From: Prevotella sp.
GTDB taxonomy: Bacteria; Bacteroidota; Bacteroidia; Bacteroidales; Bacteroidaceae
NCBI GenBank assembly: GCA_017413085.1
Contig: JAFPVC010000001.1
Location: 1 to 41,035 of the forward strand
DNA length: 41,035 bases
Direction: 5' to 3'
The notes under the pieces were generated by a model. The model was not told the DNA's origin, did not search any database, and was given only the letters and a program-made list of their open reading frames with translations. The translations under genes were made by a program, and so were the position numbers. Of this stretch, positions 1-41,035 are shown piece after piece (the stretch's first letter is position 1; each line of letters opens with the position of its first letter).

Positions 1-299
1 ACATCTAAATAGACATCCACTATTGGTATGTTTAGGTCAATAGAACACGCTCCAAGGTCTGAGGTGTAATTGTTTTCAATATACCAATCTCTTACTTTCT
101 TGAAATTGCACCTTTTTTCTTCTGTCCACCCCATCGCATTCCACCATTTGATAACTGTTGTGCGTGACATATTCATATATCTCGCACATCCAACTTTTGT
201 TGCTTGTTCACCTTCTAAGAAGCGATAAATGCGAACCTTAATGGCTGCTTTATTGTGCCATATCGGTGTTGTACTGTTATGAGGTCTTCCTGCTTTCAT
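1..299 (-). CDS. Helix-turn-helix protein, 3' end beyond the window edge
   Basis: The reading frame opens at an ATG at 299 and runs without a stop for 99 codons to the window edge, so only the N-terminal part is visible. It starts MKAGRPHNST. A helix-turn-helix-like segment lies at about residues 34-51 (VGCARYMNMSRTTVIKWW), followed by more Trp- and Lys-rich sequence. This resembles the DNA-binding N-termini of transposase-like, phage or element regulatory proteins, but I do not recognise a named family. It diverges from the DUF3853 gene, and the 300-613 gap between them carries TTCGAA palindromes that could be its operator. It is probably a regulator or recombination-associated factor of the element. 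Confidence 0.6.
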   Translation of the reverse strand, partial: MKAGRPHNSTTPIWHNKAAIKVRIYRFLEGEQATKVGCARYMNMSRTTVIKWWNAMGWTEEKRCNFKKVRDWYIENNYTSDLGACSIDLNIPIVDVYLD

Positions 300-382
300 A
301 ACTGCAAAATTACAATTAATTTGTCAGAATCCATTGTGTTTTATATTATTTCTTTTCCCCTTAGTTTGAGAAAGTGATATGA

Positions 383-437
383 TTCGAACGAATCACTATT
401 CGAACTATTGTTCGAATCTTTGGTATCATCATTCGAA
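383..437. repeat. Cluster of four TTCGAA palindromes
   Basis: TTCGAA occurs at 383-388, 399-404, 411-416 and 432-437. The first sits in the larger palindrome GATTCGAACGAATC. The cluster lies between two divergent genes of the element, as expected for an operator or recombinase-binding region. The function is inferred. Confidence 0.55.
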
Positions 438-498
438 CAACTAACAGATGTGCTGCAACTTAGCTAATATTTCTCGATTATTTTTTTTAATTTCTACT

Positions 499-506
499 TA
501 ACTTTG
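499..506 (+). promoter_or_regulatory. -7 box for the DUF3853 operon
   Basis: TAACTTTG matches the Bacteroidota -7 consensus TAnnTTTG. It lies about 107 bases before the DUF3853 start, so the transcript should have a leader that includes the paired hairpins at 518-583. Confidence 0.6.
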
Positions 507-517
507 CACTCAGAAAA

Positions 518-583
518 TGTCGCCAGGGTGCGAGCGGCGACACGACACAAGGCAAAGAAAAAGGCAGTCTCGCACCTGCCTTT
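518..583 (+). promoter_or_regulatory. Two-hairpin leader with complementary loops
   Basis: Hairpin 1 pairs TGTCGCC (518-524) with GGCGACA (536-542). Hairpin 2 pairs AAAGGCAG (560-567) with CTGCCTTT (576-583). Loop 1 contains GTGCGAG (528-534) and loop 2 contains CTCGCAC (569-575), which are perfectly complementary over 7 bases and could form a kissing complex. It follows the promoter and precedes the DUF3853 start by 30 bases, so a role in controlling that operon is plausible. The role is inferred. Confidence 0.6.
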
Positions 584-613
584 GGAAGCCAGAATATTAA
601 TAAAATAGAAAAA

Positions 614-946
614 ATGGTACAAGAATTATTAAGCAAGCCTATTTGGCAGATGACAGGCTGTGAGCTTGTTACATTGCTAAACTCTTCTCGTGAAGAAGTA
701 GGTGTAGTTAACACCCAACTGGAAACTTCTCAGAAAGCGGAGAAGGTGCTAAAGCACTATGAGTATGGTATACGTGGCATCGCCAAAGTGTTCGGCTGTT
801 CAATCCCCACCGCTAACAGAATAAAGAGAAGTGGAAAAATCAATTCTGCCATAATGCAGGTAGGTAGAAAAATCATAGTTGATGCCGACATGGCCCTAAA
901 ACTGGTGCAAAGAGACAGGAAAGGAGGAAAATCAAATGGAATTTAA
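614..946 (+). CDS. DUF3853 family protein
   Basis: The 110-residue product matches what I know of DUF3853, a small family carried on Bacteroidales mobile elements: an N-terminal LLSKPIWQMTG block and a C-terminal helix-turn-helix-like region with FGCSIPTANRIKRSG and the QVGRKIIVDADMAL tail. The fold resembles excisionase/MerR-type DNA-binding proteins, so it may act in excision control or regulation, but the function is not established. It is the first gene of a rightward set and overlaps the next gene by 11 bases (936-946), which suggests translational coupling. A promoter and a structured leader lie upstream. Confidence 0.8.
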   Translation: MVQELLSKPIWQMTGCELVTLLNSSREEVGVVNTQLETSQKAEKVLKHYEYGIRGIAKVFGCSIPTANRIKRSGKINSAIMQVGRKIIVDADMALKLVQRDRKGGKSNGI

Positions 947-1307
947 ATACAACTATATAGAAGTTTTAAGGTGGGCGCATCGCGCTCTTGCAGAGAATGA
1001 AATTTCTCCTATGGCGAGATATTTGTTTCTATATTTACTTAACTGTGCAAATTCAGCAGGCTGGAAGAACATTAACTTAAGTATTTCCAAGATTACAAAC
1101 GATACAGGAATTTCTCGCTCTGGCATATTTAGGTTTCGCAAAGAATTAATAGAAAAAAAAATTCTTTTAGCAGATAAGGGATTTTCTTTGAATAGCTCGT
1201 TATTTCCCACAGAAAAGGCAAAAAATAATTATGCAGGCTCACCTGCAATAAATCGGGGAGACGAATACAGATTGGCCGATTTAAAACACTATAGTTCAGT
1301 AAAATAA
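936..1307 (+). CDS. Winged-helix protein, possible replication factor
   Basis: This 123-residue protein has an N-terminal Trp/Arg-rich segment and a helix-turn-helix at about residues 50-75, with ISKITNDTGISRSGIFRFRK as the likely recognition region. Such winged helices occur in replication initiators and DnaT/DnaD-like loaders of phages and plasmids. It sits directly before a DnaC-like ATPase, so a partnership in replication or helicase loading is a reasonable inference. No catalytic motif is visible, and a purely regulatory role is an alternative. It starts inside the end of the DUF3853 gene and ends 12 bases before the ATPase. Confidence 0.6.
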   Translation: MEFKYNYIEVLRWAHRALAENEISPMARYLFLYLLNCANSAGWKNINLSISKITNDTGISRSGIFRFRKELIEKKILLADKGFSLNSSLFPTEKAKNNYAGSPAINRGDEYRLADLKHYSSVK

Positions 1308-1319
1308 TTTTATAAGGAT

Positions 1320-1856
1320 ATGGAAAAACAAATACTAAAATCTTGGCGTTTAATTGTTGAAATGCAAAATAGGAAATGGGTTCTCAATGAGAATGTCCGT
1401 CAAGAAGCAAGAAAGATGGCTGAGTGGATATATCAGTGGGATAGCCAGTGGGTGGCTCTGTTGTCAGGGGATGTAGGTACGGGTAAGACAACTCTAATGA
1501 ATGCGGTCATCGAGGCAACTACTCCAAGAAAAATCTGGCATAGGGAATTTTCCGCAGACTTTTCCTTGTCTGTACTTAAAGACCCTGAAATAATACTGCG
1601 TGTTGCCGAACAGCCTTTAGTCGCAATGGATGATGTAGGAAGAGAAGCAACAGAGGTCTGTTTTTATGGAAATTTACTGACACCAATGGCTGATTTTCTC
1701 GAATACAGGTATCGAGAAAAGAAAAAAACAATACTCACGACAAATTTGTCTTTGAAGGAATTTGGGGAAAAATATGGAGAGCGAGTGAAAAGCAGAATGA
1801 AGGAAATGGTGTTCCCAGTGATTTTTCTCGGTGAGGATTTTCGTAGAATCTGTTAA
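1320..1856 (+). CDS. DnaC/IstB-like AAA+ ATPase
   Basis: The 178-residue protein has a Walker A motif GDVGTGKT (residues 50-57), a Walker B motif LVAMDDVG (about 100-107) and a sensor-1 segment TILTTNLS near residues 138-145, followed by a conserved GERVKSRMKEM arginine-finger region. That order is typical of DnaC-type helicase loaders and IstB-like ATPases. It is shorter than E. coli DnaC (245 residues), as is common for loaders on mobile elements. It follows the winged-helix gene and precedes the mobilization genes. With no IS21-type transposase beside it, helicase loading fits better than transposition. Confidence 0.8.
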   Translation: MEKQILKSWRLIVEMQNRKWVLNENVRQEARKMAEWIYQWDSQWVALLSGDVGTGKTTLMNAVIEATTPRKIWHREFSADFSLSVLKDPEIILRVAEQPLVAMDDVGREATEVCFYGNLLTPMADFLEYRYREKKKTILTTNLSLKEFGEKYGERVKSRMKEMVFPVIFLGEDFRRIC

Positions 1857-1873
1857 TAAAATAGCAAGTAGTA

Positions 1874-1925
1874 CGTTTGTGGCCCTTTTGTGTTCCCCTC
1901 TTGGAGAAACACAAGGTCACAAACG
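1874..1925 (+). repeat. Long imperfect hairpin before the mob genes (candidate oriT)
   Basis: CGTTTGTG (1874-1881) pairs with CACAAACG (1918-1925). Inside it, CCTTTTGTGTT pairs with AACACAAGG apart from a two-base bulge. Just downstream, CTCGCA is repeated at about 1932 and 1940. Inverted repeats directly upstream of mobB and relaxase genes are the usual setting of oriT. I cannot identify a nic site from sequence alone. Confidence 0.5.
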
Positions 1926-1974
1926 ACTTTACTCGCAAGCTCGCACTTTTATGTAAACAATAAAATAAATCAAA

Positions 1975-2313
1975 ATGAAAAGAGAACATATATTAAAAAT
2001 CCGTCTTTCCTCGGATGAGAAAGAAACATTAAAAAAGAAAGCGCATGCATGTGCTTTGCCACTTAGTTCTTATACCCGCTTAGTCCTTATTCGGTCAACT
2101 CCTAAAACTGCTATGACTGAAGAAGAAAGAAAACTCTATAGAGCAGCATACGAGTTGTGGGTATGGTTGAAAAAATATGAAATCCTGCTCAAGAATGCAA
2201 CTAAAGGAATGTCTGACAGTCAAAGATTTGCATATATAAAATCTGTAGGAATGACAGAAGCCACAGCAGTAGTTATCACCAAAATATATGATAAATTTAG
2301 TAAACTGTTATAG
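1975..2313 (+). CDS. Mobilization accessory protein (MobC/MobB-like)
   Basis: The 112-residue protein begins MKREHILKIRLSSDEKETL, a ribbon-helix-helix-like start seen in relaxosome accessory proteins, and continues with LPLSSYTRLVLI, a conserved element of MobC-type proteins. These proteins bind oriT and help the relaxase nick DNA. The gene sits right after the hairpin at 1874-1925, and its TAG stop is one base before the relaxase ATG, so the two are almost certainly co-translated. Confidence 0.75.
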   Translation: MKREHILKIRLSSDEKETLKKKAHACALPLSSYTRLVLIRSTPKTAMTEEERKLYRAAYELWVWLKKYEILLKNATKGMSDSQRFAYIKSVGMTEATAVVITKIYDKFSKLL

Positions 2314-2314
2314 T

Positions 2315-3526
2315 ATGATAGCAAAAGGAAAATCTATAAGTCATGGTACAAGTGCCATTAATTATTCCATGGCAAAAGACAAATCCAAACTTATAAACAT
2401 TTGGGGAATGTCAGAAGTTCTTCATATAATTGAAGAACCTAAGGCTTATAGTTTAGCGAATGCCATGATAGCTCACCAAAATATTTGGAGAAGGTCAGGA
2501 AAGACAATACCGCAAAAGTCGTTTTTTCGCTTTGAAGTATCTCCGTCTGCTGACGAAAGTAAAAACTTCACCACAAAAGATTGGCAACAACTCGCCTACC
2601 AATTTATTAAAAACTTTGATGAAAAGACAAGCGAATGTTCTTCGAGCAAGAAAAGAGGAAAACGTTTACAGGATTGTCAAATTGCCGTTGTCCTACACCG
2701 CGACACCTCTACACCACATTTGCATATAATTGTCAACAGAGTAACATCTGACGGTTCGATAATTGGAGCACATAATGTAGGAAAAAGGGCGATGGATGCT
2801 GCAAACATCATAAACAAGGAAAAAGGATGGATGTTATCCAGAGATGTAGGTAACAAACGAAAACAAAGAATCCATGGCGATGCATTGGATATTCTCAAAA
2901 GCATGGAGAAATTTGAAGTGAAAGTATATTTTGAACAAATGCGAGCAAAAGGATACACAATAAACGCTAAAAGAGACAGTAGAGGCAAGTATGTTGCTTA
3001 TTCGATAGGTGACGGAAGGGCATGTTTTCAATCATCTAAATTGGGCTATGGTCGCGATTTGACTTTGTCAAGAATTGAGACCACTTGGAACAAATTACAT
3101 GTCGTTAGTATCAAGCAAAGAGGAAAAGTCGAATATATCTATACCACCGACTACAATGCCAGAATCCCATTTTCGATTCCTATGGAACTTGATGACATCA
3201 TTCAGAAAAACATAATCGTTCCTGACGAAGAATGGGATGATGACGATTTGGATGATGGCGAAGAATGGGAAAAAGAACTCGCTGATCGTCCAAGAGTAGC
3301 GAGAGCAGCCGCAGCTATGCTTATAGGTCTGATGTTGCCAAATGGATATGATGGTGTCGTTGCTGCCACAGGCGGCGGAGGAGTTCACGGAGAACTGACA
3401 AGATGGGATGGTCTTGAACAACCAACAAAAGATACTTACATTCAGAGGGCTAAACAAGCAGCAATTGATGCATCCAATTATTATCGTCCTAATCGCAAAA
3501 GTAAGAACTGCAATAGAAGACGTTAA
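2315..3526 (+). CDS. Relaxase (MobA/VirD2-type)
   Basis: The 403-residue protein starts MIAKGKSISHGTSAINY. Tyr17 is the likely nicking tyrosine. A metal-binding HLH motif (TPHLH, residues 133-137) follows, preceded by another conserved block, AVVLHRDTS. This layout matches Bacteroidales mobilization relaxases, which cut one strand at oriT and pilot it through a helper element's conjugation pore. I chose the ATG one base after the mobB stop over an upstream in-frame start inside mobB. The C-terminus has an acidic stretch (DDDDLDDGEEWEKE) and a Gly/Ala-rich segment, but no recognisable primase or helicase domain. Confidence 0.85.
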   Translation: MIAKGKSISHGTSAINYSMAKDKSKLINIWGMSEVLHIIEEPKAYSLANAMIAHQNIWRRSGKTIPQKSFFRFEVSPSADESKNFTTKDWQQLAYQFIKNFDEKTSECSSSKKRGKRLQDCQIAVVLHRDTSTPHLHIIVNRVTSDGSIIGAHNVGKRAMDAANIINKEKGWMLSRDVGNKRKQRIHGDALDILKSMEKFEVKVYFEQMRAKGYTINAKRDSRGKYVAYSIGDGRACFQSSKLGYGRDLTLSRIETTWNKLHVVSIKQRGKVEYIYTTDYNARIPFSIPMELDDIIQKNIIVPDEEWDDDDLDDGEEWEKELADRPRVARAAAAMLIGLMLPNGYDGVVAATGGGGVHGELTRWDGLEQPTKDTYIQRAKQAAIDASNYYRPNRKSKNCNRRR

Positions 3527-3566
3527 TTCTTTTCCCTTTTTTCTTTCATACCTGCATATTTTTTAT

Positions 3567-3574
3567 TAACTTTG
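3567..3574 (+). promoter_or_regulatory. -7 box for the zeta-toxin pair
   Basis: TAACTTTG matches TAnnTTTG and lies about 47 bases before the first gene of the pair. The toxin pair therefore seems to have its own promoter rather than depending on read-through from the mob genes. Confidence 0.6.
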
Positions 3575-3620
3575 CAACGAAATAGAGATAACAGCTTTTT
3601 CATAATACAACCAAGGTTCT

Positions 3621-3896
3621 ATGATAGAGAAAGACATGATACTGCCTAACGGCAAAACTGTAGGAGAAGCAGAAGAGGCTTCTCGCAAAAAAATAGAAAG
3701 CATCTACATAGACTGCTGGAAAAAAGGTATTTCCGTACCGTTTTTCGATAACAAAGGAAATACATACCTTGCTAATCCTGATGGTAGCGAGGATGAAGCT
3801 GATTTGGATTATGAAACCCGTGAATACACTATCATTAAACGTATTGCCGAACCAGGTCAGGGAAGATTTGCTTATCTATTAGATAAAATAAGATGA
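3621..3896 (+). CDS. Small acidic protein, probable antitoxin to the zeta toxin
   Basis: This 91-residue protein, rich in Glu and Asp, overlaps the zeta-toxin gene by ATGA (3893-3896). It begins MIEKDMILPNGKTVGEAEE and has a central KGISVPFFDNKGN segment. I do not recognise a family. Its place, size and tight coupling to a toxin gene fit the antitoxin half of a toxin-antitoxin module. It does not obviously resemble the epsilon antitoxin of Gram-positive plasmids, so it may be a different antitoxin type. That reading is inferred from context. Confidence 0.6.
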   Translation: MIEKDMILPNGKTVGEAEEASRKKIESIYIDCWKKGISVPFFDNKGNTYLANPDGSEDEADLDYETREYTIIKRIAEPGQGRFAYLLDKIR

Positions 3897-4828
3897 GAAG
3901 ACCAGAATTTACTGTTATAGCAGGTCCTAATGGAGCAGGCAAGAGTTCTTTGCATCCATATTACGTAAATACACCGTCATTTGACGGTGACAAATTGGCT
4001 ATGCAATTACGCGAGGCACACCCCGATTGGTCGGAGCAATGGATTACGAGTACGGTTGCATATGAATTGGAAAAACAAAAGAAAGAAGCCCTAGCACATA
4101 GAAAAGATTTTGCATTCGAAACCAATTTTTCATCAGGCATGGTGGAAAACATGATTAAGGAATTCAAAAATGTGGGATATAAAATATCTCTTTGCTATTT
4201 TGGACTTTCTTCAATAAAGGAAAGTTTCAATCGTGTTTCTCAGAGGAAAATATCAGGAGGACACGATGTCTCTGGCGATGTTATACGTTTTAACTACTAT
4301 GAGGGATTGAACAATTGCCGGAAACATATCGGTCTATTTGACAAAGTTACTTTTGTAGATAGCACAGAAAAGTATGGTACAGTCGTTGCAATCCACATAT
4401 CAAATGGCAACATTCACAATGTCAGTTCTGCTATGCCCGAATGGTTCAAAGACCAATTCTTAGATGTTTTTAGTGAACTACAACATATTTCCCAGATCAA
4501 CAATCAAGTAATCCAGAATGAAGATATCATAATTTCAAAAGCAAACATTCTGCTACAGGAAGCCGTGCAAGCTGTTGTTGAAAGAATCCAAAATCCAAGA
4601 GTACGTTGTTTCTCGGAAGAACAGATTGCAGTTATAGCAAAATATAAAAACGAAGAGGATACAGATGACACCCAAAACCAACTGCTATTGTTATGGAGTG
4701 AAGTGGCCAAAGAACTAGAAGGTAAAAGGGGAATAATGCAGAAATGGATAGACGATGGTCATCAAGAGTTAATAGATGTCTGGAATGGCAATGTTCGCGA
4801 ATCTCATGTCGGGTTGCACAGACATTAA
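3893..4828 (+). CDS. Zeta-toxin-like P-loop kinase
   Basis: The 311-residue protein has a Walker A motif AGPNGAGKSS (residues 10-19), then SFDGDKLA and FETNFSSG. These correspond to the zeta-toxin substrate-binding and catalytic segments. Known zeta toxins phosphorylate UDP-N-acetylglucosamine and poison cell-wall synthesis. About 100 residues follow the kinase core, including a Glu/Lys-rich helical tail without a recognisable domain. Its start overlaps the small acidic gene upstream, which would be the antitoxin. As cargo on a mobilizable element it probably serves stabilisation. Confidence 0.8.
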   Translation: MRRPEFTVIAGPNGAGKSSLHPYYVNTPSFDGDKLAMQLREAHPDWSEQWITSTVAYELEKQKKEALAHRKDFAFETNFSSGMVENMIKEFKNVGYKISLCYFGLSSIKESFNRVSQRKISGGHDVSGDVIRFNYYEGLNNCRKHIGLFDKVTFVDSTEKYGTVVAIHISNGNIHNVSSAMPEWFKDQFLDVFSELQHISQINNQVIQNEDIIISKANILLQEAVQAVVERIQNPRVRCFSEEQIAVIAKYKNEEDTDDTQNQLLLLWSEVAKELEGKRGIMQKWIDDGHQELIDVWNGNVRESHVGLHRH

Positions 4829-4923
4829 AAACTATTATAAAGCCGTTATTGATTTTACAATATTTTTATAATCTAATGCAGAAGTATTTCCTTTTTTCTA
4901 TTTGATAAAGTTACATTCCACCA

Positions 4924-5040
4924 CGTAGACCATAATTTCATGGCATAGACTGATTAGTACTTTGTATAGACCATGTAGTCCATCGTATAAACCACATAGT
5001 CCATTATGTGTACTGAATAGTCCACCGCATAGACACATTT
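4924..5040 (+). repeat. 21-bp tandem repeat (iteron-like) array
   Basis: Related 21-bp units begin near 4924, 4945, 4966, 4987, 5008 and 5029 (the last is truncated). They carry ATAGACCA or TAGTCCA boxes, for example at 4966-4973, 4975-4982, 4996-5003 and 5017-5024. The spacing is two helical turns. Conservation between units is moderate and the first unit is offset by one base. No coding sequence is present. Confidence 0.6.
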
Positions 5041-5174
5041 ATAATAATAATATATAATAATAATGTTATAATACATTTTCTTAGTCCACGTGGTGGACTT
5101 TGCGCAATGGACTTCAAAATAAGGGAAGAAATAGAATTATACAATTCTATTTCAAAAAGTGGGGACTTCCCCAC
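5040..5174 (+). other. AT-rich block with three palindromes (origin-like)
   Basis: An AT-only run lies at about 5038-5076 (ATAATAATAATATATAAT within it). It is followed by the inverted repeats AGTCCAC/GTGGACT (5083-5099), ATAGAATT/AATTCTAT (5131-5150) and GTGGGGA/TCCCCAC (5159-5174). The first carries the same AGTCCA core as the iterons on its left. Iterons plus an AT-rich block plus palindromes is how iteron-type origins are built. An integrase arm-site region is the main alternative. Confidence 0.45.
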
Positions 5175-5281
5175 ACCCCACAAAAAAAAAACTGCCCCTT
5201 GATTCTTAACCTCCATACATTTTTAGACCTCTAGCTCATTATACAATAACTGTAACGATTTCGCTGACAGGATACACTTAG

Positions 5282-5322
5282 AGGTAAAAAATAAAAACAC
5301 CCAATCTTACATTTTTGGGTGT
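5282..5322 (-). terminator. Intrinsic terminator of tRNA-Ser
   Basis: Read leftward, ACACCCA (5322-5316) pairs with TGGGTGT (5303-5297) and is followed by a T-rich run (TTTTTATTTTTT). It lies about 50 bases after the tRNA 3' end. Confidence 0.7.
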
Positions 5323-5369
5323 AAAATTGGGTATTAATTTTGTAACTACCTGGTAATCAGGTGATGTTG

Positions 5370-5457
5370 CGGAGAGAACAGGATTCGAACCTGCGAACCG
5401 ATTTTGTCGGTTACACGCTTTCCAGGCGTGCCTCTTCAACCACTCGAGCACCTCTCC
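5370..5457 (-). tRNA. tRNA-Ser(GGA)
   Basis: This is an 88-nt class II tRNA. The acceptor stem is GGAGAGG paired with the sequence before discriminator G. The anticodon arm CACGC-CTGGAAA-GCGTG gives anticodon GGA, a long variable arm follows, and the T-loop segment is GGTTCGAATCC. CCA is not encoded. The 3' end faces the mobile element, the side at which tRNA-targeting elements normally insert. Confidence 0.95.
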
Positions 5458-5473
5458 ATCAGCATTCGGTGTG

Positions 5474-5481
5474 CAAAGGTA
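5474..5481 (-). promoter_or_regulatory. -7 box for tRNA-Ser
   Basis: Read leftward this is TACCTTTG, a match to TAnnTTTG, 17 bases before the tRNA 5' end. tRNA-Val at the other end of the window has the identical box. Confidence 0.7.
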
Positions 5482-5522
5482 ATAAGAATTATTGGAATAT
5501 GCAAATAATTGACGCGTTTTCT

Positions 5523-5963
5523 TTAATATTCCACGATTCGTGTACCGTCGGTGGCTACTTTGATGCATACGGGGATGGTTTCTTCCGGCAGAGAGACGCC
5601 GGCCAGTTCCGGCCATTCCATAAAGCACGGTGAACCAGAATAGAAATATTCGTCGGCACCCATGTCGGCCAGTTCCTCTGCGCGTTTGATGCGGTAGAAA
5701 TCAAAATGGTATATGGGACGTCCTGTGCCGTCAGTGTATTCGTTTACGATAGCAAAGGTAGGCGAGGTGATTACATCGGTAACGCCAAGCTGTTCGCAGA
5801 CTGCCTTGATGAATGTCGTTTTGCCGGCTCCCATTGGCGCATGGAAAGCAAAGCACAAGGGCATGCCGTCTTTGTTGTCCTTGTCGATTGAAAAATGACG
5901 GATGAATTCCTGCGCCGCCTGTGCCAGGTGTTCTGTATCGGGAATGGTGAGTTTGTTATTCAT
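5523..5963 (-). CDS. tsaE: TsaE, tRNA t6A-modification ATPase
   Basis: The 146-residue protein has a Walker A motif APMGAGKTT (residues 42-50), a switch-like TSPTFAIVNEY, and the family-typical YHFDFYRI and FMEWPE blocks. TsaE is the ATPase that drives turnover of the TsaB-TsaD complex making N6-threonylcarbamoyladenosine at tRNA position 37. The length is normal for the family. It is the last protein gene of the leftward cluster, 45 bases after porX. Confidence 0.95.
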   Translation of the reverse strand: MNNKLTIPDTEHLAQAAQEFIRHFSIDKDNKDGMPLCFAFHAPMGAGKTTFIKAVCEQLGVTDVITSPTFAIVNEYTDGTGRPIYHFDFYRIKRAEELADMGADEYFYSGSPCFMEWPELAGVSLPEETIPVCIKVATDGTRIVEY

Positions 5964-6008
5964 AGTCCACTGTATTTATAATCATTGTCCATGCGTGAAT
6001 AACACGGT

Positions 6009-7565
6009 TTATCTTTTCCTTCCTTTCATTGATATCAGCGGAACAAGCATTTCTTCCATTGATATGCCGCCATGCTGGAAAGTGTCTTTGTAATACTGCA
6101 CGTAATGATTGTAGTTGTTGGGGTAGGCAAAGAAAGTGCTGCCCGTGGCAAATACGTATGTGGTTGAGATGTTGGGGGCAGGAAGCATCAGTGACTTGGG
6201 TTCTTTAACTTCGTATGCCTCCTTCGACTGGCATGTCAGTTTCCTGCCTGTCTTATATCTCAGGTTTGTATTGGTGTTGCGGTCGCCGACAATCTTTACA
6301 GGCTTGTCGCATCGTATGGAACCGTGATCGGTCGTTATTATAATGCGGTAGTCGGTCTGCGCCAGAGCCTTGAACAGCTCGCCCAATACACTGTGGCGCA
6401 ACCATGAAAGAGAAATGCTGCGGTAGGCGGCTTCATTGTTGGCCAGTTCGCGCACCATCTTCAGTTCGGTGCGTGCGTGTGACAGCATGTCGATGAAATT
6501 AATCACTACGACATTGAGGTCGTTGTTGCACATTACCTTCAACTGTGAGAGCAGACGCTCGGCTCCCTGTGAGTCGTTTATCTTGTGGTAGGAAAAAGTT
6601 TCCTTGCGACGATATCGGTCGAGCATGGTCTGTATGAGCGGAGCCTCGTTAAGGTTCTTTCCCTCTTCCGATTCCTCGTCAACCCAGAGGTCTGGAAACA
6701 TCTGTGCAATTTGCACAGGCATCAGTCCTGAGAATATCGCATTGCGTGCATACTGTGTCACCGTGGGCAGGATGCTCATGTACAGGTTCTCGTCAATGTC
6801 GAACATGTCGCCAATCTCACCGGCCAGCACACGCCACTGGTCATAGCGGAAGTTGTCGATAACAATCATAAACACTTTCTCTCCCTGATTAAGGAAGGGA
6901 AACACGTAATCGGGCATTATCCTGTTTGACATCAGGGGGACATCCTTGTCGTCCTTGCCAGATGCAATCCACTGCTTGTAGTTGTTCTTAATGAATTTTG
7001 CAAAACCGTTATTGGCCTCTTCTTTCTGTGTCAACAGCATCTCGGTCATTGCACCGCCGGTTTGTTCCAATTCCAGTTCCCAGCGCACGAGCAGTTTGTA
7101 TATCTCCCTCCAGTCATCAAACGTGCGGCAGTTGGATATCTGAGCAGATATGTTCATGAACTGCTGCTGATATCCCTGCTGTGTCACTTCGCTTACTATT
7201 TCACGCTGATGCACGTGTTTCTTCAATGTCAGCAGTATTTGGCTTGGGTTAACGGGTTTAATAAGGTAGTCGGCAATCTTCGAGCCTATGGCCTGATCCA
7301 TGATGTCTTCTTCCTCGCTCTTCGTAACCATAACTACGGGTGTCTGCGGCTGCACGTCCTTGATGCGTGCGAGTGTTTCAAGTCCAGTCAGGCCGGGCAT
7401 CATCTCGTCGAGCAGCACAAGGTCAAACGTTTGCCCCTGGCACTGCTCCACAGCGTCAAGTCCGTTGTTGGCAACGACCACGTCGTAGCCCTTTTTTTCA
7501 AGGAATATGATATGGGCTTTCAGGTGCTCTATCTCATCATCCACCCACAGCACTTTGTAGTTCAT
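6009..7565 (-). CDS. porX: PorX-type response regulator with PglZ-like phosphodiesterase domain
   Basis: The 518-residue protein starts MNYKVLWVDDE. The receiver domain has Asp9/Asp10, phosphoacceptor Asp53 (LVLLDEMMPG) and the conserved VTKSEEED lysine. After a helical linker comes an alkaline-phosphatase-superfamily (PglZ-like) domain with FMIVIDNFRYDQW and TTDHGSIRCDKP as metal-binding segments. In Porphyromonas, PorX with PorY controls type IX secretion. An upstream in-frame extension exists, but the ATG at 7565 overlaps the gldH stop by ATGA and matches the usual protein start. No PorY-like kinase is in the window. Confidence 0.9.
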   Translation of the reverse strand: MNYKVLWVDDEIEHLKAHIIFLEKKGYDVVVANNGLDAVEQCQGQTFDLVLLDEMMPGLTGLETLARIKDVQPQTPVVMVTKSEEEDIMDQAIGSKIADYLIKPVNPSQILLTLKKHVHQREIVSEVTQQGYQQQFMNISAQISNCRTFDDWREIYKLLVRWELELEQTGGAMTEMLLTQKEEANNGFAKFIKNNYKQWIASGKDDKDVPLMSNRIMPDYVFPFLNQGEKVFMIVIDNFRYDQWRVLAGEIGDMFDIDENLYMSILPTVTQYARNAIFSGLMPVQIAQMFPDLWVDEESEEGKNLNEAPLIQTMLDRYRRKETFSYHKINDSQGAERLLSQLKVMCNNDLNVVVINFIDMLSHARTELKMVRELANNEAAYRSISLSWLRHSVLGELFKALAQTDYRIIITTDHGSIRCDKPVKIVGDRNTNTNLRYKTGRKLTCQSKEAYEVKEPKSLMLPAPNISTTYVFATGSTFFAYPNNYNHYVQYYKDTFQHGGISMEEMLVPLISMKGRKR

Positions 7566-8044
7566 CTCTTCAGTTTTATGCCTACAGCCATAAGACCCGG
7601 CAGCGATTCGCGTGACATGTTGTGGCTTACGGTCACACGCAGAGAGTCGCCGGGACCGAACCAATTCTTATACAGTGGCACCTCAATGGTATGATATGTG
7701 ATGCCATTGCCCTGTCTGATACCTTCCTTGTCGGTGACATTGAGTTTTATTGTTTTCCTCATTTTGCCGGCAGACTTTCCCTTGGTTATGTTCGTCTGCT
7801 CGACAGTTAGCGACAAGTTGCGGTACGGATAGTCAGGCAAGGTGCGCACACAGACGTAGGTGACGTAGTCTCCAAAGCGTCTTATAGTGTCTACGCTAAA
7901 GCGCAGGGTGTCTCTGTTCACCCATCCCTCCTGGTTTACGTCGCAGTAGTGATGGTAGGCAGTGTCGGCAGTATCGCATGATGACAGGCTGGCGAGCAGC
8001 ATTGCTATTGCGCAGAGCCATGCGTGTAGGATATTATTGCGCAT
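7562..8044 (-). CDS. gldH: GldH-like lipoprotein
   Basis: The 160-residue protein has a lipoprotein signal ending in LASLSSC, with Cys23 as the probable lipidation site, followed by a compact beta-rich domain (YPYRNLSLTVEQT, YKNWFGPGDSLRV). These are features of the GldH gliding-motility lipoprotein family, which is conserved in many non-gliding Bacteroidales, where its role is unclear. It overlaps ricT by 11 bases and porX by ATGA. The name rests on family recognition and gene order, not on a known function here. Confidence 0.75.
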   Translation of the reverse strand: MRNNILHAWLCAIAMLLASLSSCDTADTAYHHYCDVNQEGWVNRDTLRFSVDTIRRFGDYVTYVCVRTLPDYPYRNLSLTVEQTNITKGKSAGKMRKTIKLNVTDKEGIRQGNGITYHTIEVPLYKNWFGPGDSLRVTVSHNMSRESLPGLMAVGIKLKR

Positions 8045-9239
8045 TATCCTTGTCTTTGTTCTTTGCCTTGTTTTTCTTTTTCTTCTTTTTGCTCTTCAAC
8101 TTGCCGTCAAAGCGTGTCAGGTCAGAGTCGTTGAGCATGTCCTTTGGCTTCTCGGGAGCTTTCTGCCTGTCATCTTCCTGCAGCGACAGCGGCTTCTTCC
8201 CCTCCTTGTTCATTGCCAGCACCTCATTGGCGCGTGCCGCTGATATCGTTTCCAAGTTTACGGGTTTGCGCTTGTCGGTGGAGTAGGTGATTGTGCCTGC
8301 AAGGTAATCATGCTTGAAATGGTAGTAGTCGCTGTCGAGTGTCTGCAGCATTGCATCGCGTGGTGGGAAATCCTTTGCGGCATCCATGTAGCAATCAACC
8401 TCGTAGTTCATGCAGCATTTCAGTTTCGCACACATACCTGCCAGTTTCTGCGGATTGGGTGAAATGTCCTGCAGGCGTGCGGCTGTGGTGCCGACGCTTG
8501 AGAAAGACTTCATCCATGTTGCGCAGCAGAGTTCACGGCCGCATGGGCCAGTGCCGCCTATGCGTCCTGCCTCTTGGCGTGCGCCTATTTGCTTCATCTC
8601 TATGCGCACATGGAATGTGTCGGCCAGCACTTTGATGAGCTGACGGAAATCCACACGTTCGTCTGCAATATAGTAGAAGATGGCTTTGTTGCCGTCGCCC
8701 TGATACTCCACATCGCCGATTTTCATCTGCAGTCCGAGGTCTTTGGCTATCTGGCGGCTCTGTATCATGGTGGCTTCCTCGCGGCTCTTTGCCTCATAGT
8801 AGCGCTCCATGTCGTTTTCTTTTGCCAGACGGTATACGGTCTTTATGTCGTCAGCCGAGCGCAGGTTTGCTTTCTTCACCTGTAGTGTAACCAAACGGCC
8901 TGTCATGCTCACCACGCCGATGTCGTGACCGGGACTAGCCTCAACCGCTACCCAGTCGCCTTTCTTCAGGTTAAGTCCGTTGGAGTTGTGGTAATATCCC
9001 TTTCTGGTATTTTTGAACTGCACCTCGACCAAGTCTGTGCTCTTGGCATTGCCCGGCACATCGGCCAGCCAGTCGTAGACGTTGAGTTGGCGGTCGCTTC
9101 GTGAAACGCCGCGTACGCACAGTCCGCGTGAACATCCCGGACCGAGCGTGAATTTCAGGTCGCTCCATGGCGACTGCTCGGTCTGCGGTTGTTGAGCCTC
9201 GTTGGCTTCTTGTGCCTGTATTGTATTGTTTTCTTCCAT
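8034..9239 (-). CDS. ricT: RicT/YaaT-like PSP1-domain protein
   Basis: The 401-residue protein contains a PSP1 C-terminal domain with the Cys-rich signature GPCGRELCCATWM and CAKLKCCMNYE, as in RicT/YaaT. In Bacillus, RicT is part of an Fe-S Y-complex acting on RNA processing. Here a further GPGCSRGLC block lies near residues 35-43, and the C-terminus is a long Lys-rich tail. An alternative start at 9293 overlaps the holB stop by ATGA. I prefer 9239 (MEENNTIQ) because the intervening codons look non-coding (repetitive TATATATA). Confidence 0.85.
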   Translation of the reverse strand: MEENNTIQAQEANEAQQPQTEQSPWSDLKFTLGPGCSRGLCVRGVSRSDRQLNVYDWLADVPGNAKSTDLVEVQFKNTRKGYYHNSNGLNLKKGDWVAVEASPGHDIGVVSMTGRLVTLQVKKANLRSADDIKTVYRLAKENDMERYYEAKSREEATMIQSRQIAKDLGLQMKIGDVEYQGDGNKAIFYYIADERVDFRQLIKVLADTFHVRIEMKQIGARQEAGRIGGTGPCGRELCCATWMKSFSSVGTTAARLQDISPNPQKLAGMCAKLKCCMNYEVDCYMDAAKDFPPRDAMLQTLDSDYYHFKHDYLAGTITYSTDKRKPVNLETISAARANEVLAMNKEGKKPLSLQEDDRQKAPEKPKDMLNDSDLTRFDGKLKSKKKKKKNKAKNKDKDNAQ

Positions 9240-9289
9240 TAGTGTTTTTTCAAGTGTGTTGTATGTATATATATAATGTGTCAGGCGTG

Positions 9290-10390
9290 TCATGTGGTGT
9301 GTATCAGCACCGCCACCTGCATTGTCATGTCAAAGAATACTATCTTTGCGTTGGCATTCTGCCCGATGTCGCGCGTGGCACGCTGGAACAGATTCTGAAA
9401 TCCTATCACGTTGCCCTCATGTATGAAGCGGGCAAACTTGGTGCAGAAACGCTCTTCGTCAGCCGTCATGTAGGATAATGCTTCATTGTGGAAATTATAC
9501 ATGAAAGCCTCGCGAAGCATACGAAGGAAATAGGCCATGAGCCTTCTCTGTTGTTCGCGCCCCATGGCTGCTGCACTCTCGCTCCAACGTTTCAGTTCGC
9601 GCAGGTCCTTTATGTAGGCCTGCCGCATAAGTGTAACGAAATAGTCGAAGAAAAGTTTGTTCTCGCCTGCTGCATTCAGTTCTTCTAGTGCGGCCAGCCA
9701 GTTTCCGCCTGCCACTCTCGCTATGCGCCGTGCGTCGTCGTTGTTCAGTCCGCGTTTGTCTGTGAGAGCCTGTTCCATGGCTTCGTCAGGTATGCGTTTC
9801 ATGTCGTATCGCTGTACTCGCGAACGTATGGTTTCAAGCAGTTGTTCTGGTTCGCGGCATACCATGATGAAAAGAGTTTGTGCCGGAGGCTCCTCTATGA
9901 GTTTCAGCATTTTGTTGGCACATTCCAAGTTCATACGTTCTGGCAGCCAGATGATGTTGATTTTCCATCCGCCTTGGTTCGACTTCATCATCATGCGTCG
10001 TATCACGTCGCTTGCTTCGCCCACGGTTATTATGGCCTGCTGATTCTCTGCTCCCATGGCCTGCATCCATTGCGACAGCGAGAAGTATGGACCGTCCTGC
10101 AGCATTTCACTCCACTGCTCAATGAAGTCATCGCTTACGGGCTTGTATTCTGAGTTCCATTTCTTCAGTTTTATCGTTGGGAAAGTGAAGTGCAGGTCGG
10201 GGTGACTTATGCCGCGCACTTGATATGTGCCTTTGTTCAGCAGGTGTGTGGCCAGTGCTATGGCCATGGCCATCTTGCCGCAGCCGTCGGGACCGCAGAG
10301 CATGATGGCATGTGGCAGATGTCCGTCGTCGGCAAGCGAGCGTAGCCGCGCGGCCGTTTCCTCCTGTCCTATTATGTCGCTAAACGTCAT
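9290..10390 (-). CDS. holB: DNA polymerase III delta' subunit
   Basis: The 366-residue protein begins MTFSDIIGQEETAARLRSL and has a P-loop GPDGCGKM, the HPDLHF segment and LIEEPPAQTLFIMVC followed by a TIRSRVQRY sensor block. This is the clamp-loader delta' architecture. The protein is part of the complex that loads the sliding clamp at the replication fork. Family members often have impaired nucleotide binding, consistent with Met instead of Thr/Ser after GCGK. The gene lies 7 bases after rpe. Confidence 0.92.
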   Translation of the reverse strand: MTFSDIIGQEETAARLRSLADDGHLPHAIMLCGPDGCGKMAMAIALATHLLNKGTYQVRGISHPDLHFTFPTIKLKKWNSEYKPVSDDFIEQWSEMLQDGPYFSLSQWMQAMGAENQQAIITVGEASDVIRRMMMKSNQGGWKINIIWLPERMNLECANKMLKLIEEPPAQTLFIMVCREPEQLLETIRSRVQRYDMKRIPDEAMEQALTDKRGLNNDDARRIARVAGGNWLAALEELNAAGENKLFFDYFVTLMRQAYIKDLRELKRWSESAAAMGREQQRRLMAYFLRMLREAFMYNFHNEALSYMTADEERFCTKFARFIHEGNVIGFQNLFQRATRDIGQNANAKIVFFDMTMQVAVLIHTT

Positions 10391-10397
10391 ATATAGT

Positions 10398-11045
10398 TTA
10401 CAGCCTTTTCAGTTCCGTGATTACGGCGTGTGGATTGCCGGCCTTGAATACATAGCTGCCGGACACTAGCACGTCTACGCCTGCCTCAACGAGTCGCGGA
10501 GCCGTCTCGCCCTGCACGCCGCCGTCAACCTCAATCAATGCCTTAGAGCCGCTTTTAACTATGAGGTCTTTGAGCCGCTTCACCTTACTGATGGTGTTTT
10601 CAATGAATTTCTGTCCGCCGAAGCCCGGGTTCACGCTCATCAGCAGCACCATGTCGGTGTCGCATATCACGTCTTCCACGGCGCATACGGGCGTGGCAGG
10701 ATTCAGCGTTACACCGGCTTTCATTCCTGCATCGTGTATTTCCTGTATTGTGCGGTGCAGGTGGGCGCAAGCCTCACAGTGCACGTTCATCATCATTGCC
10801 CCCAGTCGCTTTGTCTGTTGTATATAGCGTTCCGGGTGCTCAATCATGTAATGAACGTCGAGCGGTTTTGTGCATACAGAAGCCACGGCTTCGAGCACGG
10901 GGAATCCAAACGAAATGTTTGGCACGAATGTGCCGTCCATCACGTCAAGGTGGAGCCAGTCGGCTTCACTTTTGTTTATCATGTCAATCTCGCTGTCAAG
11001 GTGCAGGAAGTCTGCTGCAAGCAACGAGGGTGAAACTATAGCCAT
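10398..11045 (-). CDS. rpe: Ribulose-phosphate 3-epimerase
   Basis: The 215-residue TIM barrel interconverts ribulose 5-phosphate and xylulose 5-phosphate in the pentose phosphate pathway. Family blocks are SPSLLAADF, the metal-site LHLDVMDGTFVPN, DVHYMIEHPE, MSVNPGFGGQKF and EVDGGV. The length is standard. The start is the ATG opening MAIVSPSLL. It is tightly linked to holB downstream and follows a 42-residue ORF. Confidence 0.96.
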   Translation of the reverse strand: MAIVSPSLLAADFLHLDSEIDMINKSEADWLHLDVMDGTFVPNISFGFPVLEAVASVCTKPLDVHYMIEHPERYIQQTKRLGAMMMNVHCEACAHLHRTIQEIHDAGMKAGVTLNPATPVCAVEDVICDTDMVLLMSVNPGFGGQKFIENTISKVKRLKDLIVKSGSKALIEVDGGVQGETAPRLVEAGVDVLVSGSYVFKAGNPHAVITELKRL

Positions 11046-11062
11046 TATATGTTTCTTTCTAT

Positions 11063-11191
11063 TCAGTTTCTGTCGAAAGGTATGTATCTGCCCTCCACCA
11101 TCATTGGACGGAATGTGCGTGCAAACTGCCGGATATTTTCCAGTGTGCTTTCTGACGGAGTGAAATAGTTGAATGTGTAGTTTTGATTCAT
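11063..11191 (-). CDS. Small 42-residue protein of unknown function
   Basis: A complete short frame runs from ATG at 11191 to TGA at 11063, starting MNQNYTFNYFTPSESTL and ending YIPFDRN. It lies between aroB and rpe in the same direction, 17 bases before rpe. The composition looks protein-like (aromatics, basic residues, one helix-prone IRQFARTFR segment), with no signal peptide or membrane segment. I do not recognise a family. An AAAGAGG purine run lies about 12 bases before the start. Confidence 0.55.
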   Translation of the reverse strand: MNQNYTFNYFTPSESTLENIRQFARTFRPMMVEGRYIPFDRN

Positions 11192-11230
11192 AGGCGGGTC
11201 CTCTTTATAGTAGTTTACTGTATTGTGCTA

Positions 11231-11255
11231 TATATAAAAGAACGCACGCGTTCCT
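11231..11255 (-). terminator. Intrinsic terminator after aroB
   Basis: Read leftward, AGGAACGC pairs with GCGTTCTT around a very short loop and is followed by TTTATATAT. It lies about 43 bases after the aroB stop and would separate aroB from the small ORF, rpe and the genes beyond. Confidence 0.55.
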
Positions 11256-11297
11256 AAAATATTATGCAGCCGCCCGTATTTTGTACTGTAGCCTACA

Positions 11298-12347
11298 TCA
11301 TCCTTCGCGCATGAAGTCGAGTGCCTCTTCTATTTCCTCTTTTGTGGCAGTTTGGTTTATCCGGATGTCGCCAATGCCTCCGAGCAATGTGAAGTTTATC
11401 ACTCCTGCTACGTTCTTCTTGTCGTGTGTCATAAGCCTGAGCAGTTCGGGGTAGTCGTCGCAGGTTATCGGCAGTATGCCGTAGGTGTCGCGTATGTATC
11501 TCACGGCCTGCCGCATTGTGTCGGTTGGGAAACCGCATTTCACCACAGACAGGTACAACTCGCATATCATGCCGAATGCCACGGCATATCCGTGCAGTAT
11601 GGGCTTGCGCACCATAGCCCATGATTCGAAGGCATGTCCCACGGTATGTCCTAGGTTCAGGGCCTTGCGTATGCCGTGCTCATGTGGGTCTTCGGTTACT
11701 ATGCATTCTTTTACGCTGACAGAGTCTGCCACCATGCGCTGCAGTTGCATGAGGTCTGGCTGGGTTATGTCAAATGCCATTAGCTCATGCCACATCGTGT
11801 CGCCATCGCGGTTTATCAGTCCGTGCTTCAGCATCTCGGCATATCCCGACCGCAGGTTTTCCTGGTCGAGTGTTGTCAGGAACTCGGTTGACAGCAATAC
11901 ATACTGCGGATCGTTGAATACACCTATCTCGTTCTTCAATCCGCCGAAGTTGAATCCTGTCTTTCCGCCCACGGATGCATCTACCATAGAGAGCAGTGTG
12001 GTGGGAATGTTGATGAAGTTTATGCCTCTTTTGAATGTGCTTGCCGCAAAACCGCCGAGGTCGGTCACCATGCCTCCTCCTAGGTTTATCAGCAGTGAGT
12101 GGCGCGTGGCTCCGCCTTGTTGCAGGCATTGCCATACGTGGCACACTGATTCGAGCGTCTTCTGTGTGTCGGTAGCTCCGATGGTGATGGTCTCCGCACT
12201 GCTCAGGAAGTCAAAGTCTTTCACTGCCGGCAGACAACATTCGCGTGTGGTTGTGTCAGTAAGAATGAATATGCGATCATGCTCGCAGTTTTCGACGGCT
12301 GCGCGCAGGTCGGCCTCAAGTACGTTTGAAATAATTATGTTGCTCAT
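11298..12347 (-). CDS. aroB: 3-dehydroquinate synthase
   Basis: The 349-residue protein catalyses the second step of the shikimate pathway. Visible blocks are the NAD-binding NLGGGMVTDLGGF, the PTTLLSMVDASVGGKTG signature, the KHGLINRD segment and LGHTVGHAFE with metal-binding histidines. The frame is open further upstream, but the ATG at 12347 overlaps the carbonic anhydrase stop by ATGA and gives the normal protein start (MSNIIISN). A terminator-like hairpin follows at 11231-11255. Confidence 0.95.
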   Translation of the reverse strand: MSNIIISNVLEADLRAAVENCEHDRIFILTDTTTRECCLPAVKDFDFLSSAETITIGATDTQKTLESVCHVWQCLQQGGATRHSLLINLGGGMVTDLGGFAASTFKRGINFINIPTTLLSMVDASVGGKTGFNFGGLKNEIGVFNDPQYVLLSTEFLTTLDQENLRSGYAEMLKHGLINRDGDTMWHELMAFDITQPDLMQLQRMVADSVSVKECIVTEDPHEHGIRKALNLGHTVGHAFESWAMVRKPILHGYAVAFGMICELYLSVVKCGFPTDTMRQAVRYIRDTYGILPITCDDYPELLRLMTHDKKNVAGVINFTLLGGIGDIRINQTATKEEIEEALDFMREG

Positions 12348-12853
12348 GATTCGAGGTAGTCGTGTGAGTATTTTACATAGTGCGAGGCATATACTTCTGC
12401 CTGCCCCGGCTTTGCTTCTTTTATGAATTTGGCGGGAACTCCGCCCCATATTTCGTGTGCTCCTATCTTGGTGCCGCCGAGCACCAGTGCTCCGGCAGCC
12501 ACTATGGCACCTTCGCCCACGTCGGCTCCGTCGAGCACCGTGGCTCCCATGCCTATGAGGCATCCCTTGCGAAGCGTGCAAGCGTGCACCGTGGCATTGT
12601 GCCCTATGCTTACGTCGTCTTCCATTATGGTTGCACCGGCCTCGCCGCTTGATACGTGTACGCATGCGCCGTCTTGCACGTTGCAGCGGTTGCCCATGAT
12701 TACTGGGGCCACGTCGCCCCTCACTACGGCACTGTACCATACCGAACATTCGTCGCCCATCCTGACGTCGCCCACAATGGCTGCCGTCTCGCAGAAGTAG
12801 CAATCTTTGCCCCAATGCGGTGTCTTGCCGTATATAGTCTTTATCAAACTCAT
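12344..12853 (-). CDS. Gamma-carbonic anhydrase family protein
   Basis: The 169-residue protein has left-handed beta-helix hexapeptide repeats throughout (AAIVGDVRMGDECSVWYSAV and similar). Probable zinc ligands are the histidine of ACVHVSS and the two of SIGHNATVHAC. The family includes YrdA/PaaY-type and Cam-type enzymes. Whether this one hydrates CO2 or is a non-catalytic relative cannot be read from sequence. It starts two bases after the M64 peptidase stop and overlaps aroB by ATGA. Confidence 0.88.
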   Translation of the reverse strand: MSLIKTIYGKTPHWGKDCYFCETAAIVGDVRMGDECSVWYSAVVRGDVAPVIMGNRCNVQDGACVHVSSGEAGATIMEDDVSIGHNATVHACTLRKGCLIGMGATVLDGADVGEGAIVAAGALVLGGTKIGAHEIWGGVPAKFIKEAKPGQAEVYASHYVKYSHDYLES

Positions 12854-12855
12854 TG

Positions 12856-14238
12856 TTATTCTTTTAGTTTTATTATGCGTGGTGCAGGGAGGTGAGGCAG
12901 GGATTTCTGAACAGCGTCGCTGCTTGCCATGCCCAAGCCCTTTGCCTGTGCGCCTGATGAAGCACCGCGCAGTTTGTCAAATTCCATAAACTGCGTGTGT
13001 AGCGATTCCGAACGCAGGTTTTCTGATGTGCCGCCGTTGGCCACTTTCATAACGCGTGCATAGATGACATAGCGCGACATGGCATTGAAGTTCTGGCTGC
13101 CGTTGCGGAACACGTCGTTCATCAAACTGCTGCGGGTGGGACGGTAGAAGTTCTTTGCCGCATTGTGGATGGTGAATGACATTGTGCCCATGCCACTGTA
13201 AAAACTCCACTTCGTGAATTGCGTACCAGTATATTCTTCGCCCAAGGTCAGGTAGGTAGCACCACCTTGATACCATTTCAGCTCTTCGCTGTCGTATGCA
13301 GGGTCTTGTGCGAACAGGTAACCGAAAGAGCCGGCCTCCATTTCGTGTATGCCAGATAGAAGCGCATAGTATTTCCCGTTCTGGTACAGCTTGACATATT
13401 CGGTGGCGTAGGAAGTGTTTTCCGTTTCAGCGTCATAGTGCGTGTTGAGGAAGTAGCCCTGACGCTGGTAGTTCTTCACGTGGTCTATGAACTGTTGCGT
13501 TGGTGCGTCGTAATTCTGGAAGTACTCGTCGTGCAGTTTGCCTATGCCGTGTCCTATGGCCTCATGTTGCAGCACTTTGTCAAAGTAGTCGTCTCCCTCG
13601 TGCATGCAAATCATTGGCACGTATGACAGAGAGTAACCTCGAGGCACTGAGTCTGTCACCGTGGGCGGTTCCGTCATCAGCGTCACGCCGGCATACTGCT
13701 TGCTGTTCAGCAGTACGATTACCTGTGCGTTGCTCAGTTTCATGCCTGCCTTGTCAAGTGCTTTTGCAGCAAACTCCTGCACCTTTATGGAGTCGCCGTA
13801 TACGTCCACTCCATCGGTGCTCTTTAGGCGTGTGCCGAATGCCGTGGCGCGTTTTACGGTGGTTATTCCGCTCACGTCTGACACTACCGTTACGTTGTAG
13901 ACATCACAGTATTCCCTCAGCGAAGCCATAGGCTCGCTTGCGAAGAGTGCATTGACGGTTTTCTGCACGGCACTTGTGTAAGTACCGTTGGATATGTCGG
14001 CAGCTGAGAATCCGTCGCCCATTATCACGATAGGAAAACCTTTTCCCTTGCTGTGCGCAGTGATTGTCTCTATCGACTTGAGGCCGGTGTAGTCACCGTC
14101 GTCAACGGTGCTGAAGTCATCGTTTTCCTCACATGCCGTCAGGGTAAATGCCAGCAGGAACAGGATTGAAAGACTGAAGGGCTGAAGGATTGAAGAATTG
14201 AAGGATTGAAGAATTGAAGGATTGAAGAGTTTATGCAT
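12856..14238 (-). CDS. M64 (IgA peptidase-type) lipoprotein metallopeptidase
   Basis: The roughly 460-residue lipoprotein has a zinc-binding HEAIGHGIGKLHDEY motif, the extended HExxH form of the M64 family typified by IgA proteases. A signal peptide ends at the lipobox LTAC, so it is probably anchored in the outer membrane or on the surface. The GFPIVIMGDGFSA segment after the linker is also typical of M64. The signal sequence is encoded by the 8-bp repeat array at 14158-14230. An in-frame ATG at 14247 is an equally possible start. The start overlaps the end of the PPTase gene. Confidence 0.85.
   Translation of the reverse strand: MHKLFNPSILQSFNSSILQPFSLSILFLLAFTLTACEENDDFSTVDDGDYTGLKSIETITAHSKGKGFPIVIMGDGFSAADISNGTYTSAVQKTVNALFASEPMASLREYCDVYNVTVVSDVSGITTVKRATAFGTRLKSTDGVDVYGDSIKVQEFAAKALDKAGMKLSNAQVIVLLNSKQYAGVTLMTEPPTVTDSVPRGYSLSYVPMICMHEGDDYFDKVLQHEAIGHGIGKLHDEYFQNYDAPTQQFIDHVKNYQRQGYFLNTHYDAETENTSYATEYVKLYQNGKYYALLSGIHEMEAGSFGYLFAQDPAYDSEELKWYQGGATYLTLGEEYTGTQFTKWSFYSGMGTMSFTIHNAAKNFYRPTRSSLMNDVFRNGSQNFNAMSRYVIYARVMKVANGGTSENLRSESLHTQFMEFDKLRGASSGAQAKGLGMASSDAVQKSLPHLPAPRIIKLKE
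14158..14230. repeat. 8-bp tandem repeat inside the M64 signal peptide
   Basis: GGATTGAA and GAATTGAA units alternate. They are translated on the minus strand as an 8-residue periodicity, FNPSILQS then FNSSILQP then FSLSILFL. The same unit forms non-coding arrays at 16560-16640, 22173-22200 and 32383-32425. Confidence 0.85.
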
Positions 14239-14854
14239 TGAAGTCATCGTTTTCGTTTTCGTTATCGTTATCGTTTTCGTTATCATTATGGTAAGCCACA
14301 GAGTAGGCATAGCCTTTCTCTGCATTAAAACCGCTGCGGATGGCCACACCGTTCATGCGGTTTGACGTAAGGCACGACTTCATGTCGTCGGTTATTCCCT
14401 CGCCGGTGAGTTTCAGCAGTGCCTCTTTTTTTGTCCACAGCACGGTAAATTCCGCATCGGGGTTGTCGGCAGAGAGTATTCTCGCCAGTTCGTCGTCGCT
14501 CATGCAGTATCGTGCCAGCCGTTCGCTGTAGCGTCCTATGCGCTCGGCGTCTATGCCCACTTCATTGTCGCTCACGGCACAGGCTATGGCTGCCTTGCAG
14601 TGAGATATATTGAAGAACATCTTTCCGCCTTGTGGCGGTGCTATGTATGGCTTGCCGTGCTCGCCGACCAGAAATTCGGGCTGGAATCCCAGCATCTCGC
14701 TCAGCAGCAAATATGCCGTGGCACATTCTCTCTGTCCCTGCTCATGCTTGAATTTCAAAGCCTGCTCGCGTCGCCATGATGGCAGTTTCGCAAGCAGCGG
14801 TTCGAGCGGAACATTAAGTTCTGCGTCACTGTCTATTATCTTGTATTGCAGCAT
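14231..14854 (-). CDS. 4'-phosphopantetheinyl transferase (Sfp/AcpT type)
   Basis: The 207-residue protein has the family motifs GEHGKPYI, FNISHCKAAIACAV, VGIDAERI (Mg-binding Asp) and FTVLWTKKEALLKLTGEGI. It transfers phosphopantetheine from CoA to carrier proteins. The last 18 residues, from about residue 190, form an Asn/Asp/Glu tail encoded by GATAAC/GAAAAC hexamers and are not part of the fold. Its predicted transcription start is almost at the ATG (-7 box at 14862-14869). It heads the long leftward cluster. Confidence 0.88.
   Translation of the reverse strand: MLQYKIIDSDAELNVPLEPLLAKLPSWRREQALKFKHEQGQRECATAYLLLSEMLGFQPEFLVGEHGKPYIAPPQGGKMFFNISHCKAAIACAVSDNEVGIDAERIGRYSERLARYCMSDDELARILSADNPDAEFTVLWTKKEALLKLTGEGITDDMKSCLTSNRMNGVAIRSGFNAEKGYAYSVAYHNDNENDNDNENENDDFNA
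14247..14288. repeat. 6-bp repeat encoding the PPTase C-terminal tail
   Basis: GAAAAC and GATAAC hexamers (minus strand) encode alternating Asn with Glu or Asp at the end of the PPTase. The same kind of array recurs at 15227-15255 and at 16174-16236. Confidence 0.85.
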
Positions 14855-14861
14855 TGAAATG

Positions 14862-14869
14862 CAAATTTA
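14862..14869 (-). promoter_or_regulatory. -7 box for the PPTase-led cluster
   Basis: Read leftward this is TAAATTTG, a TAnnTTTG match ending 7 bases before the PPTase ATG. The spacing predicts a transcript that begins at or within a base or two of the start codon. Confidence 0.6.
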
Positions 14870-14953
14870 CACAAAAAATTTGAATTACGAGACATTAAGC
14901 ATGAAAAAAACTAAATCAACCACAGATAAAGTGGATTTAATGGATTACAAACG

Positions 14954-14985
14954 AAGGCTACTTCTTTTTTTCAAGAAGTAGCCTT
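14954..14985 (-). terminator. Hairpin after the PspC operon
   Basis: A perfect 12-bp stem pairs AAGGCTACTTCT (14954-14965) with AGAAGTAGCCTT (14974-14985). It lies 15 bases beyond the last PspC stop. Neither strand has a strong T-run after the stem, so termination efficiency is uncertain. Confidence 0.6.
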
Positions 14986-14999
14986 TGCTTGTCAATTTC

Positions 15000-15191
15000 T
15001 TATCGTTTTATCGGCATGATAATGGCAAGAACCACATAAAGAATCACTCCGGGAAACCCTGCGGCAAACACTGACAGAAAGGCGTAGGCTGCACGCATCA
15101 TTGTAGGGTCTACATCAAAATAGTCGGCCAGTCCGGCACATACTCCACACAGCATCTTGTCTGTGGCAGAGCGCATAAGTTTCTTTTGCAT
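15000..15191 (-). CDS. Small PspC-domain membrane protein
   Basis: The 63-residue protein is a stand-alone PspC domain: a basic start (MQKKLMRSATDKMLCGVCAG), LADYFDVDPTMMRAAYAFL, and a hydrophobic C-terminal helix. PspC-type proteins sit in the inner membrane and take part in envelope-stress responses. It is the last gene of a leftward PadR-PspC-PspC operon, and a hairpin lies 15 bases downstream. Confidence 0.88.
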   Translation of the reverse strand: MQKKLMRSATDKMLCGVCAGLADYFDVDPTMMRAAYAFLSVFAAGFPGVILYVVLAIIMPIKR

Positions 15192-15226
15192 ATCTCTAAT
15201 GTTTTATTATGGTTATTTGAATTTCT

Positions 15227-15255
15227 TTTCGTCTTCGTTTTCGTTTTCGTTAAGC
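15227..15255. repeat. 6-bp repeat between the two PspC genes
   Basis: GAAAAC/GAAGAC hexamers (minus strand) lie in the gap between the 413-residue and 63-residue PspC genes. They are the same unit family as the coding arrays at 14247-14288 and 16174-16236. Confidence 0.8.
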
Positions 15256-15260
15256 AAAAC

Positions 15261-16502
15261 CTATTCCGACCTCAGGTCGATGGCGGCGGTGTCTACCAGT
15301 TCTTCCATCGTGTTTGGTGGATTCACTGTCGTAATTGTAGAGTCACTCCACACGACGGATGGCATGTTGATGAGACCGCTGGCTTTCTGGAATAGTTTCT
15401 GTGGCACACGGACGGAGCAGAAGATAGTCCAGCCGGTCATCAGAAGCCACAGTATGATTAGCGTCGGCAGTGTATAGCGTGAGAACTGCCGTTTCATAAT
15501 CATTTTTACGAGTATATATAGTGGTATGCCTATCACCAGCAAGCCTGCCACTATGCCAGTCATCAGCAGCCAGCCGTCGTCGCGCATGAAGTTGGCCAGC
15601 GGAGTGACGCTGCTTCCAAACATGTCGCTGGCTATTTGCGGTGCGAAGCCTATCATGCCGGCAACAAAGGCAATCAGCACGAATACCACGCCTGCCAATA
15701 CAGCCAGAATGGGCAGTGCTATGAGCACAAGCATCACCTTGAGCATCACTGTCAGACATCCGCTGTTGCTGCTTGTGTTGGCAGAATAGGCTTCGTGGGT
15801 CGTATTGCTTGTCGAGTCGTTGATGATTTCTTCGTTTATGTTCTCAGGTGTTACCTCCTGTCCCTTCATGCGCAGACGGTCTTCGGCGGTGTGTGCCTCT
15901 GGTACTACAATCCACAGTATGAGATATGTGACGGGCAGGAGCCAGAATCCGCTATAAGGCAGATGTAGCGTGCTGAATATACTGCTTAGCACGAAAGGCA
16001 TGACAGCAAACAGCAGTCGCCACATTGTAACGTCGCCCCAGCCAATGTATTCAGCCAGTCCGCCGCATACGCCGCCCAGCAGCTTGTCGCGTGTGTCGCG
16101 ATACAGTCTGCGGCCGCTTATGTGGCTGCGCACGTTGTCGAATGCGCTTGCGGCTTGTTCTCGTTTTTCGTAGTTCCCGTTCCCGTCTTCGTTTTCGTCT
16201 TCGTTTTCGTTTTCGTTCCCGTTCCCGTTTCCGTTATATTCCCCGTCAATTTCCTGTGGATTGCCGATTTGCGATATTATCTGCTTTATGGTGTCGATAC
16301 TGACGGCCTCCATACCTTGTTGGCGGCGTTGCCACAGCAGTTCGGCTACGCGGTGCTCTATGTCGTCGGCAATCTCTTCGCCCCCTTCCTGCCGCATGAA
16401 ATATTGCTTCATGCTTTCCAGATAACGGTCGAGCAGGCGGTATGCATCATCGTCTATATTATATATGGTGCCGAAAAGGTTAATCTGTATGTTTTTTTTC
16501 AT
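15261..16502 (-). CDS. PspC-domain membrane protein
   Basis: The 413-residue protein has an N-terminal helical domain (about 1-85; IEHRVAELLWQRRQQGMEAVS), an Asn/Glu/Asp/Gly repeat stretch (about 88-111) coded by hexamer repeats, a PspC domain (about 130-200; DKLLGGVCGGLAEYIG), then two further hydrophobic regions with several membrane segments. Such fusions occur beside PadR regulators in Bacteroidales and probably sense or buffer envelope stress. The gene lies between padR and the small pspC gene. An 8-bp repeat array fills the gap to padR. Confidence 0.85.
   Translation of the reverse strand: MKKNIQINLFGTIYNIDDDAYRLLDRYLESMKQYFMRQEGGEEIADDIEHRVAELLWQRRQQGMEAVSIDTIKQIISQIGNPQEIDGEYNGNGNGNENENEDENEDGNGNYEKREQAASAFDNVRSHISGRRLYRDTRDKLLGGVCGGLAEYIGWGDVTMWRLLFAVMPFVLSSIFSTLHLPYSGFWLLPVTYLILWIVVPEAHTAEDRLRMKGQEVTPENINEEIINDSTSNTTHEAYSANTSSNSGCLTVMLKVMLVLIALPILAVLAGVVFVLIAFVAGMIGFAPQIASDMFGSSVTPLANFMRDDGWLLMTGIVAGLLVIGIPLYILVKMIMKRQFSRYTLPTLIILWLLMTGWTIFCSVRVPQKLFQKASGLINMPSVVWSDSTITTVNPPNTMEELVDTAAIDLRSE
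16174..16236. repeat. 6-bp repeat inside the PspC protein
   Basis: GGAAAC, GGGAAC, GAAAAC and GAAGAC hexamers (minus strand) encode an alternating stretch of Asn with Gly, Glu or Asp between the N-terminal domain and the PspC domain. The unit family matches the array at the PPTase C-terminus. Confidence 0.85.
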
Positions 16503-16559
16503 AATTCAGTTCTGTATATGTGTTCGGGTTATTCAAATTCCTTAATTCTTCTTTAATCC

Positions 16560-16640
16560 TTTTAATTTTCAATTCTTCAATCCTTCAATTCTTCAATCCT
16601 TCAATCCTTCAATTCTTCAATTCTTCAATTCTTCAATTTT
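16560..16640. repeat. 8-bp tandem repeat between padR and pspC
   Basis: About nine copies of TTCAATCC/TTCAATTC units fill the space between padR and the larger pspC gene. They are not translated there, but their unit is the one coding the M64 signal peptide. Confidence 0.9.
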
Positions 16641-16642
16641 TT

Positions 16643-16981
16643 TTATCCCTCCAAGTACATCCCTTTCAGTTTGTCCACGGTGTTGGTCAGTTCCGACCAT
16701 GCAGCATCCATTCCCCTGAGAGCCTCCTCTCCGTCCATGGTGAGAGCATAATACTTGCGCGGCGGCCCCTGAGTGCTTTCTCGCCACTCATATTTCAGCA
16801 GCATGTCTTTCTTCAGCCGCGTAAGCAGCGGATACAGCGTGCCTTCAACCACAATCATGTCGGCCAGCCTCAGCCGTTCTATTATGTCGTTGGCATAGCA
16901 TGGGCAGTGGCGCAGCAGTAGCAGCACACAGTATTCCAGCATACCTTTCCTCATCTGCGTTTTTGCGTTGTCTGTATTCAT
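16643..16981 (-). CDS. PadR-family transcriptional regulator
   Basis: The 112-residue protein is a winged-helix PadR repressor: MLEYCVLLLLRHCPCYANDI (recognition region start), EGTLYPLLTRLKKDMLLKYEW (wing) and GPPRKYYALTMDGEEAL. I chose MNTDNAKTQMRKGM over an upstream frame extension because it starts downstream of the promoter. It is first in the operon with two PspC genes, and a perfect-length inverted repeat upstream (17028-17054) is the likely operator. Autoregulation is the common mode for such pairs. Confidence 0.9.
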   Translation of the reverse strand: MNTDNAKTQMRKGMLEYCVLLLLRHCPCYANDIIERLRLADMIVVEGTLYPLLTRLKKDMLLKYEWRESTQGPPRKYYALTMDGEEALRGMDAAWSELTNTVDKLKGMYLEG

Positions 16982-17010
16982 TTTTAGCCGTTTTATTTGT
17001 TGTCTGAGTG

Positions 17011-17018
17011 CAAAGTTA
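17011..17018 (-). promoter_or_regulatory. -7 box for the PadR-PspC operon
   Basis: Read leftward this is TAACTTTG, a match to TAnnTTTG, 29 bases before the padR start. The candidate operator lies directly upstream and would cover the -33 region. Confidence 0.65.
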
Positions 17019-17027
17019 TAAATAATT

Positions 17028-17054
17028 ACAGTACCTTGCAATACAAAGTACTGT
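17028..17054. promoter_or_regulatory. Candidate PadR operator
   Basis: ACAGTACCTTG and CAAAGTACTGT form an inverted repeat with 11-bp arms, one mismatch and a 5-base centre. It overlaps the expected -33 region of the padR promoter, a classic place for autorepression. Confidence 0.65.
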
Positions 17055-17119
17055 TATTTAACATAATTTATTAATTTAGCCATAATGATATTGTCGTAAT
17101 AATTTTTTATTTGTAAAAG

Positions 17120-17151
17120 TTTGGATGTTACGTTTTTTATTTATAACTTTG
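17120..17151 (+). promoter_or_regulatory. Promoter of the pectinesterase gene
   Basis: A -33 TTTG (17120-17123) and a -7 TAACTTTG (17144-17151) are separated by 20 bases, the usual Bacteroidota spacing. The start codon is about 56 bases downstream. Confidence 0.65.
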
Positions 17152-17207
17152 TGGCGATAAGTGTAAAAACTATACTAACTATTCATTTTTAATTATAACT
17201 TAATTTT

Positions 17208-20200
17208 ATGAGCTACAAATCATTACGATTGTCGCTGCTAAGCATTTTTGCATTGCTTGCAGCGATTGCGGCCAGGGCAGACTTGCCTATAACCGCTACG
17301 TGGGACTTCACCAATAGTGAAGTCGTCGCGGCTGTTGTGGCGTTCTCCGGCGAAACGGAGGCTGGCACAATTGAGAATAATGGCCTTTCTCTTACGGTAG
17401 AGGCAAACGGCCAGACCATCCGTGACAACGGCAACAGTATCCAGACCGGCGACCCGGTAGTATTCAAGGTTCCCGTACAGGGCAAGAAGGATGTTGTGAC
17501 CGTAGTCGGTTACTCTGCTCCCTATTTCGCTTACTCTATCGCCGGCACTGATGCTACGGAGGCTACTACACAGTATACTGCCACCGCTGCTGATGTAGCG
17601 CAGGGCTATGTGGAAATCGTGAACAAGGGACAGTACCTTATTTCGATTAGCGTGATACAGAATGAGGACGATACACCTTCATTCCCAATCTCTGCTACAT
17701 GGGACTTTACCAATGCTGATTGCGTTGCGGCTGTCGTAGCGTTCTCCGGCAAAACGGAGGCTGGCACTATTGAGATGAATGGCCTTTCTCTTACGGTAGA
17801 GGCAAACGGCCAGACCATCCGTGACAACGGCAACAGCATCCAGACCGGCAACCCGGTAGTATTCAAGGTACCCGTACAGGGCAAGAAGGACGAAGTTACC
17901 GTAGTGGGCTATCCCGGCTATTTCGCTTATTCTATCGCCGGCACCGATGCTACGGAGGCTACTACAAAGTACACCGCCACTGCAGCAGACGTAGCGCAGG
18001 GCTATGTTGAAATCGTGAGCAAGGGATTGTATATCATTTCTATCAGCGTGATACAGAATGAGGACGACGGCAGTGAGGAACCTGTTTCGCAGGACGTCAC
18101 CGGTACATGGACCTACAGCAACGGTGATGTTATGACCGCAACCATGGCACTCTCTGGCAGCACGACTTCAGGCGAGGTAGAGGCTGCAGAGAAGAACGGT
18201 TTGATGATGACAGTAGAGGCCAACGGTGCGTCATTCCGCAACAACGGCAACAACATACAGGTGCGCAAAGGTGCCGTGTTCAAGATTCCTGTCAAGAATG
18301 CCGGTGATCTCATTACAATCAAGGGTTATCCTGGCTATTCGTACTACATCGTTGGCAACAGTGCAAAGGAACAGAAAAACGATACTACCTTCAAGGCAAA
18401 ACTCAGCGATGCTGAGGCTGGTTATGTGACTGTGACATCAAATAACGACAACAACTATTTCTACTCACTCTCCGTGGTGCAGTATGCTCCGAAAGAGAAG
18501 ACAACACTTGACAATGAGGCTGTCACCATCACGTTCCCATTCAATGAGGGTACGGAAGGACAGAAGGCTACATTCTCAAATGCCGACTACTTCTTGAGCA
18601 GCAAGGTGACATACGGCAGCAATCTGACTCTGAAGGACAAGAAGACACTGACAGATGCTGCACTCTCTACAGATGTTAATACTGTAACCGTGGACCAGAC
18701 ACGCTTTGAGCCGGCAGATAAACTTAATTCAGCTGGAGAGCCAAGTGCAGTGCGCTTTACGTTTGTACCAAAACCAGGCTTCACCTTTACTCCAACCAAG
18801 GTATCATTTGAAGTAACACGCTATGGCACTGACAACGGTCTTGTTGACGTGGCTTGGGAAAATACAGAGGGTAAGAAAACACTTGCCACAGAAGTAAAGC
18901 CAAACCGTGACAATGCTAATCCTAACATCAGCAGACTGTCTTACGATATTACGGATGCTACAGCTGCTGGTGAGAAGAACTCACTGTTACTGTACCTCTA
19001 CAGTCTTCAGGCTGCCAAGCAGTTCGGACTTGACAATATCGTCATCGAGGGTACGCTCTCTGGCACCGAGGCCGATATGCCTGTGCTGACATCATTCAAT
19101 GTGAACGGCAATACCTACACCGTCGAGGAAGTGTTCGATGAGGAATATGAGGCTACGCTCGAACTGCCGAAGGCTCAGGCTATGGTTTCTGCTGCCAATC
19201 CTCTGACCGACCTTGAAGCTGCAAGCGGTGAGATTGGTGAGGTGACATATAACGAGACTTCTGAGACCACCTGCACCGTCACCATCCCGATGTCTGCCGG
19301 TGAGACACAGATGGATTATGTGCTTAACGTGGTTTACAAGCCAGACTTCACGCTGAGCTACATTGCAGTTGACGGCACTACCGTATTGCAGACACAGATT
19401 GTGGAGAAGGACTCTAAGATTGGAGAGTTTGCATACGACATTGAGAATGTATCATCGCTCCGCAACGGCTACAAGGCTCGCGGATGGTTCAAGCAGAACA
19501 GCCTCGGTGAGAAATTCACTACCGACGACGTGATTACTGCCGACACAAAGCTCTATGCCATTGAAACAGAGATAGAGGTAGCGAGCGACAGTCGCAAGTA
19601 TGTGTTTAACCTTACTGACAAGTTCTTGTACCCAGAAGACCATGAGGCGTTCAACCCGACAGGCAGCTACCACTGGTACAATGCACAGCACGGCTTTATA
19701 TTCTTTGATGGCGACAAGGTTGACTTGCTCGTAGGCAAGAAGGCTACAATCAATATTTCCCTTTGCCAGTATGGATGGGGAACCAGCATTGATGCAAGCA
19801 ACGGTGTAAGCGTTGCCGGTATATCGGAGAGTGACGGTGGCATTGTCTCAATTGACTATGAGGGTGAGCCGGGCATTTTGACGCTGACTATGCACACTAC
19901 GAATAATAAGGAGATGTATATCCACAGCATCACTATCTTCAATACCAGCGAAACCAACTACGACCGTCAGGGCGACTGGATTATCGTGAAGAAGGGCGAC
20001 ACTTCAAGTCTGCTTGATGCCATTGAGGTGGCAAAGGGCGTTGAAGGAATGAAGATATTCGTACCAGACGGAACATACGACCTCGGCGAGACAGTGAAGA
20101 CCACAATAGGCGGCAAGCGCGTGTCAATCATCGGACAGAGTGCTGAGAACACAATCATCATGAACCGTCCGCCGCTGTCAATGGAAGGTCTTGCCAAGGC

Positions 20201-21224
20201 TGACCTGCTGCAGAATACCAGTGAGGAACTCTACATGCAGGACATCACGCTGAAGAATGACCTGCCATACGATCCTTCAAAGGACGGACGTGCTCCGGCA
20301 CTACATGACACGGGTACGAAGACCATCTGCAAGAATGTCAACCTGATGGCATTCCAGGATACCTATTACTCACACAAGGTCGGTGGACTCTATTACTTCG
20401 AAGGTGGCGAGCTGCACGGTTGTGTGGATTACCTCTGCGGTAACGGTAAGGTTTATTATAATAAGGTGAAACTGGTGAACGAGAGCGTTAAGTCAACTCA
20501 CATCACTGCCAACTCAGAACTCTATGTGTTCAACAACTGCTTCGTGCAGAACGATTCTCCGTCATACGACTGGGGACGCGCGTGGAGCGACAATCCCGTA
20601 TGCGTATTCCTGAACACCACACTCAGTGACGGCGGCACCAAGATGATTGGCACACGCTGGGGACTCAACGGCATTAACTGCGACTACAGCGTAGCCGGCG
20701 AGTATGGCACTAAGGATATTGACGGCAACGACATCACACCGGCATCCAACAACATTACCTTCAGCAAGAAGGGCACTGCGATGAACACTATCCTTGATGC
20801 TTCGGCACTGGAGACATATTCTATTGAGAACGTGCTCGGCGACTGGGCAACGGAGGCTCAGCAGTCAGTGAAGCAGGTTGAGGCTCCTGCAGCTGTATAT
20901 GAGAACGGTGTTGTTTCATGGGTTCCTGCCAACAACGGTGCTATCGCTTACGCTCTGTTCAAAAACGGCGAGTTCGTCGGTCTGACAGAAGGCAGCAGCA
21001 TTGAGGTGGAAGCTAATGAAGAAGACGAACTGACCATCCGTGCAGCCAATGCCCGCGGTGGCTTCGGTGAGCCTGTAGAGGTAACTGTTGCTACAAGCGT
21101 TGACACCGTTGCTTCTGTGGCAACTGTTGACAACAATGCTCCGGCATACAACGTCGCAGGCCAGCGCGTAAGCAACAATTACAACGGTTTAATCATACAG
21201 GGTGGTATCAAAAGAATGAAATGA
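17208..21224 (+). CDS. Large secreted pectinesterase (CE8) with tandem repeats
   Basis: The 1338-residue protein starts with a signal peptide ending near AAIAARA. Three related domains of about 130 residues follow (about 25-145, 155-280, 295-425), the first two nearly identical. After a beta-rich linker and an InlB-like repeat region (about 715-810), a pectin methylesterase (CE8) domain lies at about 920-1230. Conserved residues are visible in AFQDTYYS (near 1047), GCVDYLCGNG (near 1072) and WGRAWSDNP (near 1123, matching LGRPW). It probably de-esterifies pectin in dietary plant material. The C-terminal AGQRVSNNYNG resembles tails of Bacteroidales secreted proteins. Confidence 0.88.
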   Translation: MSYKSLRLSLLSIFALLAAIAARADLPITATWDFTNSEVVAAVVAFSGETEAGTIENNGLSLTVEANGQTIRDNGNSIQTGDPVVFKVPVQGKKDVVTVVGYSAPYFAYSIAGTDATEATTQYTATAADVAQGYVEIVNKGQYLISISVIQNEDDTPSFPISATWDFTNADCVAAVVAFSGKTEAGTIEMNGLSLTVEANGQTIRDNGNSIQTGNPVVFKVPVQGKKDEVTVVGYPGYFAYSIAGTDATEATTKYTATAADVAQGYVEIVSKGLYIISISVIQNEDDGSEEPVSQDVTGTWTYSNGDVMTATMALSGSTTSGEVEAAEKNGLMMTVEANGASFRNNGNNIQVRKGAVFKIPVKNAGDLITIKGYPGYSYYIVGNSAKEQKNDTTFKAKLSDAEAGYVTVTSNNDNNYFYSLSVVQYAPKEKTTLDNEAVTITFPFNEGTEGQKATFSNADYFLSSKVTYGSNLTLKDKKTLTDAALSTDVNTVTVDQTRFEPADKLNSAGEPSAVRFTFVPKPGFTFTPTKVSFEVTRYGTDNGLVDVAWENTEGKKTLATEVKPNRDNANPNISRLSYDITDATAAGEKNSLLLYLYSLQAAKQFGLDNIVIEGTLSGTEADMPVLTSFNVNGNTYTVEEVFDEEYEATLELPKAQAMVSAANPLTDLEAASGEIGEVTYNETSETTCTVTIPMSAGETQMDYVLNVVYKPDFTLSYIAVDGTTVLQTQIVEKDSKIGEFAYDIENVSSLRNGYKARGWFKQNSLGEKFTTDDVITADTKLYAIETEIEVASDSRKYVFNLTDKFLYPEDHEAFNPTGSYHWYNAQHGFIFFDGDKVDLLVGKKATINISLCQYGWGTSIDASNGVSVAGISESDGGIVSIDYEGEPGILTLTMHTTNNKEMYIHSITIFNTSETNYDRQGDWIIVKKGDTSSLLDAIEVAKGVEGMKIFVPDGTYDLGETVKTTIGGKRVSIIGQSAENTIIMNRPPLSMEGLAKADLLQNTSEELYMQDITLKNDLPYDPSKDGRAPALHDTGTKTICKNVNLMAFQDTYYSHKVGGLYYFEGGELHGCVDYLCGNGKVYYNKVKLVNESVKSTHITANSELYVFNNCFVQNDSPSYDWGRAWSDNPVCVFLNTTLSDGGTKMIGTRWGLNGINCDYSVAGEYGTKDIDGNDITPASNNITFSKKGTAMNTILDASALETYSIENVLGDWATEAQQSVKQVEAPAAVYENGVVSWVPANNGAIAYALFKNGEFVGLTEGSSIEVEANEEDELTIRAANARGGFGEPVEVTVATSVDTVASVATVDNNAPAYNVAGQRVSNNYNGLIIQGGIKRMK
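17288..18060 (+). repeat. 399-bp tandem repeat within the pectinesterase gene
   Basis: Two in-frame units are offset by exactly 399 bases (133 codons), for example TGGCCTTTCT at 17381 and at 17780. They share a run of more than 50 identical bases. A third, more diverged copy follows from about 18090. Confidence 0.9.
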
Positions 21225-21237
21225 ACTCTCTGTAAAT

Positions 21238-21285
21238 ATATAATAAAAAAGGTACGTTCAAGTGAACGTACCTTTTTTATTATAT
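21238..21285. terminator. Bidirectional terminator
   Basis: A 23-bp perfect inverted repeat has ATATAATAAAAAAGGTACG as the start of the left arm. The flanking A/T runs supply a T-tract on both strands. It separates the convergent pectinesterase and aat genes. Confidence 0.9.
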
Positions 21286-21303
21286 GTTTAGTTATAACTA
21301 CTC

Positions 21304-21978
21304 CTAACATCCTTGGCTATTCAATATCCTCATATATTCATCGTATGAGATGTGACAACCGCCCATGGAGCGCAAATGCGGTGTCTCAAACTGACAGTCG
21401 ATAAACAGTCCGCCATTGGCGGCAAGCAGCCATGCAAGATGTATGAGAGCCAGCTTTGAAGCATTAGGCACCAACGAAAACATGCTTTCACCGAAAAACG
21501 CATTACGTATGGCAACGCCATAGAGACCGCCCACGAGTTTCTTTTCTGTTGACTGTGACTTCTCCCACACCTCCACGCTGACAGCATATCCGAGTCTATG
21601 CAGTTCCGTATAGGCCGTAATGATATCCGGTCCGAGCCACGCACCGTCCTCACTGTTTCTGCCGTCAACCTTTGAACAACCGTTTATCACGCCTTCAAAG
21701 TCCTTATTGAGGGTCACGTCATACTTGTGCTGATTCATCAGCTGCCGCATGGAATGACTTATGTGTATCTCATTGGGGAATATGACATACCTGTCCATGG
21801 GGCAATACCAATGCGGTTCATCGCTGAAGCGATATGAGAACCACGGAAAGAAACCGTTGCTGTATGCCAACAGCAAACGGTTTACAGAGAGGTCGCCGCC
21901 AACGGCTACCAATCCGCTCTCCTCACCGAGATGCGGATATGGAAACCACAGTTCGTCATCTAATTGATATACTGCCAT
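21304..21978 (-). CDS. aat: Leucyl/phenylalanyl-tRNA-protein transferase
   Basis: The 224-residue protein attaches Leu or Phe from aminoacyl-tRNA to N-terminal Arg or Lys of proteins, marking them for ClpS-ClpAP degradation. Family blocks are GLVAVGGDLS, YSNGFFPWFS, the WYCPMDRYVIFP segment, GAWLGPDII and LFIDCQFETPHLRSMGG. The length is normal. It is a single gene, convergent with the pectinesterase across a shared terminator, with a -7 box at 22069-22076. Confidence 0.95.
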   Translation of the reverse strand: MAVYQLDDELWFPYPHLGEESGLVAVGGDLSVNRLLLAYSNGFFPWFSYRFSDEPHWYCPMDRYVIFPNEIHISHSMRQLMNQHKYDVTLNKDFEGVINGCSKVDGRNSEDGAWLGPDIITAYTELHRLGYAVSVEVWEKSQSTEKKLVGGLYGVAIRNAFFGESMFSLVPNASKLALIHLAWLLAANGGLFIDCQFETPHLRSMGGCHISYDEYMRILNSQGC

Positions 21979-21987
21979 ATTATCGTT

Positions 21988-22066
21988 TTATAATTTCTGG
22001 CCTACTGCATTATATTCTATGCCGTTCTTAACAATGACAACATTGCCGTTCCTGTTGTATTTAAGA
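21988..22066 (-). pseudogene. Possible C-terminal remnant of a secreted protein
   Basis: Read leftward, a frame ends with NGNVVIVKNGIEYNAVGQKL and a stop, a sequence like the C-terminal tails of many Bacteroidales secreted proteins. No start codon or upstream protein is attached that would make a credible gene. It may be what is left of a deleted gene, or a chance match. Confidence 0.35.
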
Positions 22067-22068
22067 TA

Positions 22069-22076
22069 CAAAAGTA
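22069..22076 (-). promoter_or_regulatory. -7 box for aat
   Basis: Read leftward this is TACTTTTG, a TAnnTTTG match about 90 bases before the aat start. Confidence 0.5.
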
Positions 22077-22126
22077 CATAAAAAAAATGAGACAGCCATC
22101 TATATGCCGCAAAAAAGTAATAAAAT

Positions 22127-22164
22127 AAATCGGTGGTGCGCCACAGCTGGAGCATCACCGATTT
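22127..22164 (+). terminator. Orphan intrinsic terminator
   Basis: AAATCGGTGGTGC (22127-22139) pairs with GCATCACCGATTT (22152-22164) with one G-U pair, followed by GCTTTTTTTC. On this strand it follows no recognisable gene, since aat and the remnant at 21988-22066 lie on the other strand. It may belong to a lost gene. Confidence 0.6.
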
Positions 22165-22308
22165 GCTTTTTTTCAATTTTTCAATTTTTCAATCCTTCAC
22201 CTCTTGTCTGATCACAGAGTGCGCCGGTTAATGAGTATTTGTCAACGTTATAAAATGGATTGTATTTATTTTTCTTTGAAATAATTTCGAAGTATGGAAA
22301 AAAGTTCG

Positions 22309-22316
22309 TATATTTG
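22309..22316 (+). promoter_or_regulatory. -7 box for the RelE-type toxin-antitoxin pair
   Basis: TATATTTG is a TAnnTTTG match ending 18 bases before the antitoxin ATG at 22335. Confidence 0.6.
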
Positions 22317-22334
22317 CATCTGAAAACAAAAAGA

Positions 22335-22586
22335 ATGGCTATGACACAGATGGTATTGAACATAGAAGACACAAGCCTCGTTCCAAGTCTTAAACAAATA
22401 CTCTGCGCAATCAAAGGGGTGACAATAGATAAACTTGTTACCTCTAATCCTGCAGTAACAGCAGAGAAAATGTTCATAAAAGAAACTATCACAAAAGGAT
22501 TTGAGGAGGCTCGCGAAGGACGTTTTGCAGGCGAGGATCTTACGACGCTTGACTCCTTGGTAGAAGAACTCAGAAGTGAGGTATAA
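22335..22586 (+). CDS. Antitoxin of a type II toxin-antitoxin pair
   Basis: The 83-residue protein lies 6 bases before a RelE/ParE-like toxin gene. I start it at MAMTQMVLNIED because this ATG follows the -7 box. The fold cannot be assigned with confidence. The N-terminal MVLNIEDTSLVPSLKQIL is a strand-helix pattern like small Bacteroidota antitoxins, and the C-terminus is acidic (EDLTTLDSLVEELRSEV), as expected for a toxin-binding tail. Confidence 0.75.
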   Translation: MAMTQMVLNIEDTSLVPSLKQILCAIKGVTIDKLVTSNPAVTAEKMFIKETITKGFEEAREGRFAGEDLTTLDSLVEELRSEV

Positions 22587-22592
22587 CAGATT

Positions 22593-22922
22593 ATGGTCAG
22601 ATTCAATTATACCGAGGAATTTCTGCGCCAAGCAAAACGATTAGCTAAACGTTATCGCTCACTTGCTGATGACATTGACGCTCTGCAACACGAACTGATG
22701 AAGAATCCGGAAACAGGAACATCCCTTGGTGGTGGCAAACGTAAAATACGCCTCGGAGTAAAGAGCAAGGGCGGTGGCAAACGCGGAGGACTCAGGGTGA
22801 TTACTTTAAACGTAGTCGTAGAAATGAATGATACGTGCATAAACCTGCTAACTATATATGATAAGAAAGAAATAGAAAACGTGTCAGAAAACTATATCAA
22901 TCAAATCATACGCAGCCTTTGA
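22593..22922 (+). CDS. RelE/ParE-superfamily toxin
   Basis: The 109-residue protein starts MVRFNYTEEFLRQAKRLAKR, has the LQHELMKNPETGTSLGGG core typical of this Bacteroidota toxin subfamily, and a very basic middle (GGGKRKIRLGVKSKGGGKRG). It ends with LLTIYDKKEIENVS, the strand-helix end of the fold. Relatives are ribosome-dependent mRNA nucleases. The exact activity cannot be read from sequence. It is coupled to the upstream antitoxin gene. Confidence 0.85.
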   Translation: MVRFNYTEEFLRQAKRLAKRYRSLADDIDALQHELMKNPETGTSLGGGKRKIRLGVKSKGGGKRGGLRVITLNVVVEMNDTCINLLTIYDKKEIENVSENYINQIIRSL

Positions 22923-23076
22923 TTGTACTACATTTGGAATTAAAAGTTATAGTTACGGTTTGACTGCATGGGACTTTCGTGAGTGTAATCCGTGTTCGTT
23001 CTTGCACTTCCCTGTATCTAATGTTTTGACATTTTGATAGAATTTTAGTCATTTTTGTTTGCAAATTGTCAAAATG

Positions 23077-23123
23077 AAAAGTGCCGTCGGAAAACTCAAA
23101 ATAGAGATTCTGACGGCACTTTT
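23077..23123. terminator. Terminator shared by the toxin pair and the RING/TerD-like gene
   Basis: AAAAGTGCCGTC (23077-23088) pairs with GACGGCACTTTT (23112-23123), giving T-tracts on both strands (TTTTTT on plus, TTTT on minus). It lies between convergent genes. Confidence 0.75.
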
Positions 23124-23151
23124 TTATGCGTGTTTTGTGGTGTAAATGGCT

Positions 23152-23261
23152 GTTGAAATGTAATCAGGCCTCAATTACATCGTAATTAGGTGGCTTTTAC
23201 CTTGTAATTTGCACCCGATTACAGTGTAATTAGGGCTTGATTACACCGTAATTTGGGTGCT
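23152..23261. repeat. 22-bp tandem repeat of ATTACA-NN-TGTAAT-type palindromes
   Basis: Units begin at 23152, 23174, 23196, 23218 and 23240, exactly 22 bases apart. Three carry ATTACANNGTAAT (23174, 23218, 23240). The unit at 23196 keeps only GTAAT plus a weak left arm, and the first only GTAAT. No coding sequence overlaps. The remaining gap from 22923 to 23454 holds only the terminator at 23077-23123. Confidence 0.85.
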
Positions 23262-23454
23262 TTTGGAGTGCTAAGAAATAGCTTCAAAAATTAAAGCGTT
23301 AATCATCAGCGGTTTGCAAAAATCGCTATTTTCGGCTGTAGGAAACCTGACGGAAAATATTTTCAAATATCGCCAGGAAATGAGGGTTGCAGAAATCAAA
23401 GTGTAAGCAAAAATGCTAAAAATCAGACATGGTGTATAACCTATATCATCGGCC

Positions 23455-25746
23455 TTATATGTAGAGCAGCTTGCTTACCTCTGCAGGATTGAGAGCCCAC
23501 TCATAGGTATAGCTTTCGTCTGCATCGCAGGCGTTGTCGACAATCTCCAATCCTTGACCATCAGCCTTCATGAGAAGTAATTCGCCAATTGTCATCTTGT
23601 CGCGAAGTCTCTTCAGTAATGCCTCGATCGATGTTTGGTTTGCACCGCGAAGCGTCTGTGCCGTAAACGGCATTTCAAGCCATATAATCTCTCGCGCCTT
23701 CACGTCAAGAATGCCAAATACTAATCCCTTGGCAAGGTTGCTTTCGCTGATACGGACCATGTGCTGAACGCATGATGGGTCGTATGCAACACCTGTCTTG
23801 TCGGAAACTTTCATCGGATTAGCCGAATCCATCCAACCAACAACGAGGTTCGGAGACAGTGAACCCATTGTATATGCATTACATGTGAATGTCACATACT
23901 GCGCTCCTGCAGCTTCCAGTTCTGGAAGCGAAAGTTCAATATATTCTGCCGTACCCACCATCTCGGGTATATGCTGAATGTCTCCCGAGTGCTTGGCACC
24001 CGTACACGTCAAATTGTAATACGCACAATCCTCACTTGTCCCGTCTGCATAGGAAATGCGGCAGCTCAAGTCCATGTCGAGGTGCTGCGCATGCAATCCT
24101 TTACCCCACTGAAGGAACAAACGCACCGCATCACCCTCTACGTGGAATTTCGTACCCATCAAAGCACACGATGTGTCTTGAATCGTTGTTGAGCGGTCGC
24201 CGACACTGATAGGAATGTCATGAAGCATAGGGTCTATGTAGATTGTCTTGTTCTCATTATGCACGTTTTTGAAACGTCTCTTCATAGACGAGCAATAGAG
24301 GTTGTCCACTGATTTCTGCATATCCTTCAGCTCTGCCTCGCTATACAGTGCAGTCATTGGATTTGAAGATAGGGGATGCGTGCCTCCTGTCAAGGGCCGT
24401 GCAATGCGTGCAGCGTTTGGAGTGAAGTATGTTTCTGCAGCATTTCCCAAAGAAAGCAGTAATCGTGCAGGCACATTTTCTGCTATCTCCTCAAAGGCCT
24501 TCAGCGTGTCTTCCTTGCCAAATCTCAGCATGGTAGCAAAGAGGCATCGGGCAAATAGCCCGGGCCTTTGCTTGAGAAGACTGAAAACTGTAATGGCATC
24601 ATTCTTTTTACGTGCAGCGTCAACCTTGCCCTGCCATGTCTTATAAGACTGCTTGTAGAACACGTCAAGAATCTCTTTAAGGTGCTCAAAGCCTTTTTTC
24701 CTTGAGTATTCACCGAGACGGAGAGCGTGAATCATACGTACCCACATTCCACGCTTGGGATTCATACACTCCATGACAGCATGAGTGGACATCGGCAGAT
24801 TGTTCAGCCATTTGGCAACGCGGAGACATGCTTTGCGGTCATATTTCAGCATCAGTTTGCTCTTCATCAGCCTTTTTGCCTCTGCATCCATAGCCTCTCT
24901 GTTGGTACTCCAAGCAAGCATCTGTTGTGCGCCCCACATATCACCGTTTAGTTTTGCTGCATGGGCAATAAGAGTCTTCGGTTCGATAATCTGTACGAGT
25001 CCAGTCTTCTCATACCACAGATATCGTAGCACGTCAGTGGGAGACTTGAAGATTTTCTGCGCTTCTTCCGCCTTTCCCTTCTCTACAAGGTATTTGGTTG
25101 CAATCATTGCCGTTTCCTTCATGGATATTTCCACGTCGGGCATATCGTAAATGTCCAGCAACAGAGTGAGGGAGTCTTTCTGCGTTTCATCAAGAGGAGT
25201 GGCAGAAGTCAGCAATGATACTAAAACATCTGTCATGTCTTTGTCTGTAAACAGACGCAGTTCCTTCAATTTGCTTCCCTGTCCCTTGTAAACAAAGTCT
25301 GCAGTTTTGAATGGCGTACCGCAGAAAGGGCATCCGTTATAGCGTTCCAAAGGGAATGTTCCCTCTGGGATAAGGTGTCCACAAGGCAATGTCGTTCCTT
25401 TGAATCCGAACTTCTCACCAAGGATATTGGCTAAGAAAGTAACAAGATGGTCGGCGCGAGTCTCGCCTGTGGGTATATCCCATCCTTTTACGAGAGAAGC
25501 CCAGTTAAGATTGGTTCCCATAACATTGTTGATGCACTTCGTAATCTGTGACAGCTCGTTAGCAGAAACAGCATTCAAGGCGTGGAGAAGCTCCTCGGTT
25601 ACGCAGAACCCGTTCTCACGGAGACGTTCCGTGAATGCCATAACAGGCACGGATACAGACGAACTCATGTCAATGTCATTTCTCTCAATGCCAAGGTAGA
25701 TGGCTTTGTAGCGAAGTGCTACTCTGACTAATTGCTTGTTTATCAT
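23455..25746 (-). CDS. RING-finger/TerD-like protein (MXAN_6230/SCO0854-like)
   Basis: The 763-residue protein starts MINKQLVRVAL. Near residues 140-165 is a RING-like segment with CGH and CPFCG as zinc ligands. The middle is a long helical region. The C-terminal third matches the TerD fold: LDMDLSCRISYADGTSE, GAKHSGD, IELSLPELEAAGAQYVTFTC. This order matches what I recall as the MXAN_6230/SCO0854 RING-domain family associated with stress (Ter) systems. The family name is from memory and moderately certain. No other ter genes are in the window. Its leader holds three related structured repeats. Confidence 0.6.
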   Translation of the reverse strand: MINKQLVRVALRYKAIYLGIERNDIDMSSSVSVPVMAFTERLRENGFCVTEELLHALNAVSANELSQITKCINNVMGTNLNWASLVKGWDIPTGETRADHLVTFLANILGEKFGFKGTTLPCGHLIPEGTFPLERYNGCPFCGTPFKTADFVYKGQGSKLKELRLFTDKDMTDVLVSLLTSATPLDETQKDSLTLLLDIYDMPDVEISMKETAMIATKYLVEKGKAEEAQKIFKSPTDVLRYLWYEKTGLVQIIEPKTLIAHAAKLNGDMWGAQQMLAWSTNREAMDAEAKRLMKSKLMLKYDRKACLRVAKWLNNLPMSTHAVMECMNPKRGMWVRMIHALRLGEYSRKKGFEHLKEILDVFYKQSYKTWQGKVDAARKKNDAITVFSLLKQRPGLFARCLFATMLRFGKEDTLKAFEEIAENVPARLLLSLGNAAETYFTPNAARIARPLTGGTHPLSSNPMTALYSEAELKDMQKSVDNLYCSSMKRRFKNVHNENKTIYIDPMLHDIPISVGDRSTTIQDTSCALMGTKFHVEGDAVRLFLQWGKGLHAQHLDMDLSCRISYADGTSEDCAYYNLTCTGAKHSGDIQHIPEMVGTAEYIELSLPELEAAGAQYVTFTCNAYTMGSLSPNLVVGWMDSANPMKVSDKTGVAYDPSCVQHMVRISESNLAKGLVFGILDVKAREIIWLEMPFTAQTLRGANQTSIEALLKRLRDKMTIGELLLMKADGQGLEIVDNACDADESYTYEWALNPAEVSKLLYI

Positions 25747-25761
25747 AGTCTTTAAAATTAA

Positions 25762-26004
25762 AAGGTAATTGAGTGGCTGAAAACTCTGGAATGTTCTATA
25801 GAAGTAAGCCACTCTTGGACCTTGTTAATATATGGAGCAAGGAAATTGTAGGACTTGTACTGGTATCTGATCAGGGATATAGAAGTAAGTTCCACTTGGT
25901 CCTTGCTTAGCTCTTCAAAAAAAGAAGCGGAAATTGGTGCTTTAGTAAAATGCCCGCGTTGGCAGGCTCAGGATGTTTGAAGTAAAAGCCCCTTGGTCCG
26001 CTTC
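25762..26004 (-). ncRNA. Three related structured repeats in the RING/TerD-like leader
   Basis: In transcript order the units are 26004-25924 (81 nt), 25907-25836 (72 nt) and 25823-25762 (62 nt). The first two have closing stems of 7 bp (GAAGCGG/CCGCTTC and AGCAAGG/CCTTGCT). The last has a shorter outer stem plus AGTGGCT/AGCCACT. Each carries a GGACCAAG-like block, a CTTACTTC-like block, then CAATTTCC or CAATTACC near the 3' stem. Bodies between these blocks differ. The start of transcription, near 26025, places all three in the gene's leader. Confidence 0.6.
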
Positions 26005-26032
26005 ATTATGTGATTATTATGTTTTCATGGTG

Positions 26033-26040
26033 CAAAGTTA
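26033..26040 (-). promoter_or_regulatory. -7 box for the RING/TerD-like gene
   Basis: Read leftward this is TAACTTTG, with an ATTG-like -33 about 20 bases upstream. The start codon is at 25746, so the leader is about 280 nt. Confidence 0.6.
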
Positions 26041-26080
26041 GGTATTTCTGCTGACATATACAATACTGTTATACGTATAA

Positions 26081-27721
<1,641 letters not shown>

Positions 27722-27761
27722 GAAGAGACAGTACAGGCAGAATGACAATCATAGCAATTTG

Positions 27762-29201
27762 ATGATGAAAACAAAAGCTTTAAGCATATTTGCACTTCTC
27801 TCTCTTCATTTTTCGCTGTCCACATTCGCACAGCAGGATGACCCAGTGATTATGACCATAAACGGCAACCCTGTTCCGCGTTCCGAGTTTGTGTATTCTT
27901 ATCAGAAGAACAATGGTGAGGATGTCATCGACCGCAAGACGGTGGAGGAGTATGTGGAACTGTTTGCCAATTACAAACGCAAGGTGCAGGCGGCACTTGA
28001 CGCACACCTCGACACTCTGACATCATACAACAAGGAGTTTCGTCAGTACCGCGACCAGCAGGTGCTGCCCACCCTCATCAATGATGCTGACGTGGAGGCA
28101 GAGGCTCACCGCATATATGACAAGGAAAACGAACGCATAGGTCCCAATGGCTTGTTCAGACTTCAGCATATCATGTTCTACATAGGACAGAACCCGGAAG
28201 AAGGACTGGAGAAAAAGCAGGAGGCGCGGGCTGACTCTGCCTATCAGGCACTAAAGGCCGGAGCCGATTTCGGCGAATTGGCAAAGAAAGTCAGTCAGGA
28301 CGCTGGTACCGCTAAGAACGGCGGTGATATAGGATGGCTTACCAAAGGCCAGTTGCTGGCAAAACTCGAGGATGCGATGACGAAACTGAACATTGGCGAG
28401 TTCAGTGAGCCTGTGCTGACAGAGGTAGGTTATCATATCATAAAGTTGACAGGACGCAAATCATTAGACCCGTATGATTCACTGCGCAGCAATATTATGA
28501 CATTCATTGAGAAGCGCAAACTGCGGAAAAAGTTTGCCGAGGACAGGCTGAAGAGCATTGCCGAGGCAAAGCAAATCAGCACTGATCAGGTGATGGACAT
28601 GCGCAGCGACTCCATTTCTGCCATTGACCAGAACATGAAATATCTCATAAAGGAATATCACGATGGTCTGTTGCTCTACGAGATAAGCAACCGCGAGGTT
28701 TGGGAGAAAGCCGCTAAGGACGAGGCCGGACTTGAGAAGTTCTACAAGAAGAACAAGAAAAAATATACATGGGATGAGCCACGCTTCAAGGGTATGGCAT
28801 ATTATACCAAAGCAGAGGAAGACGTGGAAGCGGTTAAGAAATGTGTGAAAGGCAAGCCGTTTAGCGAATGGGCAGAATTGCTTCGCACCACATTCAACAG
28901 TGACTCGGTATTGCGTATCCGTGTTGAAAAAGGAATATTCAAGAAAGGCGACAATGGAATCGTAGACCGCAACGAGTTTGGCGTAAGCGACGCAGTAGTC
29001 AAGGAGAAAAAGGGCTTCCCATACTATTCCTCATTTGGCACAATGCTCAAGGCACCAGAAGGCATGGCTGACGTAAGAGCGTTAGTCGTAGCAGACTATC
29101 AGGACGCTATGGAGAAAGAATGGGTTGAAACACTGAAGAAACGCTACCCCATAGTAGTAAACAAGGATATACTTGCCACCGTCAAGGAAAACGATAAATA
29201 A
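27762..29201 (+). CDS. Periplasmic parvulin-type peptidyl-prolyl isomerase
   Basis: The 479-residue protein has a signal peptide (MMKTKALSIFALLSLHFSLS, cleaved after TFAQ) and a SurA-like N-terminal helical domain. At about 130-255 is a parvulin domain with LQHIMFYIG, GADFGELAKKVSQD, GGDIGWLTKGQL and GYHIIKL. A C-terminal region follows without a second clear parvulin domain. It probably helps outer-membrane proteins fold. It is followed directly by the second chaperone gene (TAA then ATG). Confidence 0.85.
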   Translation: MMKTKALSIFALLSLHFSLSTFAQQDDPVIMTINGNPVPRSEFVYSYQKNNGEDVIDRKTVEEYVELFANYKRKVQAALDAHLDTLTSYNKEFRQYRDQQVLPTLINDADVEAEAHRIYDKENERIGPNGLFRLQHIMFYIGQNPEEGLEKKQEARADSAYQALKAGADFGELAKKVSQDAGTAKNGGDIGWLTKGQLLAKLEDAMTKLNIGEFSEPVLTEVGYHIIKLTGRKSLDPYDSLRSNIMTFIEKRKLRKKFAEDRLKSIAEAKQISTDQVMDMRSDSISAIDQNMKYLIKEYHDGLLLYEISNREVWEKAAKDEAGLEKFYKKNKKKYTWDEPRFKGMAYYTKAEEDVEAVKKCVKGKPFSEWAELLRTTFNSDSVLRIRVEKGIFKKGDNGIVDRNEFGVSDAVVKEKKGFPYYSSFGTMLKAPEGMADVRALVVADYQDAMEKEWVETLKKRYPIVVNKDILATVKENDK

Positions 29202-30605
29202 ATGAAAAAATATTCTTATATCATATCTACGCTTGCTCTGTTGTCAGTGGCCGTATCGTCGTTCTCTGATGAGCAGACCGATGCTACATCGCAAAAAGCC
29301 ACGCTACAGCCCAACTATATCGACGAGGTCGTGTGGGTTGTGGGTGACGAGGCGATACTGCGCTCCGACATTGAGTTGATGCGCATGCAGGGCGAACAGG
29401 AGAACATAAACTGGGGTGGAGACCCCAAATGTCGCATTCCTGAGCAGATTGCCGTGCAGAAACTTTTCGTCAACCAGGCTGCTACGGACAGTATAGAGGT
29501 GACGGAAGCCGAAATAGCACAGGGTGTGGAGCAACAGGTCAATGCGTGGATTCAGATGGTCGGCTCAAAGGAAAAACTTGAGGAATACCGCAAGCAGAGC
29601 ATTACCGAGATAAAGGCAGAGTTGCACGATGAATACAAGAACCGTGAACTTGCTCAGCGTATGCGTCATCAATTGGTAGAAGACGTAGCGGTTACACCGG
29701 CTGAGGTGCGTGAGTATTTTCGTAATATGCCTGAAGACAGCATACCCTTCGTTCCCACAACGGTGGAGGTGCAGATACTTACCATGCAACCGCGTATTCC
29801 CATCGAGGATATAAATAAGGTGAAGGAGGAACTGCGTGACTATACCAACCGCGTACAGTCTGGTACCACTTCGTTTGCAACGCTGGCGCGTTTGTACTCT
29901 GAAGATCCAGGCAGCGCCCGCCTGGGAGGTGAAATGGATTATGTGGGCCGTGGTATGCTTGACCCGAACTTTGCACAAGTGGCATTCAACCTGACCGACC
30001 CCAAGAAGATTTCTAAAATCGTAGAGTCGGAGTTTGGTTTCCATATTATACAGCTAATAGATAAGCGTGGAGACAGGATAAAGGTGCGGCACATATTGCG
30101 CAAGCCCAAACCTACACAGGAGGCAATAGACATGATGCTGGCGCGTCTTGACTCCATAGCAGACGATATGCGTGCAGAGAAGTTTACATTTGAGGTTGCC
30201 GCATCAAACCTGTCTGACGATAAAGACACCCACAATAACCGTGGACTCATGACCACTCCAACGGAAGATAACAAACGCACTTCGCGCTTTGAGATGAAAG
30301 AACTGCCGACTGAAGTTGCAAGAGCCATTGAGGGATTGAAAGTGGGCGAGATATCTAAGCCGTTCACCATGGTTAACAGTCGTGGCAAGACCACCTGCGC
30401 CATAGTGAAACTGAAGAACCGCACAGAGGGACACCGAGCAAAAATAACAGAAGACTTTCAGGTTATGAGCGAGGTAGTACTGGAGAAAGCACGGGAGAAG
30501 AAACTGCGTGAATGGGTGCAGGATAAAATCAAGAACACCTACGTGCGCATAGATCCGAAATATCAGGATTGCAACGACTTTGAATACGAAGGGTGGATTA
30601 GGTAA
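29202..30605 (+). CDS. SurA-like chaperone/isomerase
   Basis: The 467-residue protein has a signal peptide, a SurA-type N-terminal domain (YIDEVVWVVGDEAILRSDIE) and a parvulin domain at about 185-290 (ILTMQP, FATLARLYSEDPGSARLGGE, GFHIIQLID). A second, degenerate parvulin domain lies at about 295-410. It is expected to work in the periplasm with the upstream parvulin. The start ATG is immediately after the upstream stop codon. Confidence 0.88.
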   Translation: MKKYSYIISTLALLSVAVSSFSDEQTDATSQKATLQPNYIDEVVWVVGDEAILRSDIELMRMQGEQENINWGGDPKCRIPEQIAVQKLFVNQAATDSIEVTEAEIAQGVEQQVNAWIQMVGSKEKLEEYRKQSITEIKAELHDEYKNRELAQRMRHQLVEDVAVTPAEVREYFRNMPEDSIPFVPTTVEVQILTMQPRIPIEDINKVKEELRDYTNRVQSGTTSFATLARLYSEDPGSARLGGEMDYVGRGMLDPNFAQVAFNLTDPKKISKIVESEFGFHIIQLIDKRGDRIKVRHILRKPKPTQEAIDMMLARLDSIADDMRAEKFTFEVAASNLSDDKDTHNNRGLMTTPTEDNKRTSRFEMKELPTEVARAIEGLKVGEISKPFTMVNSRGKTTCAIVKLKNRTEGHRAKITEDFQVMSEVVLEKAREKKLREWVQDKIKNTYVRIDPKYQDCNDFEYEGWIR

Positions 30606-30719
30606 TGCATAATTCATAATTCATAATGCATAATTCATAATGCATAATGCATAATTCATAATGCACAAATCTTAATTCTTAATTCTTAACTCTTAATTCT
30701 TAATTTTTAATTTTTAACT
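30606..30719. repeat. Two arrays of 7-bp units before the OstA-like gene
   Basis: The first array is built from AATTCAT/AATGCAT units (about 30607-30665) and the second from CTTAATT/TTTAATT/CTTAACT units (about 30671-30720). They are non-coding and end against the OstA-like gene's signal-peptide region. Confidence 0.85.
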
Positions 30720-30770
30720 CTTATAGAGCATAAAAGATACATAAACCTCAGAACCGCTTTACTGGTTCTA

Positions 30771-32381
30771 ATGACGCTTACCCTTTGCACCATCGTTGGC
30801 GCAAAGGGTAAGCGTCAGCGTGCAGTTGCACGCAAGGTAGACACACGCGTGTATCTGCAGCATGCCGATCTCCTGTCATACGACATTTATGGTTCACACC
30901 CAGATGCACAGTTCTTGAAAGGCAAGGTCTCGTTCATGCACAAGGGAATGCATCTTACGTGCGACAGTGCCTACTTCTATGAGAACAGCAACTCATTTGA
31001 GGCATACGGTAACGTGCGCATGACTCAAGGCGATACGCTTACGCTGACAGGAGACCAGGGACACTACGATGGCAACGACGAGATGGCTCACGTATGGAGT
31101 AGTCCGGAGAAGAGCGTAATACTGACACACCGTGGTTCCAAACTGTATTGCGACACGCTTGACTTCGACCGTATGTATGGCATAGCCGACGCATACGGTG
31201 CCGCCGGCATAAAACTGACGAGCAAAGGCGATGTGCTGACGGCCGACTGGGGCAGACATTTCCTTGACACACACCACTCGGAGTTTTTCTACAACGTTGT
31301 GCTGACCAATGATAAAGGTCTGCGTATAGATACCGACACCTTATATTATTATGACCGTCAGTCGCTGGCCCATATCACCGGACCGTCAACGATAACCCAG
31401 AAGGGCAGCAAGGTGAACACGACGGACAGCTACTATAACACGGCAACCGAACGTTCCGAACTGTTCGGACGCTCCACCATATATAATGGTGAGAGGGAAA
31501 TAACTGCCGACAGCCTGTATCACAGTGACAAGACAGGAATCAATGAGGGGTACGGCGACGTAGTATACAAGGACTCAAAGAACAAGAACATCCTCAAGGG
31601 TGAGTATTGCCTCTACAACGACAATACAGGAGACGGCTATACTACACGCAACGCCGTTGTCATAGACTACTCACAGCGTGACACACTATGGATGCACGGC
31701 GATACAATACGCATACATACCATAGACATAAATACAGACTCCGTGCAGCGCGAGGTATACTGCTACAACCACGTACGAGCATACCGCAACGACCTGCAGG
31801 CTGTGTGCGACTCACTCGTGTTCCTGTCTCGCGACTCGTGTATGACGATGTACCGCGATCCTATCGTCTGGGCGCAAGGCAATCAACTGCTGGGTGAGAA
31901 GATAGTTGTTTACTTGAACGACTCCACTGTGCGTTATGCCGAGGTATTGGGACAGGCTCTTTCTGTGCAGCAACTTAAAGATACAGTACACTACAACCAA
32001 GTCTCAAGTCGTGACATGAGGGCTTATTTTACTGACGGGCAACTGCGTGAGAACTGGGCTGTATCTAATGTGAAGATAGTATACTATCCAATCGATGAGG
32101 CCGATACAACCATAATAGGTCTTAATTACACAGAGACCGACACGATGAAGATGTATCTTACGCCAGAAAGAAAACTGTACAAGATATGGATGTGTGCAAA
32201 CTCAGGTACGTTGTACCCACTTACGCAGACTCCTCCAGAAAAGCATAGGTTGCCAAACTTTGCATGGTTTGATTATATCAGGCCACGCTCAAAAGACGAC
32301 ATATTCGTATGGCGTCCCAAACAGGCTGGTACCGAACTGAAACAGGAGAGACGTCGCGAGCCGCCGAAGAGAAAAATGTAG
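30771..32381 (+). CDS. OstA/LptA-like lipopolysaccharide-transport domain protein
   Basis: This 536-residue secreted protein is made mostly of repeated beta segments of the OstA/LptA type (LKGKVSFMHKGMHLTCDSAY, AYGNVRMTQGDTLTLTG, ADSLYHS). LptA-like domains bind lipid A on its way to the outer membrane. Translation from the annotated ATG gives only part of a signal peptide. In-frame codons upstream read R-T-A-L-L-V-L-M-T-L-T-L and extend the hydrophobic core, with no ATG, GTG or TTG in frame back to about 30711. The C-terminus is Arg/Lys-rich. It precedes mutL. Confidence 0.75.
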   Translation: MTLTLCTIVGAKGKRQRAVARKVDTRVYLQHADLLSYDIYGSHPDAQFLKGKVSFMHKGMHLTCDSAYFYENSNSFEAYGNVRMTQGDTLTLTGDQGHYDGNDEMAHVWSSPEKSVILTHRGSKLYCDTLDFDRMYGIADAYGAAGIKLTSKGDVLTADWGRHFLDTHHSEFFYNVVLTNDKGLRIDTDTLYYYDRQSLAHITGPSTITQKGSKVNTTDSYYNTATERSELFGRSTIYNGEREITADSLYHSDKTGINEGYGDVVYKDSKNKNILKGEYCLYNDNTGDGYTTRNAVVIDYSQRDTLWMHGDTIRIHTIDINTDSVQREVYCYNHVRAYRNDLQAVCDSLVFLSRDSCMTMYRDPIVWAQGNQLLGEKIVVYLNDSTVRYAEVLGQALSVQQLKDTVHYNQVSSRDMRAYFTDGQLRENWAVSNVKIVYYPIDEADTTIIGLNYTETDTMKMYLTPERKLYKIWMCANSGTLYPLTQTPPEKHRLPNFAWFDYIRPRSKDDIFVWRPKQAGTELKQERRREPPKRKM

Positions 32382-32382
32382 G

Positions 32383-32425
32383 ATTGAAGAATTGTAGGAT
32401 TGAAGAACTGAAGATTTGAAGGAAT
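32383..32425 (+). repeat. Short 8-bp repeat array before mutL
   Basis: Degenerate GGATTGAAGAATTG units of the same family as the arrays at 14158-14230 and 16560-16640 fill the gap between the OstA-like gene and mutL. Confidence 0.7.
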
Positions 32426-32431
32426 TAATTC

Positions 32432-34279
32432 ATGGACATTATCCAACTACTCCCTGATTCCGTCGCCAACCAGATTGCTGCCGGTGAGGTGATTCAGCGT
32501 CCTGCCTCCGTCATAAAGGAATTGGTGGAAAACGCCATTGACGCAGGTGCAAAGCATATCAAAGTTTTGATATGCGATGCTGGCAAGGCTTCAATACAAG
32601 TTATAGATGATGGATGTGGCATGTCTGACACCGACGCGCGTTTGAGTTTTGAGCGGCACGCCACGTCAAAGATACGTCAGGCCAACGATTTGTTTTCACT
32701 ACATACCATGGGATTCCGTGGTGAGGCATTGGCATCCATTGCGGCAGTGGCACAGGTAACGCTGACTACGCGCACTGCTGACAACGAAGTTGGGACAAGG
32801 CTCGTGATTGCTGGCTCAAAGGTGATGGAGCAGGAGGTTGTGTCATGCCCCGTTGGCAGCAATTTTCTGATAGAGAACCTTTTCTTCAATATTCCTGCAC
32901 GCAGGAAATTCCTGAAGTCAAACGCAACCGAGACTAACAATATAACACAGGCTTTCGAACGAATCGCACTTGTGTATCCGGAAATAGAGTTTTCCCTTTA
33001 CAATAACGGTGCAGAGATGCTGATGCTGCGTCAGTCAAACATGCACCAACGCATACTTGATGTGTTCGGAAAGAAGATAAACCAGCATCTGTTGCCCGTA
33101 GACGCGGAGACAACACTGTGTAAAATAAAAGGGTTTACCGGCAAGCCTGAGAGTGCCAAGAAGAAAGGTTGCCATCAGTATTTCTTCGTCAACGGCCGTT
33201 ATATGAAGCATCCATACTTTCATAAGGCGGTGTTGAATGCCTATGACCGTTTGCTTCCCGACGGAGAGCAGGTCTCTTATTTCCTTTACTTCACGGTAAA
33301 CCCAGAAGATATTGACGTAAACATACACCCCGTAAAGACAGAAATCAAGTTTGAAAACGAACAGGCCATCTGGCAGATACTGTTAGCAAGCGTCAGGGAT
33401 GCCGTGGGGAAGTTCACCAGTGCCACTGCACTTGATTTCGATACAGAGGGAAAACCCGACATTCCCGTGTTCAATCCACAGAACATCAGCAATGCAAACA
33501 TACCACACATAGACTTTAATCCTCAATACAACCCATTTAAATCTGCAGGCGGCAGGGAAAATTCACACTCTAAGAACGCTCAGAGTTGGGAAGAACTGTT
33601 TCCACGCACTTCTCAAATAGATGACGGTACAAACGGTCTGTTTGACAAACTGTGGCCTGATGATGCGGACAATCTGCACACCGTAAACAATTCTAATGTA
33701 ATATCAATAGAAGATATAAGTGGCGACTGCTCGCAATTGAATGCACAATACATTATTACGCAATGTAGTGCGGGTTTGCTGGTTATCGACCAGAACCGTG
33801 CCAGCCAGCGTATCTTGTATGAGAAATACATGCGCACGGTAGCCGAACATTCCGCAAGCACACAGAAAGTGTTGTTTCCTGAGGTGATACAATTTGATCC
33901 GGCTCTGTCTGCAGACATGCCACGTATCATTGAAGACCTTCATTCCATTGGTTTTGAAATAACTGACCTCGGTGGAAACAATTACTCTGTTTCAGGTATT
34001 CCATCGGGACTCGGCGGATTAGATTGTGCAAAACTTGTTACAGACCTTGTGACAGATGCAGCAGAGCACTGCGCTGCAGCAACGGAGGAAGTTTACACAA
34101 TCCTGGCGGTATCACTTGCCAGAAAAGCCGCCACGCCATACGGTGAGATTCTCTCAACAGAAGAGTTGAAAGGGCTGTTGCAACAGTTGCTTGACTGTGA
34201 TTCGCAACGCTACACTCACGACGGCAAACTAATCTACACGATAATATCCAATGATGATATTGCGCAGCGTTTCAATTGA
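32432..34279 (+). CDS. mutL: DNA mismatch repair protein MutL
   Basis: The 615-residue protein has the GHKL ATPase motifs ELVENAIDAGAK, VIDDGCGM and TMGFRGEALASIAAV, the FFVNGRYMKHP linker, and a C-terminal dimerisation domain. In mismatch repair it links MutS to strand removal. The C-terminal signature where nuclease-type MutLs carry DQHAxxERxxYE reads DQNRASQRILYEK, so an endonuclease activity looks doubtful. The length is normal. The GH25 lysozyme gene follows, with its own promoter. Confidence 0.95.
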   Translation: MDIIQLLPDSVANQIAAGEVIQRPASVIKELVENAIDAGAKHIKVLICDAGKASIQVIDDGCGMSDTDARLSFERHATSKIRQANDLFSLHTMGFRGEALASIAAVAQVTLTTRTADNEVGTRLVIAGSKVMEQEVVSCPVGSNFLIENLFFNIPARRKFLKSNATETNNITQAFERIALVYPEIEFSLYNNGAEMLMLRQSNMHQRILDVFGKKINQHLLPVDAETTLCKIKGFTGKPESAKKKGCHQYFFVNGRYMKHPYFHKAVLNAYDRLLPDGEQVSYFLYFTVNPEDIDVNIHPVKTEIKFENEQAIWQILLASVRDAVGKFTSATALDFDTEGKPDIPVFNPQNISNANIPHIDFNPQYNPFKSAGGRENSHSKNAQSWEELFPRTSQIDDGTNGLFDKLWPDDADNLHTVNNSNVISIEDISGDCSQLNAQYIITQCSAGLLVIDQNRASQRILYEKYMRTVAEHSASTQKVLFPEVIQFDPALSADMPRIIEDLHSIGFEITDLGGNNYSVSGIPSGLGGLDCAKLVTDLVTDAAEHCAAATEEVYTILAVSLARKAATPYGEILSTEELKGLLQQLLDCDSQRYTHDGKLIYTIISNDDIAQRFN

Positions 34280-34301
34280 ACGCATTAAAAAAAGCAAAAC
34301 A

Positions 34302-34333
34302 TTTGCTTATGTCAAGAATTATTATTAATTTTG
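34302..34333 (+). promoter_or_regulatory. Promoter of the GH25 lysozyme gene
   Basis: -33 TTTG (34302-34305) and -7 TAATTTTG (34326-34333), spaced by 20 bases. The -7 box ends 5 bases before the chosen ATG. Confidence 0.65.
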
Positions 34334-34338
34334 CATTT

Positions 34339-35076
34339 ATGATTAACCCGACGTTAAACTTTAAATACACTATACATACTATCACGGCAGTCCTGCTGAG
34401 CATGCTTACCTGCACAGCCGCTGCACAATCGCCATACAGCGAATGTGAGGACACCTGTTCTCATATCCACGGCATAGACATCTCTCACTATCAAGGCGAA
34501 GTGTTCTGGGAAACGGTTGGCACTGGCACAAAGATGGCTTATGTATACATAAAGGCTACAGAGGGAAGTACGCGCATAGACCCTACATACGAACAGAACG
34601 TGCTGACTGCCCATAACTATGGATTGAAGGTTGGTTCCTATCATTTCTACCGTCCTACGGTGGACCAAGAACTGCAGGTGGCGAATTTCTTTGCGCAGTG
34701 CAAACCAAGCGAGCAGGATCTCATTCCGATGATAGACGTAGAAGTAACAGGTGGCCTGAGCACGGAGCAACTGTGTGACTCGCTCTTTAAGTTTCTTGAC
34801 ATGATAGAGCAGGTATACAGACAACGCCCTCTCATCTATGTAGGAACCAACTTCTATAACAAGCATTTTCAGGGCAAACTCGACCGTTATCTGCTCATGA
34901 TTGCGCAGTATTCCACACGCGAGCCTGTACTGGCTGACGGACGTGACATCACGATGTGGCAATATACAGGAAGTGGACACCTGCACGGTATCAACGGCTA
35001 CGTGGACAAAAGCCGCTTTATGGGTGAACACAAACTGCGCGAACTGCGTTTCCGACATCGCAAGGGTGAACCATGA
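34339..35076 (+). CDS. GH25 family lysozyme
   Basis: The 245-residue protein has an N-terminal signal (MINPTLNFKYTIHTITAVLLS... ending TAAAQ) and a GH25 muramidase domain. Key segments are GIDISHYQGEVFW (catalytic Asp region), YVYIKATEGSTRIDP, LIPMIDVEVTGG and ITMWQYTGSGHLHGI. It is predicted to cut peptidoglycan in the periplasm or outside the cell. Upstream in-frame codons exist, but this ATG sits 6 bases after a -7 box with a well-placed -33, so the message would be nearly leaderless. Confidence 0.85.
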   Translation: MINPTLNFKYTIHTITAVLLSMLTCTAAAQSPYSECEDTCSHIHGIDISHYQGEVFWETVGTGTKMAYVYIKATEGSTRIDPTYEQNVLTAHNYGLKVGSYHFYRPTVDQELQVANFFAQCKPSEQDLIPMIDVEVTGGLSTEQLCDSLFKFLDMIEQVYRQRPLIYVGTNFYNKHFQGKLDRYLLMIAQYSTREPVLADGRDITMWQYTGSGHLHGINGYVDKSRFMGEHKLRELRFRHRKGEP

Positions 35077-35113
35077 TATCACATTATTCTGTAACTTATA
35101 ACTTAGCAACAAT

Positions 35114-36289
35114 ATGGCACTAATATTATGTCCTGAATGTGGACACCAGGTAAGCGATCAGGCCGCTATATGCCCTAACTGCGGCATTAAGATTGCAGGC
35201 AATATTCCAGCCGGCGGATACCGTCCTATTAAATTCGGCAACGACACGGAAACTGTTACTGAAAACGCTTCTGTTGTCAGTACAGATGAGAACGTAGGCG
35301 AAAGTGTGCCGACACCACAAGAGACCATTCAGTCTCGGACTGTAGCCACCAAACCGTATGACAAAGTTAGGACAGACGAAGCAAAAGCAGAAGACGAAGA
35401 ACCTGCTTATGATAGTTCTACTCCGCTTTATGGTGAACCACAGAAGAAGAATAAGAGTCTCATTATGATGCTCTCATTCATCATTGCGCTCGTAGTGTGC
35501 ATCATAGCATACTGGATGTGGAGTAATGCCGCCAACGAGAAAATGGAACAGCAGCGCTATGAGGAGGCCATGCTTAGCACCAACGTGCAGGATTTGAAGG
35601 ATTATCTTGTGCAGTTTAATGATGCCCCGCAGGCACACCGTGACTCTGTCAATGCGCGTCTGTCGCTGCTCAATCAGGAAGACGCAGACTGGATTACAGC
35701 CTTACAGAGCGGTTCAAAGAGCAAACTGTCTGATTTTATAAAGACTCACCCGCAGTCTCTTCATAAAGGAGAAGCAGAAGACCTCATAGACTCAATCGAT
35801 TTCAGCGTGGCACAGCGCAAGGGAACTTCTGAGGCATACGCAGAATACCTGAAGATGCACCCGGATAGCAAACGTGCGAGCCTTGCACAAGATAATCTTG
35901 ACAACAAGAAGGCCAAGGAGGTTACTGCCGAGGAGAAAAGCAGGGCGCGTGACGTGTGCAAGCGTTTCTTCCAGGCTATAAACGCACGCAACGAGCAGAA
36001 ACTGCGCAGCGTAGTAAGCGATGATGCCGAGCAACACGCCATATCATTCATGAACAAGATGTATAAGGATGACATTACCAACATGAATTGGCACATCCTT
36101 GACAACTTCAAAGTAGAAAAAGGTGTAGAAAACGCTGATGAACCGGCTAACCTCATCGCACGTTTCAGTGCAGAGCAGAACATAGAGCGCACCAACGCTG
36201 ACCTTGAGACATACGCCAAATATTCCGTAAGCATAGAGATGACACCGGACGGCATGGTAAAGAAGTTTGACGTCAAAAAAACGAACTGA
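35114..36289 (+). CDS. Zinc-ribbon membrane protein
   Basis: The 391-residue protein begins with a zinc ribbon CPECGHQVSDQAAICPNCG, then a low-complexity Thr/Val/Glu linker to about residue 110. A single membrane segment (about 116-136, IMMLSFIIALVVCIIAYWMW) follows, then a long helical region and a C-terminal domain of unclear fold (about 285-391). The layout of zinc ribbon, linker, one TM and extracytoplasmic domain resembles stress-related membrane proteins, but I cannot name the family. recJ starts 19 bases after its stop. Confidence 0.7.
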   Translation: MALILCPECGHQVSDQAAICPNCGIKIAGNIPAGGYRPIKFGNDTETVTENASVVSTDENVGESVPTPQETIQSRTVATKPYDKVRTDEAKAEDEEPAYDSSTPLYGEPQKKNKSLIMMLSFIIALVVCIIAYWMWSNAANEKMEQQRYEEAMLSTNVQDLKDYLVQFNDAPQAHRDSVNARLSLLNQEDADWITALQSGSKSKLSDFIKTHPQSLHKGEAEDLIDSIDFSVAQRKGTSEAYAEYLKMHPDSKRASLAQDNLDNKKAKEVTAEEKSRARDVCKRFFQAINARNEQKLRSVVSDDAEQHAISFMNKMYKDDITNMNWHILDNFKVEKGVENADEPANLIARFSAEQNIERTNADLETYAKYSVSIEMTPDGMVKKFDVKKTN

Positions 36290-36308
36290 CGTATCTGCCG
36301 TTAATAAA

Positions 36309-38030
36309 ATGGATTTTAAGTGGACTACATACGAAGCCAGCGAACAACAGCGTAAGCAGGCGCAGGAGTTGAGTGCGAAGCTCAACATCGCTCCCATGCT
36401 TACGCTACAACTGGTGCGGCGAGGCATCACAACCGAGTCTGCTGCCAAACGTTTCTTCCGTCCACAACTCAGCGATTTGATTAACCCGTTCCTCATGCGC
36501 GACATGGATTTGGCGGTCGACCGACTTAATGACGCCATAGGCCGTAAGGAACGCATTATGATTTACGGTGATTACGATGTAGACGGATGTACCGCCGTGG
36601 CATTGGTATATAAGTTTCTGCTTCAGTTCTACAGCAACATTGAGTACTACATTCCCGATCGTTACGATGAAGGTTACGGTGTGAGCAAAAAAGGAGTTGA
36701 CTATGCTAAAGCACAAGGGGTACAGCTTGTCATTATACTTGACTGTGGTATCAAAGCCCATGAGAGCATAGCATACGCCAAGACATTGGGCATCGATTTC
36801 ATAGTGTGTGACCATCATGTGCCAGACGACATGCTGCCGCCAGCTGTAGCCGTGCTTAACCCCAAGCGTGCCGACGACAGCTATCCTTTCAAGCACCTAT
36901 GTGGATGTGGAGTTGGTTTCAAACTGATGCAGGCTTTCGCCAAAAACAACGGAATACCTTTCTCGCGTCTTACTCCTTTGCTTGACCTGTGCGCCATCAG
37001 TATTGCCGCTGACTTGGTGGAGGTAACTGACGAAAACCGTATTCTGGCATATCATGGTTTGAAGATTCTTAACCAGCAGCCTTCCGTTGGTATCAAAGCC
37101 ATTATAGACATCTGTGGTCTCAACGACCGTGAAATCACCATGGGCGACATCATGTTCAAAATCGGACCTCGCATTAATGCCTCAGGACGTATGGAGAATG
37201 GCAAGCGCTCCGTGGAGTTGTTGGTTGAGCGTGACCCAGCCGCTGCATTGCGCATAGCCAAGAGCATAGATGAATATAATGAACAGCGCAAGGGAATAGA
37301 CAAACTGATGACCGAAGAGGCCAACAGCATTGTGGCTCATCTTGATAAACAGGAACATCCGCAATGTATTGTGGTTTATGATGAGCATTGGAAGAAAGGT
37401 GTCATAGGCATTGTGGCATCAAGGCTTACGGACATGTATTTCCGTCCGACTGTGGTATTGACGCGCGACGGGCAGTTTGCTACAGGCTCAGCCCGTTCAG
37501 TGGCGGGATTTGATGTCTATGCCGCTGTCAAGAGTTGCCGTGACCTGCTGATAAACTTCGGTGGCCACACATACGCCTGTGGACTGACCATACGCTGGGA
37601 TGACGTTGACAAGTTCAAGCAACGTTTTGAGGAATATGTACGTACTCATATCCAGCCTACGCAGACCGTACCTACACTGTATGCTGACGCAGTCATTGAC
37701 TTCTGCGATATCAACAAACGAATCCTGCATGACTTAAAACGCTTTGCGCCTTTCGGGCCTGGCAACACAAAACCCACTTTTGTGACCAAGGGAGTGTATG
37801 ATTTCGGAACCTCTAAGGTTGTAGGCAGGCAGCAGGAACACATCAAACTTGAACTTGTTGACTCTAAATCGCCTACCGTGCTTAACGGCATTGCATTCGG
37901 ACAGTCTGCGGCGGCACGCTACATCAAGTCAAGACGTTCATTCAGCATCCTTTATACCATAGAAGAGAATATATATAAGCGCGGCAACGTGCAACTTCAG
38001 ATTGAAGATATACACTTCAACGAAGAATAG
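36309..38030 (+). CDS. recJ: Single-strand-specific exonuclease RecJ
   Basis: The 573-residue protein has DHH-family motifs YGDYDVDGCTAVALVYKF, LDCGIKA, VCDHHVPDD and the GGHTYACGLTI DHHA1 segment. RecJ degrades 5' single strands in recombination and mismatch repair, so its place near recQ and mutL is sensible. I start at MDFKWTTYE rather than an upstream frame extension that overlaps the previous gene. It ends 14 bases before recQ. Confidence 0.93.
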   Translation: MDFKWTTYEASEQQRKQAQELSAKLNIAPMLTLQLVRRGITTESAAKRFFRPQLSDLINPFLMRDMDLAVDRLNDAIGRKERIMIYGDYDVDGCTAVALVYKFLLQFYSNIEYYIPDRYDEGYGVSKKGVDYAKAQGVQLVIILDCGIKAHESIAYAKTLGIDFIVCDHHVPDDMLPPAVAVLNPKRADDSYPFKHLCGCGVGFKLMQAFAKNNGIPFSRLTPLLDLCAISIAADLVEVTDENRILAYHGLKILNQQPSVGIKAIIDICGLNDREITMGDIMFKIGPRINASGRMENGKRSVELLVERDPAAALRIAKSIDEYNEQRKGIDKLMTEEANSIVAHLDKQEHPQCIVVYDEHWKKGVIGIVASRLTDMYFRPTVVLTRDGQFATGSARSVAGFDVYAAVKSCRDLLINFGGHTYACGLTIRWDDVDKFKQRFEEYVRTHIQPTQTVPTLYADAVIDFCDINKRILHDLKRFAPFGPGNTKPTFVTKGVYDFGTSKVVGRQQEHIKLELVDSKSPTVLNGIAFGQSAAARYIKSRRSFSILYTIEENIYKRGNVQLQIEDIHFNEE

Positions 38031-38044
38031 CAACTAACTTCCAC

Positions 38045-39745
38045 ATGACTTACGAGCAGATTCTGCAGCATTACTTCGGCTATTCTTCTTTCCGGAGCAT
38101 ACAACTTGACATCATACGCAGTATCGGCAGTGGCCACGACACCCTCGGGCTGATGCCTACGGGCGGCGGCAAGAGCATCACGTTCCAAGTGCCTGCACTG
38201 GCCATGAATGGCGTATGCCTTGTCATATCACCGCTTGTGGCATTGATGAAAGACCAGGTAGAACACCTGAAGGCTCGAGGCATCAAGGCTGAGGCTGTTT
38301 ATTCCGGACTTACACATGACGAGGTGCAGCGCATTCTCGACAATGCAATCTTTGGCGCAGTGAAATTCTTGTATGTGTCGCCAGAGCGGCTTTCCAACGA
38401 ACTCTTTCTCTCTAAATTATTCTATATGAACGTGTGCTTCATCACTGTTGACGAGGCACATTGCATCTCACAATGGGGTTATGACTTCCGCCCGTCATAC
38501 CTCAAGATATGCAAATTGAGGGATGTAAAGCCCGGTGTGCCCGTACTTGCGCTCACAGCTACGGCTACGCCAGAAGTAGCCGTTGACATCAAGGAGAAGT
38601 TGATGTTCGGAGAGGATGCAAACACTTTCTCCATGAGTTTCCGTCGTCCTAACCTGTCATACGTCGTCAGGGATACTGAAGACAAATTCCGTGAACTTAT
38701 GCACATCATATCTTCTGTTAGGGGCAGTGTGATTGTATATACGCGTAACAGGGAGAAAACACGCAAATTGGCCATGGCTCTGTGCGAAGAAGGAGTTAGT
38801 GCCACGTTTTACCATGCCGGACTTGACTTTACCATAAAAAACGAGCGGCAGCAGAAATGGCAGGCTGGCGAAATACGCGTAATGGTTGCCACAAACGCTT
38901 TCGGTATGGGGATTGACAAACCCGACGTGCGATTGGTTATCCATATCGATTGTCCCGATTCTGTCGAGGCATACTTTCAGGAGGCCGGACGTGCCGGGCG
39001 CGATGGCAAACGGTCTTACGCAGTACTTCTTCATAACAAGGGAGACCACGCTTCTCTCTTGCGTCATGTTGATACCGCCTTTCCACCAAAAGACTATATA
39101 ATAAAGGTGTACGACCAATTGGCCTATTTCTTTGAACTGGCAGTTGAGACAGGCGCAGGACGCACCTACGAGTTCAATGAACAACTGTTCTGCATCCGCT
39201 TTCACCATTTCCCCATAGCGCTCGAGGGTGCGTTGTCTGTATTGCAGAATGCCGGCTACATTAATTTCAACCAAGATGACGAAAACCGTCCAAGGGTGAT
39301 ATTCAACGTGACGCGCAGTGAACTATACAACGTAACCAACCTTACACCCAATGAGGAAAATACTCTTAATGCTCTGCTGCGCACGTATGGTTCCCTATTC
39401 TCCGACCTTACCTACATAGACTTCAAGGTTATACAGTTGCGTGCAAAACTGTCACACGATGAACTGCACAACGCTTTGAAGTCTCTTGCCGCGCGACGAC
39501 TGATACGATACGTTCCTGCACGCAATATCCCCACTATCACCTATACAAGGCAAAGAACAGACTCCCGGCTGCTCAATTTGTCAAAGGCTGTATATGAAGA
39601 CCAACGCAGCCGCATGAGCAAGCGCATAACCAAAATACTGCAGTATGTCAGTGAGAACGACACTTGCCGCGAACGTATGCTCATGGAATACTTCGGTGAG
39701 ACGACCAAGGAAGACTGTGGTCACTGTGATGTATGCTTGAGTTGA
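38045..39745 (+). CDS. recQ: RecQ-family DNA helicase
   Basis: The 566-residue protein has helicase motifs MPTGGGKSITFQVP (I), TVDEAHCISQWGYDFRP (II), LTATATPEV (III) and QEAGRAGRDGKRS (VI). After the helicase core comes a winged-helix-like region. A four-Cys zinc motif (CRERM ... CGHCDVC) is at the very end. In E. coli RecQ the zinc motif precedes the winged helix and an HRDC domain follows, so this copy has a different layout and no HRDC. RecQ unwinds DNA for recombination and probably works with RecJ. Confidence 0.88.
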   Translation: MTYEQILQHYFGYSSFRSIQLDIIRSIGSGHDTLGLMPTGGGKSITFQVPALAMNGVCLVISPLVALMKDQVEHLKARGIKAEAVYSGLTHDEVQRILDNAIFGAVKFLYVSPERLSNELFLSKLFYMNVCFITVDEAHCISQWGYDFRPSYLKICKLRDVKPGVPVLALTATATPEVAVDIKEKLMFGEDANTFSMSFRRPNLSYVVRDTEDKFRELMHIISSVRGSVIVYTRNREKTRKLAMALCEEGVSATFYHAGLDFTIKNERQQKWQAGEIRVMVATNAFGMGIDKPDVRLVIHIDCPDSVEAYFQEAGRAGRDGKRSYAVLLHNKGDHASLLRHVDTAFPPKDYIIKVYDQLAYFFELAVETGAGRTYEFNEQLFCIRFHHFPIALEGALSVLQNAGYINFNQDDENRPRVIFNVTRSELYNVTNLTPNEENTLNALLRTYGSLFSDLTYIDFKVIQLRAKLSHDELHNALKSLAARRLIRYVPARNIPTITYTRQRTDSRLLNLSKAVYEDQRSRMSKRITKILQYVSENDTCRERMLMEYFGETTKEDCGHCDVCLS

Positions 39746-39746
39746 T

Positions 39747-39776
39747 TTTTTTTTCATTCAATACTGAAAAAAAACA
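39747..39776 (+). terminator. Weak hairpin after recQ
   Basis: A T-run and an A-run (TTTTTTTTC and GAAAAAAAA) flank a 10-base loop right after the recQ stop. The stem is all A-T, so termination here would be weak. Confidence 0.35.
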
Positions 39777-39785
39777 GCATTTCCT

Positions 39786-39815
39786 TTTGCATATCCGAAA
39801 AAATAACTAACTTTG
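39786..39815 (+). promoter_or_regulatory. Promoter of the repeat lipoprotein
   Basis: -33 TTTG (39786-39789) and -7 TAACTTTG (39808-39815), spaced by 18 bases. It lies about 66 bases before the lipoprotein start. Confidence 0.65.
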
Positions 39816-39881
39816 CATCCTGTGGGGACTATATGTGTCCTACTCATAATACAATAAGGTAACTTAAACAAAGACGAGAAA

Positions 39882-40499
39882 ATGAAAAAACTATTCTTCT
39901 TGGCCGTGGCTGGCACGTTGCTTGGCCTCGCCTCTTGCGGCAACAAGACCGCCGAAAACACAGAACTTGCTGACTCCACTGCAACGGTTGATGCTACCGT
40001 CGACGCTGATGCCATCGTAAATCAGCTTAATGAAAAACTTAATGCTGACGACCCTGCGGCAATGGCCACACTGGCGCAACAGGCACAGCAAACCATAGCC
40101 GACCTCATAGCGAAGGGCGACACGGCTCAGGCTAAGGAGTACGCTTCAAAAATCAAGGCGTTCATTGATTCCAACTCAGAAAAGGTCAAGAAAATTGCAA
40201 GTGGCAACGAGACTATCAACGGTCTTGTCAATACCGTAAGCCAGGCAAGTATCACCGACATAGCCAATCAGGCTGCAGCAGCCGTTAAGGCTGATGCTAC
40301 ACAGACAGCAAACGAAGTGAAGGACGCTACCGACAAGAAGGTAGAAGAGGCTAAGGATGCAGCCAAGCAGAAAGTGAACGATCAGGTTGATGCAGCCAAG
40401 CAGAAGGCTAACGACCAGATTGATGCCGCCAAGCAGAAAGCTAACGACAAGGTAAATGAAGCTACGGACAAAGCTCTTGGAAAGATAGGACTGAAATAA
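39882..40499 (+). CDS. Lipoprotein with 11-residue helical repeats
   Basis: The 205-residue protein has a lipoprotein signal (lipobox LASC, Cys18) and a largely helical, highly charged body. Near residues 155-200, 11-residue units recur (DAAKQKVNDQV, DAAKQKANDQI, DAAKQKANDKV), a pattern shared with LEA-like and apolipoprotein-like amphipathic helices. No enzyme motif is seen. It may protect against desiccation, envelope or membrane stress, but this is inferred from composition only. A promoter lies 66-96 bases upstream. Confidence 0.7.
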   Translation: MKKLFFLAVAGTLLGLASCGNKTAENTELADSTATVDATVDADAIVNQLNEKLNADDPAAMATLAQQAQQTIADLIAKGDTAQAKEYASKIKAFIDSNSEKVKKIASGNETINGLVNTVSQASITDIANQAAAAVKADATQTANEVKDATDKKVEEAKDAAKQKVNDQVDAAKQKANDQIDAAKQKANDKVNEATDKALGKIGLK

Positions 40500-40545
40500 T
40501 TAAGGCAGACAGATGAAATACTACTGTCGAAAGTGAATGAATATG

Positions 40546-40573
40546 AGAGCCGGGGCACTGTTGCCTCGGCTCT
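40546..40573 (+). terminator. Hairpin after the repeat lipoprotein
   Basis: AGAGCCGGGGCA (40546-40557) pairs with TGCCTCGGCTCT (40562-40573) with one G-U pair. No strong T-run follows, so it may be an imperfect terminator. Confidence 0.5.
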
Positions 40574-40614
40574 TGACGTTATAGAGTGGGGGACTATCTT
40601 GAGTTATGATTGAG

Positions 40615-40658
40615 TTATAAAAAAAGAGTTCCGACATCAGTTACCTGGTTGTCGGAAC
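40615..40658 (-). terminator. Intrinsic terminator of tRNA-Val
   Basis: Read leftward, GTTCCGACA pairs with TGTCGGAAC and is followed directly by TCTTTTTTTATAAC. It is a textbook intrinsic terminator 27 bases after the tRNA 3' end. Confidence 0.85.
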
Positions 40659-40684
40659 CCCAAAGAGTTAGAGAGAGAGAGAGG

Positions 40685-40759
40685 TGGGCGCTGAGGGATT
40701 CGAACCCCCGACCCTCTGCTTGTAAGGCAGACGCTCTGAACCAACTGAGCTAAGCGCCC
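40685..40759 (-). tRNA. tRNA-Val(TAC)
   Basis: The 75-nt tRNA has acceptor stem GGGCGCT, D-arm AGCTCAGTTGG, anticodon arm TCTGC-CTTACAA-GCAGA (anticodon TAC) and T-arm GGGGGTTCGAATCCC. Discriminator A, CCA not encoded. A -7 box lies at 40787-40794. Confidence 0.95.
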
Positions 40760-40786
40760 AAATGAGTGATTTCTCATTTGCGAGTG

Positions 40787-40794
40787 CAAAGGTA
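40787..40794 (-). promoter_or_regulatory. -7 box for tRNA-Val
   Basis: Read leftward this is TACCTTTG, identical to the tRNA-Ser box. Between it and the tRNA a short inverted repeat, AATGAG/CTCATT (40761-40778), forms a small leader hairpin. Confidence 0.7.
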
Positions 40795-40925
40795 GTAAGA
40801 ATTTTTAATATACGCAAATTTTTTTCTTATTTTTTTTTATTTTTTTGAAAAAAGCACCCTCAGCGGTGTATTAAGTATTATAATAAGGTGTAAAATTATT
40901 ACTGTCCGCTAAACATGACCTCCCC

Positions 40926-40959
40926 ATGCCCAACCTCTTTATTACCAGTGGTTGGGCAT
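40926..40959. terminator. Hairpin next to the right-edge gene
   Basis: ATGCCCAACC (40926-40935) pairs with GGTTGGGCAT (40950-40959) around a 14-base loop. It lies about 25 bases after the right-edge gene's stop, but no T-tract follows on the minus strand. It is probably that gene's terminator. Confidence 0.45.
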
Positions 40960-40983
40960 ATTTATGTTTTATGACAAGCCCCC

Positions 40984-41035
40984 TCATTCGTTTTCCGTAT
41001 CGTCAGGAGGTGCTTCAGATGCCCGTTCAAGCATG
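40984..41035 (-). CDS. C-terminal end of a gene running off the right edge
   Basis: Read leftward, a frame enters from the window edge and ends LERASEAPPDDTENE then TGA. The acidic, Pro-containing tail looks like a real protein end but is too short to identify. Only about 17 codons are visible. Confidence 0.45.
   Translation of the reverse strand, partial: MLERASEAPPDDTENE

What the first reader, a model, noticed from the sequence alone, without database searches (positions are those of the whole stretch)
25762..26004. Three-copy structured repeat in the leader of the RING/TerD-like gene
Three units (62, 72 and 81 nt) recur in the predicted ~280-nt leader. Each has a GGACCAAG-like block, a CTTACTTC-like block, then CAATTTCC or CAATTACC by the 3' stem, while the bodies between differ. 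Two units are closed by 7-bp stems whose own sequences differ but stay complementary, a sign of selected structure. I know no riboswitch or ribozyme class with this signature. It could be a tandem cis-acting sensor, a protein-binding array, or processed small RNAs.
Basis: partly seen in the sequence, partly recalled or inferred. Interest (0 to 1): 0.85.

Follow-up and report, generated by a model that had tools for sequence, protein, structure and literature searches.

The report
Y-RNA-like array before RING-TerD gene
The three repeats are a small version of an apparently undescribed family of structured RNAs, in relatives often carrying imitation transfer RNAs, that sit beside the gene for a RING-TerD protein in bacteria and phages and look like a second kind of Y-RNA particle, possibly tied to RNA repair.

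Summary
On the minus strand three units (25924-26004, 25836-25907, 25759-25826) share one fold: outer stem, CCAA/AAUU loop, 8-bp inner stem, UACUUC, variable 'cargo'. A covariance model built without the window finds all three (E 1e-14, 1e-9, 4e-7). It matches 12 of 121 family genomes: 11 beside the same gene, a RING/helical/TerD protein, one at a contig end. In relatives the handle carries whole tRNA bodies in place of the anticodon arm, a T-arm alone, or a 23S rRNA fragment; a Rhodococcus phage has the opposite cut, a permuted tRNA on an ordinary handle. Near some relatives lie rtcB, an RNA ligase gene or a WYL regulator, several with a shared palindrome. Hairpins at 7 of 11 Ro60 loci examined show the same stem-UACUUC junction with another outer loop. 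Best reading: a Y-RNA-like partner RNA array for a protein without detectable Ro60 similarity, probably an RNA-surveillance or repair particle; not a riboswitch. Expression, binding and function are untested; the window's genome (79% complete) shows no RtcB and no palindrome here.

The parts
25924..26004 (-). Unit 1: outer stem GAAGCGGA/UCCGCUUC, CCAA/AAUU loop, inner stem GGGGCUUU/AAAGCACC (7 of 8), UACUUC, 35-nt cargo with a GC-rich hairpin
   Evidence: R1 34.1 bits, E 4e-7; parse; fold
25836..25907 (-). Unit 2: outer stem AGCAAGGA/UCCUUGCU, CCAA/AAUU loop, inner stem GUGGAACU/AGUCCUAC (7 of 8), UACUUC, 26-nt cargo
   Evidence: R1 43.0 bits, E 1.3e-9; parse; fold
25759..25826 (-). Unit 3: outer stem AAGGU/ACCUU, CCAA/AAUU loop, inner stem GAGUGGCU/AGCCACUC (8 of 8), UACUUC, 22-nt cargo; ends 12 nt before the start codon
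   Evidence: R1 61.4 bits, E 1.1e-14; parse; fold
26033..26040 (-). TAACTTTG, candidate -7 promoter element of Bacteroidota type just upstream of unit 1 (the consensus TAnnTTTG is recalled)
   Evidence: sequence; TAnnTTTG within 90 nt of the array start in 13 of 39 leaders against 21 of 834 control windows; transcription start not measured
23455..25746 (-). Partner gene: RING finger / long helical region / TerD-like protein (763 aa from the ATG at 25746), partial match to the MXAN_6230/SCO0854 family
   Evidence: NF041916 E 1.1e-41, 143 bits, below its cutoff of 600; Prok-RING_4 23.4 bits, below cutoff 27; AlphaFold model mean pLDDT 76.7; Foldseek rank 2 is the TerD homologue 2qz7, E 0.011, prob 1.00, with no hit at E 0.001 or better

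Best explanation
The three units are Y-RNA-like noncoding RNA modules encoded together with their protein partner. Each has a constant handle (outer stem, asymmetric CNAA/AAUU loop, 8-bp inner stem, UACUUC) and a variable cargo that lies on the UACUUC side. Shown: the fold, its conservation, its linkage to the gene, and the cargo kinds in relatives (tRNA body, T-arm, 23S GTPase-centre domain, small hairpins). Inferred: the RING/helical/TerD protein grips the handle and the cargo projects from it; the particle works like Ro60-Y RNA, the RNA gating the protein or tethering enzymes, and serves surveillance or repair of damaged RNA, probably tRNA, together with RtcB or another RNA ligase where these are present. 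Where tRNA-like units are in the array, RNase P and RNase Z would cut them out and so free the hairpins between them (inference). In this strain the array is minimal: three hairpins, no tRNA-like. The last unit sits 12 nt before the start codon, so autoregulation may be added.
For: Blind detection of the window units and covariation. Own genome: three matches, all here; 12 of 121 family genomes match with 24 matches in all, 21 of them directly upstream of the gene in 11 gene-positive genomes and 3 (G047) at a contig end. 29 of 33 distinct leaders hold at least one descriptor-positive unit (the descriptor was drawn from such leaders). 21 of 41 leaders hold tRNA-like bodies with the permuted handle; Rfam tRNA matches of 112-125 nt in 14 loci. 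23S fragment on a handle, LSU positions 1074-1162, 65 bits, z 25 against shuffles. Hairpins of the same layout beside homologues in phages and other phyla. Permuted tRNA on a canonical handle in phage Weasels2. Sub-threshold YrlA matches. Order rtcB - RNA array - gene in G117 and G023; rtcR near the Variovorax homologue; a shared palindrome before rtcB, an RNA ligase gene, and between a Ro60 gene and RlaP/Thg1 genes. Hairpins at Ro60 loci with an 8-bp stem then UACUUC.
Against: No expression, binding or phenotype data. The window's own units carry no tRNA-like cargo. No RtcB in 7 of 18 gene-positive genomes searched (G000, G033, G122, G136, G078, G036, G044); the 6 gene-negative genomes searched, all of the window's genus, have none either, so the association is confounded by kinship. 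The palindrome is absent at the window locus; in 12 further gene-positive genomes it stands at the gene's locus in only 2 (3 of 20 places), though in 2 more it stands before rtcB elsewhere. No TROVE similarity of the protein by profile comparison or among the 50 listed Foldseek hits. Outside Bacteroidota model R1 finds only one Weasels2 unit (20.8 bits) and nothing in L052, L053, L054, L088 or L089; its match in L055 lies inside an annotated gene on the other strand and is taken as chance. The strict descriptor found nothing convincing in L052, L090, L091, L092 and L093. Of 58 cargos only the 23S fragment resembles rRNA; the next has z 3.2 (3500 of 6901 bases of the rRNA locus were masked).
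Confidence: 0.72

Rival explanations
1. Autogenous cis-regulatory leader: the protein binds its own leader and represses translation or stability; the units act only in cis.
For: In many Bacteroidota leaders the last unit lies close to the start codon and keeps an ACCUUUUA tail; in the window the gap is 12 nt. The matches found lie beside the gene.
Against: Hairpins lie downstream of the gene in Variovorax, Niallia, Vibrio and phage Weasels2. tRNA bodies with intact acceptor stems and a 23S domain are not needed for autoregulation.
Confidence: 0.14
2. Bait or decoy sensor: cargos imitate targets of RNA-damaging toxins or phage nucleases, and cleavage of a bait triggers the RING-TerD protein (defence).
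For: Cargos imitate tRNA body, T-arm and the ribosomal GTPase centre; RNA ligases and WYL regulators are neighbours in some relatives; phages carry homologues, and one phage contig carries a lone unit.
Against: The tRNA-likes lack an anticodon loop, so they cannot be bait for anticodon nucleases; no PADLOC match. For Salmonella, fragments of YrlA were not detected when tRNAs were cut (PMC7790460, passages).
Confidence: 0.08
3. Tandem ligand-binding riboswitch or other metabolite sensor.
For: Tandem structured elements in a leader close to a start codon.
Against: No Rfam riboswitch; apical parts vary freely and in relatives are whole tRNAs; hairpins found downstream of genes.
Confidence: 0.03
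4. Mobile or repetitive element, or chance fold.
For: Copies in tandem within one leader.
Against: Only three matches in the own genome, all here; compensatory changes across genomes.
Confidence: 0.02

Closest known systems
YrlA, Y RNA-like (Rfam RF02553), partner of the bacterial Ro60 protein Rsr
   Same: Outer stem, asymmetric internal loop, inner stem, then a tRNA-like body that hangs where the anticodon arm would be (alignment)
   Different: Scores of 28.9, 26.4 and 21.7 bits against a gathering score of 69; loop letters differ; in Bacteroidota the handle is permuted and the tRNA is not; other cargos exist; the protein lacks a recognisable TROVE domain
Hairpins taken to be Y RNAs at Ro60 (TROVE) loci of Bacteroidota (7 of 11 loci: L056, L058, L059, L060, L062, L063, L135)
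   Same: 8-bp stem followed at once by UACUUC (once UCCUUC), T-loop motifs in several cargos and a permuted tRNA-like in L135; in G044 the Ro60 locus has the same palindrome
   Different: Outer part is GCCGUAG or similar with another 3' loop; model R1 (L056-L065) and the handle descriptor find nothing there; Rfam called none of L056-L065 YrlA at gathering score
rsr-yrlBA-rtcBA RNA-repair operon of Salmonella (PMC7790460, passages seen)
   Same: RNA-binding protein, tRNA-imitating RNA and RtcB ligase in one regulated unit
   Different: RING-TerD protein instead of Rsr; WYL-type regulator and palindrome in the Bacteroidota examples; no RtcB found in the window genome
MXAN_6230/SCO0854 family RING domain proteins (NCBIfam NF041916)
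   Same: Match over residues 33-699, E 1.1e-41
   Different: 143 bits, below the curated cutoff of 600; I found no paper on the family

Membership tests
YrlA (RF02553) | Rfam gathering score of 69 bits | tested here: not met
   28.9 bits (L108), 21.7 (L123), 26.4 (L087); no YrlA match for the window leader up to E 10
Bacterial Y RNAs | Stem - internal loop - stem that joins a tRNA-like domain | tested here: met
   Met in relatives: 21 of 41 leaders and phage Weasels2; not met by the window's own three units
Bacterial Y RNAs | Encoded beside a Ro60 (TROVE) protein | tested here: not met
   Partner has no TROVE match in Pfam; hhalign probability about 0.2 percent
Bacterial Y RNAs | RNA bound by the partner protein | not testable with these tools
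   Needs a binding assay or pull-down
Ro60/Rsr protein | TROVE helical ring plus vWA domain | tested here: not met
   Model shows helices at 169-494 followed by a mainly beta region that matches TerD; no Ro60 among the 50 listed Foldseek hits of 1475; no direct alignment to a Ro60 structure could be made
RtcB RNA-repair operon | RtcB ligase gene in the same regulated unit | tested here: inconclusive
   Adjacent in G117, G023, G320 and G393; RtcB in 11 of 18 gene-positive genomes, none found in the window genome, which is 79% complete
MXAN_6230/SCO0854 family | NF041916 cutoff of 600 bits | tested here: not met
   143 bits, E 1.1e-41
Known riboswitches and ribosomal leaders | Match to a curated Rfam family | tested here: not met
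   Only two tRNAs in the window at gathering score; best weak match on the leader E 1.4

The most novel reading that the evidence does not exclude
A second, Ro60-independent class of Y-RNA ribonucleoprotein, spread over Bacteroidota, Actinomycetota, Bacillota, Pseudomonadota and phages. One protein family holds a constant RNA handle to which evolution has fitted a set of imitations of the translation machinery (tRNA bodies in two topologies, T-arms, the ribosomal GTPase centre), in part under common control with RNA ligases.
Probability: 0.5. Interest if true: 0.93.

Novelty: new variant of a known kind. Interest (0 to 1): 0.87.

Why it matters
Y RNAs have been seen as partners of Ro60. Finding the same architecture on a different protein family would make 'Y RNA' a general design: a handle plus exchangeable cargo. 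It would also suggest a function for the RING-TerD proteins and for parts of phage genomes. The two opposite topologies (permuted handle in a normal tRNA; permuted tRNA on a normal handle) reach the same geometry, and a ribosomal GTPase-centre cargo asks directly what these imitations recruit or block. The handle is compact and testable in vitro.

Tried and rejected
Riboswitch or known leader: Rfam at gathering and relaxed thresholds gave nothing convincing for the window leader. Ro60 homology of the protein: no support from hhalign with 9 and then 10 TROVE sequences, from PDB sequence searches or from the listed Foldseek hits. A second structural look was not available. rRNA origin of the small cargos: only the L010 cargo matched among 58 (the rRNA locus used is half masked). 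A 16S fragment in G005 proved to be an rRNA remnant in which I saw no handle. The first palindrome search used a wrong spacer of 6 and was uninformative; it was repeated with 7. Close protein relatives in viral contigs: none with the window protein, only the same phage with the phage protein. Viral pattern scan: 9 of 10 matches do not pair. Papers: searches listed none whose title or shown abstract describes RNAs beside RING-TerD genes; beyond listings I saw only passages of PMC7790460, PMC7824862 and PMC7159879; two relevant reviews were not held.

Counts and rows dropped: one search covered 35 leaders (33 distinct; L025 repeats L010, L039 repeats L016) and printed 73 canonical parses; double parses, the two repeated leaders and two spurious parses were dropped, leaving 58 with the window or 55 without; only the 36 of 55 with a 4-base 5' loop went into the model. 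Gene fragments L022, L023, L043, L046 and L048 were not given. The 48 rows include some ordinary tRNAs and chance parses; only the 36 flagged with a handle were used, and that flag is a loose pattern. Searches used Infernal's default or stricter filters. In one search rows of L056-L065 were printed only if they held GTAG near the stem, and no shuffled control was run.

Full report
What is there. The window's minus strand carries, between a candidate promoter (TAACTTTG at 26033-26040) and an ATG at 25746, three RNA units. Each folds as outer stem, 4x4 internal loop (CCAA / AAUU), inner stem of 8 positions (7, 7 and 8 paired), the letters UACUUC, and a variable apical part that I call cargo. The leader as a whole is far more stable than shuffles (z -4.2). 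The plus strand folds nearly as well; the strand is fixed by the gene and by the tRNA-likes of relatives.

The fold is under selection. From leaders of homologous genes I collected units by a descriptor, trimmed the cargo, and tested 36 units from other loci. Over 13 pairs and 468 cells, 118 cells are double changes (shuffled mean 29.3, 0 of 500 shuffles as high) and the covariation score is 0.736 (shuffled 0.207; slid partners 0.075 to 0.165). Two measures are weaker: pairs with a double change 10 (8.2; 31 of 500) and further pair types 29 (26.0; 52 of 500). The percentage paired (96.6) is inflated because the descriptor required 6 of 8 inner pairs. The model R1 from these 36 units, none from the window, finds the three window units at 61.4, 43.0 and 34.1 bits and nothing else below E 0.35.

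It belongs to the gene. The gene encodes a RING, helical and TerD-like protein. Homologues are patchy: 14 of 151 genomes of the family and 6 of 247 of the phylum sample, the own genome included. R1 matches 12 of 121 family genomes, 24 matches in all: 21 lie directly upstream of the gene in 11 gene-positive genomes, and the 3 of G047 lie at the end of a contig, where the gene would be beyond the edge. 29 of 33 distinct leaders given to the descriptor contain at least one unit; L021, L028, L034 and L035 do not, though they hold similar sequences.

The cargo. In 21 of 41 leaders a tRNA body (7-position acceptor stem, 5-bp T stem, T loop) has its anticodon arm replaced by the handle in circularly permuted order: inner strand, AAUU-NCC, short loop, GGN-CNAA, inner strand, UACUUC. 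Rfam sees such elements as tRNAs of 112-125 nt in 14 loci. Some lack the D arm, and in five genomes of another family (L072-L076) one unit's cargo is a T-arm. In G117 one cargo is a diverged copy of 23S rRNA around the GTPase centre (Rfam LSU 1074-1162; z 25 against shuffles). In Rhodococcus phage Weasels2 four units follow the gene, and the third carries a circularly permuted tRNA (3' half first, then 5' half) on an ordinary handle. So two different cuts of the same molecule give the same geometry: handle in place of the anticodon arm, cargo on the UACUUC side.

Beyond Bacteroidales. In the five L072-L076 genomes and in Hymenobacter (L050), R1 finds units in L050, L072, L073, L074, L075 and L076 at E up to 0.1. 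Outside the phylum, homologues in Streptomyces/Embleya, Niallia, Vibrio, Variovorax and phages have hairpins with UUCCUUC or UACUUC next to the gene. Strict-descriptor hits placed beside the gene on its strand: L087 4, L088 2, L089 2, L053 2, L095 2, L055 1, L054 1, L094 1, L096 1. Further hits inside genes or on the other strand (L052 1, L053 2, L054 1, L087 1, L088 1, L089 1, L093 1) I take as chance; shuffled expectation was 0.05 to 0.65 per strand. L090, L091 and L092 gave none. The two Variovorax hairpins (L052) are visible only by their CUUCCUUCUAA letters. R1 itself finds only one Weasels2 unit (20.8 bits) among these, and nothing in L052, L053, L054, L088 or L089; its L055 match (19.3 bits) lies inside an annotated gene on the other strand. 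Common descent of the handles across phyla is likely but not proven.

Neighbours. In G117 and G023 the order is rtcB - RNA array - gene, with a divergent WYL/WCX regulator. In G320 and G393 rtcB follows the gene. In G356 a T4-type RNA ligase gene lies about 3 kb downstream. A palindrome TACGCA-N7-TGCGYA goes with these: in six genomes it has 20 places, 15 of them within about 3.5 kb of the gene, against 1 match of the reversed control pattern. In 12 further gene-positive genomes it has 20 places, only 3 of them at the gene's locus (two in G117, one in G023), two more before rtcB elsewhere (G083, G017), and one in G044 between a Ro60 gene and genes for RlaP, an AAA kinase and Thg1. Variovorax has rtcR near the homologue. 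Against this: RtcB is missing in 7 of 18 gene-positive genomes, among them the window's genome, which is 79% complete; the 6 gene-negative genomes searched also lack it but all belong to the window's genus; and the palindrome is absent at the window locus.

Relation to Y RNAs. Rfam's YrlA model matches the junction of two tandem tRNA-likes in G117 at 28.9 bits and the Weasels2 unit at 26.4 bits, both below the 69-bit threshold. The G117 alignment shows the same layout: outer stem, asymmetric loop, inner stem, tRNA 3' half, tRNA 5' half. At 7 of 11 Ro60 loci of Bacteroidota I found hairpins with GCCGUAG or a similar block, an 8-bp stem and UACUUC, several with T-loop motifs and one with a permuted tRNA as cargo. 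I take them for Y RNAs; Rfam named none of those in L056-L065, and no shuffled control was run. The handle descriptor does not match there, nor does R1 in L056-L065. So the stem-UACUUC junction seems shared while the outer part differs with the protein. By sequence and profile the protein is not a Ro60, and the structure search shows only its TerD part. I therefore call the RNAs Y-RNA-like, not YrlA.

Mechanism. Shown: fold, conservation, linkage, cargo kinds, neighbours. Inferred: binding of the handle by the adjacent protein, processing at tRNA-like ends, and a role in RNA surveillance or repair. The passages seen in PMC7790460 describe Rsr, Y RNAs and RtcBA in one Salmonella operon regulated by damaged tRNAs, and Rsr tethered by Y RNA to PNPase in Deinococcus; this supports the analogy only. 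In the window strain only three small-cargo units exist, so here the array may serve chiefly to gate the protein or to regulate it.

Novelty. Searches of the held library, which lacks most subscription papers, listed no paper whose title or shown abstract describes such RNAs; two key reviews were not held. I rate it a new variant of a known kind: a Y-RNA-like class with another protein partner. It is a strong candidate for more.

Noticed in passing
L105:1925-1988 (IMG/VR contig of 4757 bases): A lone handle unit with 8 of 8 inner pairs between two open frames of a phage contig in which no partner gene was found; possibly a decoy or an orphan.
   Followed up: partly
L010:1287-1374 (= L108:877-964): A diverged copy of the 23S rRNA GTPase-associated centre mounted on a handle; the only rRNA-like cargo among 58.
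   Followed up: yes
L135 (G044:C14:87000-93500): Ro60 gene with a leader array of Y-RNA-like hairpins, divergent from RlaP, AAA kinase and Thg1 genes, with the palindrome between them.
   Followed up: partly
L128 and L129: RtcB (L128) and a T4-type RNA ligase gene (L129) near the RING-TerD gene, each with a copy of the palindrome just upstream.
   Followed up: partly
L132, L133, L134: The palindrome (TACGCAAAGACTATGCGTA or its complement) stands between a RecO-like and a GyrB-like gene in three genomes (gene names by eye); its role there is unknown.
   Followed up: no
L089 and L090: Two phage homologues of the protein lie near tRNA and tmRNA genes.
   Followed up: no
window 22260-22922, + strand: Two adjacent small genes downstream of the RING-TerD gene look like a RelB/RelE toxin-antitoxin pair (by eye, not tested).
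   Followed up: no
L015:1194-1375: The Bacteroidales small SRP RNA gene and a tRNA-Thr gene lie directly beyond the 3' end of the homologous gene.
   Followed up: no
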